A model generated the notes under the pieces. The model made no database searches. It was not told where the DNA came from and worked only from the letters and a program-made list of their open reading frames with translations. Below are positions 1 to 64,000 of a DNA stretch of 64,000 nucleotides, piece by piece (the first letter of the stretch is position 1; each line of letters starts with the position of its first letter). Position numbers and translations under genes: made by a program. This DNA is from Acidobacteriota bacterium (GTDB taxonomy: Bacteria > Acidobacteriota > Terriglobia > Acidiferrales > UBA7541), in the NCBI GenBank assembly GCA_003167215.1, contig PMTV01000054.1:1-64000 (forward strand). Direction: 5' to 3'.

Positions 1-2343
1 GGCGCAACAGAACAGTTCACGGCTACGGGCAAGTTTTCGGATAATTCGACGCAAAACTTGACCAGCACGGCTACCTGGAGTTCGGTGACCACCACGGTGG
101 CGACGATTGCCGCGGGCGGCTTGGCCACAGCGGTAGCAGTAGGAACGAGCCAGATTCAAGCTGTTTCGGGAGGTATTACCGGCTCAACGACTCTCACGGT
201 AACGGCCGCGACGCTGGTATCGATTGCGGTGACGCCGGCGAATCCTTCAATTGCAAAGGGCGCAACAGAACAGTTCACGGCGACCGGAACTTTCTCGGAC
301 AGTTCGACGCAAAACTTGACGAGCACGGCTACCTGGAGTTCGGTGACCACTACGGTGGCGACGATCGCCGCGGGCGGGTTGGCCACAGCAGTGGGGACAG
401 GGACAAGCACGATTAAGGCTGTTTCGGTAGGCATTACCGGCTCAACGACTCTTACAGTAACTTCCGGCACAGCATCGCTGCAGGTGCTTGTGGTAAGCCC
501 GCAAAATCCCGTAATAGCGGATAACAGCGCGACGCAGACCTTTACGGCTACGGGACACTTCAGTGACGGCAGCACGCAGAATCTGACGGACAGCGCGACA
601 TGGACATCTTCGAGTACGGGCGTGGCTACAGTGAGCGCGGCCGGAGTAGCGACCAGCAAGGCGCTGTCGGGAGGAGTGAACGCCGGGTACACGTCCATCC
701 AGGCGGTAGTGGGGGCGATAAAGGGCGTCTCTATTCTGAGTGTGACGAATCACACCAGCAACAGCAGCGGGTTTGCAGGTGTCCTTACGCAGCACAATGA
801 TATTGGGCGTACGGGACAGAATTTAAGCGAGACGGTCCTGACTCCGGCCAACGTTAACACCACAACTTTCGGCAAGAAGTTTTCGCAGGCTGTAGATGGA
901 TTTATTTACGCGCAGCCGCTGTATGTCCCGAACGTGACGATCGGTGGAAGCGTGCACAATGTGATATATGTGGCGACGGAAGGCGACAGCGTGTACGCGT
1001 TTGACGCCGACAGCAACACGGGAACGAACGCGGGATTGCTGTGGCATGCAAGCGTGATTGATACGGCGCACGGAGCGGCGGCTGGCGCAAAGACGGTGAA
1101 TATTGAGGCCACTCTCGACTCGGGCTGCTCCGATCTGATTCCACAGGTGGGTATCACGAGCACGCCGGTAATAGATCCCAGCAGCGGAACCATGTACCTC
1201 GAAGCGACGTCCGAGGAAAACGGAGCATTCATTCACCGGCTCCATGCGCTCGATATCACGACCGGCGATGAAAAAGCGCCGGGGCCAGTTGCAATCACGG
1301 CAAGAGTTCCGGGAACCGGTGCCGGCAGCAGCGGCGGGATGGTGAGTCTAGACGGACTTCATCATCTGAACCGGCCGGGTCTGTTGTGGCTGAATGGGGT
1401 TCTTTACCTTGCCTATGCATCGCATTGCGACGACGGGCCGTATCACGGCTGGCTCTTCTCTTACAACGCCGGGACGTTTACTCAAACATCTCTCCTGATC
1501 ACAACTCCCAACGGAAGTGACGGCGGTTTCTGGATGTCGGGCGCAGGCGTGGCCGGGGATTCCAACGCAAATATTTTTATTGCGTCTGGAAACGGCGACT
1601 TCGACACGACACACGTACCCGCACGAGAATTAGGCGACACGATCATGAAACTGTTCTATCCGGGCACTTCCACAATCTCTCTGCTGGACTATTTCACTCC
1701 GTACGATCAAAGCAGCCTTTCCTCAGGCGACATCGACTTAGGGTCGGGCGGTGTTTTGTTGCTTCCGGACCAAGCAGGGAGCGTTACACATGAACTAGTA
1801 GAAGTAGGGAAAGAAGGAACGATTTATGTGATCAACCGGGATCAGATGACGGCGAATAATCTGCACTACTGCCAGACAGACTGCAATAACAAGGACGCGC
1901 AGATTACGCAGGAGATTCAAGGGGAAATCAACGGGCTGTGGAGCATGCCTGCTTACTTCAACGGCATCGTTTATTTCGGAGGTGCCGGCGATAGTCTGAA
2001 GTCTTTTCCTGTAACGAGCGGGTCGTTGTCGGCCACACCCAGCGAAACTTCCAGCCATTCGTTCGGCTTTCCGGGGGCAACGCCGGCGGCTTCCGCGAAC
2101 GGAAACACAAATGGAATCATCTGGGTGATTGACACATCTGATTACGGCACGCCGGGGCCTGGGCCCGGTCCGGCAGTATTGTATGCATATGAAGCGGGCA
2201 ACCTTTCGGCGTTGTGGAACAGCAGCCTATCCGCAGGAGATGCTGCAGGGGATGCCGTAAAGTTCGCTGTTCCGACGATCGCGAACGGCAAGGTGTATAT
2301 CGGAACACAAGCCCAGCTCGATGTGTACGGAACGCTGCCATAG
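1..2343 (+). CDS. Ig-like (BIG2) repeat / beta-propeller secreted protein, 5' partial
   Basis: The reading frame is open to the first base, so the N-terminus lies outside the window; 780 residues are visible. The first ~235 residues are tandem BIG2-type Ig-like modules with recurring ATWSS, VATI and GSTTLTVT motifs. The two first modules are nearly identical at DNA level with a 258-bp period (for example the ACCTGGAGTTCGGTGACC block at 73 and 331); a third module is diverged. Residues ~255-780 look like a PQQ-type beta-propeller (VIYVATEGDSVYAFDADS, GKVYIGTQAQLDVYG). Likely an exported surface or adhesion-type protein; substrate unknown. It is convergent with ppk1, with a gap of only 13 bp. 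Family assignment is good, function is not known. Confidence 0.85.
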   Translation, partial: GATEQFTATGKFSDNSTQNLTSTATWSSVTTTVATIAAGGLATAVAVGTSQIQAVSGGITGSTTLTVTAATLVSIAVTPANPSIAKGATEQFTATGTFSDSSTQNLTSTATWSSVTTTVATIAAGGLATAVGTGTSTIKAVSVGITGSTTLTVTSGTASLQVLVVSPQNPVIADNSATQTFTATGHFSDGSTQNLTDSATWTSSSTGVATVSAAGVATSKALSGGVNAGYTSIQAVVGAIKGVSILSVTNHTSNSSGFAGVLTQHNDIGRTGQNLSETVLTPANVNTTTFGKKFSQAVDGFIYAQPLYVPNVTIGGSVHNVIYVATEGDSVYAFDADSNTGTNAGLLWHASVIDTAHGAAAGAKTVNIEATLDSGCSDLIPQVGITSTPVIDPSSGTMYLEATSEENGAFIHRLHALDITTGDEKAPGPVAITARVPGTGAGSSGGMVSLDGLHHLNRPGLLWLNGVLYLAYASHCDDGPYHGWLFSYNAGTFTQTSLLITTPNGSDGGFWMSGAGVAGDSNANIFIASGNGDFDTTHVPARELGDTIMKLFYPGTSTISLLDYFTPYDQSSLSSGDIDLGSGGVLLLPDQAGSVTHELVEVGKEGTIYVINRDQMTANNLHYCQTDCNNKDAQITQEIQGEINGLWSMPAYFNGIVYFGGAGDSLKSFPVTSGSLSATPSETSSHSFGFPGATPAASANGNTNGIIWVIDTSDYGTPGPGPGPAVLYAYEAGNLSALWNSSLSAGDAAGDAVKFAVPTIANGKVYIGTQAQLDVYGTLP

Positions 2344-2356
2344 GTTTGACCTTCTC

Positions 2357-4549
2357 TTATGCTGAAGACTTCGCGTGGGCCGGAGAGAGCGAGGTTTTTT
2401 CCGCGCCTTTCCGCGGCGCGGGGAGCTTAACGAAGCGGGGCAACGGCGGTAGTGCTTGCATGTCCTCGTGAGCTTCCGAGAAACCGATTAAAAACTCCTG
2501 AGCATTAAAGCGGAACCCATTGCGCGAGACGGAGAGAAGACCTGCTTCGCGCCCGCGAACGTAGTCTCCGCTCGGAAGCAAGTATCGAGTCTTCTCAGTA
2601 TCGGCCAGGTATGGCGAAATGACTTGGGTGAAAACCTGAGTGTATAGGGCGGGATCCTTCAACCGGAACATCACTTCGACGCGTTCGTTAATGTTGCGCT
2701 GCATCCAGTCGGCACTCCCCAGATAGACTTCGGTACTGCCTCCATTGCCAAAAGCAAAAATGCGGCTGTGTTCGAGGAACCGGCCGATGACACTTCTGAC
2801 TCGAATGCGGCTGCTGACTCCACGAACGCCAGGACGCAAAGCACAAGCACCGCGCACGATAAGTTCAATCTGCACGCCAGCCTGCGAGGCGCGATAGAGA
2901 GCCTGGATAATTCGTTCGTCGAGCAGCGCATTTACCTTCGCGAAAATGAATGCCGGGCGACCGGCGCGCGCGTGAGCGGTTTCCCGCTCAATCAAACTCA
3001 AGCAGCTTTTTCCTAAATTCAACGGTGCCACAAAAAGCGGCAGATATTGCGGGCGTTCGGAATAGGCGGTCAGATAATTGAAAACGTTTTGCACGGCGGC
3101 GGTAATACGGGCGTCGCTGGTCAGCAGACTCAGGTCGGTGTAGTAGCGGGCAGTGGAAGGATTGTAGTTCCCCGTGCCGAGATGCGCATACTGGCGGATC
3201 TTGCCGCCTCGCTCGCGGCGGGCGATGAGGGCGAGTTTGCAATGCGTTTTCAGGCCCACCAAGCCATGAAAGACCTGCACGCCGGCGTCCTGCAGATTGC
3301 GCGCCCAGCGGATGTTCGAAGCTTCATCGAAGCGCGCTTTCAGCTCCACGACAACGGCGACTTCTTTCTTGGCCGCGGCTTCAATCAAAGAGCGGACGAT
3401 GGGCGAATTTTCGCTGGTGCGGTAGAGCGTTTGCTTAATGGACAGAACGTCGGGATCCGTGGCAGCGCTTTCGATGAAGCGAACGACTGATGAATAGGAA
3501 TCGTAGGGATGGTGCAGCAAAACGTCGCGCTTTCGAATCAGCTCGAAAAGCGCGCTGGGCCCAGGCTTCAAGGCCAGTTCACGAGGAACGAACGAGCGGA
3601 ATTTAAGATCGGGGCGCGCGATGGCATCATAAAGATAGGCGATGCGCGAAAGATTGGGGGGACCATTCACGCGGAAAATTTGCCAGGGTGCCAAACGAAA
3701 ATTCGCGACCAGACGGTCGATAATTTCCTGATTAGCGCTCGCTTCTATTTCCAGGCGCACAGCTTCGCCTTTTCTGCGGCTATGAAGCTGAGCGTCGACG
3801 GAGTCCATAATGCTGCGCGATTCCTCCGCTTCCAAATAGAGATTGCTGTTGCGGGTAACGCGGAAAGCCGCGGCGGAGAGAACTTCGTATCCGTGATACA
3901 GGCGCTCGGCAAAGGCGTGAATGACGTCGGATAGGAAAACATATTCGACCGCGTCATTCGCAGACGGCACCTGTACCAAGCGGGGCAGGGCGCGCGGCAC
4001 GGTGACGACTCCGAGATAAGGGAGCGAACCGCGCCGTTTGGGGCACAGCAGAAATGCCAAACAAATCGCCTTATTAATTACATGCGGGAAGGGATGAGCG
4101 GGATCAATGGTGACCGGCGTGAGCAGCGGCTCCACGGCTTTTGTATAAAAATTGCCGATGTGGGCGCGTGCAGCGGGCCGCAAGGCACGCATGTTAACCA
4201 CACGAATCGATTCGTCAACGAGCCCAGGAACGAGATCTTCCCGCCAGCAATCATACTGAGCATTTACGAATGCATGGGTTCGAACGGCAAGTTCGGTGAG
4301 TACTTCGCGCGGCGTGCGGCCATCGGGGCCGGGGTCTTTGATGCCGTGTTCGACCTGCTGCAAAAGCCCCGCGACTCGGACTTCGACGAATTCGTCGAGA
4401 TTGCTTGCTGTGATGGCTAGAAATTTCACGCGCTCAAGGAGCGGATTCTTTGCATCGCGCGCTTCTTCAAGCACGCGCTCGTTGAACTGCAGCCAGGAAA
4501 AATGACGATTCAAAAATAAATGGGGAGCTGCCAGCTTGTTCCGCGCCAT
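2357..4549 (-). CDS. ppk1: Polyphosphate kinase (PPK1)
   Basis: Polymerises the gamma-phosphate of ATP into inorganic polyphosphate, reversibly. The 730-residue length is normal for PPK1. The N-terminal domain opens with the family pattern LFLNRHFSWLQFNERVLEEA and ASNLDEFVEVR. The autophosphorylated histidine lies in YAHLGTGNYN at about residue 454, and HHPYDSYSSVV at about 345 belongs to the same catalytic half. The ATG at 4549 follows GAGGCGAGC, an acceptable ribosome site. It is a single gene, distant from the pst/pho genes at 41-49 kb although functionally linked to phosphate storage. No Pho-box-like repeat was seen in its upstream region. Confidence 0.97.
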   Translation of the reverse strand: MARNKLAAPHLFLNRHFSWLQFNERVLEEARDAKNPLLERVKFLAITASNLDEFVEVRVAGLLQQVEHGIKDPGPDGRTPREVLTELAVRTHAFVNAQYDCWREDLVPGLVDESIRVVNMRALRPAARAHIGNFYTKAVEPLLTPVTIDPAHPFPHVINKAICLAFLLCPKRRGSLPYLGVVTVPRALPRLVQVPSANDAVEYVFLSDVIHAFAERLYHGYEVLSAAAFRVTRNSNLYLEAEESRSIMDSVDAQLHSRRKGEAVRLEIEASANQEIIDRLVANFRLAPWQIFRVNGPPNLSRIAYLYDAIARPDLKFRSFVPRELALKPGPSALFELIRKRDVLLHHPYDSYSSVVRFIESAATDPDVLSIKQTLYRTSENSPIVRSLIEAAAKKEVAVVVELKARFDEASNIRWARNLQDAGVQVFHGLVGLKTHCKLALIARRERGGKIRQYAHLGTGNYNPSTARYYTDLSLLTSDARITAAVQNVFNYLTAYSERPQYLPLFVAPLNLGKSCLSLIERETAHARAGRPAFIFAKVNALLDERIIQALYRASQAGVQIELIVRGACALRPGVRGVSSRIRVRSVIGRFLEHSRIFAFGNGGSTEVYLGSADWMQRNINERVEVMFRLKDPALYTQVFTQVISPYLADTEKTRYLLPSGDYVRGREAGLLSVSRNGFRFNAQEFLIGFSEAHEDMQALPPLPRFVKLPAPRKGAEKTSLSPAHAKSSA

Positions 4550-4668
4550 GCTCGCCTCAGACGCTTAGACTATCAGGATACGCAGAAGGAAAGCATTACA
4601 GGCATGTGACGCGGGCTGGGCCGGTTCCGGAGTAGGAACGGATCGAGGATTCCGGTAAATAAGGGTCC

Positions 4669-4848
4669 CTAGGCGTTTACGTATTCGACGATAATCCCTT
4701 TGCTCTGCGAGTAAATTAAATACTCGCCGGGCGCAATGGCTTCCAGCCGATCTACTCGCACGCGCGCTTCCTCGATTCCCGGTACCGCAGTGATCCAGAG
4801 AGGCCTGCCGTTTTGAAGCCGCTTAAAAATATCGAAATTCGTCTCCAT
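4669..4848 (-). CDS. Small conserved-looking protein, paralogue of the gene at 5027-5212
   Basis: A 59-residue protein starting METNFDIFKRL. I chose the ATG at 4848 because TCGGAGG sits 5 bases upstream; an in-frame start further upstream has no ribosome site and would add an unlikely Cys-rich leader. It resembles the next gene: both have D-I-F-(K/R)-x-L-x-x-G-x-PLWI, then an acidic helix with EA, then a beta-like tail (YLIYSQSKGIIVEY here). No membrane segment or catalytic motif is visible. The function is unknown; it may be a small soluble stress or regulatory protein. Confidence 0.7.
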   Translation of the reverse strand: METNFDIFKRLQNGRPLWITAVPGIEEARVRVDRLEAIAPGEYLIYSQSKGIIVEYVNA

Positions 4849-5026
4849 GAAAACCTCCGAACACTTTGTATTTTCTTCGATGCACACGCCTAATAGGGCA
4901 CATGGGTGGCCATGGGGGGTCTCCAATTACCATCTTAGATTCTTACACTTAGAGGGGCATACATTGTTCTATTGAGGAAATTTCTTCTTTCTACCAGCGT
5001 ATCCGGAGTACCAGGGTGGGGAGTAG

Positions 5027-5212
5027 TCAGGAGAGAGGTTGAGTGCTGAAAACGACCTCGCCGGTGGAAGCGTCACGCACAAAATATGCCGCTGCGGATT
5101 GGGAGACCAGCAGTTTTATTTGTTCCTTAGCTTCGCTCAATGAAACAACGTCAGCGATCCAGAGCGGATTGCCGTCATCGAGTTTGCGGAAGATATCGTA
5201 TCCTAGGCTCAT
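5027..5212 (-). CDS. Small conserved-looking protein, paralogue of the gene at 4669-4848
   Basis: A 61-residue protein beginning MSLGYDIFRKLDDGNPLWIA. AGAGGT precedes the ATG. It shares the DIF-x-x-L-x-x-G-x-PLWI-x-x-V pattern and an EA-containing helix with the gene just downstream, so the two probably arose by duplication. It is divergent from the CRP-family regulator at 5407, and the intergenic region between them holds a perfect 10-bp inverted repeat. The function is unknown. The PLWI core followed by a short C-terminal strand suggests one small alpha/beta domain. Confidence 0.7.
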   Translation of the reverse strand: MSLGYDIFRKLDDGNPLWIADVVSLSEAKEQIKLLVSQSAAAYFVRDASTGEVVFSTQPLS

Positions 5213-5309
5213 GGACCTCTGCCGGCGACGTATATGTATTTTACGGATCCCTTGCGGCCTACCAGGATTAAAGAACGCGAAGGACCAGGCATACTAAGCA
5301 GGTTCGAAG

Positions 5310-5358
5310 GATTTGTCTGTTCAATGTTAGACAGACAAATCTGAATTCGTCAGACAAG
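5310..5358. promoter_or_regulatory. Inverted repeat with third half-site upstream of CRP-family gene
   Basis: GATTTGTCTG (5310-5319) and CAGACAAATC (5332-5341) are perfect complements separated by 12 bases. A further copy of the half-site, CAGACAAG, lies at 5351-5358, 19 bases on. The site lies between the divergent small gene (start 5212) and the regulator (start 5407), as expected for an operator, possibly autoregulatory. It does not match the classical CRP or FNR half-sites. No T-run follows, so a terminator is less likely. Confidence 0.5.
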
Positions 5359-5406
5359 ATACCGGTTCCGTGATAATTCAGAATCCATCGTAGGAACTGC
5401 TTTTGG

Positions 5407-6072
5407 ATGCGCGGGGAGGACATGACTTCAAGCAAGCCGTGTAATACGACAAAAGCGCTTTTTCCATCGGCGCTGCCACCCGGAAAGAGTGTGGATTACT
5501 TGCCAGACAAGACCATTTTCTCGCAGGGGGACGAGTGCAAGGCCGTGCACTACATCAGACAAGGGGTAGTGAAGCTCGTACTCGTTTCCAAACGCGGAAG
5601 AAGCGGTGTGCTCGGTTTCCTAGGAAGGAGGGATTTCTTTGGCGAGGGATGTATCAGCGGCCATGCCAATTACCAGACTTCAGCAATCGCAGTGGTGGCC
5701 AGCACGATTCTGGAGATCGATCGAAAGAAGATGATTGAAATAATCGAAAAAGAGCCCCACGTTTGCACCCAGTTCATTAATTATCTGCTATCGCGCAATC
5801 ACCGCATCGAGCAAGATCTGATCGACCACTTGTTTAACTCAAGCGAAAAAAGGCTGGCGCGCGTGCTTTTGTTGCTCATGGAGTACGAGAAAGGGAACGA
5901 AAACCTGTCGATCATTCAGAGAGTGAACCAGGACACGCTGGCGGAAATGGTGGGCACAACGCGCCCGCGGGTGAATTTTTTCATGAATAAATTCAGGAAA
6001 CTGGGATACATCCACTACGACCACAACGGCGGGCTGGAAGTTTATCAATCGCTATCAAAAATATTGCAATAG
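5407..6072 (+). CDS. CRP/FNR-family transcriptional regulator
   Basis: A 221-residue regulator with an N-terminal cyclic-nucleotide-binding-type beta-barrel (about residues 25-140; IFSQGDECKAVHYIRQGVVKL, GRRDFFGEGC) and a C-terminal winged helix (about 165-215; QDTLAEMVGTTRPRVNFFMNKF). The recognition helix TRPRVNFFMNKFRKLG is typical of the family. It lacks the N-terminal cysteine cluster of FNR, so an iron-sulphur sensor is not supported; the ligand is unknown. The start could be ATG 5407 or ATG 5422; a GGGGAGG lies very close to the second. The inverted repeat at 5310-5341 is a candidate autoregulatory site. Confidence 0.9.
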   Translation: MRGEDMTSSKPCNTTKALFPSALPPGKSVDYLPDKTIFSQGDECKAVHYIRQGVVKLVLVSKRGRSGVLGFLGRRDFFGEGCISGHANYQTSAIAVVASTILEIDRKKMIEIIEKEPHVCTQFINYLLSRNHRIEQDLIDHLFNSSEKRLARVLLLLMEYEKGNENLSIIQRVNQDTLAEMVGTTRPRVNFFMNKFRKLGYIHYDHNGGLEVYQSLSKILQ

Positions 6073-6140
6073 GTTCTAACGTTTGCTGGCGTCGATCCAT
6101 CCGGCGAAAGTCTTGCGATGCATTACTGCTTGCGAGGCAC

Positions 6141-6689
6141 CTACTGTGTCGAGCTGGCTTTTTGATTCTTGACCTGCAGCTCATTCACTACTTGCTGAAC
6201 GTTGGGAACTCCGGCCGCGACTTTTTCCACCAGGGAGCGCTTGGACTGCGAATTCACCTCTCCGGTTAACGTAACGACGCCGTTTTTCACGCTGTAATTT
6301 ACATCCTTTTTAAATCTGTTCTGAACCAACGCAGCATCCAGGTTTTGCTCGATGCCTTTGTCCAGGTCAGAATTGATTGTCTTAGCGTCGCCGGCGCCAG
6401 GACCTGGAGGAACCACGGCGATCTCATCGGCAACCACCTGCGAGCCAGCAATGGACCTGGCGATGGATTCAGCTTGAGACTTGTCAGTATCTGAGGCTAC
6501 TTGCCCGGTCAATGTCACCACGCCTTTATCGCGGTCCTGACTAACCTTCACGTCGTGCAGATTTGATTGGTCGAGGGATTTTCTGATGCTGTCAGTGACA
6601 TCTGGGGATTTCCTGGCACCGTCGGAACATGCGAACAGGCATGCGATTGCGACGATGGTGAGGAATACCAAGAAGGATTTCGAATTCAT
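6141..6689 (-). CDS. BON-domain lipoprotein
   Basis: A 182-residue protein with a signal peptide and lipobox (FLTIVAIACLFAC, Cys at about residue 22), so probably a lipid-anchored periplasmic or outer-membrane protein. Two BON domains follow: one at about 30-95 (DKGVVTLTGQVASDTDKSQA) and one at about 105-175 (KNGVVTLTGEVNSQSKRSLV). BON domains are associated with phospholipid binding and osmotic or envelope stress proteins of the OsmY type. AAGGAGA precedes the ATG. The neighbours (Lys-rich protein, ferritin-like, YtxH) fit a general stress context. Confidence 0.9.
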   Translation of the reverse strand: MNSKSFLVFLTIVAIACLFACSDGARKSPDVTDSIRKSLDQSNLHDVKVSQDRDKGVVTLTGQVASDTDKSQAESIARSIAGSQVVADEIAVVPPGPGAGDAKTINSDLDKGIEQNLDAALVQNRFKKDVNYSVKNGVVTLTGEVNSQSKRSLVEKVAAGVPNVQQVVNELQVKNQKASSTQ

Positions 6690-6961
6690 TTCGTCTCCTT
6701 GAAAATAACGACGCGCAGGCTAACGGCTAGAAGGGGAACCCACATGCCTTCCGTCTCGCGCGCCGCAACAATACGCGCGGACCTCGGAGGGATCAATCGG
6801 GGACTTACCTTAGAAATGCGCGTAACTTTTGGTAGCAAACGCGTAGAGCACAACATCGAATGAAGCGAAGATTTCCCGAAAAATTCCCGGCTTGCCGAAA
6901 CGAAAAGCGGCGGGCGCTGGAACGCATGAGCGGTGCGGCTCAGTTGCCTGCCGGAAAAATC

Positions 6962-7231
6962 CTAGCGTCTGGATTTTTTGCGAGTGGTGCGCTTGCGGGC
7001 TGCTGATTTGCTCTTGCGCTTGGATTTTTTCGCCGGCCGCTTTTTCTTTGCGGCTTTAGCGCGAGGACGGCGTTTAGGGGTTGCCTTTTTTCGCGGAGAC
7101 GAGCTTGATACGACGTTTACTTTGGCGGCGACGGTACCAAGCGTGGAACCAATGGTACGCGCAACACTCGTGAGGATATCTTCTTCTTTGGCGAGAAAAG
7201 TCTCTACTTTTCCGTCCGGGCCGTCAGTCAT
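6962..7231 (-). CDS. Small protein with Lys/Arg-rich, histone H1-like C-terminal tail
   Basis: An 89-residue protein. The first ~40 residues form an ordinary acidic-to-neutral segment (TFLAKEEDILTSVARTIGS). The remaining ~45 residues are almost all Lys, Arg, Ala, Pro and Ser (KKATPKRRPRAKAAKKKRPA), as in bacterial histone H1-like proteins. The likely role is nucleic-acid or polyanion binding; polyphosphate is another conceivable partner. AGGAGA lies 7 bases before the ATG. It is directly followed on the genome by the ferritin-like gene on the same strand and may be co-transcribed with it. The exact function is not established. Confidence 0.75.
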   Translation of the reverse strand: MTDGPDGKVETFLAKEEDILTSVARTIGSTLGTVAAKVNVVSSSSPRKKATPKRRPRAKAAKKKRPAKKSKRKSKSAARKRTTRKKSRR

Positions 7232-7287
7232 TGAAATCTCCTGTTGAATTCTCGACGTTCGATAGCCACCGCTTGCATCTGCACGTT

Positions 7288-7779
7288 CTACTTCTTTGGA
7301 CCAGTCTCCGAGCCGATCTTCGGGACGTCTTCTCCCAAAGCTGTAGCCAAAGCGATTTGGTGATCTTGTTCGTCCATGAGGATCTCGCGAATGTGTTCAG
7401 CCATTGAAAACTCACCCAGCGCTTCGCATTGACGCACGCGGTCGCGATAGTTGCGGATGGTTGTAGTCTCGTTCTCCAGGTCGAACTTGAGCATGTCCCG
7501 AGCCTTTTCGGAAGTGCGGACAGGCTTAGGCTGAGTGGTGGGCATGCCGCCGAGATAGTCAATTTGATTCGAGATGATCAACGCGTGGCTGAGCTCTTCG
7601 CCGGCGTGTTTCTCCAGCTCGCCCGCGATGTTCATGTATTCGGCGCCCTTCAACACCTGCGAATAAATCACGTAGGAAATAATGGCCTGGTATTCCCGAG
7701 CCAGGTCTTCATTCAAAAGATCAATCAGCTCTTTGCGCGTCAGGTTCTTGGGACTCGGCGAAGCGGCTTCTTCCTTCAT
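7288..7779 (-). CDS. Ferritin-like / bacterioferritin-type protein
   Basis: A 163-residue four-helix protein. Di-iron type residues are visible: Glu in LAREYQAIISY (about 28), E-x-x-H in ELEKHAGEELSHA (about 55-66), Glu in DLENETTTIRNY (about 102) and E-x-x-x-D-E-x-x-H in IREILMDEQDHQIA (about 130-142). It probably oxidises and stores or detoxifies iron; it could equally be a Dps-like or rubrerythrin-like di-iron protein. The ATG follows GGGGGAGATCGAA. It sits in a group of small stress-type genes. Confidence 0.88.
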   Translation of the reverse strand: MKEEAASPSPKNLTRKELIDLLNEDLAREYQAIISYVIYSQVLKGAEYMNIAGELEKHAGEELSHALIISNQIDYLGGMPTTQPKPVRTSEKARDMLKFDLENETTTIRNYRDRVRQCEALGEFSMAEHIREILMDEQDHQIALATALGEDVPKIGSETGPKK

Positions 7780-7982
7780 TTCGATCTCCCCCTAGCGGAA
7801 GCTTCCGTGCGCCGATTCAATCCGGCGGTGTCGATTTGGCCTCCGTGGCACTGCATACTTTAGAGGCTCAAAGCGGTAACGTCAAATGCGCGTGACGTGG
7901 GAGCGGCGCTGGCGCGATTGCGATAAGCCGAGCGGGAGAATGGTAAGTTCCCCATTCCCCGCGGAAGCGCACGAATTCCAAT

Positions 7983-8291
7983 TTAGGCAGACGCTTTTTT
8001 GGCGTCGCGATAGGCGCGTTCGCCTGCGTCGGCTGCATCTCTCACGTAGCCCGTGGCGTCGTCGACATTTTTCTTCACATAGTCGGTGGCATCGTCCACA
8101 GTTCTCTGAGCGCGGCGAACCCACTTCCGGCCACTAGAGACCGCTCCGTCGAGCGTATCTTGCGCGCCGCCCGCTATCTGATCGCGAGTGTCTTCTCCAG
8201 ATTGTGGCGCAAACAAAATTCCCAGCGCAGCTCCCACGCCAATTCCCACAACGAACGCCGAAACAGTTTCCGACCAACCCATGCGTTTCAT
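7983..8291 (-). CDS. YtxH-domain protein
   Basis: A 102-residue protein with one N-terminal membrane segment (AFVVGIGVGAALGILFAPQSG, about residues 11-31) ending in the FAPQSGEDTR signature of YtxH-like general stress proteins. The rest is a charged, alanine-rich helix with repeated VDDATxYV units (DDATDYVKKNVDDATGYV). The ATG follows GGAGGCTTT, the same leader as the DJ-1/PfpI gene at 14001. The role is probably in envelope stress; the molecular function is not known. Confidence 0.88.
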   Translation of the reverse strand: MKRMGWSETVSAFVVGIGVGAALGILFAPQSGEDTRDQIAGGAQDTLDGAVSSGRKWVRRAQRTVDDATDYVKKNVDDATGYVRDAADAGERAYRDAKKASA

Positions 8292-8471
8292 AAAGCCTCC
8301 ATTTAAAGTAGCTAGAATGTTTCCCTGATTGCAACACCGTTCAACCTGCTATCGGCTCAATCGGTCCAAACCTTTACGTTAAGAGATTAGACTACAGTTG
8401 CGTCAGGCTCGGGGCCATACAATGAACGACGTAGTTTGGCCGTCAGCTTGCCGTATTGCAGCTCGACGGGG

Positions 8472-9671
8472 TTAAGCACGGCGAACCACAAAGCATGTAA
8501 TGTCATCGTGTTGGGGGGCGCCTCCAACGAACTCGTCGAGCTTTCTCATGATGGCAGCGAGGGTAAGCGCCGCTCGCTCCTCAGAAGTTTGGGACACCAA
8601 GGCGAGCAACCTGTCCTCTCCAAATTCCTTTCCGTCCTCATCGCGAGCCTCGGTGACGCCATCGGTATAGATAATCAAAACGTCCCCGGTATCAAGCACG
8701 GTCCGCCCAGTCTCATACTTTTCGTTTAATTCGATACCCAGGGGGATGCTTTCGGACTTCAGCCGTTCAATGGTTCCGTCGCGGTGCCTCAACATCGGAG
8801 GATTATGGCCCGCACAAAGGTAATTCAAACCTCCGGTGAGGGGATCCAGTTCCGCGAGAAAGGCAGTGGTGAAGCGGCGGCCATTCATATTATTGGAGCA
8901 GGCTTGGCGGTTCAATCCAACCACGAGATCGGAAAGCGTGCCGCGCGATCCGGCCAGCGCTCGAAGACTGGCCTGAAATGTGGCCATGAGCATGGCCGCC
9001 GGGACGCTCTTGCCGGCAACGTCCGCGACGGCGAGCAGCAACGGGCCGTCAACGGCGCGGCGAAAGGCATCGTAATAGTCACCTGCGACGGTCTTGGCAG
9101 GCCTCGTTGCGAAGGCCATATCCACTCCGGCAACGTCAGGAGGGACGCGAGGGACCAACCAGCGCTGGATTTCGCGGGCGATTTCAATGTCTCTCTGCAT
9201 GGAGATGTGATCGCCGAGGACCATCACCAGCAATAGCAAGAGACCGCCGAAAGCCAAGAGAAGCTCAACTTCTCTGGTGAAAATCAGAAACTCAAATCCG
9301 ACCAAGGACAAAACGGCCAGAATGACGGTAAGGAGCAAGAAAATGCGGCGGGGAGGCGACAGCCTTTTCAGAATGCTGCCACATATTGCCGCAAATATTT
9401 TGAACGGTTGTTTCCAGGATCTTTTCTGATCTTTTCGCTGGTCTACGTCCTGCCTAAACGGCCTTGAACTGGCTTCGGCCTCGGCTTTAAATTGGCTCCA
9501 AAGATCGTCGATCTCCATGCCTGCGGAGATGCGGCGCCAGCCATCCTGTGAACGCCAGACGGCACGCCTAACTTGAGTTTTAACGTCGTGAGCCGCTTGG
9601 CGAATCTTGGCAAGCTTGGGGACGGGAACTATTTGCAGATCAGCGGGCTGATCGCTGGGAGACGTACGCAC
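8472..9671 (-). CDS. PP2C-type serine phosphatase (SpoIIE/RsbU-like), membrane-anchored
   Basis: A 399-residue protein. A basic cytoplasmic N-terminus is followed by two membrane segments (IFLLLTVILAVLSLVGFEFL and LLLAFGGLLLLLVMVLG, about residues 108-155). The C-terminal SpoIIE-type phosphatase domain starts with DIEIAREIQRWLVP. Metal-binding acidic motifs are present: AGDYYDAFR, LAVADVAGKSVPAAMLMA, IYTDGVTEARD and APQHDDITCFVV. RsbU-type enzymes dephosphorylate STAS anti-anti-sigma factors, and three STAS genes occur elsewhere in the window (25.3, 29.4 and 49.3 kb), but no anti-sigma kinase was found. The GTG start lacks a clear ribosome site. Confidence 0.92.
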   Translation of the reverse strand: MRTSPSDQPADLQIVPVPKLAKIRQAAHDVKTQVRRAVWRSQDGWRRISAGMEIDDLWSQFKAEAEASSRPFRQDVDQRKDQKRSWKQPFKIFAAICGSILKRLSPPRRIFLLLTVILAVLSLVGFEFLIFTREVELLLAFGGLLLLLVMVLGDHISMQRDIEIAREIQRWLVPRVPPDVAGVDMAFATRPAKTVAGDYYDAFRRAVDGPLLLAVADVAGKSVPAAMLMATFQASLRALAGSRGTLSDLVVGLNRQACSNNMNGRRFTTAFLAELDPLTGGLNYLCAGHNPPMLRHRDGTIERLKSESIPLGIELNEKYETGRTVLDTGDVLIIYTDGVTEARDEDGKEFGEDRLLALVSQTSEERAALTLAAIMRKLDEFVGGAPQHDDITCFVVRRA

Positions 9672-10030
9672 ACTTCAGCATACGATAGAATAGTGGGTCC
9701 ACGGATAGGGTGTTTCTCGTATTATTAGGTCGAGAAAGAACCTAGCCATTTTGGAACATGAGACGGGCGAAAGAGGCTCTAAAGATCGATCGAGTAGAAG
9801 CTTCTGAAAGCACGAAAAAAATCAATGGTATAATGCTAGATGCTAAAAGTAAGTCCTTGACTGCCAGTTACTTACGCCTGGCGGCCCGTGGCCAGTGAAA
9901 TGCACGTGAAGTATGTTGCTCGCTAGGATCAAGCTAGCGCTGTATTGGCAAACCTGCGGCGCCAACCGATAATTCAGCGCATCCGGGCGATTCAAATTCT
10001 GGAAGTTTCGAAGATGAGGAAAGGGAAGCA
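9672..10030. other. Intergenic region between divergent phosphatase and ABC exporter genes
   Basis: About 360 bases with no convincing gene. A perfect -10-like hexamer TATAAT lies at 9829-9834 in the direction of the ABC gene, but no -35 element is recognisable 17 bases upstream. A short inverted repeat GTAAGT (9849-9854)/ACTTAC (9870-9875) follows it. These may be part of the exporter's control region; support is weak. Confidence 0.35.
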
Positions 10031-11860
10031 ATGTCGGCGACCAGCCCAGCGATAAAAGAAATTCCGAGGCCCAACTGGAGCGAACGGCTTAAAGCGCTCC
10101 GGAATATTCCCCCTGTCATGCGCATCGTCTGGGATGCCGCACCAGGGGTAGTGATCTCAACACTTTTTTTTCGCCTCGTCGCCGCTCTGATCCCACTGTC
10201 GATCCTGGCGGTCACACGATTCATCATCGATTCGGTTAACCAGCTGAAGCAAACTCCTCTACCTCATATATTTTGGTGGATGGTGCTTTTGGAATTCGTG
10301 CTCGCCGGCGTGGCGACATTTATGGCGCGCATCATCGAGTTCTGCGACACCAAGTTAGCCGATCGATTCACACGACACATCGGCATTCGGCTAATGAAGC
10401 ACGCGGCGAAACTTGATCTGATGTCGTATGAGGACCCAGTCTTTTACGACAAATTGGAACGCGCGCGGGTGCAAAGCACCGACCGCGTACAAATGATTCA
10501 GGTTGCGGGGCGCCTGATCCAAGAACTAATCACCACAGTGACCCTTGCAGCGGCGATTTTTCTATTCTCAAAATTGCTGTTGCTAGCGCTGGTGGTTTGC
10601 ATCGTTCCCGTATTTCTGGGTGAAACTCATTTTGCTTTCATGAATTACTCACTCAGTTTTCAACAGACGCCTGACAGGCGCGAATTGGAATACCTACGGG
10701 TTTTAGGGGGCGCCAAGGAAAGCGCGAAGGAACTAAAGCTATTTGGACTGGCTCCGTTTCTTGTGGGCCGTTATTCGGATTTATCCGACGTCCTGTACCA
10801 CCAGACTTTGGGCCTATCGAAACGCCGGCTCATTTTCGGATCTCTGTTATCGCTGATAGGCTTGGCGGGATACTACGGGAGCTATACGTACGTCATCTAC
10901 GCGACCGTAATCGGCATGCTAACCGTAGGAAGAATGGTTTATCTTTCCGGCGCCATCGCAGGCGCGAGTGGAAACCTGCAATCGCTCTTTACGACTTTCT
11001 CCGGTATTACCAATCAAGCGCTGTTTATGACGGACCTGCTGGAATTTTTCGCGGTGAAACCGAAGATCGTGTCCAAAGTTTCGGCGCCAGCAGCACCCAA
11101 ACCGATCCGTACGGGATTCGAATTCAAAAATGTTTCGTTCAAATATCCCGGGAATCCCAGGATGGTGCTTAAAAACGTCAACTTCAAGCTGGGGCCCTCG
11201 GAGCGCATAGCGATTGTGGGAGAGAACGGCCAGGGCAAGACCACTATCGTCAAATTGCTTACGCGCCTGTACGAGCCAACTGAAGGGCAGATCCTGCTGG
11301 ATGGAAAAGATCTTCGCGAATACAACCTCGAAAGCCTGTGGAAAGAAATCGGAGTAATCTTTCAGGATTTCATGCGCTATGAGATGACGGCCGCTGAGAA
11401 TATAGCGGTAGGGCGAATCGAAGACCTCGATAACCAATTTTTGATACGCGCGGCAGCCAACAAGAGCCTGGCGGAACAAACGATACGCAGACTGCCAAAC
11501 GGTTTTGACCAAGTGCTCGGCAGCAGGTTCGAGGGCGGCGTGGATCTTTCGGGAGGCGAGTGGCAAAAGATAGCTCTGGCGCGCGCATACCTGCGAGACG
11601 CGCAACTTTTGATATTGGACGAACCGACCGCGGCGCTGGATGCCCGTGCCGAGAGCGAGGTGTTTCAACGATTCGCCGAGCTGACCAAGGGAAAAATGTC
11701 GTTACTGATCTCCCACCGATTTTCTACGGTGCGAATGGCGGATCGCGTTTTGGTCCTGGCTAATGGCGAGATTGCGGAAGAAGGACGCCACGAACAACTG
11801 CTGAAGGACGGTGGCCGGTATGCGGAGATGTTCGAGTTACAGGCCGCCAACTACCGCTAA
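10031..11860 (+). CDS. ABC exporter, fused membrane and ATPase domains
   Basis: A 609-residue half-transporter. Residues ~1-330 hold six predicted membrane segments (for example VVISTLFFRLVAALIPLSIL) and ~345-609 the ATPase. Motifs: Walker A GENGQGKTT (about 397), signature LSGGEWQKIALARA (about 507), Walker B LLILDEPTAALD (about 527) and H-loop ISHRFSTVR (about 560). It likely works as a homodimer exporting lipid, drug or peptide; the substrate cannot be told. There is no C39 peptidase domain, so no direct link to bacteriocin processing. AGGAAAGGGA precedes the ATG. Confidence 0.93.
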   Translation: MSATSPAIKEIPRPNWSERLKALRNIPPVMRIVWDAAPGVVISTLFFRLVAALIPLSILAVTRFIIDSVNQLKQTPLPHIFWWMVLLEFVLAGVATFMARIIEFCDTKLADRFTRHIGIRLMKHAAKLDLMSYEDPVFYDKLERARVQSTDRVQMIQVAGRLIQELITTVTLAAAIFLFSKLLLLALVVCIVPVFLGETHFAFMNYSLSFQQTPDRRELEYLRVLGGAKESAKELKLFGLAPFLVGRYSDLSDVLYHQTLGLSKRRLIFGSLLSLIGLAGYYGSYTYVIYATVIGMLTVGRMVYLSGAIAGASGNLQSLFTTFSGITNQALFMTDLLEFFAVKPKIVSKVSAPAAPKPIRTGFEFKNVSFKYPGNPRMVLKNVNFKLGPSERIAIVGENGQGKTTIVKLLTRLYEPTEGQILLDGKDLREYNLESLWKEIGVIFQDFMRYEMTAAENIAVGRIEDLDNQFLIRAAANKSLAEQTIRRLPNGFDQVLGSRFEGGVDLSGGEWQKIALARAYLRDAQLLILDEPTAALDARAESEVFQRFAELTKGKMSLLISHRFSTVRMADRVLVLANGEIAEEGRHEQLLKDGGRYAEMFELQAANYR

Positions 11861-11891
11861 GCGTGAAGTTCTGTTGCACCCAAGATCGATT

Positions 11892-13328
11892 TCACTCGCG
11901 TTGGCCCGGGCGCGAATGCATTTCCACCAGTTCCTGAGGCGATGAGGGCTTGTAGGGCTTAAATCCGGCCCGTTCCATGCCGCGTTGCGCTTCCGGATTC
12001 TTCATAAAAGTATCCCAAACAAAAGCAGTCCGCGCATTCTCCGCCATTACCATACTGATTCCCGAGTCGATGCCGACAATGTCGCTGTCATACCAGTTCG
12101 TGAGCGGATTGAAAGCATCCACGAAACCGTAGCGGCTCCAGGTGCCTGCGCCGTAGCGATACTGGATGTTGCGGAGCACGCGCATGACCGGTCCCGGCAA
12201 AAACGGGATGGAGCCCGCAGACGCGCAGGGCACGACAGTGCCATCGATAGGTCCGGTGGATGGAGGCCCACCCCATACTTCGTAGCCGTGTTCGGAATCG
12301 GAAGCGGTAATGCCCCACAGATTGTCACTGTAATCAGGAAATTTGCCGGACAAACTTATACAAAAACGCCGGTGTACGTCCGTAGCAAGAATCGAATTCT
12401 GAAAATAATCGGCGTACTTGTCGCGCTTGCCGCGAAAATCGAACCAGGCCTGGGAATATTGATGAACGAAAAGTGGCGCGTAGGAGCCAATGTAACGAAT
12501 GCCGTCGAATTCGAAAGTTGTTCTCTTCCACGCGTCCCAGGCTTGCGCCGGGAGCGCATGGGAAGAGGAACCCAGGCCCAGCAGGTACATCATCATCATT
12601 TCGCTGTAGCTGTCCCAGCGATACTGCAAGAATCCGCCTTCGGGAGTCCAACCGTGGGGAAGAATGCGGGTGTCTTCGGAAAGCCAGTTCCAATCGACGC
12701 GATTAAAAATTTCCTGGGCAAGCTGGCTTATCTCGGAATGCTGAAAATATTGCCGGCAGGTGAGAATTCCACAAAGCAGAATGGAAGTATCGACGGAGGA
12801 CACTTCCGATTGCCACAATCTTTCACCGGTGCTGATGTTGGCCCAGTGGTAATAAAAACCCCTCTCATTCGGCATTTTCTTCCAAAGAAAATGCAAAGTG
12901 GTGAGAGCGCGGTCGCGGGCCTGGGCGTAAGAAATGTAGCCGCGTTTTTCGCCGATGCAAAGAGCGGTCAGTCCGAAGCCGGTGGCAGCGATGCTGCCCA
13001 AGACGCTTTTGTCCGAGGCACGAACATTGCACCTGTCCTTCACGATCCCGGTCTTTGGATCGCACTGTTCCCAGAAATACTGGAAGTTGGCGTTTTCCAT
13101 CTGTTCCAGGAAAGTGTCGTCTCCCGGGGATAAATATGTGGCGGGCGGAAGATCGGATAGCTGAACGAGTGGGGCAACGTTAGGGGCAACGCCGGGTTTC
13201 TGGGCTGCCACTGCTCCGGTAGCCGGAAGGGATCTCCATCCCGCAACCGGGATGCATGCAGCTACACACGCGAGTTGGCGGAACAGCTCTCGACGCGAAA
13301 GGCCCCCACCGATGCGAAAAGGATGCAC
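11892..13328 (-). CDS. Glycoamylase-family (DUF3131-like / PF10091-type) exported protein
   Basis: A 478-residue protein with a Tat-like signal (SRRELFRQLACVAACIPVAG near residues 10-29). The body shows features of the glycoamylase family: FLEQMENANFQYFWEQCDP, GIVKDRCN, IAATGFGLTALCIGEKRGY and SWxQ-like aromatic patches typical of alpha/alpha barrel glycosidases. Likely a periplasmic glycoside hydrolase acting on beta-glucans or a related polymer; specificity is unknown. The start is GTG 13328 without a clear ribosome site. Convergent with the ABC exporter, so not part of the same operon. Confidence 0.85.
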   Translation of the reverse strand: MHPFRIGGGLSRRELFRQLACVAACIPVAGWRSLPATGAVAAQKPGVAPNVAPLVQLSDLPPATYLSPGDDTFLEQMENANFQYFWEQCDPKTGIVKDRCNVRASDKSVLGSIAATGFGLTALCIGEKRGYISYAQARDRALTTLHFLWKKMPNERGFYYHWANISTGERLWQSEVSSVDTSILLCGILTCRQYFQHSEISQLAQEIFNRVDWNWLSEDTRILPHGWTPEGGFLQYRWDSYSEMMMMYLLGLGSSSHALPAQAWDAWKRTTFEFDGIRYIGSYAPLFVHQYSQAWFDFRGKRDKYADYFQNSILATDVHRRFCISLSGKFPDYSDNLWGITASDSEHGYEVWGGPPSTGPIDGTVVPCASAGSIPFLPGPVMRVLRNIQYRYGAGTWSRYGFVDAFNPLTNWYDSDIVGIDSGISMVMAENARTAFVWDTFMKNPEAQRGMERAGFKPYKPSSPQELVEMHSRPGQRE

Positions 13329-13434
13329 AGTCTAATTTTAGACAGAATTGAAGGCGGAAGAAAACCGGCGGCCAACTCTATTTCCATCCCAGTAGGACTT
13401 CAGCCCGGTATGGAGAGCCGGCCGCTGGTCAAGT

Positions 13435-14001
13435 TTAGGCGCTCGTGGCCTTGGTTTTCCGTCCTGAAAACAGCGAAATCATTTCGCGGTTGAAAGCAGG
13501 TATGTCGGAAGGCTGGCGGCTAGAGACCCAATTGCGATCTCGGATGACTTCTTCGTCCTTCCAGTTTCCGCCGGCGTTGCGGATATCGTCCTGGATAGTG
13601 TGGTAGCTGGTCATCGTGCGCCCTTTCACGAGGCCGGCGGAAACCAGAAGCCAGGGCGCGTGGCAAATCACAGCGATGGGCTTTTTGGCCTGGTCAATTC
13701 GGCGGATGAAGTTTTGCGCTTTTTTTTCAACGCGCAAGAAGTCAGCGTTCAACGCGCCGCCGGGCAGAAGAACCGCATCGAATGCATCGGGATCAGCTTG
13801 GTCGAGAGTCATGTCCACGTCGACCTTGTCCGCTTTTTCATCGTGAATGAATCCCTGAATCTTCCCGGATTTTGGGGCGACAACCAGCGTCTTAGCTCCC
13901 GCCTCTTCCAGGGCTTTGCGCGGTTTTTCCAGCTCGGCTTGTTCAAAACCGTCACTGGCTAAAATTGCGACTCGCAGGTGTGCCAATTTCTTGTCTGACA
14001 T
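13435..14001 (-). CDS. DJ-1/PfpI family protein
   Basis: A 188-residue protein of the PfpI/YhbO type. It opens with RVAILASDGFEQAEL and contains the nucleophile elbow AVICHAPWLLVSAGLVKGR, with the conserved Cys followed by His-Ala-Pro at about residue 112. The acidic residue of the family lies in the N-terminal GFEQAEL motif. Members act as stress proteins, reported as glyoxalase, deglycase or peptidase; activity here is not known. The ATG follows GGAGGCTTT, the same leader as the YtxH gene. Confidence 0.92.
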   Translation of the reverse strand: MSDKKLAHLRVAILASDGFEQAELEKPRKALEEAGAKTLVVAPKSGKIQGFIHDEKADKVDVDMTLDQADPDAFDAVLLPGGALNADFLRVEKKAQNFIRRIDQAKKPIAVICHAPWLLVSAGLVKGRTMTSYHTIQDDIRNAGGNWKDEEVIRDRNWVSSRQPSDIPAFNREMISLFSGRKTKATSA

Positions 14002-14091
14002 AAAGCCTCCATAAGTTTGGATTAGTTAGGAAAATGTTCGCGTTGTCTCGTTTAAGTTCAAACGCGCCGCGATGTTTCTACCCAAGCTTTA

Positions 14092-14286
14092 TCAGCGAGG
14101 CATATCCTGAACTTCTTGCCCGGGTAGGTCTTCAGGACGACGCGGGCTGTCGGGGCCTGGCTGATCGTGGCGGCGCGGATCTGGCGGGTCAATAATTTCA
14201 GGCACGCGGTCACCGTGCTTCCGTCCCGGCTCGTCGATTGGGTCGCGTCTGGGCTCGGTCTTTACACTGCCATCTTGTATGGTCAC
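14092..14286 (-). CDS. Small Pro/Asp/Arg-rich hydrophilic protein
   Basis: A 64-residue, highly polar protein rich in Pro, Asp, Arg and Gly (PEIIDPPDPRRHDQPGPDSP). It probably lacks a folded core. The GTG start at 14286 is supported by AGGAGG 7 bases upstream. It lies downstream of nothing on its strand and upstream of the DJ-1 gene with an ~90 bp gap. Similar small disordered proteins occur among stress genes. The function is unknown. Confidence 0.55.
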   Translation of the reverse strand: MTIQDGSVKTEPRRDPIDEPGRKHGDRVPEIIDPPDPRRHDQPGPDSPRRPEDLPGQEVQDMPR

Positions 14287-14438
14287 GGTTCCCTCCTGGT
14301 TTTCGAATACCAGTTAGCATTATGAGGAAGCGAGGCTGAGCTCTGTATCCGGCAGACGCTGTAACGTTCGGGAGGATTCTCTGTAGGAATCGGTAGAGCT
14401 GAAAATGGCTAACTCCTGCAGTTCCAGTTGAAGAGGAG

Positions 14439-14480
14439 AGGGGCCACTGTCAATGTCAGGGGTGAGTTCGAGTGGCCCCT
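14439..14480. repeat. 10-bp perfect hairpin in the DUF1328 upstream region
   Basis: AGGGGCCACT (14439-14448) is perfectly complementary to AGTGGCCCCT (14471-14480) with a 22-base loop. No T-run follows on either strand, so it is not a standard intrinsic terminator. It may be an RNA structure or a binding site in the ~475-base gap between 14287 and 14762, which otherwise holds no gene that I can support. Confidence 0.5.
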
Positions 14481-14512
14481 TCAGGGGAAATATCTGAAAG
14501 CATCGAACTTGA

Positions 14513-14527
14513 TAGGTAACTTACCTA
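14513..14527. promoter_or_regulatory. 15-bp palindrome TAGGTAA-C-TTACCTA
   Basis: A perfect 7-1-7 inverted repeat at 14513-14527, compact enough to be a dimeric-regulator operator. It lies ~235 bases before the DUF1328 gene. No regulator in the window is clearly linked to it. Confidence 0.45.
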
Positions 14528-14723
14528 AAACTGAAAATGGTTACTATCGGATAGGGGATGTAAATGAAGAGAGGAATTCACTGTAGGCAGACTTACTCGG
14601 AAAATCTCATAACCATATTAAAACAAATGCCTTAGGGCTTACAGTGAACCAAAGGATTTCATACGTTAATGCATGTATTGTGATTTCGGCCCATAGAGCT
14701 TAAAACCCATTCGTTAAGTGGCG

Positions 14724-14738
14724 AGTGTTTTGAACACT
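14724..14738. promoter_or_regulatory. Inverted repeat AGTGTT-TTG-AACACT just upstream of DUF1328 gene
   Basis: A perfect 6-3-6 inverted repeat ending 24 bases before the start codon of the DUF1328 gene, just upstream of its AAGGAGG. It could act as an operator or as a leader hairpin near the ribosome site. Confidence 0.4.
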
Positions 14739-14762
14739 GACTTCGGAAGCCAAGGAGGCGTT

Positions 14763-14927
14763 ATGCTACGTTGGGCTCTGATATTTTTCGTGGTAGCTCT
14801 GATCGCGGCGGTGTTTGGATTCCTCGGGATCGCAGCCGCAGCGGTAGGGGTTGCGAGGATTCTGTTCTTTATTTTCCTGGTGTTGTTTTTGGTTTCTCTA
14901 GTTGGCGGACTTCTGCGAAGAGCCTGA
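14763..14927 (+). CDS. DUF1328-family small membrane protein
   Basis: A 54-residue, almost wholly hydrophobic protein: [18 protein letters not shown] followed by [20 protein letters not shown]. This matches the DUF1328 (YtjA-type) pattern with two membrane helices. I chose ATG 14763 because AAGGAGG lies 6 bases before it; a GTG at 14718 in the same frame would add an unrelated leader. Associated in many bacteria with stress-induced small genes; the molecular role is unknown. Confidence 0.85.
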
Positions 14928-14969
14928 TCTGGCGCTGAAGATCGTCTAAAGGTACTTCGAGGAGCCTTA

Positions 14970-15188
14970 ATGAAGACCGCGCAAGTTGCCGGGCTGATTT
15001 TGATCGTCCTTGGGATAATTTCTTTCGCCTACCAAGGAATCAACTACACGACGCATAAGAAAATTGTGGACATCGGCCCGATTCAGGCGAGCACGACCGA
15101 ACACAAGACTATTCCACTGCCTCCGATTCTCGGAGGACTCGCGCTTGTTGGCGGCATCGTTCTGCTAGTTGCGGGAAGAAAAGAATAA
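14970..15188 (+). CDS. DUF3185-like small membrane protein
   Basis: A 72-residue protein with two membrane segments (VAGLILIVLGIISFAY near the N-terminus and ILGGLALVGGIVLLVAGRK at the C-terminus) and a polar loop containing TTHKKIVDIGPIQA. This arrangement is typical of DUF3185. It lies 42 bases downstream of the DUF1328 gene, on the same strand, probably in one transcript. GAGGAGCCTTA precedes the ATG. The function is unknown, probably envelope stress. Confidence 0.82.
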   Translation: MKTAQVAGLILIVLGIISFAYQGINYTTHKKIVDIGPIQASTTEHKTIPLPPILGGLALVGGIVLLVAGRKE

Positions 15189-15246
15189 CAAACGGAAGGT
15201 TGTGGTAGCTACCCACGATCATTCGTTTGCGCCACGCACTCACGCA

Positions 15247-18200
15247 TTATTGCGCCGCAGGCCGGTTGTAGTTTGGATAGTCCGGCTTATGCGGCTGCGG
15301 CACGGGGTTCTTGGCCAGTTCGTCCAGGACCAGGCTCACAGCTTTTTCAAGCTGGGGATCGTGTCCCTCGCTAACCGGCTTCGGCTCCATGTCCACTTCG
15401 TAATCCGGCGGCACGCCGTGGTTTTCGACATCCCATTGACCCTGCGGATTGAAGAAACCAAAGCTGGGTGAAGTGACCTGGCCGCCGTCCATCAGCGGCG
15501 GGATACCGCCGATTCCGACCAGCCCTCCCCAGGTGCGCTTGCCGACGAGCGGGCCGAGCTTCGCTTCTCGGAAGTACCACGGCATCGCGTCGCCGCCCGA
15601 TCCCGCGAATTCATTAACGATCATCACCTTTGGTCCAAGGATCGAGGCCTGTGGAGTACGGAAGATAGCTCCGTAGCGGGGAGCCCACCAGCTCATTAGC
15701 GTGCGCTGCATGGCGTGGATGATGTAATCGGCCGCCTGGCCGCCGCTGTTGAATCGCTCGTCGATAACGGCACCCTGCTTGTCGAGCTGCGCGAAGTAGT
15801 AGCGGTTGAAATTCGTCAGACCGCCCAACGCGGTGTCCGGCAGATATACGTAGGCCAGCTTTCCGCCGCTCAATTCCTGCACCTTGCGCCGGTTCGCTTC
15901 GATCCATGCCAGATTGCGCAAACTGAGATCATCGCCGATTGGCGTCACGGTGACGTTGTGAGCATCTTTGCCGTTCGCGTCTGAGGCAATCTTCAGCATC
16001 ACTTGCGTTCCTGCCGTGCCCTCGAGCAAACGCTGAATGTCGTCGGAGCCGCTCAGATCCTGGCCACCGACAGTGAGGATGAAATCTCCTTCTGCTATCT
16101 TCACCGCCGGTTGCGCCAGAGGAGCATGCGCCTGGGGATTCCAGTGTTCGCCCGTGTAGATCCGTTTTATGCGGTAGCGACCATTGGCGATTTCGTAGTC
16201 GGCGCCCAGCAGACCGCCGGGCACGCGATTCGGGTGCGGAATCGTTCCGCCAAAGCCGCGCAGATGGCCGATCGAGAAAGCGCCGAGCATTTCCTGAAAG
16301 AGATAATTCAGGTCGCTGCGCGAGCCAACCTGGTCTAGATATGGCTTGAACTTCGCTTCTTCCGCGACCGTGTCCACGCCGTGATAGTGCGGATCGTAGA
16401 AAAAGCTGCGCTCGATCTGCCATATCTCGTGAAACATCTGCCGCCACTCAGCGCGCGGGTCTACGCGGACTTCCATCCTGGAGAGTTCCAGTTTGCCTTC
16501 GCCGGGTTTGACCGGAGCATCGGCGGGAACGATGACGAAGTTTGGAACGGCACCACCGGCGGCCTGCGCTGCTTCCGACTCGCCCTGTGCTATTTCCAGC
16601 AGCATCTTGTTCCCGTCGAATGAAAGATCAAATCCGGCGATGTGATCGGCCAACTTCTCAGATTTCTTTGTCTTCAGGTCAAAGCGTGTCAGCGTCTGGC
16701 CGCGGTCTGTCTGGAATCTTCCTCCGCCCTCAAGCAGATAAAGCGTGCCTTCCTTACCCGCCGCCAGGTCCGTATAGGCGTTTGGAGGCAGAGGTAGCGC
16801 GACGGCGCGATCCTCAAGATGTTCGAGATCGATGTTTACGGGCTTTGGCTTCTCAGGAGGCTTCTCTGTTTTCTCCTGTTTGTCTGCCTCATCTGATTTT
16901 TTCCCAGCATCGGATTTGTCTTTATCTTTATCGGCATGCTCGTCGCCGGAGTCTTTCTTGTCCTTTACTCCGGGTAGCTTCTCGTCTTCGTTTTGCGGCG
17001 CGATGGGAGAAGGAGTGTCCGCCGCCAGCGCAAGCCCGTATACGCTGCGCGTCACGCTAAAGGCGTCGCTGCTCATGTCCAGGCCACTCGTGGACGTGCC
17101 GTAGTTCGTACTTTCGGTGAAGTAGAGATACTTTCCGCCACGGTCAAACGCGGGCAGGCGCACATCGCTCATCGCATCGGTAACCTGCGTGCTGTTGCCG
17201 GAGGCGACGGAGTACAGGAACAGCGCATGGAAGCGGTTCGAGACCGTCTGAGTGTAGGCGAGCCACTTGGAGTCTGGAGACCAGGATGCGTCGTAGTCTC
17301 CATCGCTGACAACGCCTTTGCCAATGACCGAGGCTTTGCTCGTGGTGGTGTCCAGCAGCCAGATCTCCATCTTGTTGTCGTGGAAGGCGATTAGCTTCGA
17401 GTCCGGCGACCATTTCGGCTGGAAATAATATGTGGGATCGTTGGCCAGCGGAAACTTCTTCACTTCGCCTGCGCCGCTCTGGCTGCTGATGTGCAGCGCA
17501 TACGGGCCGGATTCGTCGGAGAAGTACGCGATGCTCTGCCCATCCGGCGACCAAGCCGGCTCGCGCTCCATCACGCCGGGAGTATTGGTGATATCGCGCG
17601 TCGTGCTTTCTTTTGCCGGGACGGTAAGGATGTCGCCATGCGCCTCAAAAACGGCGCGGACGCCGGTAGGCGAAATGCCAGAGCTCTGGATATCGCGATC
17701 GGCCGGAGAAATACGCGCGCGCACATCCGGCAGGTCCGCGCTCACGTCCACGCTGACCTGGCTTGTTTTGCCGCTCGCCGTGTCGTAGAGAAAGAGTTCG
17801 CCGAAACGGTCGTAAACGATTCCGCCAGGTCCCCCGCTGGCCGAACGAATATCCGCGCCGCTATTCTTCACTAGATCGGTTACAGATTTCGTCGCAGGGT
17901 CAAAGCGAAACAGCGATACGGGCCCATTACGATCGGAAAGAAAATAGATTTGCTTGTCCACCCAGACAGGATTGAAGTCATTGGAACTTTCCCGCGGGAT
18001 CTTCACCACGTCCAGCGTGGCCATGTCGGCAATCCATACCGAGCTTGCCAGTCCGCCGCGGTAGTTTCTCCACGCTACATAGTAAGAATAATTGAAAGGG
18101 GATGCGCCGCCCACGGGCGAGTAGGCAAAGTATTTTCCGTCGGCAGAAAACTCACCGGAGAATGCCATCGGAAGCGGTAGTGCAATGGGCAGCCCGCCGT

Positions 18201-18633
18201 TCACCGAGACTTTGAACAATTTCGTATAGCGCGGGCTTCCGCTTTCGCGATTCGAGCGGAAGATCACGGACTTTCCATCCGGCGTCCAGCCCACGGCAAA
18301 ATCCGTTCCGGGATGATAGGTGAGACGCTTCGGAATTCCGCCGGTTGCGGGGACGATGAAGACATCGGTGTTGCCGTCGTATTCGCCGGTGAAGGCGATC
18401 ATGGTGCCATCGGGCGAGAAGACCGGATCGGTCTCAATGCCGGTCCCGGTTGTCAGGCGAGAGGCGCGGCCGCCAGTATGGTCAACGGTCCACAAATCGC
18501 CGGCGTAAGAGAACACAATCAGACTGCCGTTGAACGTCGGCCGCTGCAGCAAAGGGTGCGAAGACTGTGCGGCAATGACGAACGGGCAAAGGGAGGTGAA
18601 AACCAGGGCAAAAAGCGAGCGAATCAGGCGCAT
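15247..18633 (-). CDS. Tricorn-like S41 protease
   Basis: An 1128-residue exported protein with a signal peptide (LIRSLFALVFTSLCPFVIAAQ). Residues ~30-560 are WD40/TolB-like beta-propeller repeats (SPDGTMIAFTGEYDGNTDVF, WSPDGQSIAYFSDESG) as in Tricorn. A Lys/Asp/Glu-rich low-complexity insert (DKDKSDAGKKSDEADKQEK) lies at about 550-600. A PDZ-type segment (EGDFILTVGGQDLSG, about 870) precedes the S41 core, whose nucleophile Ser is in EFAGSGGDAMPW at about 1010. It probably degrades peptides in the periplasm. GGAGG precedes the ATG. The Lys-rich linker is an unusual but not unique feature. Confidence 0.93.
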   Translation of the reverse strand: MRLIRSLFALVFTSLCPFVIAAQSSHPLLQRPTFNGSLIVFSYAGDLWTVDHTGGRASRLTTGTGIETDPVFSPDGTMIAFTGEYDGNTDVFIVPATGGIPKRLTYHPGTDFAVGWTPDGKSVIFRSNRESGSPRYTKLFKVSVNGGLPIALPLPMAFSGEFSADGKYFAYSPVGGASPFNYSYYVAWRNYRGGLASSVWIADMATLDVVKIPRESSNDFNPVWVDKQIYFLSDRNGPVSLFRFDPATKSVTDLVKNSGADIRSASGGPGGIVYDRFGELFLYDTASGKTSQVSVDVSADLPDVRARISPADRDIQSSGISPTGVRAVFEAHGDILTVPAKESTTRDITNTPGVMEREPAWSPDGQSIAYFSDESGPYALHISSQSGAGEVKKFPLANDPTYYFQPKWSPDSKLIAFHDNKMEIWLLDTTTSKASVIGKGVVSDGDYDASWSPDSKWLAYTQTVSNRFHALFLYSVASGNSTQVTDAMSDVRLPAFDRGGKYLYFTESTNYGTSTSGLDMSSDAFSVTRSVYGLALAADTPSPIAPQNEDEKLPGVKDKKDSGDEHADKDKDKSDAGKKSDEADKQEKTEKPPEKPKPVNIDLEHLEDRAVALPLPPNAYTDLAAGKEGTLYLLEGGGRFQTDRGQTLTRFDLKTKKSEKLADHIAGFDLSFDGNKMLLEIAQGESEAAQAAGGAVPNFVIVPADAPVKPGEGKLELSRMEVRVDPRAEWRQMFHEIWQIERSFFYDPHYHGVDTVAEEAKFKPYLDQVGSRSDLNYLFQEMLGAFSIGHLRGFGGTIPHPNRVPGGLLGADYEIANGRYRIKRIYTGEHWNPQAHAPLAQPAVKIAEGDFILTVGGQDLSGSDDIQRLLEGTAGTQVMLKIASDANGKDAHNVTVTPIGDDLSLRNLAWIEANRRKVQELSGGKLAYVYLPDTALGGLTNFNRYYFAQLDKQGAVIDERFNSGGQAADYIIHAMQRTLMSWWAPRYGAIFRTPQASILGPKVMIVNEFAGSGGDAMPWYFREAKLGPLVGKRTWGGLVGIGGIPPLMDGGQVTSPSFGFFNPQGQWDVENHGVPPDYEVDMEPKPVSEGHDPQLEKAVSLVLDELAKNPVPQPHKPDYPNYNRPAAQ

Positions 18634-18840
18634 TTTTTCTGCCTCCGTTACAAATGGCCGGGTAATGATATGCCAACTCGCAAAGATTTAGTCCGAGAAT
18701 CAGGAAGCCCAGGAACTCTGCCTAGCGATGCAGGCAGAACCTGTAATGCGCGCAGTCACACATTGAAAAGATGTGGCCTTGGAATTAAAAGGGGAGAAGT
18801 GTCCCGACTGTGAGGACTCGTGCTAACTGATTGAGAAGTT

Positions 18841-18915
18841 TGGCTCCCCGGGCTAGATTCGAACTAGCAACCCTTCGGTTAACAGCCGAATGCTCTACCG
18901 TTGAGCTACCGGGGA
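18841..18915 (-). tRNA. tRNA-Asn (GTT anticodon)
   Basis: A 75-nt cloverleaf is read on the minus strand. The acceptor is TCCCCGG/CCGGGGA with G discriminator and encoded CCA. The D-arm is GCTC/GAGC, the anticodon arm TTCGG-CTGTTAA-CCGAA (anticodon GTT) and the T-arm GCTAG-TTCGAAT-CTAGC. All stems pair perfectly. It stands alone between the Tricorn gene and a small unknown gene. Confidence 0.98.
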
Positions 18916-19090
18916 GTAGATTGTTTAGTGGGATGACCCAAGTCATTTTACGCAAGTGATTCGCGCACTGCAACTCGCGTTAAGCGCCGGCTGCGTTGGC
19001 GGGCGGGTTCTGCTTCTGAATTCGAATGGGACACGAACGGTAAATGAATTTGACGAAATTTAAATTGCAGGCAACTGCGAAGAAACGGCG

Positions 19091-19375
19091 TTACTGAAGT
19101 TTTTGGGTTGTGGCATCGTGGCAAATCAGATTTTCAAAGATGGCCAGGACGTGTTGGCGGTAGCGGACGATGGTCTCGAGTATCGGACGAAGCTGCGGCT
19201 CGCGCACAGTCTCGCGGTCCCATTTAGCGAGAACCGCCGCGGGAACTTGAATATCCTTTCGAAGTTCTTCAGCCGAATGGCCGCGCAGGAACAAGCCATA
19301 AAAAAAAGCGGCCTCGCGCTGCGGGAACTGAAAATCCTGCAGCACCTCCTCTAGCGGGTTTGCTTGTGTCGCCAT
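19091..19375 (-). CDS. Small helical protein of unknown function
   Basis: A 94-residue reading from ATG 19375 (MATQANPLEEVLQDF); a GTG at 19411 would add 12 residues. Neither has a good ribosome site. The middle part FLRGHSAEELRKDIQVPAAVLAKW resembles a helix-turn-helix, like the sigma-factor or transposase-type region that reads 'cycle, skip, next helix'. It could therefore be a small DNA-binding protein, but no partner is adjacent. It lies directly after tRNA-Asn on the same strand, separated by ~175 bases. Confidence 0.55.
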   Translation of the reverse strand: MATQANPLEEVLQDFQFPQREAAFFYGLFLRGHSAEELRKDIQVPAAVLAKWDRETVREPQLRPILETIVRYRQHVLAIFENLICHDATTQKLQ

Positions 19376-19411
19376 TGTAGAAAACCGCAGTTTACAGTTT
19401 TCAACGCGCAC

Positions 19412-19866
19412 GTCAAGAGTACAGGCAGCGTAAGAGAAAATAACCCTGCCGACATATAACTACTGAAGATGGCGAGTGCCAATAAGTGTATGGTGGGCAT
19501 AGACATAGGGCTCCGCTGGAAAGCGAGCGGACGACAAGCCCAGGCCACCTAGTTCGCCGAGTACCCGAACTACCGTGGATTAGACCGACCTTATAATTTC
19601 GATGGACTCTGGGACGGAATGAGAGACGCTCAATTTCCGGAAGATTCCCTCATCCGTAGATTTTGTATCAGCTCCTGAATCCCTCTGTTTTCTCCTTTTT
19701 TTTCCGGCTAAGCGGTCGATCCTATTTCTCCCTAGCGCTCGCTCATGACAAGTTGCTCTATCCGCCACTCTCACGCTGTTGCGTCCACACACTGCGCACG
19801 GGATAATTAGCTGAAAACGTTACGAACTCAGCGGGGAATGGATATTTTCGGTCTCGATGTCACCGT
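19412..19866. other. Intergenic region without a supported gene
   Basis: About 450 bases between the small unknown gene and the glycosyltransferase. A TATAAT-like hexamer occurs at 19592-19597 without a matching -35 element. A 70-codon minus-strand frame (19580-19792) is rich in Arg/Lys and lacks a ribosome site, so I do not call it. Control signals for the glycosyltransferase are presumably here but not recognisable. Confidence 0.3.
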
Positions 19867-20652
19867 ATGCTGAACGGGAAAAAAATTGTAGTCGTAATGC
19901 CGGCGTACAACGCGGCGAAGACTCTGGAACGAACCCACGGCGATCTGCCGTACGAGTTCGTCGATGAGGTCATCCTTGTTGATGACGACAGTCAGGACAG
20001 CACCGCCGAGCTCTCTCTAAAACTCGGCCTGGTCACCTTCGTTCATCACAAGAATCTGGGCTACGGCCGCAACCAAAAGACGTGCTATCGCGAGGCACTC
20101 GCGCGCGGCGCGGATATCGTGGTCATGGTGCATCCCGACTACCAGTATTCGCCCCGATTGATTGTTTCGCTCGCGGGCATGATTGCCTACTCGGAGTATG
20201 ACGCTGCGCTCGGCTCGCGCATCCTGGGTGTTTCCGCACTGCAAGGCGGCATGCCCCGCTATAAGTACATTGCCAACCGCTTCCTGACTCTGTTTCAAAA
20301 CATCCTTCTGGGCTACAAGCTCTCCGAATACCACACTGGGTATCGCGCGTTCTCCCGCCAAGTTCTGGAATCATTGCCGCTGGAAGAAAACAGCGATGAT
20401 TTCGTTTTTGACAATCAGATGCTCGCCCAGGTGATTTATTTCGGGTTCCGCATCGGCGAGATTTCCTGTCCCACGCGCTATTTCACGGAGGCTTCCTCGA
20501 TCAACTTTCGGCGCAGCGTGAATTACGGCTTCGGTGTTTTGATGACCTCGCTGATGTTCCGGCTGCAAAAACTGCATCTCGGCAAGTTCGACATTTTCAG
20601 AGAGGAAGGCCACCGGCTTGTCCAGGACTACTACGAATTGGTGAAAAGATGA
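19867..20652 (+). CDS. Family 2 glycosyltransferase (dolichol-phosphate-mannose-synthase-like)
   Basis: A 261-residue GT-A fold enzyme. It begins [18 protein letters not shown], followed by the acidic [12 protein letters not shown] and the metal-binding [15 protein letters not shown] where family members often carry DxD or [11 protein letters not shown] and [13 protein letters not shown] are typical of DPM1/GtrB-like enzymes. It likely transfers a sugar from a nucleotide donor to a lipid carrier. Its end overlaps the TPR membrane protein by 4 bases, so the two are translationally coupled. Confidence 0.92.
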
Positions 20653-22535
20653 GCTCGCCTGCGGGCACGGCTGAGCTCGATCTTTCCACCGAGCCTGCTG
20701 CTGATGGCAAGCCGTGGCTGGAACGCCACGCGACAGCACTGCTTGCAATATCCCTTGCGCTGATGACGTTCGCGCTTTACGCAAACTCTCTGCGAAATGG
20801 CTTCGTCAGCTATGACGATCCCCCTTACGTCACGAATAACTATCAAGTGCAGCAGGGACTCACGCGCTCCAGCATATCCTGGGCTTTCACCACCACCACC
20901 GAAGCCAACTGGCACCCTATCACTTGGCTCTCTCACATGGCTGACGTCCAGATGTTCGGGCTACGCCCTGCTGGTCACCACCTTTCCAACGTTCTGCTGC
21001 ATACCCTGAATGTGGTCCTATTCTTTCTCTTACTTTACGGGGCTACAGGCATGCGCCTGCGCAGCGCAATGGCCGCTGCGCTCTTTGCTGTCCATCCATT
21101 AAACGTCGAGTCCGTCGCCTGGATCGCCGAGCGCAAGTCTCTACTCTGCGCCACCTTTCTCTTCCTGGCTCTCGCAGCGTACGGCTGGTATGTGCGCAAG
21201 CCAGCCATCGGCCGCTATCTTGCCGTCGCTTTGTTTTTTGCTCTGAGTCTCATGTCCAAGCCCATTATGATTACCTTGCCTTTCGCGCTCTTGCTTCTAG
21301 ACTACTGGCCCCTGGGCCGCTTCCCGTCCCGCGCAACTGACAGCTCTTCCGATTTTTTTTCCGTTCTGTTCAAGCTCGCTGCCGAAAAAATTCCACTCTT
21401 ATTGCTTTCGATAGCTAGCGCGGTCATCGCCGTTTACACCCAGCGCAGTGCCGGCGCACTGGGTTCCGTGGCTGCCTTGCCGCTCGGCCAGCGGCTTAAC
21501 AATGCGATCTATTCGTATCTCGCTTATATCCTGAAAGGAATTTGGCCTTCTCGGCTGGCCGTTTTTTATCCCCACCCCGAGGGTTCACTTGCGGCGTGGA
21601 AAGTGATTGCCGCTGCGCTCGTGATTTTGCTCATCAGCGCTCTGGTCTGGCGCGAACGTAAGTTCGGATACTTGCCCGCCGGGTGGCTCTGGTACCTGGG
21701 CACGCTGGTCCCCGTCATCGGTATCATCCAGGTTGGGCGCCAGGCCATGGCCGATCGCTACGCTTACATTTCTCTGCTCGGCCTGTTCGTCATGGCGGTA
21801 TGGTCCATCGCTGACTTCGCACCGCGGCTTCGACTTTCCCGCGAATCCCAATTCGCCCTCGCGGCCATGGTGCTGTGCCTGTATGCGGCCTTTTCCTACG
21901 TTCAGATCGGCTACTGGCACGACAGTCTTACCCTGTTTACACACGCGCTTCAGGTCACGCCGGACAACGGCATTGCCGAAGACAACCTCGGTACGGCCTA
22001 TGTTGAGATGGGCTTGCTCAATAAAGCCTTGCCGCACTACGCCGCCGCCGTTCGCCTCTCGCCGGAACTCTCCAAGCCCCATTACAACCTTGCCACCGTG
22101 CTTCTACGCGAGAATCGCCTGGATGAGGCCCAGCGCGAATATGAAATCGTCATCAAGAGCGCTTCCGACGAACAAGAAATCGCGCAAGCCCACAACAATC
22201 TGGGGGTTCTTTTCGCACAAAAGAATCAGTTCGACACTGCTCTCCGCGAATTCGACGCTGCCATTCGCATGAATCCAACCGGGCTGAACAGCTTCATCGG
22301 GCGCGGTTCGGTCGAGTATCAAATGGGAAACCTGGACGCGGCCCTGGCCGACTTCACGCACGCGACTCAGATGGCTCCATCTCCAGCCGCCTATTTTTGG
22401 CTCGGCCGGACGTTCGAAGGTAAGGGAGATGTTTCCTCAGCCATTCGTGCCTACGAGGACGCCTTGAAGATCGCCCCAGGGTTCGCCGAGGCACGCGATC
22501 GTGCAAATTTTCTGCGGAGTAAGACTCAGAATTGA
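20649..22535 (+). CDS. TPR-containing polytopic membrane protein (TMTC / O-mannosyltransferase-like)
   Basis: A 628-residue protein. Residues ~30-430 contain about ten membrane segments and the TMTC-type signature [36 protein letters not shown] and [17 protein letters not shown]. The Asp-Asp early in the chain is typical of GT-C glycosyltransferases. Residues ~440-625 hold at least four TPR repeats ([36 protein letters not shown]). It probably uses lipid-linked sugar made by the adjacent glycosyltransferase to modify proteins; that link is inference. It overlaps its neighbours on both sides. Confidence 0.88.
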
Positions 22536-22576
22536 AAGGCCGAAGTAGCTTAGCTTCTTTCGGAGAGATAGGGATC

Positions 22577-23530
22577 ATGGCATTGCCGATGCCCGCCGCT
22601 GTTACAGCTGCTCGTGAGGAGCAACCCGCTGATTGCGCACGCTGCCAAGCCTGCGGCGGCGCACTCCGCATCCGTTTTGCAACGGTTCGAGATCCCCAGA
22701 CGCGCGAAGTATTTTCAATTCTCGAATGCAGCAACTGCGGACTCGGCCACACCGCACCCAGACCCGAGGACTTGGCAAAATACTATCGCGGGTATTACGG
22801 GGGCCGTCACGGCAAGACCGCGAGCTACTGCGCTCGCCGTCGCGTCCGAATCCTCAGAGAAGTCGGGGGCAGCGCGGCTGGGCATTTGTTGGACGTCGGC
22901 TGCGGCGATGGGACATTCTTGCTGGCCGCTCGCGCCGCGGGGTGGTCCGTTGCCGGCACCGAGATGAATACAGCCCCCGCGCGCCAAGCCGGCCTCGATG
23001 TCTATGCGGCCATCTCCGATGTGCGTTCTCTCGCGCCGTTCGATTCCATTACCCTGTGGCACACGTTCGAACACTTGACCGACCCGCGCGCGACGCTGGG
23101 AGAAATTCGCGGCTTGCTATCGCCAAAGGGTGTCCTGATCATCGCGGTTCCAAACGCCGGAGGTCTTCAGGCGCGGGCCTTCGGCGCAAAGTGGTTCCAC
23201 CTCGATGTTCCGCGGCACTTGTACCACTTCACGCGCCCTTCGCTGGCCAATCTGCTGCGGTCCGAAGGATTTATTCCGTTTCGCGAATGGCACCAGGAAT
23301 TCGAATACGATCTCCTGGGATGGTCCCAAAGCGCTCTCAATCTGGCGCCCGGGCCTCCCAATCTCTTCTTTGATTTGCTGCGAGGCTTCAAGCCGCCCGT
23401 TGGCAAGCTCGCTTCCGCTGCAGCGTGGGTTTCTGGTTCGCTGGCGACGGTGCTCTCGATTTTCCTGGTACCGGTAGGCACGCTCACTCGCGCTGGCGGA
23501 ACTCTAATCGTTGCCTCGCGGCGGGCGTAG
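22577..23530 (+). CDS. Class I SAM-dependent methyltransferase with N-terminal zinc-ribbon-like motif
   Basis: A 317-residue protein from ATG 22577, preceded by GGAGAGATAGGG; a TTG at 22532 is also in frame. The N-terminus holds cysteine pairs (CARCQACGG and CSNCGLGHT), a zinc-ribbon-like feature. The methyltransferase core follows: HLLDVGCGDGTFLLAARAAG (about residue 115), ITLWHTFEHLTDP and GVLIIAVPNAGG. This architecture is typical of methyltransferases in polysaccharide or lipid-sugar gene sets, consistent with the preceding glycosyltransferase and TMTC-like genes. The substrate is unknown. Confidence 0.9.
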   Translation: MALPMPAAVTAAREEQPADCARCQACGGALRIRFATVRDPQTREVFSILECSNCGLGHTAPRPEDLAKYYRGYYGGRHGKTASYCARRRVRILREVGGSAAGHLLDVGCGDGTFLLAARAAGWSVAGTEMNTAPARQAGLDVYAAISDVRSLAPFDSITLWHTFEHLTDPRATLGEIRGLLSPKGVLIIAVPNAGGLQARAFGAKWFHLDVPRHLYHFTRPSLANLLRSEGFIPFREWHQEFEYDLLGWSQSALNLAPGPPNLFFDLLRGFKPPVGKLASAAAWVSGSLATVLSIFLVPVGTLTRAGGTLIVASRRA

Positions 23531-23751
23531 CAATCCGAATTTTCGAGATTGCAGCCCGGTGCGAAGCTTTGAACGGGCTAGGTGGGCATGGGCGTAGCCT
23601 TGGCGGCATACGAGGGAAGCGAAGGGCACGACCGGGCGAGCGCAAGGACAAAGTCGTGGAGTTGTCTATTGCGAAGCAGAGGCGAAGGGGGCGCGTTGGA
23701 GTGTGGCAGAGGCTATGCTATAAGTAGCGGGCTGCTTAATTCGAGGAAATA

Positions 23752-24339
23752 GTGCCATTTATTAATTTTCCGGCTCGCGAAATCAACTGCAAGCTCGTGT
23801 ATTACGGTCCGGGCTTGGGCGGGAAAACCGCCAACCTGCAGTGGATTTACGATCATACGGGAACGAATCAAAAGGGAAAGATGGTTTCGCTGGCGACCGA
23901 AACGGATCGCACGCTGTTTTTTGATTTCCTTCCGCTGGATCTGGGGACGGTACGAGGATTTCGCACGCGTTTTCATCTTTACACGGTTCCAGGGCAGGTG
24001 TTCTACGAGGCCAGCCGGCGGCTGATTTTGAAGGGCGCGGACGGAGTGGTATTCGTGGCCGATTCGCAGGAAGAACGGCTGGACGCGAATCTGGAAACGA
24101 TGGACAACCTGCGCGAACATCTGAAAGATCACAACCTCAATTTCGAGACGATTCCCTACGTTTTGCAACTCAACAAACGCGACCTGCCGAATATCCTGCC
24201 GGTGGAAGAATTGACGAAGCAACTTGCGGTGAAGGGCGAGCCGACGCTGGAAGCCGTGGCTATCACGGGCCAAGGCGTATTCGATACGCTGAAGGAAGTT
24301 GCCAAGCTGGTTCTCGCCGAGTTGAAAAAGAACGCGTAG
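23752..24339 (+). CDS. mglA: MglA-like small Ras-type GTPase
   Basis: A 195-residue GTPase. The P-loop GPGLGGKT is at residues 19-26, the switch/Walker B region contains [16 protein letters not shown] (a TVPGQ version of DxxGQ, as known for MglA), and the guanine-specificity motif NKRD is in [10 protein letters not shown] at about 143. MglA controls polarity and motility. The GTG start follows GAGGAAATA. The usual partner, a roadblock-domain MglB, is not next to it; a ~220-bp gap with no gene lies upstream. Confidence 0.95.
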
Positions 24340-24407
24340 CGCCTGCTTTCCTCAGATTAACAAGACTATGAATCCCAAGGTCTAAACAAGAATCGGGTTC
24401 AGAGTGA

Positions 24408-25259
24408 TTATCGCTTGGTCTTGCCGCGTTGACGGTTGAAGTGACACGGAATAAGAATTGTGTCCTGGACTGTGGCGGGCCTTCCGTCGGGTCCCAATGA
24501 GGGCTTGAACTTCCATTGGCGCACAGTTTCTAGCGCATTTTCAGTTAGACCGTCGGGTAAGGCTCTCTTCACGACAAGCTTTTGCGTAGTTCCGTCTGCC
24601 CCAATGACGGCAATTAACACGACAGACCCTTGAACTCTGTACCGGAGGGCGTCCTTAGTGTAAGGAATTTCAGGACAATGGCTGCAAACGGGATGGGTGT
24701 AACCGTTCTGTCCGGCGATGGGAACAGAAGGGTCGAATCTCGAAGCTGTGTCTTCGATCAAAGCTTTCATCAGCGTTTGGGCCTGATCCGAGCCCACCGT
24801 TGAAGTTTCAAAGCTTTTGACCCACTGGCGCGTGTCAACTCGAAAAAGACTCACTTCCACAACGACTTGGTTTCCGGTCACAGAAATGTTGCCGGTGACT
24901 GCAGACTTGATTTTGAGCTGCCCCGCAACCCACAGCGCCAGATCGACATTTCTGAAACTGTCGGATGGCAATGACTTCATTTCTAGCCAATCGCGCATCT
25001 GACTGCGTTCCTCGATGGCAAATTGCGTGCTCGACTTCTTAAGGTCATCGTTGAACTGATCCGCTAGAGATTTGCCTAGTTGAGTGAAATTTTCGTCCGG
25101 ACCAAAAAAATCGACAACAACAACAGATGCCTGTTTTGAACTCGAAATAGCTTGAGCCATCTGGTCCGCGAGAGGTTGCATATCCGGTAGTTGTGCGCGG
25201 ACACTGCTCGCTGAAAGGAGTACCGCACTAATTAAAAAAATAATGCGCGAATGCTTCAT
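24408..25259 (-). CDS. TonB C-terminal-domain secreted protein
   Basis: A 283-residue protein with a signal peptide (IIFLISAVLLSASSVRAQ). The middle region (about 40-180) resembles an FlgO/CsgG-like periplasmic domain (VVVVDFFGPDENFTQLGKSLADQ). The C-terminal ~75 residues are TonB-like: YRVQGSVVLIAVIGADGTTQ, VVKRALPDGLTENALETVRQ and WKFKPSLGPDGRPA. It lacks the N-terminal membrane anchor of a true TonB, so it may be a partner or receptor-side protein rather than the energy transducer. GAGG precedes the ATG. Confidence 0.82.
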   Translation of the reverse strand: MKHSRIIFLISAVLLSASSVRAQLPDMQPLADQMAQAISSSKQASVVVVDFFGPDENFTQLGKSLADQFNDDLKKSSTQFAIEERSQMRDWLEMKSLPSDSFRNVDLALWVAGQLKIKSAVTGNISVTGNQVVVEVSLFRVDTRQWVKSFETSTVGSDQAQTLMKALIEDTASRFDPSVPIAGQNGYTHPVCSHCPEIPYTKDALRYRVQGSVVLIAVIGADGTTQKLVVKRALPDGLTENALETVRQWKFKPSLGPDGRPATVQDTILIPCHFNRQRGKTKR

Positions 25260-25269
25260 GGCCTCGTGG

Positions 25270-25632
25270 CTAGGCGTGGGCGGTGCCGCCGCGGAAGGCG
25301 GCGATGGCTTTCTTCTCGTCAGTGAATGTGGGGATGGATTGGATCAGGCGCGTGAGTTCGAGGACTTCGCGGACGTGGCCGGTGGGATTCAGGATTTTCA
25401 GGCCGCCGCCCAGGCGCTCGAGAGTTACGAACGAGCGCACCAGCGTGCTGATGCCGGAGCTGTCCATCTGAGTGACTCCGGCAAGGTTGACAAGCACGTC
25501 GGAAGGGCCGGCTTCAGCGAGCTTTCGCAATTCCGTGCCCAGCGTGTCGTTGCTGGCGCCAATGATAATGCGGCCTTGCAAATCGAGAATGGTGATACTA
25601 CCGGATTTCCGCACGGCAATCTGCAGGCCCAT
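25270..25632 (-). CDS. STAS-domain anti-sigma factor antagonist
   Basis: A 120-residue STAS protein. I start it at ATG 25632 (MGLQIAVRKSG) because GGGAGG lies 6 bases before it; an upstream in-frame start has none. The phosphorylatable Ser is in VTQMDSSGISTLV at about residue 60. The domain occupies the entire protein. Partner-switching pathways use an anti-sigma kinase and a PP2C phosphatase; such a phosphatase is at 8472-9671. It lies only ~10 bases before the TonB-like gene, so the two may be co-transcribed. Confidence 0.92.
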   Translation of the reverse strand: MGLQIAVRKSGSITILDLQGRIIIGASNDTLGTELRKLAEAGPSDVLVNLAGVTQMDSSGISTLVRSFVTLERLGGGLKILNPTGHVREVLELTRLIQSIPTFTDEKKAIAAFRGGTAHA

Positions 25633-25703
25633 GACAGCCTCCCTCGCAACGCACCGCATTATAACCCCAGCTTGCGCACAGGAAGCAAGGTTTCAAAACT
25701 GCG

Positions 25704-25856
25704 CTACTGATGCGACAAGTTTGCGACGGGGAGGTCGAGCATTTCGCGGACTTTGCGGCCGAGATCCCTAGGAGAGCAGGGCTTTTGCAGAATGGGCTGC
25801 TGAACGGCGTGGAGCAAGGGAATATCGGAGCTAAAGCCGGTGGCAACTGGGCGCAT
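25704..25856 (-). pseudogene. Remnant of a response-regulator receiver domain (C-terminal part)
   Basis: A 50-residue reading frame on the minus strand ends ILQKPCSPRDLGRKVREMLD. This is the last beta-strand, conserved Lys-Pro and final helix of a receiver domain (usual form LQKPF-SP-xxLxxKVREXL). The DD pocket and phospho-acceptor Asp are missing and upstream sequence to 26022 encodes nothing recognisable on this frame. It is therefore a truncated relic rather than a working gene. It sits between the Mla operon and the STAS gene. Confidence 0.6.
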
Positions 25857-26022
25857 TTTGCACAGCGAAAGCTCGGCCGAAAATCGAAGGAAAATTCCGG
25901 ATCAGAAACTAGAGACTTTGGAAGGGAGCTTTATTGTGGGCGCATGCGGGGCGAGGTTCAAGACGAGAAAGCGTAAAGTATCCGGGCACCCCGTCCCGAG
26001 ACAGCACATACGAACGACGGCT

Positions 26023-26649
26023 TTAGTTTCCGGCGGGTTGTTCAACGGGATGGCTGGCGAAATATTCGCTAAGTCCCGTGGTGAGCTGTTTCAAGCCGGC
26101 GTGAACATTCTTGTTCATGGCTTCGACGACAGCCTGCACAGTCTTGCCTTGGGCCGGCTCATCGTGTTCGTATTTACTAGACCAAACGGTGGTGCGTGTT
26201 TTGGGATCGAATAGTTCGATTTGAAGAGAGAAACGCGCCATCAATTCGGGCTGGTCCACTTCAGATATGCTCCAAAGGTGACCGCGGACTATATAGTCGC
26301 CGCGAACGTTGCTGCTAAGACCGGAAACGGCGCGATATTGCCCGGTCGAACGCAGAGACCCAATCAGCAGGTCCTGAATCATATCAGCGGGCGGTTCGGC
26401 CCAGCGCTCGTAATCAAAAACCCCTAGTTGTACGGGGCCGGAGCCGTAGACGAGACGATCGTCGCGATAGAGGTGCGAAGCGGTAATGCGGCCCACTAAA
26501 AGAGTGACGGGGTACTGCGCGGCTCCCGAAGCGGCTGGGACCGGGCCGGGGTCGAGGACGTAGTATTTCATCGGGCGCGTTGCTCCACATCCCGAGAGGA
26601 TCATCATCAATAACAAGATTCCAGCGGTTTGGGTTCGACGCCTAAGCAC
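26023..26649 (-). CDS. ABC-type transport auxiliary lipoprotein (PqiC/DUF330-like)
   Basis: A 208-residue protein with a lipoprotein signal (GILLLMMILSGCG, Cys at about residue 21). The family pattern PMKYYVLDPGP comes right after the lipid Cys, followed by VGRITASHLYRDDRLVYGSG and QDLLIGSLRSTGQYRAV. Such proteins work with MCE-type (Mla/Pqi) lipid transporters in the outer membrane. It follows mlaD by ~17 bases in the same direction, fitting an operon STAS-MlaE-MlaF-MlaD-lipoprotein. Confidence 0.92.
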   Translation of the reverse strand: MLRRRTQTAGILLLMMILSGCGATRPMKYYVLDPGPVPAASGAAQYPVTLLVGRITASHLYRDDRLVYGSGPVQLGVFDYERWAEPPADMIQDLLIGSLRSTGQYRAVSGLSSNVRGDYIVRGHLWSISEVDQPELMARFSLQIELFDPKTRTTVWSSKYEHDEPAQGKTVQAVVEAMNKNVHAGLKQLTTGLSEYFASHPVEQPAGN

Positions 26650-26666
26650 TGCTTGCTCCTTTTCGC

Positions 26667-27641
26667 CTACTTCGGCGGTGCCTCTCCAGGCTCATGGGCT
26701 TTGGGCTCCGTGGAACGAATCAGTGTGTACGGCCGAGCCCTGATCGTCTCAGTAAAGGCATTCATGTTCTCGGTGATACGCCGGAGATTGTCGATAATTT
26801 CGTCAAGGTTTTCGGAATTATTCGCGATCGTATTGTCGAGCTGCGACACGATCGAATCAGCTTTGGCCAGCGACGAACGCAAATTCTTCACCGCCTCGCG
26901 AACATCTGCACGGTTATCCTTAATCATGGAATCGATGCGATTAAGAGTTTCGTTGGCTTCCAAGGTTGTCTTGTGGAAATCGTCTATGAGCGGAGTGAGC
27001 TTGGCGCTGGCGGTGTTTATGTGCTCCAGGGTGGAATGAACCAGCGGTCGATCCTCCTGAAGCATGCCGCGAACGTTGGCGAGACTCTCGCCGATGTTTT
27101 CGCGGTTTCGATCGTTCAGGAGATCGTTGACACGACTGATGGTTTCCTTTAGTTCAACCACGCGAGCGTCCAAATGAACGATCAAATCGTTGGCCGTGGG
27201 AGCCAGAGCGTTCAGTTTGTCAGCGATATCAGCAAAACTCACAAATTCTTTTGACTTGAGCGTGTAGCCTGCGGGAGCGCGCGCAGCAGCGTTCGTGCCG
27301 GGAATAATGCCAAGAAAATTCTCGCCGAGAGGGCTGTTGCTGGTAATAAGGACGGTACTGTCCGTTTTCACCGGGATGTTTGGATGCACGGCGAAATCAA
27401 CTTTCATGCGCGTCGCATCTTGAGGATCGACCTGAACTTTCTCGACGCGGCCTACGGGTGGGCCGCCCGCATAACGGACTTCCGAGCCGGGCTGCAGTCC
27501 TCCGGCGTTCTTGAAATAGGTGTGAAAGGTGCTGTCACCGGTGGTCAACGCGCCGGAGAGAAGAACCAGCGTGGCGACGAGCAGCCCACCTGCCACCAGC
27601 ACAAATAATCCGACGAGAGCCTGTTCCCGCTTCGCTTCCAT
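26667..27641 (-). CDS. mlaD: MlaD-family MCE lipid-transport protein
   Basis: A 324-residue inner-membrane-anchored periplasmic protein. One N-terminal membrane segment (ALVGLFVLVAGGLLVATLVLL) is followed by the MCE domain (about 40-130; FKNAGGLQPGSEVRYAGGPP, VGRVEKV). Long helices follow (about 140-310; NDLIVHLDARVVELKETISR), as in large MCE proteins. It probably forms a hexameric lipid tunnel. It is larger than E. coli MlaD (about 180) due to the coiled region. The downstream gene is the lipoprotein and the upstream gene is mlaF. Confidence 0.93.
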   Translation of the reverse strand: MEAKREQALVGLFVLVAGGLLVATLVLLSGALTTGDSTFHTYFKNAGGLQPGSEVRYAGGPPVGRVEKVQVDPQDATRMKVDFAVHPNIPVKTDSTVLITSNSPLGENFLGIIPGTNAAARAPAGYTLKSKEFVSFADIADKLNALAPTANDLIVHLDARVVELKETISRVNDLLNDRNRENIGESLANVRGMLQEDRPLVHSTLEHINTASAKLTPLIDDFHKTTLEANETLNRIDSMIKDNRADVREAVKNLRSSLAKADSIVSQLDNTIANNSENLDEIIDNLRRITENMNAFTETIRARPYTLIRSTEPKAHEPGEAPPK

Positions 27642-27715
27642 CTGTTTCCTCGATTACTATCGCCCGGCAGCTTTAGGCGCCGGGAGTATAACACGATGAA
27701 CTTAGTTAGCTAGGC

Positions 27716-28564
27716 TCATTGCCGAATGGGCGGGATATCTCCCGTCAACATCTGCAAGTAATCAATTTCTCCAGTCAATTCCGGTTCCGGTATGCGGTCA
27801 AGGAACTGGCGGACGCGAGGTTGCGTGCTCTCCTGCAGTTCCTTGGTTGTGCCATTGGCGACGATCACGCCTTTGTCGAGCAGAATCATGCGGTCGGCAA
27901 TCAGGAACGCACTGGCCAGCTCGTGGGTGACTACCACGATCGTAATGCGGAATGCTTTCTTTAACTTCAAGATCAGGTCATCAATTCCGGCGGCGATGAT
28001 GGGATCGAGGCCAGCGGAAGGCTCGTCGAAAAACAAGATTTCAGGGTCCATGGAGAGTGCGCGGGCGATCGCGGCGCGCTTTTTCATTCCGCCGCTCAAT
28101 TGCGCAGGCATATAATTCTCAAAACCGGAGAGACCAACCTGGTCAAGTTTCAGGCGAATCATGATCTCGATCGTGGATTCGTCGAGTTTTGTATGTTCCT
28201 GGAGTGGCAGCGCAACATTTTCGCCGACGGTCATCGAGCCGAACAGCGCTCCACCTTGAAAGGACATCCCCATTTTCTTGCGGAGTTCGTCGCGATCTTC
28301 CTCAGACATCGCGGCAAAATTCTTGCCCCGCATCCAAATTTCGCCGCCACTTGGTTTTTCCAAACCCACCAGCGTGCGTAACAGCGTGCTTTTGCCCGAG
28401 CCCGATCCGCCCATGATGACCAACGTCTCGCCCGCGGGCACTTCAAAATTAATTCCGTGCAGGATTTCTCTGGCGCCATAGTTCACGCGCAGGTTCCGGA
28501 CGGCGACAGCCGCACCGGCCGGAGCTTGTGACTGGTCGCCTTTTGCTGGTGGGCTGGGTGCCAT
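27716..28564 (-). CDS. mlaF: MlaF-type ABC ATPase
   Basis: A 282-residue ATPase powering the MCE transporter. Walker A GGSGSGKST is at residues 52-60, signature LSGGMKKRAAIARAL at about 160, Walker B EILFFDEPSAGLDP at about 180, H-loop VVTHELASAF. LSGGMKKR is typical of MlaF/Mce ATPases. It lies 7 bases downstream of mlaE and ~75 bases upstream of mlaD in the same direction. The 25-residue N-terminal extension (Pro/Ala-rich) is not conserved in kind. Confidence 0.95.
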   Translation of the reverse strand: MAPSPPAKGDQSQAPAGAAVAVRNLRVNYGAREILHGINFEVPAGETLVIMGGSGSGKSTLLRTLVGLEKPSGGEIWMRGKNFAAMSEEDRDELRKKMGMSFQGGALFGSMTVGENVALPLQEHTKLDESTIEIMIRLKLDQVGLSGFENYMPAQLSGGMKKRAAIARALSMDPEILFFDEPSAGLDPIIAAGIDDLILKLKKAFRITIVVVTHELASAFLIADRMILLDKGVIVANGTTKELQESTQPRVRQFLDRIPEPELTGEIDYLQMLTGDIPPIRQ

Positions 28565-28571
28565 GTGCTCT

Positions 28572-29369
28572 TTATCTCGGCGCCGTGAGGTAAAAAATTG
28601 CCGTAAATATAAGGTCCACGACGACGACCATGAAAATGGATTTGACCACGGCAGAAGTGGTGGAACGCCCGACTTGCTCGGATCCCAATCCCGTCGAAAA
28701 GCCTTCCTGGCATCCGACGGCGGTGATTACGAGGCCGAACATGGCGGCTTTGATCAAACCGGTGACGATGTCGCGGGACTGCAAAGCGTCGAGGGTGGCG
28801 CGAATGTAACTGCCCCAGGTGAAGCCCGCTGCCGACACACCGAAAACGCCGCCGCCAAGCACACCCATGAAATCGGCCCAGGTTGTGAGGCAAGGGACCA
28901 TCAGTAGCATGGCAAGGAACTTGGGCGCGACCAGAAAATCCACCGGCTCAAGGGCCATGGTTTCGAGCGCATCAATTTCTTCGTTCACCTTCATGGTGCC
29001 TATCTCGGCAGCAAATGCAGAACCCGAGCGGCCAATTACGACCACAGCAGTCATCAGCGGTCCCAGCTCGCGGGTTACGGAAATCGCCACGGCACTTGCG
29101 ACAACTTGCAACGCGCCGAACTTGCGGAGTTCGTACGCGGCGTTCAAAGCGAGGATGGTGCCGATGAAAAAGGAAATCAGGGAAACAATAGGGAGCGCTT
29201 CGACTCCAACGGCCATGGCTTGATGGACGGCACGGCTGAGGTGGAATTTCTTTCCCCGGATGGGCTCGATAAAAATAGTCCGGACGGAGCCGCCGGCTAG
29301 ACGCGCCAATCCGCCAATATATGCCAGTCCATTGATTGTGGCTGAGCCGATCGTCTCTGTGAGTGCCAT
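28572..29369 (-). CDS. mlaE: MlaE-type MCE transporter permease
   Basis: A 265-residue membrane protein of the MlaE family with about five membrane segments (ALPIVSLISFFIGTILALNA, LLMVPCLTTWADFMGVLGGG). The conserved VTRELGPLMTAVVVIGRSGSAFAAEIGTMKVNEEIDAL-type region is present at about residues 95-135. It forms the inner-membrane pore for lipid transport. The STAS gene 29424-29789 lies just upstream, as MlaB (STAS) partners with MlaFE in other Mla systems. Confidence 0.95.
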   Translation of the reverse strand: MALTETIGSATINGLAYIGGLARLAGGSVRTIFIEPIRGKKFHLSRAVHQAMAVGVEALPIVSLISFFIGTILALNAAYELRKFGALQVVASAVAISVTRELGPLMTAVVVIGRSGSAFAAEIGTMKVNEEIDALETMALEPVDFLVAPKFLAMLLMVPCLTTWADFMGVLGGGVFGVSAAGFTWGSYIRATLDALQSRDIVTGLIKAAMFGLVITAVGCQEGFSTGLGSEQVGRSTTSAVVKSIFMVVVVDLIFTAIFYLTAPR

Positions 29370-29423
29370 CGTTGAATCCGGACGGGCTAAAATCCCCAGG
29401 AAATCGCGCAGACCGCCCGGAAT

Positions 29424-29789
29424 TTACCTAATGGGAGCAACGTTTGTGTTGGCGCTGCCGCCCCGTAAGGCATCCTCTTCGTTGGTGTAAATTTCAAAAA
29501 CTCTTACAAGCCGAGTAAGCTCGAACACTTCCTGCGCGGTCCGACTGAGCCCGAACAGAGCAAAGGTACTCTTCAAATCGCGCGAAACCTTCAAACCTTC
29601 AACCAAGGAGGCGACGCCAGCACTATCAATGTATTTTACGCTGAGCATGTTCACGATAACGCGAGGAGATTTCTTATCTTTCAAGAGATTCAGCAACACC
29701 TTGCGAACCTCCGGCGAGTTATAGAGCGTAATGTCGCCAACCACATCAACAATCGTAGCAACTCCGGCTTGGCGCGTAGAGATGTCCAT
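29424..29789 (-). CDS. STAS-domain protein upstream of the Mla-type operon
   Basis: A 121-residue STAS protein; the conserved Ser/Asp site is VKYIDSAGVASLVEG at about residue 55. Two explanations compete: an MlaB-like STAS subunit of the transporter complex, because it precedes mlaE by ~55 bases on the same strand, or an anti-anti-sigma factor of the SpoIIAA type, because the length and the phospho-Ser motif fit that family. Both uses have the same fold; I favour the anti-sigma antagonist or dual interpretation with low certainty. Confidence 0.85.
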   Translation of the reverse strand: MDISTRQAGVATIVDVVGDITLYNSPEVRKVLLNLLKDKKSPRVIVNMLSVKYIDSAGVASLVEGLKVSRDLKSTFALFGLSRTAQEVFELTRLVRVFEIYTNEEDALRGGSANTNVAPIR

Positions 29790-29917
29790 TTAAGATTGGC
29801 CCCCGCGGGACGTCAGAGTGTTTTGCCAGAGATTGAGTCCAGATGCAATCACTTTCGGTGGTACCAGGACGTCTGGAGACCCCGTCGGGGACAGCCAAGA
29901 ATTCGGCGTAGGGCGGT

Positions 29918-31258
29918 CTAACCGCGCCGGTCTAGGGGTGTGTAGTTACGGAGGTCATGACCCAGGTACACCTGACGAGGCCGGGAAATCTTCTGTTCGG
30001 GATCGAGAAGCATCTCTTCCCACTGCGCAATCCAACCCGACGTGCGAGGAATGGCAAATAGCACGGGGAACATGGTCATCGGAAAGCCCATCGATTGGTA
30101 AATGAGGCCGGTGTAGAAGTCGACGTTGGGATATAGACGGCGGGACACGAAGTAATCATCCTCGAGCGCAATGCGTTCGCACTCCAAGGCGATTTCGATT
30201 AGAGGATTCTTACCCATTACGTCGAAAACTTCATAGGCAATGTGCTTCACAATCCGGGCGCGAGGGTCGTAATTCTTATAGACGCGGTGGCCGAATCCCA
30301 TTAATAGCTTCTCGCCCGCTTTCACCCTCTTGATGTAGGCGGGCACGTTGTTTATCGATCCAATTTCGACAAGCATGCGGAGCACGGCTTCATTGGCTCC
30401 GCCGTGAAGCGGACCGTAGAGCGCCGCGGTGGCCGCGGCGGTGGCACAGTACGGATCCACATGCGAACTGCCCACGCAGCGCATCGCGGTGGAGGAGCAA
30501 TTCTGCTCGTGATCTGCGTGCAGAATGAAGAGGATGTCCAGAGCCCGCTCGAGCGTCGGATTCGGGCGATACTTCAGTTCCGTAGTGCGAAACAGCATGT
30601 TCAAGAAATTTCCGCAGTAGCTTAGATCGTTGTCGGGGTATACGAACGGCATTCCCAAACTGTGGCGGTAGGCGAAGGCGGCTAGCGTGGGCATCTTGCC
30701 GATCAAGCGATAGGTCTGTTTGCGCCGCGATTCAGGATTGAATATATCCTTTGCATCCGGATAAAACGTGGAAAGCGCGGCTACTGTCGAAATCAACATG
30801 CCCATGGGATGGGCGTCGTAATGAAAACCGTCGAGAAATTTTTTAATGCTTTCATGAATAAAGGTGTGGTGCGTGACGTGGTAGGACCAATCCGCCAGTT
30901 GCGACTTGTCGGGCAGTTCGCCATAGAGAATTAGGTAGGCAGTCTCGATGTAGGTACTTTTCTCCGCCAGCTCCTCGATGGAATAGCCGCGGTAGCGCAG
31001 GATTCCCTTATCGCCGTCGATGAACGTAATTTTGCTCGAACAGGAAGCCGTGTTTGTGAATGCCGGGTCGTAACCCATCAACCCGAAATCTTCATCGTTC
31101 ACTTTCATCGGACGCAGATCGAGAGCGCGAACCGTCTCATTCTTGATGGGAAGCTCGTATTGGCGTCCGGTGCGATTGTCGGTGATGCTTAGAGTGTCAC
31201 GCCGGGTTGCGGAGGGAGCTTTATCGTTGATGACGGATTCGGGTTTGGTCGAGCTCAT
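29918..31258 (-). CDS. gltA: Citrate synthase
   Basis: A 446-residue type II citrate synthase condensing acetyl-CoA and oxaloacetate. Active-site motifs are visible: GPLHGGANEAVLRML (catalytic His), GFGHRVYKNYDPRA (second His) and FYTGLIYQSMGFP (Asp in VDFYTGL). The N-terminal domain ITDNRTGRQYELPIKN is typical. GAGGG precedes the ATG at a usual distance. A single-gene unit between the Mla operon and the SRPBCC gene. Confidence 0.97.
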   Translation of the reverse strand: MSSTKPESVINDKAPSATRRDTLSITDNRTGRQYELPIKNETVRALDLRPMKVNDEDFGLMGYDPAFTNTASCSSKITFIDGDKGILRYRGYSIEELAEKSTYIETAYLILYGELPDKSQLADWSYHVTHHTFIHESIKKFLDGFHYDAHPMGMLISTVAALSTFYPDAKDIFNPESRRKQTYRLIGKMPTLAAFAYRHSLGMPFVYPDNDLSYCGNFLNMLFRTTELKYRPNPTLERALDILFILHADHEQNCSSTAMRCVGSSHVDPYCATAAATAALYGPLHGGANEAVLRMLVEIGSINNVPAYIKRVKAGEKLLMGFGHRVYKNYDPRARIVKHIAYEVFDVMGKNPLIEIALECERIALEDDYFVSRRLYPNVDFYTGLIYQSMGFPMTMFPVLFAIPRTSGWIAQWEEMLLDPEQKISRPRQVYLGHDLRNYTPLDRRG

Positions 31259-31382
31259 AGCCTGACCCTCTCAAGACTCAGGAAACAAGGCAAAGCGGAT
31301 TTCTAAAGTAATAATGTACACCAAAGCGTGCTGCGTAAGGAATTGGTTTCAACACGAAGGTACAGAGCAGCAAGAGAATCTT

Positions 31383-31400
31383 CCATACGCTATCGTATGG
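31383..31400. repeat. Hairpin CCATACG-CTAT-CGTATGG
   Basis: A perfect 7-bp stem with 4-base loop between citrate synthase and the SRPBCC gene. It could end the SRPBCC transcript on the minus strand, but no T-run follows there, so a terminator call is weak. Confidence 0.35.
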
Positions 31401-31459
31401 AGCATGAAATCGCCGACGGACTAGCGCACCCTACTCCATGCCGAGCGAAATTCAGTACT

Positions 31460-31930
31460 TCAAGCTTTGTCGTGGGCGAGCATCGCCGCGGCTGTCACTC
31501 GATGGCGATATTTAAAAAGACGTACAAGCCTTCGGCGTACGAACCAGCCGCCAAGAACCTTTCCTGCGAAGCCAAGGGGCAATTCGTATTGAATGTAGTC
31601 TGTGAGAATGCAACCTGTGGCGCCGTGCGGCTCCATTCTATGGGTGTGTTCCCAGCGGTGGAACGGGCCTTCAATCTGGACGTCCCGGAACTGGCGCCCT
31701 TCGATGTAGTCGCGGTGCTCGAATACCCACCGAAACCTGAGTGGGCCCAGGCGAACGCCAAGAATTCCACGATCGCCGTCATGGATTCCCGGTGCCCGCT
31801 GCACGACTTCAACGGGCTCCCATGGTGGTGTTAATCGTTCAAGCGCGTCTGGTTCTGCGTGCCAGCGAAAGACAACCTCGGCGGACGCCTCAATTCGAGA
31901 CTGAGCCACGAACTGAATCTCGTGCGGCAT
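31460..31930 (-). CDS. SRPBCC-family (polyketide cyclase-like) protein
   Basis: A 156-residue protein beginning MPHEIQFVAQSRIEASAEVVF, the usual START/SRPBCC opening. WHAEPDALERLTPPWEPVEV, LRFRWVFEHRDYIEGRQF and GGWFVRRRLVRLF follow the pattern of small 'ligand-binding SRPBCC / cell division inhibitor-like' proteins. I chose ATG 31930 because a longer frame would run into the GGDEF gene. No ribosome site is clear. Its ligand is not known; family members bind hydrophobic molecules. Confidence 0.82.
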   Translation of the reverse strand: MPHEIQFVAQSRIEASAEVVFRWHAEPDALERLTPPWEPVEVVQRAPGIHDGDRGILGVRLGPLRFRWVFEHRDYIEGRQFRDVQIEGPFHRWEHTHRMEPHGATGCILTDYIQYELPLGFAGKVLGGWFVRRRLVRLFKYRHRVTAAAMLAHDKA

Positions 31931-31985
31931 ACTTCGAAGGCAGTGCCTCCAGCCTATGGTGTATCGAGTCCCAAGAAAGGGCAAG

Positions 31986-32978
31986 CTAGTGGGAGCCGGT
32001 TTTGACCAGCGCAATTTCCACCGCACTATCCGAGGGGCTAGCATCCAAGATGCCCATTTTGGACCGGTTTCGACCGTCTGCTTTGGCGCGGTAGAGGGCT
32101 TCGTCCGCAGTGCTGAGCATGAGCTTGGGATCAAGTGGCGCAGCTTCGCTGCTTACAGCCAGGCCTAAACTTACAGTAACCGAAATTTCTCCAGCATCCA
32201 TCTTGATCGGTGTTGCCTCGATTGCCAAGCGGACTCTTTCGGAGAGTCGGAGAATACCCTCCGCGCCGGAGGAAGGCGCAACGATCAGAAACTCCTCGCC
32301 GCCGTAACGTCCCACCGTGTCATAGGCTCGTACGGTTGAAGTTACTCTTCGCACGACTTCTTGCAGTACAGTATCTCCACACAAGTGTCCGTAGGTATCG
32401 TTTACCGATTTGAAGTGATCGACATCCAACAGAACGATACCAAACGAGCCGCCTTCGCGCTTCTGACGGGAATGCTCCCGGCGCAGGGAATCGAGAATCA
32501 CACCACGGTTGGATATGCCGGTCAGCGAGTCGTGCGTGGCGCGGAAGAGGAGCTCGGCGCCCGCTACCATTAGTCCGTCCTGTAATTGCAAAATTCGCTG
32601 GCCGACGTGGAGACGCGCGCGAAGTTCGGGTGCGTCAAAGGGCTTAGTCAAATAGTCATCGGCGCCCGATTCCAACCCCAGCAACAAATCTTCCTTCTGC
32701 GCGCGAGCGGAAAGCAACAATATGTAGACATAGGGGCGGTCCTTGCGCTCGCGAATTTTCCGGCACACTTGAACGCCTTCAAGACCAGGCATCATCCAGT
32801 CCAGCACGGCGAGACGCGGAGCGTCGACTTGTTCGAGAAGATCCAGGGCCTCGGTTCCGCTTGCGGCAACAGCGACATCGTATCCCCACCGGTTGAGAAA
32901 TACTTCCAGCAATCGTCGGGAAATAGGGTCGTCTTCGGCAATCAAAATTTTCTTTTTCAAATCTTTCTCTTCTTTCAC
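31986..32978 (-). CDS. Response regulator with GGDEF output (diguanylate cyclase)
   Basis: A 330-residue protein. The receiver (about 8-125) has acidic pocket AEDDPISRR, phospho-Asp in [14 protein letters not shown] and the Lys in [12 protein letters not shown]. The GGDEF domain (about 150-315) carries an intact GRYGGEEFL active site, and RAYD five residues before it matches an inhibitory I-site. It should make c-di-GMP when phosphorylated. The GTG start overlaps the stop of the MASE1 kinase by 4 bases (GTGA), and GGAGG precedes it, so that kinase is the likely partner. Confidence 0.95.
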
Positions 32979-35137
32979 AACGCACCTCCGCTATGTTGCC
33001 AACTCGTTACGACCGCAGTATCGCCGCGGGGCAATCCGAACGTTGCTGTGAAATGAAATGTGCTGCCCCGGCCCGGCACACTTTCGACCCAGATTCTTCC
33101 GCCCATCAAATCCACCAAGCGGCTGGTAATGGCCAAGCCGAGACCTGTGCCGCCGTACTTTCGAGTCGTGGAGCTATCAGCCTGGGTGAACGCTTCGAAA
33201 ATCATCGCTTGCTTGTCATCCGCGATGCCAATCCCGCTATCCTGAACGCGGAAATGCAATTCAACGCTTTCCGGCGAAATCTTTTGCGCTTGGACATCTA
33301 AGACGATCTCGCCATGCTCGGTGAACTTGATTGCATTCCCGACAAGATTTACCAAGATCTGGCGAAGCCGCATGGGATCTCCAATCAGGAGCTCGGGGAC
33401 GTCTGTCGCGGAATGCCAACTTAGCTCCAGCCCTTTTTGTCTCGCGCGAAATTGCATCATTTTCAGCGTTTCCGCCAAACGGAGAGGTAATAGAAACTCA
33501 ATGGGCTCGAGATCCAGCTTTCCGGCTTCAATTTTGGATAGGTCCAGGATAGCGTTCAACAATTCCATGAGCGAATCGCCGGACACCTTTACCATTTCCA
33601 GATATTCCCTCTGCTCGGGAGTTACGGGGGTATCGAGAACGAGATCTGTCATTCCGAGAATGCCGTTCATCGGAGTTCGAATCTCGTGGCTTATGTTGGC
33701 GAGAAACTGACTCTTCGCGCGGCTGGCGGCTTCAGCAGCCTCGCTCGTTGTTCGCAGTTGTTCCTCCGCAAGCTTGCGCGCGGTGATGTCGCGTGCGGTC
33801 ATGCAAATTGCCGAAGGTTTTCCGTCCGCGGAAGGAATGGGGGTTACGCGCGCCAGGAACCACTTTCTTGCCGGAAGTGACAGTGAGTACTCAATGCTTT
33901 CTCCGAGGCCGGTTTTCAATACTCTCTTAAAGATTCTTAAAATCGGATCGATCACCTCCGGGGCCATGAATTCAGCCGCTCGGCGGCCAAGTAATTCAGC
34001 CTTAGGCCGAGCTAACAGAGATTCATCGGCCGTCCATATGTTTTTGTAGGTTCCATTCACGTCGAATTCGAATACCACTTCGTCGATGGTGCTGATGAGG
34101 GCCTGCCTACGCCCTTCGCTTTCACGCAATTCCTGATCCGCCTGATTCCGTTCGGTAATAAGCGTTCCCAGGCACAATCCTGTTACGGACACGACGAGCA
34201 TGAGGACTTGCAAGGAGATGAGCCGATTCGGTTCCTGAGGGAAACTGTTCAACATCAGTATTGCGCCGACGTTGAGCAGCAGTGTGGCGGCGGTGGCTCC
34301 ACGCACACCTTTTCGCACCGCTATCCAAATGACCGGCAAAAAGAAGATATAGAACAGTTGGTACTCGCGAGAGAAACGCGATCCTAGAGCAATGTAAAGC
34401 GACGCTAAGATACCGGCGCTCTGAGCAAAAAGTTCAAAAAGAACGCGCGGATTGGGACTCCTTGGCCATGGGTCTGTTTCTGGCTTGGGGCTTCGCACGA
34501 TTGCTGAGCTACTGTGCGTGGTCTGCACTCGAAGCCACGGCATTACATGGACAAGAAGAAACGGAGTCAAACAGAACAGAGCCACCGAATCGCCGACCCA
34601 CCAGTTCAAAACAGAGCTGCCATAGCTATTGACTCGGATTTGCTTGCTCCAGAGGAAGCTGAGCGCGCCGCAAAATGCCAACCCGAGCGTTGAACCGAGT
34701 ACCACGAAAATGTATCGGGATACTTCTTGGAGCGAGCGAAATGCGCCGTCCACTTGGAAGTAACGCCGTAGCACGATGGCTACTCCACCGTACCAAACGG
34801 CAATCACACCGTTGACGTACCAAATATTCCCGCCGAGAACAGGCAAGAGGTAATTAATAGCTGAAGTAAGAAATCCTGAGACAAAAATTAACGGAGCGTA
34901 AGAAACCCCCAATCCCATCAAGAGAGCCAGCGCGAGACCCGCGGGTGGATACCAAACGTCCGTTCCAACCGACATGTGAGAGACGACGGTTGCCCGGTCT
35001 AGCAACAGGTGGAGCGCGATAAAAACAACGCCAACGAATACGCGCCGAGGGTTGCACGTCCAGGGGAAAAAAGCGCGCCAAGCGCCTCCAAGCGAAGAAG
35101 CTTCTATCGCCGATTGCTTACGGTACAAGAGTCTCAA
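32975..35137 (-). CDS. MASE1-PAS sensor histidine kinase
   Basis: A 720-residue reading from TTG 35137, which overlaps the hybrid kinase's TGA stop; a TTG at 35128 is an alternative. A longer frame reaches 35392 but would lie inside the neighbour. The N-terminal ~290 residues hold about eight membrane segments of MASE1 type ([20 protein letters not shown]). A PAS domain (about 340-465), the phospho-His helix [18 protein letters not shown], and the ATPase ([27 protein letters not shown]) follow. It has no receiver of its own; the REC-GGDEF protein is the likely target. Confidence 0.88.
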
Positions 35138-38100
35138 GAGGGCACCGTGCGCAGCAGGGTAGAAAGTTCGGAATATAACGTGGCGACTTCCCTCTCTAGA
35201 TTTGCGAATACCGATCGAGCGGCAATCCAATGTCCGGAACGAGCGAGTTTTTGCAGTTCTTGGGAAGCGAGAGATATGACGGGAACCCCAAGGCTCGCGG
35301 CGGACCCTTGCAGAGAATGGGCAGAACGCTCCAGCGCAATGCCGTCGGACGTTCCGAGAGCTTGACGAATTTGTACCATTAGTTTCGGGCATTCTTCGAT
35401 GAAGAGTCTTGCCAGTTCTTCAAGAGTTTCTTGGTCCCCGACTCGAACGAGGGCTTCGGCCAAATCCAGGATCGGGGAAGAAGAGGGCCGGGGCAGCTCC
35501 GCTGCCGGCCCAAAGGAAGAGCTCGGTCCAATATTTCCAGTCTTCATGCGGCCGAGGGCAGCAAATAATTCGGCCACGCGGATTGGCTTAGTCAGGTATT
35601 CATCCGCGCCGGCGCCCAAACATCTCTCGCGATCGCCTTTCATGGCGTGCGCGGTTAGCGCAATGACCGGCAAGTGCAGGCCGGAAATTTGCTCCTTGGC
35701 TCGTACCGCTCGAATGGCTTGCAGTCCGTCCATGACCGGCATCTGTACGTCCATTAGCACCAGGTCGGGTCTTTCGCGCTCGATAGCCTTAAGCGCTTCC
35801 TGGCCGTTTTCGACAACACTTACTGTGTTGCCGTGTTTTTCAAGCAGCTTCCTAGCGAGAAGCCGATTAACAGCATTGTCCTCGGCAAGCAAGATTTTCA
35901 ATGCGAGTCTTTTTTCGTCAACAGGCTGCTGGGCAACAGTTTCTTTGGCGCGTTTTGGTTTTACTTTTGTTAACTCGTCCAAAAGCGCATCGAAAAGCTC
36001 GGAAGGTTGCACAGGTTTCATTAGACAGGTTGCAATCGCGAGATCGCGGTAGCGGCTGCGGTCGCCACGCTGCGAACCGGAACTGAGCATTAGGATGGGA
36101 ATGTGAGTTGAGGCGGAATTCTTTCGCATCGCTTCGACGAGGCCGAACCCATGCATCTCCGGCATGTGGAGATCGGTGATTACGAGATCAAATGGTTGGT
36201 TGGCAGCCCGGTTGCGCTCCAAGGCCGCGCGGGCTGCTCGCGCTCCGTCGACTGCCTCCGCACGAAGTCCCCATTGCGTGAGCATTTCGAGCAGAATGAT
36301 TCGATTCGTCTTATTGTCATCGACTACAAGAACGCTGCAATCATGGAGTACTTCGGGGTCGGGAACTTTGCGCTCTCGATTCTTGTCTTCCGAGATTGCG
36401 AAATGGATTGTGAAATGGAAAGTACTGCCGCGGCCCAATTCGCTGTCAACCCAGATCTTCCCTCCCATCATTTCCACCAGACGCGCAACAATCCCAAGTC
36501 CGAGCCCCGTTCCCCCGTAGAGCCTTGTGGTGGAACCGTCTGCTTGAGTGAAGGGAGCGAAAATTTCAGATTGCTTGTGCTTCGCGATTCCAATGCCGGT
36601 GTCACGCACCGAGAAATGCAACTCAACTTCTTTGGGCAAATCTCGGAGTTTTTCAACCAGCAGGAGGATTTCTCCATGCTCCGTGAACTTCAGAGCGTTA
36701 CCAATCAGGTTAACCAAAATCTGGCGTAAACGGCCCAAGTCACCGACCAAGTACTCGGGAACTTCTTCCGTAACCTGCCAGGCAAGTTCCAACGACTTTT
36801 GGTGGGCGCGAAGGCCTAGAGTCTTTAACGTTTCTCCCAGGCTTTCCCGCAGAGGAAATTGCGTGAGGTCGAGATCGAGTTTGCCCGCTTCGATCTTCGA
36901 AAAATCCAGGATGTCGTTCAGCAGTATCAAGAGCGAATCGGCGGATGTCTTGACCATGCCGAGATATTCACGCTGCTCGGAACTTAATTCTGTCTCGAGT
37001 GTGAGTTCGGTCATGCCCAGGACGCCGTTCATGGGCGTGCGGATTTCGTGGCTCATGTTGGCCAGAAATTCGCTTTTCGCGCGGCTGGCTGCTTCTGCCG
37101 CTTCCTTCGCATGACGCATGGCCTCCTCTGCCAATTTGCGCTCGGTTATGTCTTGATAGAGCAGCAAACCGCCCGTGCGTTTTCCTTCGCGTCCGAGCGG
37201 GACGGAATGGGCTTCCACGTCCACCAGGCTTCCGTCGCTGCGGCTCCGTCGAGTTACCACATGCACGCCGTCCCCTCGCAGGAGGCTATTTCTGTGCGAC
37301 TCCAGCTCCGAGCGAGATTCTGAATTTGTCACCAGTTCGGCGAGCGACCGTCCCAGGATGGCTTGCTGGGAATAGAGGAATAAAGCTTCAAAAGCAGGGT
37401 TGCACATCTCCACTGCGCCATCGTTGTCGATGGCAGCGATTGCGATGGGCAGATTTACGATCAGGTAGTTAAGGAATTGTTTGCGATCTTCGAGTTCCTG
37501 TTCGGCTCTTGTGCGATCGGCAACCTCTTTTTGTAACTCGCGAGTCCGTTCATCCACGCGCATTTCCAATCCGTCGTGAGCAGTTTGCAGAGCCGCCTCG
37601 CGATGTTCGATCTGTTCGAGCATTTCGTTAAATGTATCGACCAGAAATCCGATCTCATCGTTATTTCCTTTTGCAACTCGAAGGGAATAATCCTTCTTGA
37701 CGGAGACCTCGTGGGCCGTTAGCGCCAGTTGTCCGATAGGTTCCGAGATTAATAGTCGCAGGCGCGCGGCGAGCAGGAATGAAATCACGAGAGACAAGAT
37801 GAAGACGGCCAATAGGATTACAGAGAAGAGCGCAATGCGAGCGTGAAGTTCGCCGAGATCGGACTTCAGATAGATTGATCCGATCACTTCTCCGTCTAAC
37901 CGAACTTGACGGAACACGAGCATATAGTCCGAAACGAATAAAGTCTGGTCAGGAAGCGGGGCCGGAGGCGTGAACGATTCTTTCGAACCCCCGCGTCTAA
38001 ATTCCGCAAGGACCGTCCCGTCCGCCCGGTAAACGCAGGCTTCGACGATGTGCGTCTGGATACGGAGGGAACTGAGAATTTCATTCGCGGCCTTGACATC

Positions 38101-38298
38101 GCCAAACGTCAGAGCGGCGGTCATGTTCGAGCCGGTGATCTCAGCAACGGTTCCCAATTCGCTCTCGAGCGAACGCCAGAACGTCGTCACGTCATAGAGG
38201 GCGAAAACCGTGCAGGCGACCAGTACGGCGACGGAAGAGGTGATCATGATGATGGCAGTCAACTTTCCACGGAGGGAGAAATTGCGCAGGGGATGCAT
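35134..38298 (-). CDS. Hybrid sensor histidine kinase with two receivers and HPt domain
   Basis: A 1054-residue protein from ATG 38298, one base after the stop of the YfiR gene; an upstream TTG is possible. Order: membrane segment (about 10-35), CHASE8-like periplasmic sensor (about 36-150), second segment, HAMP, PAS, HisKA ([18 protein letters not shown]), ATPase ([16 protein letters not shown]), two receivers with phospho-Asp in [15 protein letters not shown] and [14 protein letters not shown], and an HPt with [16 protein letters not shown] full phosphorelay in one chain. It probably responds to a periplasmic or YfiR-delivered signal and links to the downstream kinase and GGDEF protein. Confidence 0.93.
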
Positions 38299-38299
38299 A

Positions 38300-38983
38300 T
38301 CAGCTTTTTCCAGTGGCGGGAGCGTCACGCACAATTTTTGCCAATGCCAAGAGTTTCGAACTGATCTTCAGACCGGCGCGGTCAGCGGCATCCGGATTGA
38401 TGAAGAAACGGACTCGGTTTTCCTCCAGAGTGAACTGGATGGCACCTCCTGAAGATGCGAAATCATCGGTTTCGCCGATCACTAAGACGTATTGGCCGCG
38501 AATCTTGGCCAGGATTTCGGGCAGCAGATGACTCTCGGAAGCCGCGACGAACAAGATCTGGCAGCCATCGATATCAGCAACGCGCTTTATCCGGCTGACA
38601 CTTGCCGGATGCTCCGCAATTATCTTCCCTCGCAACGCGTTATCGAGCGCGCCTCCAAAAGGGTCCGTCCCGAGAACGCAGACCAAGAAAGGAGCCTTAG
38701 GATCAGCGAACATATTCGAAGGCCAATCCACGAATTTCGCGAAATTGAAAAGAAACGCGGCCTTTAACTCATATTCGCTCGGAGGCCTCACTTGCGCCGG
38801 CAAGACCGCTGGGAAATTAAAGGCAGAGGAAAAAAGAATTATTTGTAAAAGGAAACGCAAAACGAGCCTAGAGATTCTGCGGCGCTCGCCGACAGCATCA
38901 GACGATAAATGGCTCGAGGCTATGTTACGCAAGTTCAATTTGCCGGCTCCATCAGAATCGCCACGTGGCCTTGGCATAGCCAC
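38300..38983 (-). CDS. YfiR-family periplasmic protein (DUF4154)
   Basis: A 227-residue protein with one N-terminal hydrophobic segment (VLRFLLQIILFSSAFNFPAV, about residues 41-60). The YfiR pattern follows: PPSEYELKAAFLFNFAKFVDWP, FLVCVLGTDPFGGALD, VADIDGCQILFVAASES and GGAIQFTLEENRVRFFINPD. YfiR normally represses the diguanylate cyclase YfiN; here the adjacent sensor is the hybrid kinase. The start (GTG 38983 or ATG 38977) overlaps the end of the TonB-dependent receptor, so the true start could be later. Confidence 0.9.
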   Translation of the reverse strand: MAMPRPRGDSDGAGKLNLRNIASSHLSSDAVGERRRISRLVLRFLLQIILFSSAFNFPAVLPAQVRPPSEYELKAAFLFNFAKFVDWPSNMFADPKAPFLVCVLGTDPFGGALDNALRGKIIAEHPASVSRIKRVADIDGCQILFVAASESHLLPEILAKIRGQYVLVIGETDDFASSGGAIQFTLEENRVRFFINPDAADRAGLKISSKLLALAKIVRDAPATGKS

Positions 38984-41003
38984 TGCGCTTGATCAGTGTC
39001 GATCTGTTGGATCCAGTCGTATCCGTGAACTCGAGCCGGTGATCGCTTGCAAGGTTTTGTCCAAACAGACTGATTGACAGCCCTTCCCGGTAATGCCAGG
39101 TGAGCCCTGTGTCGACCCTGGTGTAAGAAGGAATCTTTGGATCGCTAAGACGTCCCACGAAGTATGCCGAGGTGTCCCACGCCAGGTTGCGAGGGAAAGT
39201 AAAGTGCGATCGAAGCTGAGCTGAATTTACCGGGTTGCTTCCCTCCGCCGCGGACACCGACGTGGTGTCCTGGCTCGACCGATCTAAATGCATATGAATC
39301 TGCTCGAAGGCATACCCGGGACTAAGCGTCCAGCGATCGGATACCTTCCAGTTAGCAGCGGCTTCCATTCCTTGAGATTCCCCATGCATCAGATTTTCAA
39401 AAGTAGAGGGTATGAATAGGTGAGGAGGAGGCGGGGTCGATTCGAAAACAGGTGCAGCTGGTTCAGTTGTTTCCTGATGAGTGTAATTGCCGTAAAAGGC
39501 CGCGAAATCGACCGAGAGACGTTTCCGTAGAGTAGTTCGAGAACCAACTTCATAAGCGGTCAAGTCTTCGTTCTTGAAATGAGGATTGCCGACCAGCCCG
39601 ATCTCAACCGGAACTCCGTTGGCGCCGGGGAATCCACCGAAGTTGATACCTATGGCAGTGTCTTCACGCGATGGTGTGCGAGCAGCTCGCGAAATTGCCG
39701 CCCAGAACATTTGGTGTCCGGCCGGTTGCCACGTCAACCGGGCGCTCGGCAATAACACGAATCCCGTGTAGTAATCGTGCTCCAGCTTTGTTCCCACTGT
39801 AAGATAGAGTCTTTCGGGCGAGAGAGCGATTTCGTCCTGAATGAATGAGCTGACTATCTGAGTGTTGAGGTCGGCGGGATTGAAGAAGATAGAGAGGTTC
39901 CCGGTAGTTTTTGAAGAGGAATAGCGATAATCCAAGCCCCAAACAATGCTTTGCCGCCGGCCCCACTCGAAATGATGTTGGAAATCAAGATTAAGCGTGT
40001 GGCGAGTCTCCGCGACAATGGAGTCGCGTTTATAATCGTCGTAGGACACTTGGAGGTTGGTCTGTGATCGCGCGGAAAAAACGTGGTTCCAGTCCAATTG
40101 AAAAACGTCGCCGGATAAATTTACGGTCGGATCAACGTTTTGAAGAGTTGAAGATGTTAGGGAAGTTAGAATCTGCGTGGGACTCCGCTCATCTCCCCGG
40201 TATAAATTTCCTTGGATGCTCAGGGTATCGTTCGGTGAAAGAGCGCTATCCAGCCGAAAACCGCCGCTGAGAAGGTGCCAGCCATCGCCTCCGATTTGGC
40301 CGGCAAGGCCGGGCAGCTCGGCCTGGTTAAAATACTTGGCGTAAACCCGATAATTCGTATCATGGCCTAAGGAACTTCCATACTGCGCCGTTCCGAATCC
40401 CTGATCGAGGCTTCCCCCGCCGGCGACCAGTAATGCTCCGCGCGTATCAGCAGCTTTCTTCGTGATGATGTTGACCACGCCATTCACGGCATTTGCACCC
40501 CAAATCGTTCCACCGGGACCGCGGATCACTTCGATCCTTTCAATGTCGTCGAGCGGGATGTCCAACACGTCCCAGTACACTCCGCCGAAGGTGGGGGTAT
40601 ATACAGTGCCGCCGTCCACCAGCACCAACAATTTGTTGCTGAATTCTCCGTTGAATCCGCGAACGCTGATGGCCCAGGTGTTGGCGTTGATTTGAGCCAC
40701 ATTCATACCCGGCACCATTCTCAGAAGATCGGGGATATTCGTCGCGCCCGAACGGCTGATATCCTCGGCCGTGATCACGAATATTGCTGACGCTGTGCGC
40801 GAAAGTTTCTGCTCGTCTTTCGATACCGAAGTCACCTCGACATTCATCAGATCTTCCAGACTCTTTGTCGTCAGGTCTGCTGAAGCCTGTTGCGGCCACG
40901 CCGGTAACGCCAGAAATCCCACCAGAGCGATTTGCGCGAGCGCGCGCGAAGTGATGCACGAGAGAAACTCAATCCTCACTATCCAACCACTGCGCTTGCG
41001 CAT
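38952..41003 (-). CDS. TonB-dependent receptor
   Basis: A 683-residue outer-membrane receptor from ATG 41003 (GGAAGGGGA before it). A signal peptide is followed by the plug domain (about 60-185; TASAIFVITAEDISRSGATN, IPDLLRMVPGMNVAQI, RIEVIRGPGGTIWGANAVNG) and a ~22-strand barrel ending in the aromatic residue F (KATWRF). The substrate is not predictable; by context it may bring phosphate-related compounds or siderophores. It starts the operon TBDR-YfiR-hybrid kinase-MASE1 kinase-REC-GGDEF and faces phoB; the Pho-box-like repeat at 41234-41251 lies in the shared intergenic region. Confidence 0.93.
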   Translation of the reverse strand: MRKRSGWIVRIEFLSCITSRALAQIALVGFLALPAWPQQASADLTTKSLEDLMNVEVTSVSKDEQKLSRTASAIFVITAEDISRSGATNIPDLLRMVPGMNVAQINANTWAISVRGFNGEFSNKLLVLVDGGTVYTPTFGGVYWDVLDIPLDDIERIEVIRGPGGTIWGANAVNGVVNIITKKAADTRGALLVAGGGSLDQGFGTAQYGSSLGHDTNYRVYAKYFNQAELPGLAGQIGGDGWHLLSGGFRLDSALSPNDTLSIQGNLYRGDERSPTQILTSLTSSTLQNVDPTVNLSGDVFQLDWNHVFSARSQTNLQVSYDDYKRDSIVAETRHTLNLDFQHHFEWGRRQSIVWGLDYRYSSSKTTGNLSIFFNPADLNTQIVSSFIQDEIALSPERLYLTVGTKLEHDYYTGFVLLPSARLTWQPAGHQMFWAAISRAARTPSREDTAIGINFGGFPGANGVPVEIGLVGNPHFKNEDLTAYEVGSRTTLRKRLSVDFAAFYGNYTHQETTEPAAPVFESTPPPPHLFIPSTFENLMHGESQGMEAAANWKVSDRWTLSPGYAFEQIHMHLDRSSQDTTSVSAAEGSNPVNSAQLRSHFTFPRNLAWDTSAYFVGRLSDPKIPSYTRVDTGLTWHYREGLSISLFGQNLASDHRLEFTDTTGSNRSTLIKRSGYAKATWRF

Positions 41004-41233
41004 TCCCCTTCCTTCTGCCCAAGAGGACTGAAGCAACGGACCCTTGTTCGAGAGCCATCACGATGGCGAACGGAACGGGTGGGAAGGGAGCAGACAGGAG
41101 GCCAAACTGATGATCGTCAAGTGAGGGCAAGGCATCTAGAATCAGTGAACTACCCTATTGCCAGAGTTTCATTGCGCGAACATTCGCCGGAAAAAATGTT
41201 TCAGGAAGGACGCCGAGTGCCAGTATGAAACGA

Positions 41234-41251
41234 TGTTAACACCGTGTTAAA
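41234..41251. promoter_or_regulatory. Pho-box-like direct repeat upstream of phoB
   Basis: TGTTAAC-ACCG-TGTTAAA: two 7-base repeats with 4-base spacer, giving the 11-base period of Pho boxes. The site is also nearly palindromic: TTAACAC-C-GTGTTAA (41236-41250). Read on the minus strand it is TTAACA-CGGTG-TTAACA, which aligns to the pstS site at 44721-44737 with 14 of 17 identities. It is ~80 bases before phoB and ~230 before the TonB-dependent receptor. Confidence 0.7.
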
Positions 41252-41330
41252 AAATGGCCAGCAATCTGCGTCTGCTTGCTTCCGAGGTATGATTCCCCTA
41301 TTGTGTGGAGACTTCTTAGAAAGAGAGCCG

Positions 41331-42029
41331 ATGAAACGCGTACTGGTGATAGAAGACGACAAAGACATCGTTGAATTAGTGCGCTACAACCTGGAGAAGG
41401 ACGGTTATCAGGTTGCGTCAAGTGGGGATGGCTCAACCGGTCTGGCGCAGATTCGAAAAGCCGCGCCCGATCTGCTGATCCTCGACCTGATGCTGCCCAA
41501 GCTTTCGGGCTTGGAGATCTGCAAAGAGGTTCGCAAGGATGTCACGCTGAACCGCCTGCCGATTCTAATTCTCACGGCCAAAGGCGAAGAAGCGGATCGC
41601 GTGGTGGGACTGGAGCTTGGCGCGGACGATTACGTGACGAAACCATTCAGTCCCCGCGAGCTCGTTGCGCGAGTGAAGGCGCTCTTGCGACGAGCCGAAC
41701 CTGGAGCACCCTCCGAGAAACCGCTTGAGATTGGCGCATTGAAAATTGATCCGGCTGCATACCGTGTAACGCGCGCAGGAAAACCAGTGCAGATGAGCAC
41801 CCTCGAGTTCCGGCTGCTTTATTTTTTGGCGGCGCGTCCCAATCGGGTGTTTACGCGCGATCAGTTACTCGACGCCGTTTGGGGCACGGAACGATTTGTC
41901 ACGCCGCGCAGCGTGGACGTCTACGTGCGGCGATTGCGCGAGAAAATCGAAACGGATCCGCAGCATCCAGGGTTCATGAAAACCATTCGCGGAGCCGGTT
42001 ACCTCTTCGAAACCACCCGTGCGAGCTAG
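41331..42029 (+). CDS. phoB: PhoB-type response regulator
   Basis: A 232-residue OmpR/PhoB-family regulator from ATG 41331 (GAAAGAGAG before it); a longer frame from 41244 would cover the Pho-box-like site. The receiver has VIEDDKDIVELV, phospho-Asp in LLILDLMLPKLSG and Lys in DYVTKPFSPREL. The winged-helix output ends with VYVRRLREKIETDPQHPGFMKT, as in PhoB. It activates phosphate-starvation genes when phosphorylated by PhoR, which overlaps it by 11 bases. Confidence 0.95.
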   Translation: MKRVLVIEDDKDIVELVRYNLEKDGYQVASSGDGSTGLAQIRKAAPDLLILDLMLPKLSGLEICKEVRKDVTLNRLPILILTAKGEEADRVVGLELGADDYVTKPFSPRELVARVKALLRRAEPGAPSEKPLEIGALKIDPAAYRVTRAGKPVQMSTLEFRLLYFLAARPNRVFTRDQLLDAVWGTERFVTPRSVDVYVRRLREKIETDPQHPGFMKTIRGAGYLFETTRAS

Positions 42030-43785
42030 GCTTTTCTGGCGGCTGGGACTGACGTACCTGGTCCTTCTGCTTGGCGTTTTAATCGCCGTTGATTCCTATT
42101 CTGCCCGCGTCGTTCGTAGCCACTCGATACGCTCTGCAAACGATCAGCTCGTTTCGCTGTTCAATCTTGCGCAGGCGCGCCCACCGGACGCATCCAGCGA
42201 GGTGGCAGTGCGTGACTGGACCGATTGGATGGCGAAAAGCGGAGCGCGTGTCACCGTGATCAATGCTTCGGGAGGGGTTCTAGCGGACTCGGCAAATGGC
42301 GCAGGCGACCCCGAAAAACCGAGCGACTGGCCTGAGGTGCAACAAGCTCTCGCTAATGGTGTGGGACGGTCGGTTGATAGTGTCCGTGAACTCGTGTGCC
42401 GAGCGCAACGTTTTCAGCCAGCTTCTGATTCGCCTATCGTGATTCGCCTGGCATTGCCGCTGGCGCAAATTGATTTGTCGCTAAAAGAGCTTCGTCAGCG
42501 GTTACTGGTTGCTTCGCTAATCATTTTAGTTATCGGAATTGGGGTATCCCTGATTTTCGCGCGCGTTTTCGTTGCGCGTGTCGAACACCTGAAAGATTTC
42601 TCACAACGAATCGCGGCTGGAGACTTTCACCCTTGGCTGGCGGTGGGACCACGTGACGAACTTTCCGATCTCGCTGACTCGATGAACAAAACGGCGGCGC
42701 ACCTGGACCGTGAGATACGCTTGCTAAGCAGCGAGCGCAACCGGTCGAGCGCGATCCTCCGCAGCATGGTCGAAGGCGTGGCCGTAGTGGATGCGCAAGA
42801 ACGGCTAGTGTTCTGCAATCGCGCGTTTTCAGACATTCTAAATGTTCAATCAGTGACCAGCGAAGGCAGTCCGTTAATTGAAGTCGTTCGAAGCTCGGAA
42901 TTGATCGGTCTTATTCGCAAAGCATTGCACGGAGAGGAAGGCCTTCAGAGCGATATCGAAATAGGGATCGTGCAACCCCTAAGTTTTTCAGTGACCGCAG
43001 CGCCGGTGAAAGCCCTGGACGCGGATCGAAACGTGCCAGCGGACAAGCCATCCGGAGCGGTGGTGGTTTTGCACGATGTGACCGAATTGCGCCGGCTCGA
43101 ACATGTACGCCAGGATTTTGTCGGAAATGTCTCGCACGAATTCAAGACTCCCTTGACCGCTATTCAAGGTTTTGCCGAGACTTTGTTGGCCGGAGCGGTT
43201 GACGATCCCAAGAACAACCGGCGGTTTTTGGAAATCATTCGCGAGCATGCAGTACGCCTGGCTCGCGTAACAGATGATTTATTGAAACTAGCCCGCATCG
43301 AGGCAGGAAAGCTTGAATTGGAATTTTTTCCGGTCGGCGTGCAGGAACTGATCGAAGGCTGTGCGGAGACGACCTTGTTGAAAGCCAGCCGTAAGCAAAT
43401 TTCATTCAGCATGGAAGTTCCAGCTGGGATTCCGGCTCTGCGCGGCGACGCGAGTCTGCTGCATGACGTATTGCAGAATTTGCTCGATAACGCCATCCAG
43501 TACACGCCGCCGGGCGGCCGTGTAGTTGTGGGAGCAGCGGCAGGGCCTCACGAGGCAACCGTTACGATTTCAGATTCCGGTATTGGAATACCGCAGGCCG
43601 ACCAGGAGCGGATTTTCGAGCGCTTTTACAGAGTGGACGCTGCGCGATCTCGGGAAGCCGGCGGTACCGGGCTGGGGCTTTCGATTGCCAAGCACATTGT
43701 GGAAGCTCACGGTGGACGCCTGTGGGTTGAGAGCGCGGTCGGCCAAGGATCGAAGTTCTCTTTTTCCATTCCTCTGGCCAGCTAA
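42019..43785 (+). CDS. phoR: PhoR-type sensor histidine kinase
   Basis: A 588-residue kinase from GTG 42019, overlapping phoB. Two membrane segments (LTYLVLLLGVLIAVDSYSA near the start and LLVASLIILVIGIGVSLIF at about 160) flank a periplasmic region of ~130 residues. HAMP, PAS and HisKA follow; the phospho-His is in FVGNVSHEFKTPLTAIQG at about 373. ATPase boxes NLLDNAIQYTPPGG and GGTGLGLSIAKHIVEAHGG are complete. It senses phosphate status, probably through PstSCAB-PhoU, encoded just downstream. Confidence 0.95.
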   Translation: MRARLFWRLGLTYLVLLLGVLIAVDSYSARVVRSHSIRSANDQLVSLFNLAQARPPDASSEVAVRDWTDWMAKSGARVTVINASGGVLADSANGAGDPEKPSDWPEVQQALANGVGRSVDSVRELVCRAQRFQPASDSPIVIRLALPLAQIDLSLKELRQRLLVASLIILVIGIGVSLIFARVFVARVEHLKDFSQRIAAGDFHPWLAVGPRDELSDLADSMNKTAAHLDREIRLLSSERNRSSAILRSMVEGVAVVDAQERLVFCNRAFSDILNVQSVTSEGSPLIEVVRSSELIGLIRKALHGEEGLQSDIEIGIVQPLSFSVTAAPVKALDADRNVPADKPSGAVVVLHDVTELRRLEHVRQDFVGNVSHEFKTPLTAIQGFAETLLAGAVDDPKNNRRFLEIIREHAVRLARVTDDLLKLARIEAGKLELEFFPVGVQELIEGCAETTLLKASRKQISFSMEVPAGIPALRGDASLLHDVLQNLLDNAIQYTPPGGRVVVGAAAGPHEATVTISDSGIGIPQADQERIFERFYRVDAARSREAGGTGLGLSIAKHIVEAHGGRLWVESAVGQGSKFSFSIPLAS

Positions 43786-43900
43786 GCCTCGAGTTGTCTC
43801 ACAGCATTCACCTGCCATTAATTCGGTTGCAGTCTTTCCCTGCCATCCTGTACGCGTAGACATTTAATTGGACCCCGGTGATTTAGGCAGGAGGTGGCGA

Positions 43901-44617
43901 ATGGCGGCTACAAAAACCAGCACTGAAGGAATTTTTCAAAGTGTTTTAGTGAACTACCTGGTTTCCCAGGCGCGCACGGTGGAAGCCTCTGTCAACCGCG
44001 CTCTTTGGGCGCTGCTGGAGCGCAACGAGCGGTTGGCCAGCGAGGTCTTTCTGAATGAGCCCCGCATCAACGAAATGGAAATCGTGATTGACGAGCACGC
44101 CATCCGCATGTTGCGCCAGGGAAACCTGGGAGATACCGAAGTGCGGCTGATAGTCGCCACACTCAAAATCAATAACGACCTCGAGCGCATGGGCGATCTC
44201 GCCGTGAACCTTAGCGAACGCGCCATTTCGCTATCGGCGATGGGCGAAGTGCCCATTCCAGTCGAGCTTGAGCCCATGGCTACAGCGGTGCGCGCGATGG
44301 TTTCGAAATGTTTAGGAGCATTGATTTACCAAAACGTGGACCTCGCGACCCAAGTGCTCGAAAGCGACGACGTAGTTGACCGATATCGCGACCATTTGTT
44401 CGAGTCCCTGCTGTCCGGCATGACGTTGAACCCTTCTCTGGCGGCTCCGAATTTGCATTACGTGCTGGCCTCGCGCCACCTCGAACGTATCGCAGATCAC
44501 GCGACCAATATCGCGGAGGATATCCTGTTCTGGGTTCGCGGGCTGGAAGTCCGCCACGGACGCGCAAGGCAAGTCGAAATTTCGACCGAAGACAGCCTCG
44601 CGGCAGGAACTTTGTAA
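43901..44617 (+). CDS. phoU: PhoU, first copy
   Basis: A 238-residue PhoU protein from ATG 43901 with AGGAGG 7 bases upstream; an in-frame TTG at 43868 is less likely. Two PhoU three-helix units are seen, each with the E-R-M/I-G-D motif (NDLERMGDLAVNLSERAI and HLERIADHATNIAEDILF). PhoU mediates between the Pst transporter and PhoR and controls phosphate uptake. It follows phoR by 115 bases and precedes the pstS promoter region. A second phoU closes the pst operon at 48545. Confidence 0.93.
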   Translation: MAATKTSTEGIFQSVLVNYLVSQARTVEASVNRALWALLERNERLASEVFLNEPRINEMEIVIDEHAIRMLRQGNLGDTEVRLIVATLKINNDLERMGDLAVNLSERAISLSAMGEVPIPVELEPMATAVRAMVSKCLGALIYQNVDLATQVLESDDVVDRYRDHLFESLLSGMTLNPSLAAPNLHYVLASRHLERIADHATNIAEDILFWVRGLEVRHGRARQVEISTEDSLAAGTL

Positions 44618-44719
44618 TCTATACGAACCGCCCGGATGCGCCTTCCGGATGCGGCGGGAGCCCCGGCAGCGTGGCCGCCAAGCCAAAGCGTCCCGCATTT
44701 CACCCCTCATTCTCGTCGA

Positions 44720-44737
44720 TGTAACACGGTTGTAACA
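44720..44737 (+). promoter_or_regulatory. Pho-box-like direct repeat upstream of pstS
   Basis: TGTAACA-CGGT-TGTAACA: perfect 7-base direct repeat with 4-base spacer (11-base period). It lies 39 bases before the pstS ATG, and the -10-like GATAAA follows at 44743-44748, as where PhoB replaces a -35 element. It closely matches the site upstream of phoB. Confidence 0.75.
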
Positions 44738-44775
44738 ATTCTGATAAAAAATGGGAGCTAGGAGAATTCACGAAC

Positions 44776-45798
44776 ATGAGAAAGAGCCTGCTAATTGTGT
44801 CGCTCGTGCTCGGCCTGGCTGCCATCGCGGCAGCCCAAAATGGAACGGTGCTGCTAAATGCCGCTGGCGCCACTTTTCCCTATCCGATTTATTCCAAGTG
44901 GTTTGACGTTTACCACACCGCGCACCCGAACGTTCAGATTAACTACCAATCCATCGGATCGGGCGGCGGGATACGTCAACTCCAGGCCGGCACCGTGGAT
45001 TTCGGCGCTTCGGATGGACCCATGACGGACGAGCAGCTCGGGCAATCGAAGTTCAAGATCCTGCATTTTCCCACCGTGCTCGGCGCGGTAGTACCGACTT
45101 ACAATATCGTGGGCGTATCCGGAGAATTAAACTTCACGCAGAAAGCATTAGCTGGAATTTATCTCGGAACGATCACAAAGTGGGACGATCCGGAAATCGC
45201 CAAAGCAAATGCGGGAGTGAAACTTCCGAATGCCGATATCGTCGTGGTTCACCGTTCGGACGGCAGTGGAACCACCTACATCTGGACGGATTTTTTGGCG
45301 AAGGTCAGCGAGGATTGGAAGAAAAAAGTGGGCAACGCGGCCACTTCCGTGAATTGGCCCGCCGGGCTGGGCGGCAAGGGCAACGAAGGCGTTACCGGGC
45401 TGGTCAAGCAAACGCCGAACTCGATCGGCTACATCGAATTGATCTACGCCGTGCAAAACAACATTCCTTACGGGAAAGTTCAGAACGCGGCGGGAAACTT
45501 CGTGAAGGCGGATTTGGCAGGAGTGACGGCAGCAGCTGCCGCCGATGCCAAGAACATTCCGGAAGACTTCCGCGTTTCGATCACTAACGCTCCAGGGCCA
45601 AAGGTTTATCCCATTTCAAGTTTTACGTGGCTGCTGATTCCCGCGCAAATTCAGGACGCAGCGAAGCGTGAGGCCATCAAGGATTTTCTGAAATGGATGT
45701 TGGTAGAAGGTCAGAAGTACAATGAGGGCTTAACGTATGCCCAGCTGCCCAAAGAAGTAATCGCGCGGGAGACTAAAGCGATTTCGCTGATTCAGTAA
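44776..45798 (+). CDS. pstS: Phosphate ABC transporter substrate-binding protein
   Basis: A 340-residue periplasmic binding protein with a signal peptide (SLLIVSLVLGLAAIAAAQ). Phosphate-binding motifs are visible: AAGATFPYPIYSKWF, SIGSGGGIRQLQAGTVDFGASDGPM and VHRSDGSGTTYIWTDFL. It captures phosphate for PstCA. The first gene of a pstSCAB-phoU operon; a Pho-box-like repeat lies in front. GGAG is 13 bases before the ATG. Confidence 0.97.
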   Translation: MRKSLLIVSLVLGLAAIAAAQNGTVLLNAAGATFPYPIYSKWFDVYHTAHPNVQINYQSIGSGGGIRQLQAGTVDFGASDGPMTDEQLGQSKFKILHFPTVLGAVVPTYNIVGVSGELNFTQKALAGIYLGTITKWDDPEIAKANAGVKLPNADIVVVHRSDGSGTTYIWTDFLAKVSEDWKKKVGNAATSVNWPAGLGGKGNEGVTGLVKQTPNSIGYIELIYAVQNNIPYGKVQNAAGNFVKADLAGVTAAAAADAKNIPEDFRVSITNAPGPKVYPISSFTWLLIPAQIQDAAKREAIKDFLKWMLVEGQKYNEGLTYAQLPKEVIARETKAISLIQ

Positions 45799-45799
45799 A

Positions 45800-46798
45800 A
45801 TGTCCGCTGCCGCTACAACAATCGCGCACGAGGTTCCGCCGCAAGCGGGCCCTCGCGCGTTTCTTCGCCGGCTGCGCGGCGGCGACGAAATCGCTCATCT
45901 GATTACTCTCACGTTTGCAGCCCTTATACTCCTCATCACGTCGATGCTGGTGTACGAGCTCTGGGCGAATTCACATCTTTCCCGGGCAAAATTCGGATGG
46001 ATGTTTTTCTGGACTAGGGTGTGGGATCCGAACTTTGACAACTTTGGTGCGGCGCCGTTCATATATGGAACGTTGGTTACTTCGGCAGTGGCGCTCTGCC
46101 TCGCGGTTCCGCTTGGGCTTGCGAGCGCGATTTTTCTTTCCGAGCTCGCGCCGCGCAAGGTCAGTGACGTCATTTCGTTTTTGATTGATTTGCTGGCGGC
46201 CGTCCCCAGCGTGATCTATGGCCTGCTGGGAATTTTTATAGTTGTGCCAGTGATGCGCACGACGATAGGGCCGGCCCTGATTCACACACTCGGTAATGTT
46301 CCCTACATCGGGGCGTTGTTTCACGGACCCAATTACGGAGTTGGTTTTCTGACCGCTGGGATCGTTCTGGCGATTATGGTCGTGCCGTTCATTATTTCTG
46401 TTTCGCGGGAAGTCCTGTTGACGGTGCCGCGCGAGCAGCGCGAAGCGGCGCTGGCGATGGGCGCAACGCGATGGGAATCCACTTGGAAGGTAGTGGTCCC
46501 GTGGGCTCGCACCGGCATCATGGGCTCTGTATTCCTCGCCTTGGCCCGCGCGCTGGGTGAAACGATGGCCGTTACCATGGTCATAGGCAATGCGCCAACG
46601 ATCGCCGCCTCGCTGCTTTCGCCCGGCGATACAATCGCTTCCACCATCGCCAGCCAATTCACGGAAGCGACCGGAGACTTGTATTTGAGTTCGCTGATCG
46701 AGTTGGGGCTGGTGCTATTCCTGATCACGTTTATTCTGAATGGCTTGGCTCGGATTTTGATTGTCGCCACCGGACGCGGAGGAGGTCGGCCCGCATGA
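45800..46798 (+). CDS. pstC: Phosphate ABC transporter permease PstC
   Basis: A 332-residue inner-membrane permease with about six to seven membrane segments (LITLTFAALILLITSMLVYEL, FLIDLLAAVPSVIYGLLGIF). The EAA-type cytoplasmic loop is REQREAALAMGATRWESTWKV at about 215, followed by ALGETMAVTMVIGNAP, both usual for PstC. It begins one base after the pstS stop and overlaps pstA by 4 bases, so translation is coupled. Confidence 0.96.
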   Translation: MSAAATTIAHEVPPQAGPRAFLRRLRGGDEIAHLITLTFAALILLITSMLVYELWANSHLSRAKFGWMFFWTRVWDPNFDNFGAAPFIYGTLVTSAVALCLAVPLGLASAIFLSELAPRKVSDVISFLIDLLAAVPSVIYGLLGIFIVVPVMRTTIGPALIHTLGNVPYIGALFHGPNYGVGFLTAGIVLAIMVVPFIISVSREVLLTVPREQREAALAMGATRWESTWKVVVPWARTGIMGSVFLALARALGETMAVTMVIGNAPTIAASLLSPGDTIASTIASQFTEATGDLYLSSLIELGLVLFLITFILNGLARILIVATGRGGGRPA

Positions 46799-47649
46799 GT
46801 AATCCGCGTATTGTCTGGCGAAAGTCATTGAATTACGTAATGCTGAGCTTGACCGGAATAGCCGCGCTTGGGGTGGTTTCGATTCTGTTTTTTATCCTTG
46901 GGTATTTGATCTGGAACGGCGGCAAATCGCTGAATTGGAATTTTTTTACGCAGCTTCCGAAGCCCGTGGGTGAATCGGGCGGTGGAATGGCCAACGCCAT
47001 TGTGGGCAGCCTGAAGCTGCTGATGTTGGCAGCTTTGATGGGCCTGCCGGTAGGACTTCTTACCGGCGTGTATCTCGCGGAGTTTGGCGGAAAAACGTTT
47101 TCGTTTATCATACGCTACACGACCGATTTGCTGAACGGCGTGCCATCTATCGTTATAGGTATTTTCGCTTACTCGCTGGTGGTGCTCCCGGTGAGGCATT
47201 TCTCCGCGCTGGCCGGCGGCGTGGCGCTGGGGATGATGGTGATCCCGATCACGGTACGAAGCACGGAGGAGTTTCTTAGGGCGGTGCCCGGAAGCCTGCG
47301 CGAAGGCGCAATGGCGCTGGGAGCCAGTAAGTGGAAGACTATCGTTACCGTCGTGCTGCCCGCAGCAAGCGGCGGCATACTAACTGGAATGCTACTGGCG
47401 CTCGCGCGCGTTGCCGGGGAAACCGCGCCGCTGCTCTTCACCGCCTTCGGCAACCGCTTTTGGAGCCCGGGTTTCGAACAGCCGACCGCGTCGCTTCCGG
47501 TAATGATATATACATATGCCATCGCGCCGTATGATGATTGGCACAGGCAGGCGTGGGCCGCGGGCTTGGTATTATTGGGCTTGGTGCTGGTTGCAAATCT
47601 GGGTGCCCGTCTTCTACTGAACCGCGGCAGCGCGGTCAGGAGCACGTGA
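46795..47649 (+). CDS. pstA: Phosphate ABC transporter permease PstA
   Basis: A 284-residue permease with about six membrane segments ([20 protein letters not shown]). PstA-type motifs: [20 protein letters not shown], the EAA-type loop [20 protein letters not shown] and [19 protein letters not shown]. It pairs with PstC to form the channel. It overlaps pstC by 4 bases, and pstB follows after one base. Confidence 0.96.
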
Positions 47650-47650
47650 T

Positions 47651-48490
47651 ATGCCGTCGATTTCCCAAGGCAGCAATGCCACCGCCGCAAGACTCGCTCC
47701 ACAAGTGCGTATGAATGATCCTCGCTCGATGGCTTCGGAAAAGGAGACGCCGGTGCGCTTTCAGATCTCCGACCTGAATTTTTTCTACGGCCCAAAGCAG
47801 GCCATCTTTGGGCTGAACCTGAATATCCCGGTGAACAAGGTGACCGCCTTAATCGGACCTTCGGGATGCGGAAAGTCGACATTCCTGCGCACGTTGAACC
47901 GCATGAACGAGATCATCAGGAACACTCGCGTGGATGGCGAAATCTTGCTCGACGGCCAAGATATACATTCGATGGATGTGGTGAATCTGCGGCGTCGTGT
48001 CGGAATGGTGTTTCAGAGGCCGAATCCTTTTCCGAAGTCGATTTATGAAAACGTGGCGTATGGACTTTGCATCAACGGTTATAAGGGTCGTCTCGACGAA
48101 CTCGTAGAAAGCAGCCTGCACCGCGCGGCGCTTTGGGACGAAGTCAAGGATTACCTTCACAAGTCGGCTTTCGCGCTTTCCGGCGGGCAGCAGCAGAGGC
48201 TGTGTATTGCGCGAGCTCTTGCCGTGAATCCTGAAGTGCTTTTGCTGGACGAGCCCTGCTCCGCGCTGGATCCGGTGACGACCGCAAAGATTGAAGAATT
48301 ATTGTTTCAGCTGAAGGATAGCTGCACCATGGCAATCGTTACTCACAACATGCAGCAGGCAGCCCGCGCCAGCGATTTCACAGCCTTCATGCTTGACGGC
48401 AAACTCATCGAACACAGCGAAACATCTAAACTATTTACGACGCCTACCGATCCGCGTACTGAGGCCTACATTACCGGCCGCTTCGGTTAA
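47651..48490 (+). CDS. pstB: Phosphate ABC transporter ATPase PstB
   Basis: A 279-residue ATPase. Walker [10 protein letters not shown] (about residue 73), signature [17 protein letters not shown], Walker [14 protein letters not shown] and H-loop [14 protein letters not shown] are intact, with the PstB-typical [20 protein letters not shown]. The ~30-residue N-terminal extension (Ser/Ala/Pro-rich) is not needed for the family; ATG 47711 or later could be the true start. The second phoU follows after ~55 bases. Confidence 0.96.
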
Positions 48491-48544
48491 AGTGGATTGG
48501 TTTATCGGGCTATTGCACGCAGAAACGGAAAGGTCTGAGGAAAC

Positions 48545-49210
48545 ATGGAACGACATTTTGAGCGAGACCTCGAAGAGCTGAAACAGCGACTGCTTTGGAT
48601 GGGAAGCCTCGCCGAGCGAGCCGTCCATCAGGCGATCCACGCGGTGCTGGACGGTGAAGAGCACCTCGCCGAGACCGTCTTGACTGAAGAAGATGCAATT
48701 AACGAGATTCAGATTGAAATCGACGAGCGCGTGCAACGCTTGCTGGCACTGCAACAGCCTATGGCCGCCGACTTGCGATTCTTGCTGGCGGTTTCGCGCA
48801 TCAACGGAGACCTCGAGCGCATCGGAGACCAAGCTGTCAATATTGCGCAATCGGCAACGCGGATCATGCGCCATCCGCAGGTGAAGCCTTACGTTGATTT
48901 GCCGCGAATGAGCGAGCTGGCCGAAGGGATGGTCCGCGATAGTTTGAATGCCCTGGTGCGAGGAGATATCGAGCTAGCCCATAGCGTGCTCCAGCGCGAT
49001 GACCAGGTGGACCGGCTGCGCGACCAACTCTTCCGCGAGTTGCTCACCTACATGATGGAAAACTCCGCCGTGGTGTTCACCGCCTTCGAGCTTGTTCTCG
49101 TGGCGAAAAACATCGAACGCATCGGAGATCACGCGACAAACATCGCCGAAGACGTGATTTACTTCGTCGCCGGCCGCGACGTACGGCACCCAGCGCTCGA
49201 CCGCCGTTAG
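48545..49210 (+). CDS. phoU: PhoU, second copy
   Basis: A 221-residue PhoU with two helical units and the metal-binding motifs INGDLERIGDQAVNIAQSA and KNIERIGDHATNIAEDVIYFV. GAGGAAAC precedes the ATG. It closes the pst operon. It is not identical to the first copy at 43901: this one resembles the E. coli-type PhoU more in its opening (ERHFERDLEELKQRLLWMG). Two PhoU paralogues at one locus may divide control of PhoR and transport. Confidence 0.95.
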   Translation: MERHFERDLEELKQRLLWMGSLAERAVHQAIHAVLDGEEHLAETVLTEEDAINEIQIEIDERVQRLLALQQPMAADLRFLLAVSRINGDLERIGDQAVNIAQSATRIMRHPQVKPYVDLPRMSELAEGMVRDSLNALVRGDIELAHSVLQRDDQVDRLRDQLFRELLTYMMENSAVVFTAFELVLVAKNIERIGDHATNIAEDVIYFVAGRDVRHPALDRR

Positions 49211-49295
49211 ACATCTTTTTTGCCCACACGCCACGGCCCGGACACACTTCTTCTAACGAGAGTAACGCTTTTGATAGTACATGGAGGAAGAGGGT

Positions 49296-49631
49296 CTAGA
49301 TGCGCGTAAGAGCTGTAGCTTCGTCTTCGGCGAGGTCAAGAATTGTGTCGAGCCGGACCATTTTCAACAGCATCACTACCCGCTTATTCGGCGCGAAGTA
49401 GGTGCATTTTCCGCCCGCGCGCTTCAGCGTGGTGAACGCACGAACGAGTGCCCCAATCCCCGAACTGTCGAGTTCCGTAACGCCGGCGAGATTTACAGCT
49501 ATGTGTGTGGTTCCCGCTTCGATGAGCTGCTGAATCTGATTGCGAAAAGATTCTTCAGCGTCGCCCAATTTCAGCGGCCCGTCGAGATCCAGGATTGTGG
49601 CTCGGCCAGCTTTGCGGATGCCAATGTTCAC
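49296..49631 (-). CDS. STAS-domain anti-sigma factor antagonist
   Basis: A 111-residue STAS protein from GTG 49631 (GTGAGG nearby); a longer frame adds 39 residues without a ribosome site. The conserved phospho-Ser motif is VTELDSSGIGALVRAF at about residue 60. It is similar in layout to the STAS gene at 25270. It lies between the pst operon (convergent) and the GAF-HlyD operon (divergent, shared upstream region). Confidence 0.9.
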   Translation of the reverse strand: MNIGIRKAGRATILDLDGPLKLGDAEESFRNQIQQLIEAGTTHIAVNLAGVTELDSSGIGALVRAFTTLKRAGGKCTYFAPNKRVVMLLKMVRLDTILDLAEDEATALTRI

Positions 49632-49734
49632 ATGTGCCTCACTGCGCTTTGCAAAGCTATCTGAATTATGTCCGGCAATCAAGTCCCTGCAAAAAACTTC
49701 TAAGAAATACGGCAGATGCCGCCAGCAGTCTTCC

Positions 49735-49763
49735 TTGACGCTATACATGGCATTTGCTAGGCT
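49735..49763 (+). promoter_or_regulatory. Possible sigma-70-type promoter upstream of GAF-HlyD operon
   Basis: TTGACG (49735-49740), a 17-base spacer and TAGGCT as -10 element; the -35 hexamer is good, the -10 poor. It lies about 75 bases before the GAF-HlyD start. No sigma-54 motif or copy of the peptide-cassette upstream element was seen here. Confidence 0.3.
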
Positions 49764-49835
49764 GCCTCACTATCTCTTCATTCGCGCGCGGTTTTTACCC
49801 GCGACTAAGAGTATCCCCCTGCCGCTGGGAGAGTA

Positions 49836-52262
49836 ATGGAAACATCTTCCGCGCTTTTCGAACTCGCGAGCATATCTTTAGCGTGCCGCGATCAAGACAC
49901 CCTGCTGAAGACCTTCGCCGCCCGAGTGGGCACTACACTCGGAGCGCGCGCCGTGCTCGTATGGACGACGAACGGAACAGCAGAGGAACTCCTTTGCCGC
50001 ATGCGCTGGACTGAGCCGGGCGAACGCTTACATCCCACCGAACTGCCTGTCAACGGAGGAACGCTCGCAATATTGTACCAATCAGCCGCCACCAGACGTT
50101 TGCCCGCACGCGAAATCGCACCAGAAGATCTTGAGCATCTTGATGAGTTCAGCCGTACCCGGGTGAAATCCGCTTTGTATTCATCCCTGCCGGGGGCGCA
50201 AAGGCCGGAAGGCGTAGTCGAGGTTCTCAACAAGCGCGCCGGAGACTTCACCGCCGAAGACGCGCACTTCCTGGAAGAAGCATGCCAGCTGGCAGGCCGC
50301 GCACTGACCAATCTGGGCGCGATTGAACAGGAACGTCAGAGCCAACTCGCGACTCTCGAACGCCTGACCGCGCTATACGACCTGGGCCAGACATTTACAT
50401 CAACTCTGGAACTGGAAGAGCTTCTCCCCATCGTAGCGGGTAAAATCCGCGACATTTTGGGGGCCGGAGCCTGCAATCTCTGGCTGGCTTCGCCTGACGG
50501 ACAGGAACTCAATCTCGCGAGGCAAATCGGCGATGACCCTACGATTGAAGAGGACGCCACCGCGTCATTAAGTGAAGGTTTGCTGGCTGAAGTTGCGCAG
50601 CAAGCGAACCCGAAGTTAGTCGAAGACCCGAGCGGGGAAGCCGGGCTCGCCGAACGCATTGAAGCTGGCGGAGATTTCGAGCTTCAGTCTTGGATGGCAG
50701 CGCCCCTGCGAAAAGACGACGAGGTTCTCGGTGTCGTCGAGATCATTAATAAGGCGGACGGCACGCTGTTCAATGAAGACGATCTATTTTTCCTCTCCAG
50801 TATCAGCGAACAGGCCGCGGTGGCACTGCACAATGCAAACCTGCTGGAGTCCGAGCGAAAGGTTCACGCCCTCGATGCCTTGTTGAAAATTTCGCAGGAA
50901 ATTACTTCCACTCTGGATCTCGATCACGTTTTGACCACGGTAGTGGCGCAGTCCGCATCAGTCGTGCCGTTTGAGAGTTGCGTTATTGGATTTTACGACC
51001 GTGGGCGCTTCGTCCTGGGAGCCGTCTCCGGAGAAACGGAAGTTCCGAAGACGCGGGAAATGAGCGAGCTGCGCGAGCGCATGGAGTGGGTGGCGGAACA
51101 GGATAGTCACGTTGCGGCGAATTTTCATGAGGATGGCTGGCAAGTCGAGCCTGCAGAGGCGCACGCCCAAGTTGTCTCGTTCCTGGAAGCCCATGAATAC
51201 CGAGGCTTTTATGGCTTACCACTGCGCGACGATCAAGGAACGCTCGGCGCAATGATTCTTCTGAGCAAGGAAGCCGATTTTCTCTCAGAAAGCCATTTGG
51301 AAACCCTGGCCATCCTCGCCAGCCAGACTACGGTTGCTATCCGCAACGCCCAGCTTTATCAGCAAGTTCCACTGGCGAATATTTTCCAGCCGTTTGCGCA
51401 GAGAAAGAAAAAGTTCCTGGCCGCTGTGCCGCAGAGCCGCATGATGGAATACGCGCAACGCGCCGGCATCGTGGCCCTGTTTCTGACGATAATCCCATGG
51501 CCCATGCGCGTTGGCACCGACGCTACGGTGGTCCCATCCGAGCGCCGCATGGTGAGCGCAATCGAGGGCGGAGTCGTAAAACAAGTCTTCGTGCGCGAAG
51601 GCGATTTGGTGAAACCAGGCCAGCTGCTTGCGCAACTCGACGACAGCGAGGATCGCATAAAGCTAATAGAAGCCGACACCGCGTTGTCTCAGGTGCGGCG
51701 TGAATTAGCCGAAGCCGAATTCCGGAATGACCCCGCAGCGGCAGGACAGGCTCAGATACGCTCGCAGCTATATTCCGCTGAAGTCGCGCTTGAGCAGCAA
51801 CGAATAAATGACGCGCGCTTGACCTCACCCATCGCCGGCATCGTGACCACTCCGAAGGTGGAAGAAAAATCCGGGTCCATGATTAAACCCGGAGATAGTT
51901 TCTGCGAAGTAGTATCTCAGGACCGCATGGCTGCGGAAATGAGCGTCCCCGAAACCGATCTTTCGCTCGTACGGCCAGGGGAAAATGTGTCTCTGAAATT
52001 AAACGCGTTCCCGACAACTACGTTCGAGGGGACCGTAGATCGCATCGGGGCACAGACTCGGACTGATTCTGGAGACCAGTACTTCCTGGTGCGCGCGATA
52101 TTCGAGAACGCCGGAGGAAAGGCTCGCGATGGAATGGTTGGGCGAGTGAGAATTCGGTCGCGGGGCGGGTGGTTTGACAGCGGATGGTACCCGGTTGGGT
52201 ACGTTATTCTGCGTTCGCCGTTCAGATGGATCTGGCAAAAGATATGGCCCTGGCTGCCGTGA
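49836..52262 (+). CDS. GAF(x3)-HlyD fusion membrane protein
   Basis: An 808-residue protein of unusual architecture. Three GAF-type domains (about 1-165, 185-335 and 350-510; LASISLACRDQDTLLKTFAA, TALYDLGQTFTSTLELEELL, ALLKISQEITSTLDLDHVLT) lie on the cytoplasmic side. One membrane segment (AGIVALFLTIIPWPMRVG, about 543-560) follows. The C-terminus is an HlyD-type periplasmic adaptor: lipoyl half-motif EGGVVKQVFVREGDLVKPGQ, coiled coil, second half LTSPIAGIVTTPKVEEKSG and beta-barrel (AEMSVPETDLSLVRPGENV). It probably couples a cytoplasmic signal to envelope transport. It is the first gene of an operon with the next two. Confidence 0.9.
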   Translation: METSSALFELASISLACRDQDTLLKTFAARVGTTLGARAVLVWTTNGTAEELLCRMRWTEPGERLHPTELPVNGGTLAILYQSAATRRLPAREIAPEDLEHLDEFSRTRVKSALYSSLPGAQRPEGVVEVLNKRAGDFTAEDAHFLEEACQLAGRALTNLGAIEQERQSQLATLERLTALYDLGQTFTSTLELEELLPIVAGKIRDILGAGACNLWLASPDGQELNLARQIGDDPTIEEDATASLSEGLLAEVAQQANPKLVEDPSGEAGLAERIEAGGDFELQSWMAAPLRKDDEVLGVVEIINKADGTLFNEDDLFFLSSISEQAAVALHNANLLESERKVHALDALLKISQEITSTLDLDHVLTTVVAQSASVVPFESCVIGFYDRGRFVLGAVSGETEVPKTREMSELRERMEWVAEQDSHVAANFHEDGWQVEPAEAHAQVVSFLEAHEYRGFYGLPLRDDQGTLGAMILLSKEADFLSESHLETLAILASQTTVAIRNAQLYQQVPLANIFQPFAQRKKKFLAAVPQSRMMEYAQRAGIVALFLTIIPWPMRVGTDATVVPSERRMVSAIEGGVVKQVFVREGDLVKPGQLLAQLDDSEDRIKLIEADTALSQVRRELAEAEFRNDPAAAGQAQIRSQLYSAEVALEQQRINDARLTSPIAGIVTTPKVEEKSGSMIKPGDSFCEVVSQDRMAAEMSVPETDLSLVRPGENVSLKLNAFPTTTFEGTVDRIGAQTRTDSGDQYFLVRAIFENAGGKARDGMVGRVRIRSRGGWFDSGWYPVGYVILRSPFRWIWQKIWPWLP

Positions 52263-52281
52263 AAAAAGAGGAACCTTTAAT

Positions 52282-53208
52282 ATGAAACGCGCCGCGTTGA
52301 TCTTAATCGCCGCAATGGCAATTGTCGGAAATGGTTGCGACAATTCGTCTGTTGCTTCCAGCCCCAAGAATGCGCCCCCACCATCCAACGCAGCTTCGTC
52401 TCAGACTCCCGCGGCGAGCGCAGTTTCCGCAAAAGGGACCGAGACGGCCGATATTCTAAGCGTGCTCACAGTAGAACATCAGGTCGATCTCTCCTCGCAA
52501 CGCGATGGCACGGTGACGTCCGTCGTCAAAGACGAAGGCAGCGTGGTCAAGACAGGCGAAATTCTTGGCAAGCTTGACGACCGAAGCCTGCAACAGGAGC
52601 TCATCAAGGCGCGCGACGATCTAAAGGTGACTCAGAACAACTTGCAATATAAAGCAGCGGAACTGAAGGCTAAGGGCGCAGCCTACCGTCGTCAGCAGCA
52701 GTTGCGGGAAGCAGGATTGTCGAGCCAGGCCGATCTCGAAGCCGCAGAATTCGAAGCGAAAGGCGCTGAGTACGACATGCACGGATATGAGGCCTTGGTT
52801 GAAAGCGGCCAAGCCGAAATCCACCGTCTCGAAATTGAAATCGACCAAACCGTTTTGCGCGCTCCCTTCTCGGGCGTCGTGGCGCGCCGCTACGTTCGAG
52901 AAGGGCAAGCCATCGTCAAGGGTGACAAGTGTTTTCGAGTGAGTCAGCTCTATCCTCTGCAGGTCCAGTTTCAAATTTCCGAATTGGCCAGCCCGCGCCC
53001 CGCACTCGGCGCGCCGGTTAACCTCACGCTCGTGGGAGGTGCCGATCGCCAGGTCAGCGCGAAGGTAGTGAAAGTCAGCCCTACCGTGGATCCGTCCAGC
53101 GATAGTTACAATGTGGTGGCCCAACTCACTGGCTCGGGGATTTCCGATCTGCGTCCCGGAATGGCTGTACGCGTCGGATGGCCTGGAACCTCGCCATCAA
53201 AGCCGTAG
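52282..53208 (+). CDS. HlyD-family periplasmic adaptor lipoprotein
   Basis: A 308-residue protein from ATG 52282 (GAGGAA before it). A lipoprotein signal (LILIAAMAIVGNGC, Cys at about residue 18) is followed by a Ser/Pro/Ala-rich linker. The adaptor fold shows the lipoyl half-motif QRDGTVTSVVKDEGSVVKTGE, a coiled coil (about 110-180) and the second half LRAPFSGVVARRYVREGQAI, then barrel VQFQISELASPRPALGAPVN. An RND- or M50-associated adaptor. It lies 20 bases after the GAF-HlyD gene and 12 before the M50 gene. No RND pump or TolC is adjacent. Confidence 0.9.
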   Translation: MKRAALILIAAMAIVGNGCDNSSVASSPKNAPPPSNAASSQTPAASAVSAKGTETADILSVLTVEHQVDLSSQRDGTVTSVVKDEGSVVKTGEILGKLDDRSLQQELIKARDDLKVTQNNLQYKAAELKAKGAAYRRQQQLREAGLSSQADLEAAEFEAKGAEYDMHGYEALVESGQAEIHRLEIEIDQTVLRAPFSGVVARRYVREGQAIVKGDKCFRVSQLYPLQVQFQISELASPRPALGAPVNLTLVGGADRQVSAKVVKVSPTVDPSSDSYNVVAQLTGSGISDLRPGMAVRVGWPGTSPSKP

Positions 53209-53220
53209 AGGATCTCGACC

Positions 53221-55368
53221 ATGCGTTTCGGTCCTACCAGCCTTCAAGTTTCCAGCGTCCTGGCGAAAGGCCTTAAACGACCCAAACTCCGCACCGATCT
53301 GCGCATCAGCGAACAAACGGTAGCGGGCGAAATCAGTTACGTCGTCAAAAACCGCGAGACGAACTCCTACAACCGATACGGGGCCACGGAATATCAACTG
53401 CTATCACTTTGCGATGGAACTCGTACGGCTGCTGAGATTGCACAGGTCATGTCTGAAAAGGATCCCGATTTGACCACCAGCGAGGCCGACGTGCTCGACT
53501 TCCTCGACTCGGTGGAAGCCACCATGTGGGAGCGCTCGGTCGGGGAAAAAAACTTGGCTGTACTTGAGCGCATTCGCGACGAGCGCAAAGGGCGCATCGA
53601 TCAATCGAGTGCGCTCTACATCAGTTTTAAAGCCTGGGATCCGGACGAGACACTCGGGAAAATGGATCGCTATCTCGGGTGGATGTTCACCAAGGGTTTT
53701 GTCATCTTCTCTTTGTTCGTATTTGTCGTCGCGGTTTATCTGCTCGCGGGCGATTGGACGCGAGTGCAGCAGGACACTTCGGCCTTATACGATTTTGCGG
53801 GTAAGAGCGCCTATGACATCTGGATTTTTTGGATCCTGCTGCTGGGTCTGGGCGCTGTACACGAATTTGGCCACGGTCTGACTTGCAAACACTATGGCGG
53901 CGATGTGCATCAAATGGGCTTTTTGCTCATCTATTTCACCCCCGCGTTTTTCACTGACACCACAGACATCCTTCTGTTCCAGACCGGAGCTCCCCGGCAG
54001 TGGGTTATCTTCGCGGGCATTTGGATTGAACTGGTGATCTGCGGCCTGGCCGCATTGGTCTGGCATTTCACCGCTCCCGGTTCGCTGACGAATGATTTTT
54101 TTTACAAAATGATGCTGCTGAGCGGCATTCAGGGTGCGCTCTTGAACCTGAACCCGTTAGTCAAAGCCGACGGCTACTATGCGTTGTCACAATTTCTCAA
54201 CATGGATAACCTGCGCGAAGACTCCTTCGGGTACTTGCGGGCCTGGGTGCAAAAATATATTTTCCGGCATGACATAGACTTGCCGCCGTCCAGCAAGCGC
54301 CAGCGCCGTGTTTTCTTCCTGTTTGGAATTTCAGCCATCATCTACAGCACATCTCTTCTGATTCTTATGCTTCTGTTTGTTAAGAACATACTCGTAAGCC
54401 AAATGGGCGACGAATGGGGATATCTGGCAACCCTTGGCGTCATTTATTTTTTTGCAAGAACGAGTTTGCGAAAAGCTTTGCCCGTTGCACGGGCTTGGAT
54501 ACGGGACAAGAAGGAGAAATATATGGCCTGGAAAGTGACTCGTGCGCAACAGGTTGGCGCCCTTGGACTGGTTCTGTTGTTTCTGTTGCCTCCGTTTTCG
54601 TCAAAGGTCACCACCGATTTGGTGCTCGAACCCGGAAAGGATGTGCGCGTTCGGGCCGCTGTGGGAGGCAGAATTCAAAGAGTGTTCGTTCGGGAGGGCG
54701 ATGAAGTGAAAGCGGGACAAATATTGGCCATTTTGGAGAATCCCGACATAAGTTCCGACGCGCAATCGCTGACGCAGCGGTTAGCACTCGCCAGCAGTAA
54801 TCTCCGCAATAATCAGGATCGCTCAGACTTCAGCCAAGCGGCGCAAGTGGTTCGCGATCGCGGCCGGCTCGAGCAAGAGCTTTCCGTAGCGCAGAAGAGA
54901 GTGCAGAATCTCGAAATTCGAGCTCCCATGGACGGGGTCGTCATTACTTCCAATGTGGACCAGGAAGCCGGCGAATACCTTTCGGCAGGGGACGAATTTG
55001 CCCGGGTGGTGGATCGCAGCACCATGAAGGCGCGTATCCTCATACAGGACCGCGAGCTTCCGGACGTTCAACCCGGCGCGCCTGCCAAGGTGAAGGTGCT
55101 CCCGTTTCCATACCGAACTTACTCGGGCCACGTGGATAAAATACTTCCGGCCGCGGCGCTGGATCATCCAGTCGCCCAGACTGAGAAGCTGACGCGTTTA
55201 GGGCAAGAGTTAGCGAACTTCGTTGCGGTTGAGATGGAAATTCCAAACCCCGATGGGTCTCTGCGGGAAGGCATGACCGGAAAAGCCAAAATTTCCGGGC
55301 CCCGGCATTCCTTGGCCTGGCAGACCGGCCAAGCGACATGGCGCTGGGTGCGTTCGCAGTTTTGGTAA
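53221..55368 (+). CDS. PqqD-like / M50 site-2 peptidase / HlyD fusion
   Basis: A 715-residue protein joining three parts. Residues ~20-105 resemble a PqqD-type peptide-recognition domain (VKNRETNSYNRYGATEYQLL, CDGTRTAAEIAQVM). The middle (about 150-460) is a polytopic M50 peptidase with zinc motif HEFGH at about 214 and the second-site motif LNPLVKADGYY at about 310. The C-terminus (about 475-700) is an HlyD-type adaptor (AAVGGRIQRVFVREGDEVKA, IRAPMDGVVITSNVDQEAG). Such proteins (YydH-like) are linked to export or maturation of ribosomally made peptides. It ends 37 bases before the convergent SET gene. Confidence 0.92.
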   Translation: MRFGPTSLQVSSVLAKGLKRPKLRTDLRISEQTVAGEISYVVKNRETNSYNRYGATEYQLLSLCDGTRTAAEIAQVMSEKDPDLTTSEADVLDFLDSVEATMWERSVGEKNLAVLERIRDERKGRIDQSSALYISFKAWDPDETLGKMDRYLGWMFTKGFVIFSLFVFVVAVYLLAGDWTRVQQDTSALYDFAGKSAYDIWIFWILLLGLGAVHEFGHGLTCKHYGGDVHQMGFLLIYFTPAFFTDTTDILLFQTGAPRQWVIFAGIWIELVICGLAALVWHFTAPGSLTNDFFYKMMLLSGIQGALLNLNPLVKADGYYALSQFLNMDNLREDSFGYLRAWVQKYIFRHDIDLPPSSKRQRRVFFLFGISAIIYSTSLLILMLLFVKNILVSQMGDEWGYLATLGVIYFFARTSLRKALPVARAWIRDKKEKYMAWKVTRAQQVGALGLVLLFLLPPFSSKVTTDLVLEPGKDVRVRAAVGGRIQRVFVREGDEVKAGQILAILENPDISSDAQSLTQRLALASSNLRNNQDRSDFSQAAQVVRDRGRLEQELSVAQKRVQNLEIRAPMDGVVITSNVDQEAGEYLSAGDEFARVVDRSTMKARILIQDRELPDVQPGAPAKVKVLPFPYRTYSGHVDKILPAAALDHPVAQTEKLTRLGQELANFVAVEMEIPNPDGSLREGMTGKAKISGPRHSLAWQTGQATWRWVRSQFW

Positions 55369-55404
55369 GAAATCCAGGCCGAAACCCGGCCGAGCATGGC
55401 AGAG

Positions 55405-55860
55405 TCAACTCAAAATGTATCTGAATGTGCCACGGCATCGGCGAGCGCCGCAATGGCAGGGCACGCGCTGAAGCTTGACAGGGTAGCAATAATCCGCCGT
55501 CAACTCTTCGCCAGTACGTATCTTCCGGCGGCTGAAGAAGAGCAGGTGGTTGCGAACACAGCGCCAGAGCAGATTAGGATTGCACGAGTGGTTGATGAAC
55601 TGGGCACCGCTCCCACCAGAGCTCCCGTCCAGAAACCAGAGGTCGTTCATCTTCGCGAGGTAAGTGTCTTGGGGAAATTCTATATCCCAAACCTGCTCGT
55701 AACTGAGGCGTTTTCCGGTGTATTCGATGACGCGGCGATCTCGAGGAATGTCCTCGAGCGCAAACACTCCATAGCGATGAAGCGAAGAGGGCCCTATTCG
55801 AAGATCATAGTACGCGGTTTTAGAGTTGATCTGGAGTTTCTTCGGGCTCGGCGCTTTCAT
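55405..55860 (-). CDS. SET-domain lysine methyltransferase
   Basis: A 151-residue SET protein from ATG 55860, with GAGG at 8 bases; a longer frame (to 55992) runs into the terminator of peptide 1. SET motifs: GPSSLHRYGVFALEDIPRDR, VIEYTGKRLS, the SAM-binding FINHSCNPNLLWRC (about residue 87) and the catalytic-region tyrosine in ELTADYCYP. A post-SET Cys cluster CHCGARRCRGTF is at the C-terminus. SET enzymes methylate Lys on proteins; here the nearby Lys-rich peptides are candidate substrates (inference). Could equally act on ribosomal or chromatin-like proteins such as the gene at 6962. Confidence 0.93.
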   Translation of the reverse strand: MKAPSPKKLQINSKTAYYDLRIGPSSLHRYGVFALEDIPRDRRVIEYTGKRLSYEQVWDIEFPQDTYLAKMNDLWFLDGSSGGSGAQFINHSCNPNLLWRCVRNHLLFFSRRKIRTGEELTADYCYPVKLQRVPCHCGARRCRGTFRYILS

Positions 55861-55947
55861 GTCGCATCCTCGAAGGACCGCTGCTAAACGGAAGAGCGGC
55901 CAAGCATCTAAGTCGTTTAAGCGGCGCGAAATTCCCCGACAACAAAG

Positions 55948-55982
55948 GAAAAAGGGCTGCCGTTCCTGGGACGGCAGCCCTT
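55948..55982 (-). terminator. Intrinsic terminator of peptide gene 1
   Basis: Read on the minus strand: GGGCTGCCGT, 7-base loop, ACGGCAGCCC (10 perfect pairs), then TTTTTCC. It lies 60 bases after the stop of the 27-residue peptide gene and ~90 bases before the SET gene. Confidence 0.9.
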
Positions 55983-56041
55983 GGTAGTGCAACTGCTAAC
56001 TGATGGCTGGCGCGAAGCCAGCCGGTTCTAATTAAAGGAAA

Positions 56042-56125
56042 TTACGGCCGGCCTACGCCGAACTTGTTCAGAGGCTTCACTGATCCGAGCTTCTTTCCCT
56101 TTTTCACTGTCTTTGCTTTTGCCAT
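56042..56125 (-). CDS. Lys-rich micro-peptide 1 (27 residues), candidate precursor
   Basis: ATG 56125 to TAA. The peptide begins MAKAKTVKKGKKLG, continues with SVKPLNK and ends FGVGRP; 8 of 27 residues are Lys. Aligned with the peptide at 56558-56638, 17 positions are identical, including KPL and the C-terminal GVGR. AAGGAG lies ~10 bases before the ATG. A sigma-54 promoter (56181-56195) and an intrinsic terminator bracket it, giving a monocistronic ~220-nt RNA. No membrane segment or Cys is present. It could be a RiPP-type precursor, a secreted peptide or a SET substrate; too short for automated gene finding. Confidence 0.75.
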   Translation of the reverse strand: MAKAKTVKKGKKLGSVKPLNKFGVGRP

Positions 56126-56180
56126 GGTCTTGAGTCTCCTTAGAATTTTTTGTTTTCTTTCTGACTACACTGCAATTAGT

Positions 56181-56195
56181 GCAATCCGCTCGCCA
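56181..56195 (-). promoter_or_regulatory. Sigma-54 promoter of peptide gene 1
   Basis: Read on the minus strand: TGGCGA-GCGGA-TTGC (followed by A). The invariant GG (-24) and GC (-12) are present at the exact sigma-54 spacing. The predicted start is near 56169, ~45 bases before the peptide ATG. Confidence 0.75.
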
Positions 56196-56281
56196 AACTC
56201 TCGTCGCGTCTTCCCAATTGCCCGAACCTCATTCAAAAGCACTTATCGCCAGTGAGAAGCACAATGCGCTGATACCCGCGA

Positions 56282-56299
56282 TTGAATGTGTTTAATTTC
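56282..56299 (-). promoter_or_regulatory. Conserved upstream element 1 (candidate activator site)
   Basis: TTGAATGTGTTTAATTTC on the plus strand; 14 of 18 bases match the element at 56789-56806. It lies 87 bases from the -24 element of peptide gene 1, the matching distance being 88 bases for peptide gene 2. An additional palindrome GTTGAAT-A-ATTCAAC is at 56310-56324. Typical location for a sigma-54 activator site. Confidence 0.6.
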
Positions 56300-56309
56300 T
56301 TGCGATCGC

Positions 56310-56324
56310 GTTGAATAATTCAAC
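56310..56324. promoter_or_regulatory. Palindrome GTTGAAT-A-ATTCAAC
   Basis: Perfect 7-1-7 inverted repeat ~115-130 bases upstream of the sigma-54 promoter of peptide gene 1. Candidate extra site for the adjacent sigma-54 activator; a degenerate version (GTTGAAATTCTCAC) is at 56797-56810 upstream of peptide gene 2. The rest of the ~430-base gap 56126-56557 holds the promoter, elements and terminator listed here, and no other gene. Confidence 0.5.
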
Positions 56325-56451
56325 GTCCGGGGAAGCTACTGTGAGTCCTCACGGAACTCATTTATGATTGCGGAGCGGAAAATGGCCGCGTATCAAGCCC
56401 GGGAGATTAAGACCTCGAGACGAATTCGGGAAAGGGAAGAATCCATCTAAC

Positions 56452-56486
56452 AAAAAAGGGCTGCCAGCCTTTCGGTGACAGCCCTC
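56452..56486 (-). terminator. Intrinsic terminator of peptide gene 2
   Basis: Read on the minus strand: GAGGGCTGTCACC, GAAA loop, GGCTGGCAGCCC and TTTTTT; a near-perfect stem with one bulge and a 6-T run. It lies ~72 bases after the 26-residue peptide gene. Closely similar in stem to the peptide 1 terminator. Confidence 0.9.
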
Positions 56487-56557
56487 TAATTCCTTATTAA
56501 TTTATTGATCGGTGCGTGTGCAATTAAGCAGTCACACCTGTGACGCGAACCGCTAAC

Positions 56558-56638
56558 TTATTGCCTACCCACGCCAACAATCGTGAGGGGCTTCGTTGCT
56601 TCCAGCTTCTTTGCTTTCTTCAAGGTTTTCTTGGCCAT
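56558..56638 (-). CDS. Lys-rich micro-peptide 2 (26 residues), candidate precursor
   Basis: ATG 56638 to TAA; the peptide begins MAKKTLKKAKKLE, continues ATKPL and ends TIVGVGRQ; 7 of 26 residues are Lys. The strong GGAGG lies 7 bases before the ATG. The start, KPL and GVGR match peptide 1, and the C-terminal residue differs (Gln instead of Pro). It has a consensus sigma-54 promoter upstream and its own terminator. The conserved basic N-terminus and conserved C-terminal tail could be leader/core parts, but this is not demonstrated. No similarity to a known named peptide family is claimed. Confidence 0.78.
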   Translation of the reverse strand: MAKKTLKKAKKLEATKPLTIVGVGRQ

Positions 56639-56686
56639 GGTGGTTCCTCCGTTGGTATGAGTCGCTTTGGCGACGCCTTCCTTTAG

Positions 56687-56701
56687 GCAAAAGGAGTGCC
56701 A
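56687..56701 (-). promoter_or_regulatory. Sigma-54 promoter of peptide gene 2
   Basis: Read on the minus strand: TGGCAC-TCCTT-TTGC; both the -24 (TGGCAC) and -12 (TTGC) elements fit the consensus with correct spacing. The predicted start is near 56675, ~37 bases before the ATG. Confidence 0.85.
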
Positions 56702-56753
56702 ATGCGAATCGAAAATACACCGAAGCTAAAGTGCTGTTTTATAATGCTTTAGA

Positions 56754-56783
56754 CTATCCCGACTTGTCTTGTTTCCGGGATAG
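56754..56783. repeat. Inverted repeat CTATCCCG/CGGGATAG between activator gene and peptide 2 promoter
   Basis: Perfect 8-bp stem (56754-56761 and 56776-56783) with a 14-base loop, 53-82 bases upstream of the -24 element. It could be an activator site or a weak end-of-gene structure for the activator; no T-run follows on the minus strand. Confidence 0.4.
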
Positions 56784-56788
56784 ATCGG

Positions 56789-56806
56789 TCAAATGTGTTG
56801 AAATTC
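56789..56806 (-). promoter_or_regulatory. Conserved upstream element 2 (candidate activator site)
   Basis: TCAAATGTGTTGAAATTC on the plus strand; shares 14 of 18 bases with the element at 56282-56299, including a run AATGTGTT. It lies 88 bases from the -24 element of peptide gene 2, between it and the activator gene that ends at 56838. Confidence 0.6.
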
Positions 56807-56837
56807 TCACCACTCCGCTGAAAAAGTAAGCGAGTAG

Positions 56838-58226
56838 CTACAGACTGTACTTACGACACAAGTAGTTGAGCCGGTTGCGGTCCACTCCCAGCAATCGCGC
56901 CGCATCTGCCTTTCCTTGTTTGGCTTGCTCCAGCGCTTCTTGAACCCAGCGCCGCTCAAAAGTCTCCATTTCCTTCGATAGATTGATCCCACCCGAGGGT
57001 AGCCGGAAGCGGTTGCGCGAATCGCGGCCGGAGGCTTGCACAATTTCGCCGGGGAGGTCCTTCAATGAAATCACTTCGCCGTCGGTCATGATAACAAGCC
57101 TTTGAATGGCGTTCTGGAGTTCCCGGACGTTCCCAGGCCATGGATAGCGCTTTAGCGCCAGCATGGCGTCATCTGCGATGCGCTTTGGTGGGAAACTATT
57201 GGCAGCGCAATACACGCTGACAAAGTAGTCTGTAAGGACCGGTATATCCTCCATTCTCTCGCGGAGAGAGGGCACAAAGATGGGCACCACGTGAATCCGG
57301 TAATAGAGATCCTCGCGAAACCTTTCCTCGCGAACCATCTCCTCCAGATCTTCGTTTGTCGCACTAATTAGGCGGAAATCCACGCGGATGGGCTTTTTGC
57401 CACCTAGTCGAGTGAACGAGCGATCCTCCAGCACACGCAAGAGTTTGCTCTGGAGTGCGGGCGTAAGTGTCGCAATTTCATCAAGAAACAGCGTTCCTTG
57501 GTGGGCCATTTCAACGCGCCCTTCCTTCATGGCTGTTGCGCCGGTGAAGGCTCCCTTCTCATAGCCAAATAGCTCCGCCTCCATTAAGCCTTCGGGAAGC
57601 GCGGCGCAGTTCACGCTGACGAATGCGCGGTTTCGTCGCGGACTCTGTTCGTGAAGAGCCCTTGCGACAAGTTCTTTACCCACCCCGCTCTCTCCGCGGA
57701 TGATGACGTTGGTGGTCGTCCTGGCCATTCGCTTTATGGAATCGAAAACGTGGCTCATCGCATCGGTCGAGCCGATCAAATCGCCATGCGTACTCTTGCG
57801 GCTTATCTCCTGGCGGAGAATTCGGTTTTCGCGCTGAATGTGTAATTTTTCAACAGCGCGCTCCACCACGTGCCGGAGGACGTCGGTGTCGAGGGGCTTG
57901 AGAAAGTAGTCATAAGAGCCTGCATCGATCACTTTCATAGCGGTCGGTTTGGTTTCGTCAGAGCTGATTACGATTACGAGCGTATCGATTTCGCTTCCTA
58001 CCAGCCGGGCAAGCAACTCCGTGCATTCGCGGACTCCTGCATCGCCGAGGGGAAGACCCAGTAAAAGGACTTCCAGCTCTGATCCCTGGAGCAGCCTGTA
58101 GGCCTCCGCGAGATCATCACCCTCCAGGACTTCGAACTCCGATCGCAAAGCGGACGCAATCTTTGAGCGGAAGCTGTGCTCATCGTCGACAATCGCAACT
58201 CTAGGTTTAGTCGCAGCGGGAGTGAT
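56838..58226 (-). CDS. Sigma-54-dependent activator with degenerate receiver domain (AUC start proposed)
   Basis: A 462-residue reading if the frame starts at ATC 58226. From there it reads TPAATKPRVAIVDDEHSF, a clear receiver N-terminus; the next usual start (TTG 58148) would delete this, and no ATG/GTG/TTG lies between it and an upstream in-frame stop. GGAG precedes the ATC at 7-8 bases. The receiver has the acidic pair but at the phospho-acceptor position has Gly (VLLLGLPLGDAG). The AAA+ domain has Walker A GESGVGKE (about 177) and sigma-54-contact GAFTGA (about 223). A Fis-type helix-turn-helix ends the protein. Probable activator of both peptide genes. Confidence 0.9.
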   Translation of the reverse strand: MTPAATKPRVAIVDDEHSFRSKIASALRSEFEVLEGDDLAEAYRLLQGSELEVLLLGLPLGDAGVRECTELLARLVGSEIDTLVIVISSDETKPTAMKVIDAGSYDYFLKPLDTDVLRHVVERAVEKLHIQRENRILRQEISRKSTHGDLIGSTDAMSHVFDSIKRMARTTTNVIIRGESGVGKELVARALHEQSPRRNRAFVSVNCAALPEGLMEAELFGYEKGAFTGATAMKEGRVEMAHQGTLFLDEIATLTPALQSKLLRVLEDRSFTRLGGKKPIRVDFRLISATNEDLEEMVREERFREDLYYRIHVVPIFVPSLRERMEDIPVLTDYFVSVYCAANSFPPKRIADDAMLALKRYPWPGNVRELQNAIQRLVIMTDGEVISLKDLPGEIVQASGRDSRNRFRLPSGGINLSKEMETFERRWVQEALEQAKQGKADAARLLGVDRNRLNYLCRKYSL

Positions 58227-58366
58227 GGTGGTCTCCGGCGGGAATTTAGCACATGCTATAAGGCGTCCCGCGTGGCGCCGATTCTAGGTGCCAAGCGCCT
58301 CACTGTCAACGATACTGCGCGGGCAAACCCGATACCCGGGCGAAAGGCGTTGACTCTTTTCATGAC

Positions 58367-59392
58367 TTAGCGTGAGGCTTTGCGCGCGGGCAGGTACTTT
58401 TTGTCAATTTTTGCAATGACAACGTAATTCGGATCGACCATTTCAGCAAGGTGAATCGTGGCGACTTTCGAGAGCAATTCGTACGCGTCCAGCTCGGACA
58501 AGCCGTAATCCTGATGAATCCAGCCGACAAGCTGGGTAAACGCGATGCGTAACGAATCGTCAAGCGGACGGTAGATGCCGACGGCCATGATTTCATCCTT
58601 ATTTTCGAAACGCGGCCAATCAATTTTTTGTCCCTTGATTACGCGCACGCGCAGCCGAACGCGCAACGGTACCTCGATCGCCGTGCCGGCAATTTCACCA
58701 TCGCCCATGGCAGCGTGCCCGTCACCCATGTATAGCAGCGCGCCGGGCACATTGACGGGTAAATAAAGAGTGTTACCTACACTCGCCTCAGAAGAGTCCA
58801 TGTTGCCGCCGAATTCAGCCGGAACCACGGAACTGCGGGCTTCGCCGTAGGAGGGCGCCACGCCAATGCATCCCAGAAAAGGATGCAGCGGGATCTTCAC
58901 CGAGAAATTCGAATCATGCGCCTGAAAAGTCGCAGTGTTGTCGTCGGGATGAATCGGATAGAGCCATATGCGCTCGGGCAGCGGCACCTGAATCATCGGC
59001 GTGTAATTTGTCGAGTTAAGCGCGCCGAAGCCGGGTGCAAACGCACCGACTCCCTGTGTCGAGTTCACTTCCAACGTCACGAAGTCGATGGCAATCGTGT
59101 CACCCGGTTCAGCACCCTCGATATAGAAAGGACCGGTGAGCGGATTGTCGCCCTTGACGAGTGCGAGCGTATCACCGGGCTTCTGAATAGCGTCGCCGAA
59201 TGCATCAAGCGTATTCGTTTCGAGAACGTCTCCTGGCGCGAGTCGTGCTACAGGTGGCGCTACACCGTAAACATATTTCACCGTCTCGAGTGTCGCTTGA
59301 TATTTCACTGCGCCGGGCGCTAGACTTTGCGCTTGAACGCCCGGCATGCAAAGCAAAATGCCGGAGAAGATGATAAGCGCTCGCGAACTCAT
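58367..59392 (-). CDS. Acetamidase/formamidase-family protein, exported
   Basis: A 341-residue protein with signal peptide (ALIIFSGILLCMPGVQAQ). The FmdA/AmdA family pattern is visible: RLAPGDVLETNTLDAFGD, GPFYIEGAEPGDTIAIDFV, HPFLGCIGVAPSYGEARSSV, PAEFGGNMDSSEASVGNTLY and LLYMGDGHAAMGDGEIAGTA. These enzymes hydrolyse short-chain amides such as formamide. Having a signal peptide is uncommon but known in Acidobacteria-like genomes. AGGGGG precedes the ATG. Stand-alone gene. Confidence 0.9.
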   Translation of the reverse strand: MSSRALIIFSGILLCMPGVQAQSLAPGAVKYQATLETVKYVYGVAPPVARLAPGDVLETNTLDAFGDAIQKPGDTLALVKGDNPLTGPFYIEGAEPGDTIAIDFVTLEVNSTQGVGAFAPGFGALNSTNYTPMIQVPLPERIWLYPIHPDDNTATFQAHDSNFSVKIPLHPFLGCIGVAPSYGEARSSVVPAEFGGNMDSSEASVGNTLYLPVNVPGALLYMGDGHAAMGDGEIAGTAIEVPLRVRLRVRVIKGQKIDWPRFENKDEIMAVGIYRPLDDSLRIAFTQLVGWIHQDYGLSELDAYELLSKVATIHLAEMVDPNYVVIAKIDKKYLPARKASR

Positions 59393-59454
59393 GGGAACCC
59401 CCTCATTGCTGCCACGCGATTCTAGAACAAACCTTCACCCTGCTCGGCACAATT

Positions 59455-60021
59455 GTGAATGCCTGCCGGCAATGCGATGATGGATCAGCGCATCCCGCGA
59501 ACGTAAATCCGGGCCCGCAGCAAATGCTCAAAAAACGGCTCACCCACATCCTGCTTCACGATTCTTTTCGTGTAGGCATTACCTTGAAAGGAATCGATGG
59601 CGTGCTGGAAGCATTCGGCGGCGTGTTGCTGTGGTTTAAAGTCAACTCGTTGAACGCTTGGCTGCAGGCGCTATGCCAGCACGAACTCGCCCGCGATAAG
59701 CACGATATTATTTTCCGCCACATAAGCGATGCTTCACAAAAATTGGCCAGCGGCAGCCCGATGTTCGCCTCGCTCTACCTTCTTTCGCATGGGCTCGTCA
59801 AGGCAGTGCTTGTAATTTGCCTTTGGCTCAACAGGCTTTGGGCTTATCCGCTGACGATGGTCGTATTCGGCGCCTTCATGATCTACCAAATTTACAGATT
59901 CACTCATACGCATTCATGGGCGCTTATTATCCTCACTCTTTTTGACGGCCTGCTGATATTCCTCACCTGGAAAGAATATCAGGACCAGAAAGCGCTGAAA
60001 TTGAAGAAGGAAAAACCTTGA
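59455..60021 (+). CDS. DUF2127-family membrane protein
   Basis: A 188-residue protein with about three or four membrane segments (FRVGITLKGIDGVLEAFGGVLL, LYLLSHGLVKAVLVICLWL, YPLTMVVFGAFMIYQIY). RVGITLKGIDGVLEAFGG and SLYLLSHGLVK are the conserved DUF2127 motifs. The start is uncertain: GTG 59455 or ATG 59524 (LKKRLTHILLHDSF), neither with a clear ribosome site; the shorter form fits the family better. The function is unknown. Confidence 0.85.
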   Translation: MNACRQCDDGSAHPANVNPGPQQMLKKRLTHILLHDSFRVGITLKGIDGVLEAFGGVLLWFKVNSLNAWLQALCQHELARDKHDIIFRHISDASQKLASGSPMFASLYLLSHGLVKAVLVICLWLNRLWAYPLTMVVFGAFMIYQIYRFTHTHSWALIILTLFDGLLIFLTWKEYQDQKALKLKKEKP

Positions 60022-60132
60022 CCCTTCGCGTTTCCTTGCGGTTTGCTTTCTTCACTTTTTTCGCGCGATGAAAAATAAGACGGGCCCGGAGCGTCTGGTC
60101 TTGCACCGGCTTTTCGTGTAGATTTTCGTATC

Positions 60133-61032
60133 GTGCCGACACCGCTCAAATTCAACGTTGCCCTGGTGCAGATGGCCGTCGGCGCCAAAGCCGCCGAAAA
60201 CCTCGCGCGTGCTAGCTCTCATATTGAGAAAGCCGCTCACGCGGGCGCGCAAGTAGTCTGCCTGCCCGAACTTTTTCGCTCGCAGTACTTCTGCCAGCGC
60301 GAAGACACCGCGAATTTTGAATTGGCGGAGTCCGTGCCAGGACCCACCACGGAAGAATTGGGTCGCGTGGCACAAAAAACTAAGACCGTTATCGTTGCAC
60401 CGCTCTTCGAACGCCGGGCGCCGGGAATTTACCACAACAGTGCCGCGATCATTGACGCCGACGGCCGGATCGCCGGCGTCTACCGCAAGATGCACATTCC
60501 CGATGACCCCGCTTATTACGAAAAATTTTATTTCACGCCCGGAGACCTGGGTTTTCGCGCCTTTTCCACCAGTGCCGGTAAAATCGCCACGTTGATCTGC
60601 TGGGATCAATGGTATCCCGAGGGCGCGCGCCTGGCAGCTTTGAATGGAGCATGCATCCTTTTCTATCCCACCGCGATCGGTTGGCACCCTAGCGAGAAAG
60701 ATTCTAACGGCGAAGCGCAGCGCGATTCATGGCGCACCATCCAGCGCAGCCACGCCATCGCCAACGGGCTCTACGTTGCGGCCGTCAATCGCGTCGGACA
60801 CGAAACCCCGGCGGAGGGCGGAGCCGGCCTCGAATTCTGGGGCAGCTCGTTCCTTTGCGATCCTCAGGGAGTCGTCATCGCGGAAGCTTCCACCGACCGC
60901 GAAGAAATTTTGTACGGCGAAGTAGATCTCGCGCACCTGGAAGACGTTCGCCGCAATTGGCCGTTCCTGCGCGACCGCCGAATTGATGCCTATGCCGGCC
61001 TCGAACAGCGTTTCCTCGACGAAAAACCTTGA
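60133..61032 (+). CDS. aguB: N-carbamoylputrescine amidase
   Basis: A 299-residue nitrilase-family enzyme that converts N-carbamoylputrescine to putrescine. The catalytic triad is visible: Glu in VVCLPELFRSQYF (about residue 45), Lys in VYRKMHIPDDP (about 118) and Cys in LICWDQWYPEGARLAAL (about 155). YFTPGDLGFRAF and WRTIQRSHAIANG agree with the family. It overlaps aguA by 4 bases, giving the complete agmatine-to-putrescine route. GTG start. Confidence 0.95.
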   Translation: MPTPLKFNVALVQMAVGAKAAENLARASSHIEKAAHAGAQVVCLPELFRSQYFCQREDTANFELAESVPGPTTEELGRVAQKTKTVIVAPLFERRAPGIYHNSAAIIDADGRIAGVYRKMHIPDDPAYYEKFYFTPGDLGFRAFSTSAGKIATLICWDQWYPEGARLAALNGACILFYPTAIGWHPSEKDSNGEAQRDSWRTIQRSHAIANGLYVAAVNRVGHETPAEGGAGLEFWGSSFLCDPQGVVIAEASTDREEILYGEVDLAHLEDVRRNWPFLRDRRIDAYAGLEQRFLDEKP

Positions 61033-62129
61033 AATCACGCAACCGCATCAGCCGGTCCATTGAAGAAAATATCCCGGCGGCGCTCGGCTTCCGCATGCCC
61101 GCTGAATGGGAGCCTCACGAAGCTACATGGATCGGTTGGCCTCATAACTCAACGGATTGGCCCGGGAAAATCGCTCTCATCCACTGGGTGTACGGCGAGA
61201 TCGTCCGCAAAATTGTTCCGGGCGAACTCGTTCGCATCCTGGTGAATTCGACAGCGCATGAAGCGCAAGCACGCCAAGTTTTGAAAAGCGTAGGTGTCAA
61301 CTTGGGCAAAGTACAATTTCTGCGTTTCCCCACGAATAGAGGATGGACGCGCGACTTCGGCCCCATCTTTGTCAAACGCGCAAAGCCCCGCCGCGAAGTT
61401 GCCATCGCCCGGTTCCGTTTCAACGCTTGGGCTCGCTATCCAGACTGGAAAAAAGATGATGCAATTCCAGCACAAGCCGTGCGCCGGTTGAAAATGAAGA
61501 TCTTCCGCGCCCATATCGGCCAAGGTGATGTGGTTCTCGAAGGCGGAAGCATCGATGTGAATGGTTCCGGCACGCTGCTCACCACCGAAGAGTGCCTTCT
61601 CGATCAAAAACGCCAGGTCCGAAATCCGGGGTTCGATCGTGCGCAGACCGAAACGGCGCTGCGAGGATACCTCGGCGTGAAAAACATTATATGGCTCGGC
61701 AAAGGAATCGCAGGGGACGACACGCACGGTCACGTCGATGATTTGTGCCGCTTTGTGAATCGACGCACTGTCATCCTTTGTCGCGAGAAAAACTCTCGTG
61801 AGAAGAACTACCGGCCGCTCGAAGAAAATTGGGAGCGCTTGCGAGGGGCACGGCTGGAAGACGGAACCAAAATAGACGTCATTGAGTTGCCCATGCCGTC
61901 GCCTCTCCTTTTCAAGGGCGTGCGCCTCCCCGCCAGCTACGCGAACTTCTACATTTCGAATTCTGCCGTGTTGGTGCCTACATTCAACGATCCGAGGGAC
62001 CGTGTAGCTCTCCGCATTCTCGGCGATTTGTTCCCCACACGCTCGGTAGTTGGAATCCATTCCGTTGATTTGGTCTGGGGGTTCGGCACCATTCATTGCT
62101 TGACACAGCAGCAGCCTTCTCGCTCCTGA
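61029..62129 (+). CDS. aguA: Agmatine deiminase
   Basis: A 366-residue member of the guanidino-group-modifying family (PPAD type) that turns agmatine into N-carbamoylputrescine. MPAEWEPHEATWIGWPHN, WTRDFGPIFVKR, VVLEGGSIDVNGSGTLL, DDTHGHVDDLCRFV and the catalytic Cys in GTIHCLTQQQP at about residue 356 are present. The TTG start overlaps the aguB stop. Downstream is the HIT gene, separated by ~78 bases and probably independent in function. Confidence 0.96.
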   Translation: MKSRNRISRSIEENIPAALGFRMPAEWEPHEATWIGWPHNSTDWPGKIALIHWVYGEIVRKIVPGELVRILVNSTAHEAQARQVLKSVGVNLGKVQFLRFPTNRGWTRDFGPIFVKRAKPRREVAIARFRFNAWARYPDWKKDDAIPAQAVRRLKMKIFRAHIGQGDVVLEGGSIDVNGSGTLLTTEECLLDQKRQVRNPGFDRAQTETALRGYLGVKNIIWLGKGIAGDDTHGHVDDLCRFVNRRTVILCREKNSREKNYRPLEENWERLRGARLEDGTKIDVIELPMPSPLLFKGVRLPASYANFYISNSAVLVPTFNDPRDRVALRILGDLFPTRSVVGIHSVDLVWGFGTIHCLTQQQPSRS

Positions 62130-62206
62130 TTGCATTGGCAGCAAAAGGAAGGAAGGTTTTTCTAACCCTATTCTCAAGCCGCTCGCGAAGTATTAATCTT
62201 GTGCCC

Positions 62207-62665
62207 ATGAGAAAATCACGCCCCCGCAAAGAATCGGAAGAAAAACATGCAGACCAGGACGAATCCTGCCTCTTCTGCAAAATCGTTTCGCGCGAAGTGG
62301 AAGCCAAAATTATTTTCGAAGACGAAATCTCCTTGGCTTTCCTCGACGTTCGCCCTCTTTTCCCCGGCCACGTCTTGCTGATTCCGAAGGCGCACTACCC
62401 CACTTTGTCTGATCTCCCCACCGCCGTGATCGGCCCGTTTTTCACTAACGTTCAAATGCTCGCCCGAAAAGTGCAGGAGGTAATGAAAGCAGAAGGCAGC
62501 TTCGTCGCTATCAACAACATCGTCAGCCAAAGCGTGCCCCATCTTCATGTCCACATCGTCCCCCGCAAACGCCAAGACGGCCTCCGCGGCTTCTTCTGGC
62601 CCCGCCGTCCCTACCAGGAGGGAGAAATGCTCGCCCTGCACGAAGTATTGTCCAAGCCCAGCTAG
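62207..62665 (+). CDS. HIT-family nucleotide-binding protein
   Basis: A 152-residue HIT protein from ATG 62207; a longer frame would start inside the aguA end. Zinc-type cysteines CLFCKI at the N-terminus, FLDVRPLFPGHVLLIPKAHY and the catalytic histidine triad QSVPHLHVHIVPRK are visible. Such enzymes hydrolyse nucleoside phosphoramidates or dinucleoside polyphosphates. The first ~18 residues are charged and are extra to the domain. Confidence 0.95.
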   Translation: MRKSRPRKESEEKHADQDESCLFCKIVSREVEAKIIFEDEISLAFLDVRPLFPGHVLLIPKAHYPTLSDLPTAVIGPFFTNVQMLARKVQEVMKAEGSFVAINNIVSQSVPHLHVHIVPRKRQDGLRGFFWPRRPYQEGEMLALHEVLSKPS

Positions 62666-62839
62666 CATCGCGCTCCCTTCCTGGCACGGCATGCGACGGT
62701 TTCAAGTGCAGGTGAAACCTTCCTTACACGGAGTATCACTTACGCCGCCACGGAGCCAGGTACCATTGCCAAGCACTTATCGAAACTCTACGTTTATGTT
62801 TTGAGTAAAGGTTTCTTGGGAAACGTATCGGCGGACTCT

Positions 62840-64000
62840 GTGCGACCCTCTTCGGCCCTCGACTTTCAGACCGTATTCGAATCGGCGCCTGGGCTGTATC
62901 TGGTGCTGACCATTGACCTCAAGATTATCGCAGTCAGCGATGCCTACCTGCGCGCAACCATGACGCAGCGCGAACAAATTCTTGGCAAGGGAATCTTCGA
63001 AGTATTTCCGGATAATCCGAGCGATCCGTCCGCGACAGGTGTCCGCAACCTGCGAACCTCCCTGGAACGGGTGCTGCAGAATGGCGTGGCGGACACCATG
63101 GCGATCCAGAAGTACGACATCCGCAAGCCGGAGGAGGAGGGCGGAGGCTTCGAGGAAAGGCATTGGAGCCCGTTTAACGCGCCGGTCTTTGGCCCCGACA
63201 AGCAAGTGGCCTACATCATTCATCGCGTCGAGGATGTCACCGAGTTCGTTCGCCTCAAACAGCAGCGCATTGACCAACAAAAGCGCACCGAAGAATTGCG
63301 CGCGCACGCCGGGCGAATGGAAGCGGAAGCTCGTTTACGCGGAACCGAAGCCCAGGAAACCGCCCGGCGCTTAGCACTAGCGAATCGAGAATCAGCCAAC
63401 CTTGCAATGGAAAGCGCACGCGCACGCGAAGAACTCGATAAGTTCTTTGATCTCTCGCTCGACATGCTCTGTATTGCCGGCACCGATGGATTTTTCAAGC
63501 GGCTCAGTCCGAGTTGGCAAAAGAAACTCGGATATTCCATCGAGGAGCTAACCACCGCGCCATTCATTGATTTTGTGCATCCGGATGACCGTGAACCTAC
63601 GATTCAAGAAGTCGAAAAGCTGAGTGTCGGAGTCGACACTATAAGCTTCGAGAACCGATACCGCTGCAAGGACGGTTCCTATCGACATCTGTCTTGGAAT
63701 GCTACGTCTTTCGTCGAGCGCCAGTTGATCTATGCTATCGGCCGCGACGTAACCGACTTAAAACAAACTGAGGAGGCTTTGCGCCGAAGCGAGGAGCGGT
63801 TCCGTTTGATGGTGGAAAACGTCGTCGATTACGCAATTCTCACACTCGATACCGACGGCCACGTTAAAACCTGGAACGCCGGTGCGGAGCGGATCGAAGG
63901 CTATCGCGCGGATGAAATCATCGGAAAGCATTTCTCCCGGTTCTATTCACGCGCCGACGTCGAGGCTGGAAAGCCCCAACTCGAACTGGAGGTAGCGGCC
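62840..64000 (+). CDS. Multi-PAS sensor protein, 3' partial
   Basis: The frame runs off the window's end; about 387 residues are visible from GTG 62840 (a TTG at 62801 or 62816 is also possible). Domain order: first PAS (about 8-130; VFESAPGLYLVLTIDLKIIA, FEVFPDNPSDPSATG, HRVEDVTEFVRLKQ), a helical linker rich in Glu/Arg/Ala (about 130-205), second PAS (about 208-325; FFDLSLDMLCIAGTDGFFKR, HPDDREPT) and third PAS (about 330 on; VVDYAILTLDTDGHVKTW). The output domain, probably a histidine kinase, lies outside. No ribosome site was clear. Confidence 0.85.
   Translation, partial: MRPSSALDFQTVFESAPGLYLVLTIDLKIIAVSDAYLRATMTQREQILGKGIFEVFPDNPSDPSATGVRNLRTSLERVLQNGVADTMAIQKYDIRKPEEEGGGFEERHWSPFNAPVFGPDKQVAYIIHRVEDVTEFVRLKQQRIDQQKRTEELRAHAGRMEAEARLRGTEAQETARRLALANRESANLAMESARAREELDKFFDLSLDMLCIAGTDGFFKRLSPSWQKKLGYSIEELTTAPFIDFVHPDDREPTIQEVEKLSVGVDTISFENRYRCKDGSYRHLSWNATSFVERQLIYAIGRDVTDLKQTEEALRRSEERFRLMVENVVDYAILTLDTDGHVKTWNAGAERIEGYRADEIIGKHFSRFYSRADVEAGKPQLELEVAA

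Follow-up and report, generated by a model that had tools for sequence, protein, structure and literature searches.

Two short units that follow each other at an almost constant distance, each with the parts of a regulated small gene, raise the question of what they encode and of whether the distance between them is itself under selection. They lie in a stretch of 64,000 nucleotides from an Acidobacteriota bacterium (contig PMTV01000054.1, hereafter the window). A first, sequence-only reading of this stretch had described them as tandem sigma-54 peptide cassettes of conserved spacing, shaped by selection on regulation. As argued below, they probably encode sigma-54-controlled precursor peptides that are recognised through their leader and cleaved and/or exported by a neighbouring RRE-M50-HlyD system, the RRE (RiPP recognition element) being a domain that binds leader peptides.

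Unit A (~56310-55947) and unit B (~56831-56451) both lie on the minus strand, and each comprises upstream inverted repeats, a -24/-12 box, a ribosome-binding site, a gene of 26-27 codons and a terminator:

56310-56324, minus strand: enhancer-type palindrome of unit A, GTTGAATTATTCAAC; the best of the sites and a probable response-regulator site
~56305-56282, minus strand: second, degenerate site of unit A, which takes in the upstream element of the sequence-only reading
56180-56196, minus strand: sigma-54-type -24/-12 promoter of unit A, TTGGCGAGCGGATTGCA; exact GG-N10-GC, enriched in homologues
56042-56125, minus strand: peptide gene of unit A, MAKAKTVKKGKKLGSVKPLNKFGVGRP, 27 aa; ATG at 56125, ribosome-binding site AAGGAG at 56136-56141
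55947-55982, minus strand: intrinsic terminator of unit A, flagged by the automatic scan
56797-56831, minus strand: enhancer-type sites of unit B, GCTTACTTTTTCAGC and GGTGAGAATTTCAAC, 20 bases apart, degenerate (56817-56831 and 56797-56811)
56686-56702, minus strand: sigma-54-type -24/-12 promoter of unit B, TTGGCACTCCTTTTGCC; exact GG-N10-GC spacing
56558-56638, minus strand: peptide gene of unit B, MAKKTLKKAKKLEATKPLTIVGVGRQ, 26 aa; ATG at 56638, ribosome-binding site GGAGGA at 56645-56650
56451-56485, minus strand: terminator-like hairpin and T-run of unit B, found by unit alignment and not flagged by the automatic scan

Element, promoter, ATG and terminator of both units were found on the minus strand where the first reading had placed them, and the constant offset of 504-513 bases that it gave was measured inside the window as 503-513 (element 507, -24/-12 box 506, ATG 513, terminator 503-504). 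Judged from the coordinates, each unit would give an RNA of ~220 nt; an Rfam scan of the window returned one tRNA only. The upstream element read at 56282 and 56789 is present at its 507-base offset, but it marks only the margin of two inverted repeats that extend further. TTNAACACATTNAA, which occurs once in the genome and forms the edge of a larger inverted repeat, was rejected as a regulatory element.

The two peptides are 65% identical. When the identity between units is set against shuffled sequences, the leader codons stand highest (z=6.1), followed by the terminator (4.2), the tail codons (3.5) and the promoter (2.8); the upstream region has 1.2, and the untranslated spacers lie near chance (5'UTR 1.6, 3'UTR -0.1). 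The spacing between units is not conserved in relatives. ATG-to-ATG distances in the tandem sets of relatives range from 116 to 996 bases, and loci syntenic with the window include values of 521, 487, 480 plus 116, 463, 409 and 171, which rules out a spacing of ~505 bases as a conserved or selected feature; fixed distances are found inside a unit only. That the offset is constant in the window is a trace of the duplication of an entire unit and not of selection on unit length. This duplication is old, since both paralogue types occupy the same place in related genomes.

A family search with a two-sequence profile built from the unit A and unit B peptides matched not only the two units but also a third copy, which the genome carries on a different contig, and dozens more in its relatives. 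Some 70 homologous genes of the same design occur in related Acidobacteriota, and within the bacterial family 15 of 89 genomes have such peptides; the related genomes that bear names are labelled uncultured Acidobacteria or Candidatus Acidiferrales. The third copy, MAKKTLKKATKLEATKPLTIAFGRR (G000:C9:68878-68801, locus L004/L043), is unlinked and carries its own palindrome and sigma-54-type box. Forty peptides, chosen on leader pattern and ribosome-binding site and blind to promoters, align over a common leader, MAKKxLKKxKKLxxTKPL, and differ in their tails, which in the window peptides have only eight residues. Among related copies, pN/pS (from crude counts, with tails compared ungapped) is 0.13 for the leader of the unit A type and 0.10 for that of the unit B type, against 1.08 and 1.00 for the respective tails. 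The front of these genes is constrained and the back nearly unconstrained, a difference which argues that they are real, translated coding genes. As to selection on regulation, the fixed geometry of enhancer, promoter and ATG speaks for it, although the strongest constraint falls on the peptide leader.

Neither Pfam nor NCBIfam holds a family model for the window peptides or a model that describes the peptide/exporter system, and the literature searched gave no description of either the family or its export system. An omics study of Granulicella reports bacteriocin-type clusters, none of which is identifiable with that of the window (PMC7074687). The similarity search for related loci returned no match for the 27-aa peptides, queries of that size being too short, and HMM searches with the peptides in the phylum sample matched the window's genome only, or none; the latter negatives are weak, because neighbourhood scans later found diverged peptides in such genomes.

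The promoter-blind set also gives a fair test of sigma-54 control, because the score behind the larger table of 70 genes made use of the promoter. A TGG-N10-GC box starting 60-84 bases before the ATG is present in 31 of the 40 genes and in 6.8% of controls (1381 short ORFs with a ribosome-binding site), which bears out the reading of the units as tandem sigma-54-type peptide cassettes; a stricter match is found in 21 of 40, against 1.7%. Box rates in the 70-gene table are similar. The nine genes of the set without a box in the expected interval count against the explanation preferred here. Further upstream, homologues carry an inverted repeat, GTTGAA-N3-TTCAAC, at about -129 from the -24 box and often a second one at about -109; palindromes with at least five of six arm pairs occur in 27 of 55 homologous genes, where shuffled sequences predict 0.3. 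Exact sites of the pattern GTTGAWNNNWTCAAC number only four in the window's genome, one of them in unit A and another 96 bases before the sigma-54 box of the third peptide copy. An exact GTTGA-type palindrome is also seen outside the window at G000:C4:138357 (L258), where a strong TTGGC-N8-TTGC box follows 166 bases later, and no peptide of the lysine-leader family was recognised there.

The gene next to unit B offers a candidate for the protein that binds these sites:

56838-58148, minus strand: NtrC-type sigma-54 response regulator (Pfam Sigma54_activat, 238 bits; Response_reg)

Other genera have GGGGAA-N3-TTCCCC or a similar sequence as the repeat, and the recognition helix of the adjoining regulator changes with the palindrome type, from DRNR[LM]NYLCRK to forms ending in MKYLCRK. 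Since helix and palindrome vary together, the neighbouring NtrC-type protein is the probable activator of both units. The remaining hallmarks of sigma-54 control are in place as well, with the GG-N10-GC spacing of the -24/-12 box, a candidate activator site upstream and rpoN in the genome.

On the other side of the units lie the genes of the putative exporter cluster, identified by domain matches and cluster conservation:

49296-49748, minus strand: STAS-domain protein, a facultative part that in 9 of 24 related loci is encoded divergently from the exporter operon
49836-52262, plus strand: GAF domains fused to a HlyD-type adaptor
52174-53208, plus strand: HlyD/RND-type periplasmic adaptor
53221-55368, plus strand: M50-HlyD exporter/protease, with a PqqD-like (RRE) N-terminus, an M50 core (HEFGHG) and a HlyD adaptor

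GAF-HlyD, HlyD, M50-HlyD, peptides and regulator are conserved together in most of 24 loci, and many of the ~70 homologous peptide genes adjoin this cluster. In the window's genus a peptide gene is present in 11 of 11 genomes with M50-HlyD (in one, G009, found only by inspection of the flanks) and in none of nine without it, giving a Fisher p of ~6e-6 on the assumption of independent genomes, an assumption that does not hold. Two incomplete genomes, G036 and G090, have peptides and no detected exporter. Across the class sample the exporter occurs in 60 of 299 genomes (E up to 1e-60), and nearly every close M50-HlyD homologue with usable flanks adjoins a short ORF with a basic leader and a sigma-54-type promoter; at three exporter loci (L223, L224 and L225) no such peptide was detectable. 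It is very improbable that the units are ordinary duplicated small genes unconnected to the exporter, with neighbourhood and sigma-54 boxes due to coincidence or descent. Tandem duplication would indeed account for the constant offset in the window, and some peptide copies lie far from the exporter; yet the linkage persists over several families of the class despite strongly diverged sequences, peptide and exporter co-occur genus-wide, and the promoter geometry is fixed even in unlinked copies.

Like the exporter loci with no such peptide and the genomes with no detected exporter, the absence from the cluster of a gene for an ATPase, an energised transporter or TolC counts against the preferred explanation. 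No ABC gene is conserved over the 24 loci, which leaves type I secretion (ABC-HlyD-TolC) without its partner, and the ABC genes near the cluster in the window belong to a phosphate-uptake operon of the pstSCAB-phoU type (44776-49210), a local feature just upstream of the exporter. At 60133-62129 lies a carbon-nitrogen hydrolase gene beside one of the peptidyl-arginine/agmatine deiminase family, possibly an agmatine-to-putrescine pathway.

The M50-HlyD protein would supply both recognition and cleavage. Its HEFGHG and NLNPLxKxDGYY motifs align in six homologues and carry the HExxH and NxxPxxDG of site-2-type proteases, with a Pfam M50 score of 20.8 bits, under the cut-off of 27.2. A structure model of its N-terminal 145 aa, folded with 21 homologues (mean pLDDT 74), consists of three strands and three helices. 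Its structural matches are leader-bound lasso B1 proteins (Z 9.9-10.1), PqqD (Z 8.4), and further ThcOx, cyanobactin heterocyclases and sactipeptide maturases; PqqD models match the same region by sequence too (E 5e-4). Leader binding by an RRE is therefore the natural reading of the modelled N-terminus, of a fold type which is also found in some proteins outside RiPP pathways.

Between the exporter and unit A lies one further gene:

55405-55860, minus strand: SET-domain lysine methyltransferase, adjoining unit A (82 bits to KMT2A)

Its catalytic motifs are intact (INHSCNPN, GEELTADY and the post-SET cysteines), and the genome has no second SET gene. Eight of 13 SET genes in seven genomes adjoin a lysine-leader peptide gene, at no fewer than five separate loci, which makes chance adjacency very unlikely. 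To our knowledge, SET-domain lysine methylation is not known from any RiPP; the linkage suggests as a possibility that the enzyme modifies the peptides. Such methylation would be optional, since in at least four of the genomes with peptides no SET gene was detected. The same enzyme lends some appeal to a different proposal, by which the peptides are intracellular, histone-like mini-proteins that bind nucleic acids, with a working lysine front methylated by SET and a tail of no importance. Their lysine content is high, and an intact SET of the H3K4 type, with KMT2A as best match and as the sole SET of its genome, stands beside several peptide genes. We nevertheless consider this improbable, as it accounts neither for the tight linkage and co-occurrence with the RRE-M50-HlyD export cluster nor for the tandem-repeat cores of relatives, and several peptide-bearing genomes have no SET gene.

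Such tandem repeats are frequent among the cores of the peptides, of ~20-130 residues, that lie beside exporters of the class. Examples include (NKLAP)19 in L229, (NSPLS)12 in L238, (GFQGPG)8 in L231, LSKQAH/LSKQIS units in L232-235, (LAKSTN) units in L237, ~14 GTLQR in L155, ASLQR in L145 and TALQR in L153. A second leader type (M.I.KKSLIS.LKT.KKAN, also written M.IQKKSLI...) accompanies a more distant exporter clade, with repeats of NSSLKGLK (L132:3761), ~10 LGK (L130:3895) and (MHK)5 (L131:1204), the last of which suggests possible metal binding by its Met-His-Lys composition. The weak pentapeptide- or collagen-like matches of repeat cores probably reflect low complexity. Two other kinds of gene were observed near M50-HlyD homologues: one for an ARKAPLSVDAE-type repeat protein whose N-terminus is of another kind (MADPKSVVIKLTNEQQEAIRRATGQ...), next to a diverged M50-HlyD gene (L240:4120, L250:2133), and a conserved 69-aa ORF (MAPNKS...) with a sigma-54-type box near another clade (L245:3391, L246:7940), a possible further precursor type.

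As to what the exported product would be, we lean slightly towards a secreted peptide that serves competition or communication, over a component of envelope or matrix. The structural alternative, in which matrix, surface or scaffold peptides carry repeats with a physical role, bears on this last step only, and we regard it as possible, at rather less than even chances. The repeat units vary by lineage while periodicity is kept, the conserved cluster holds no immunity gene in the 24 loci, and distant Proteobacterial M50-HlyD relatives adjoin giant secreted proteins, one with LEPR-XLL; on the other hand, the eight-residue tails of the window are short for a structural element, and tails evolve at the rate of neutral sequence.

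Taken as leader-recognised precursors, the two units would be neighbouring, independently transcribed genes. The phosphorylated NtrC-type regulator would bind the paired inverted repeats, which precede the -24 box by ~110-130 bases, and, as anatomy and covariation suggest, activate the sigma-54 polymerase at each promoter. At some loci, as the linkage hints, the SET methyltransferase would probably methylate lysines first. The lysine-rich leader would then be recognised by the PqqD-like RRE of M50-HlyD, and the M50 domain would cleave the leader and/or the membrane complex would pass the peptide through the HlyD adaptors to the periplasm or the outside; domain content, structure model and linkage are consistent with both steps. 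The freed short tail, or the repeat core of relatives, would act outside the cytoplasm. Soils are rich in Acidobacteriota, about whose secreted peptides little is known. We tentatively raise the possibility of a new, lineage-wide class of ribosomal peptide natural products in this phylum, marked by RRE-M50-HlyD, sigma-54 control and fast-evolving or repeat cores, and SET-methylated in some lineages. Gene callers easily overlook such precursors because the genes are 20-130 codons long, and the sigma-54 box, lysine leader and RRE-M50-HlyD neighbour together provide a signature for the peptide-export system. The system would also couple leader recognition, by a domain of the same protein, directly with a protease-adaptor, and may bring histone-type lysine methylation into peptide maturation.

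Among known systems, the RRE-dependent RiPPs (PqqA/PqqD, lasso B1, sactipeptides, cyanobactins) likewise have a precursor of conserved leader and variable core beside a protein with a PqqD-like domain, and both are found here, the domain being counted by fold only. Unlike in those systems, the PqqD-like domain of the window is fused to an M50-HlyD membrane protein, and radical SAM, YcaO, LanB or another classical maturase is not conserved in window-type clusters; we describe the system as one that would work like an RRE-dependent RiPP system and claim no class membership. The metalloproteases of daptides (MpaP) and epipeptides (YydH/LiaK) act on small ribosomal peptides too. The window's M50 domain matches their models NF041824 with 183 bits (cut-off 300) and NF058609 with 38 bits (cut-off 225), but differs in its fusion to HlyD and RRE. 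No other daptide or epipeptide genes were seen in the cluster, which has no further conserved gene, and no radical SAM gene, the epipeptide partner, was among the scanned window genes. The regulator shares receiver, AAA+ and Fis-type HTH domains with the PEP-CTERM response regulator (TIGR02915), and its 407 bits, below the model cut-off of 502.6, together with its own palindrome set it apart as a distinct group. Finally, Proteobacterial M50-HlyD/HlyD/TolC clusters possess the same set of HlyD adaptor and M50-HlyD protein (23-25% identity over 86-98% of the query), although their apparent cargo measures thousands of residues and two of the three loci include TolC, whereas the neighbours of window-type exporters have ~20-130 residues and sigma-54 promoters. 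On an E. coli plasmid (NZ_CP081770.1, L276), M50-HlyD, two HlyD adaptors and TolC directly follow a 13.4-kb gene for an Ig-like protein, an arrangement suggestive of secretion genes dedicated to one giant surface protein. A Thalassospira marina plasmid (L273/L275) has the same exporter set, together with genes for TolC and a DUF3467 protein, next to a 12-kb LEPR-XLL gene, with the motif near the N-terminus of the giant protein. By their gene neighbourhood, a link of position only, these loci support the export of leader-bearing cargo by such complexes.
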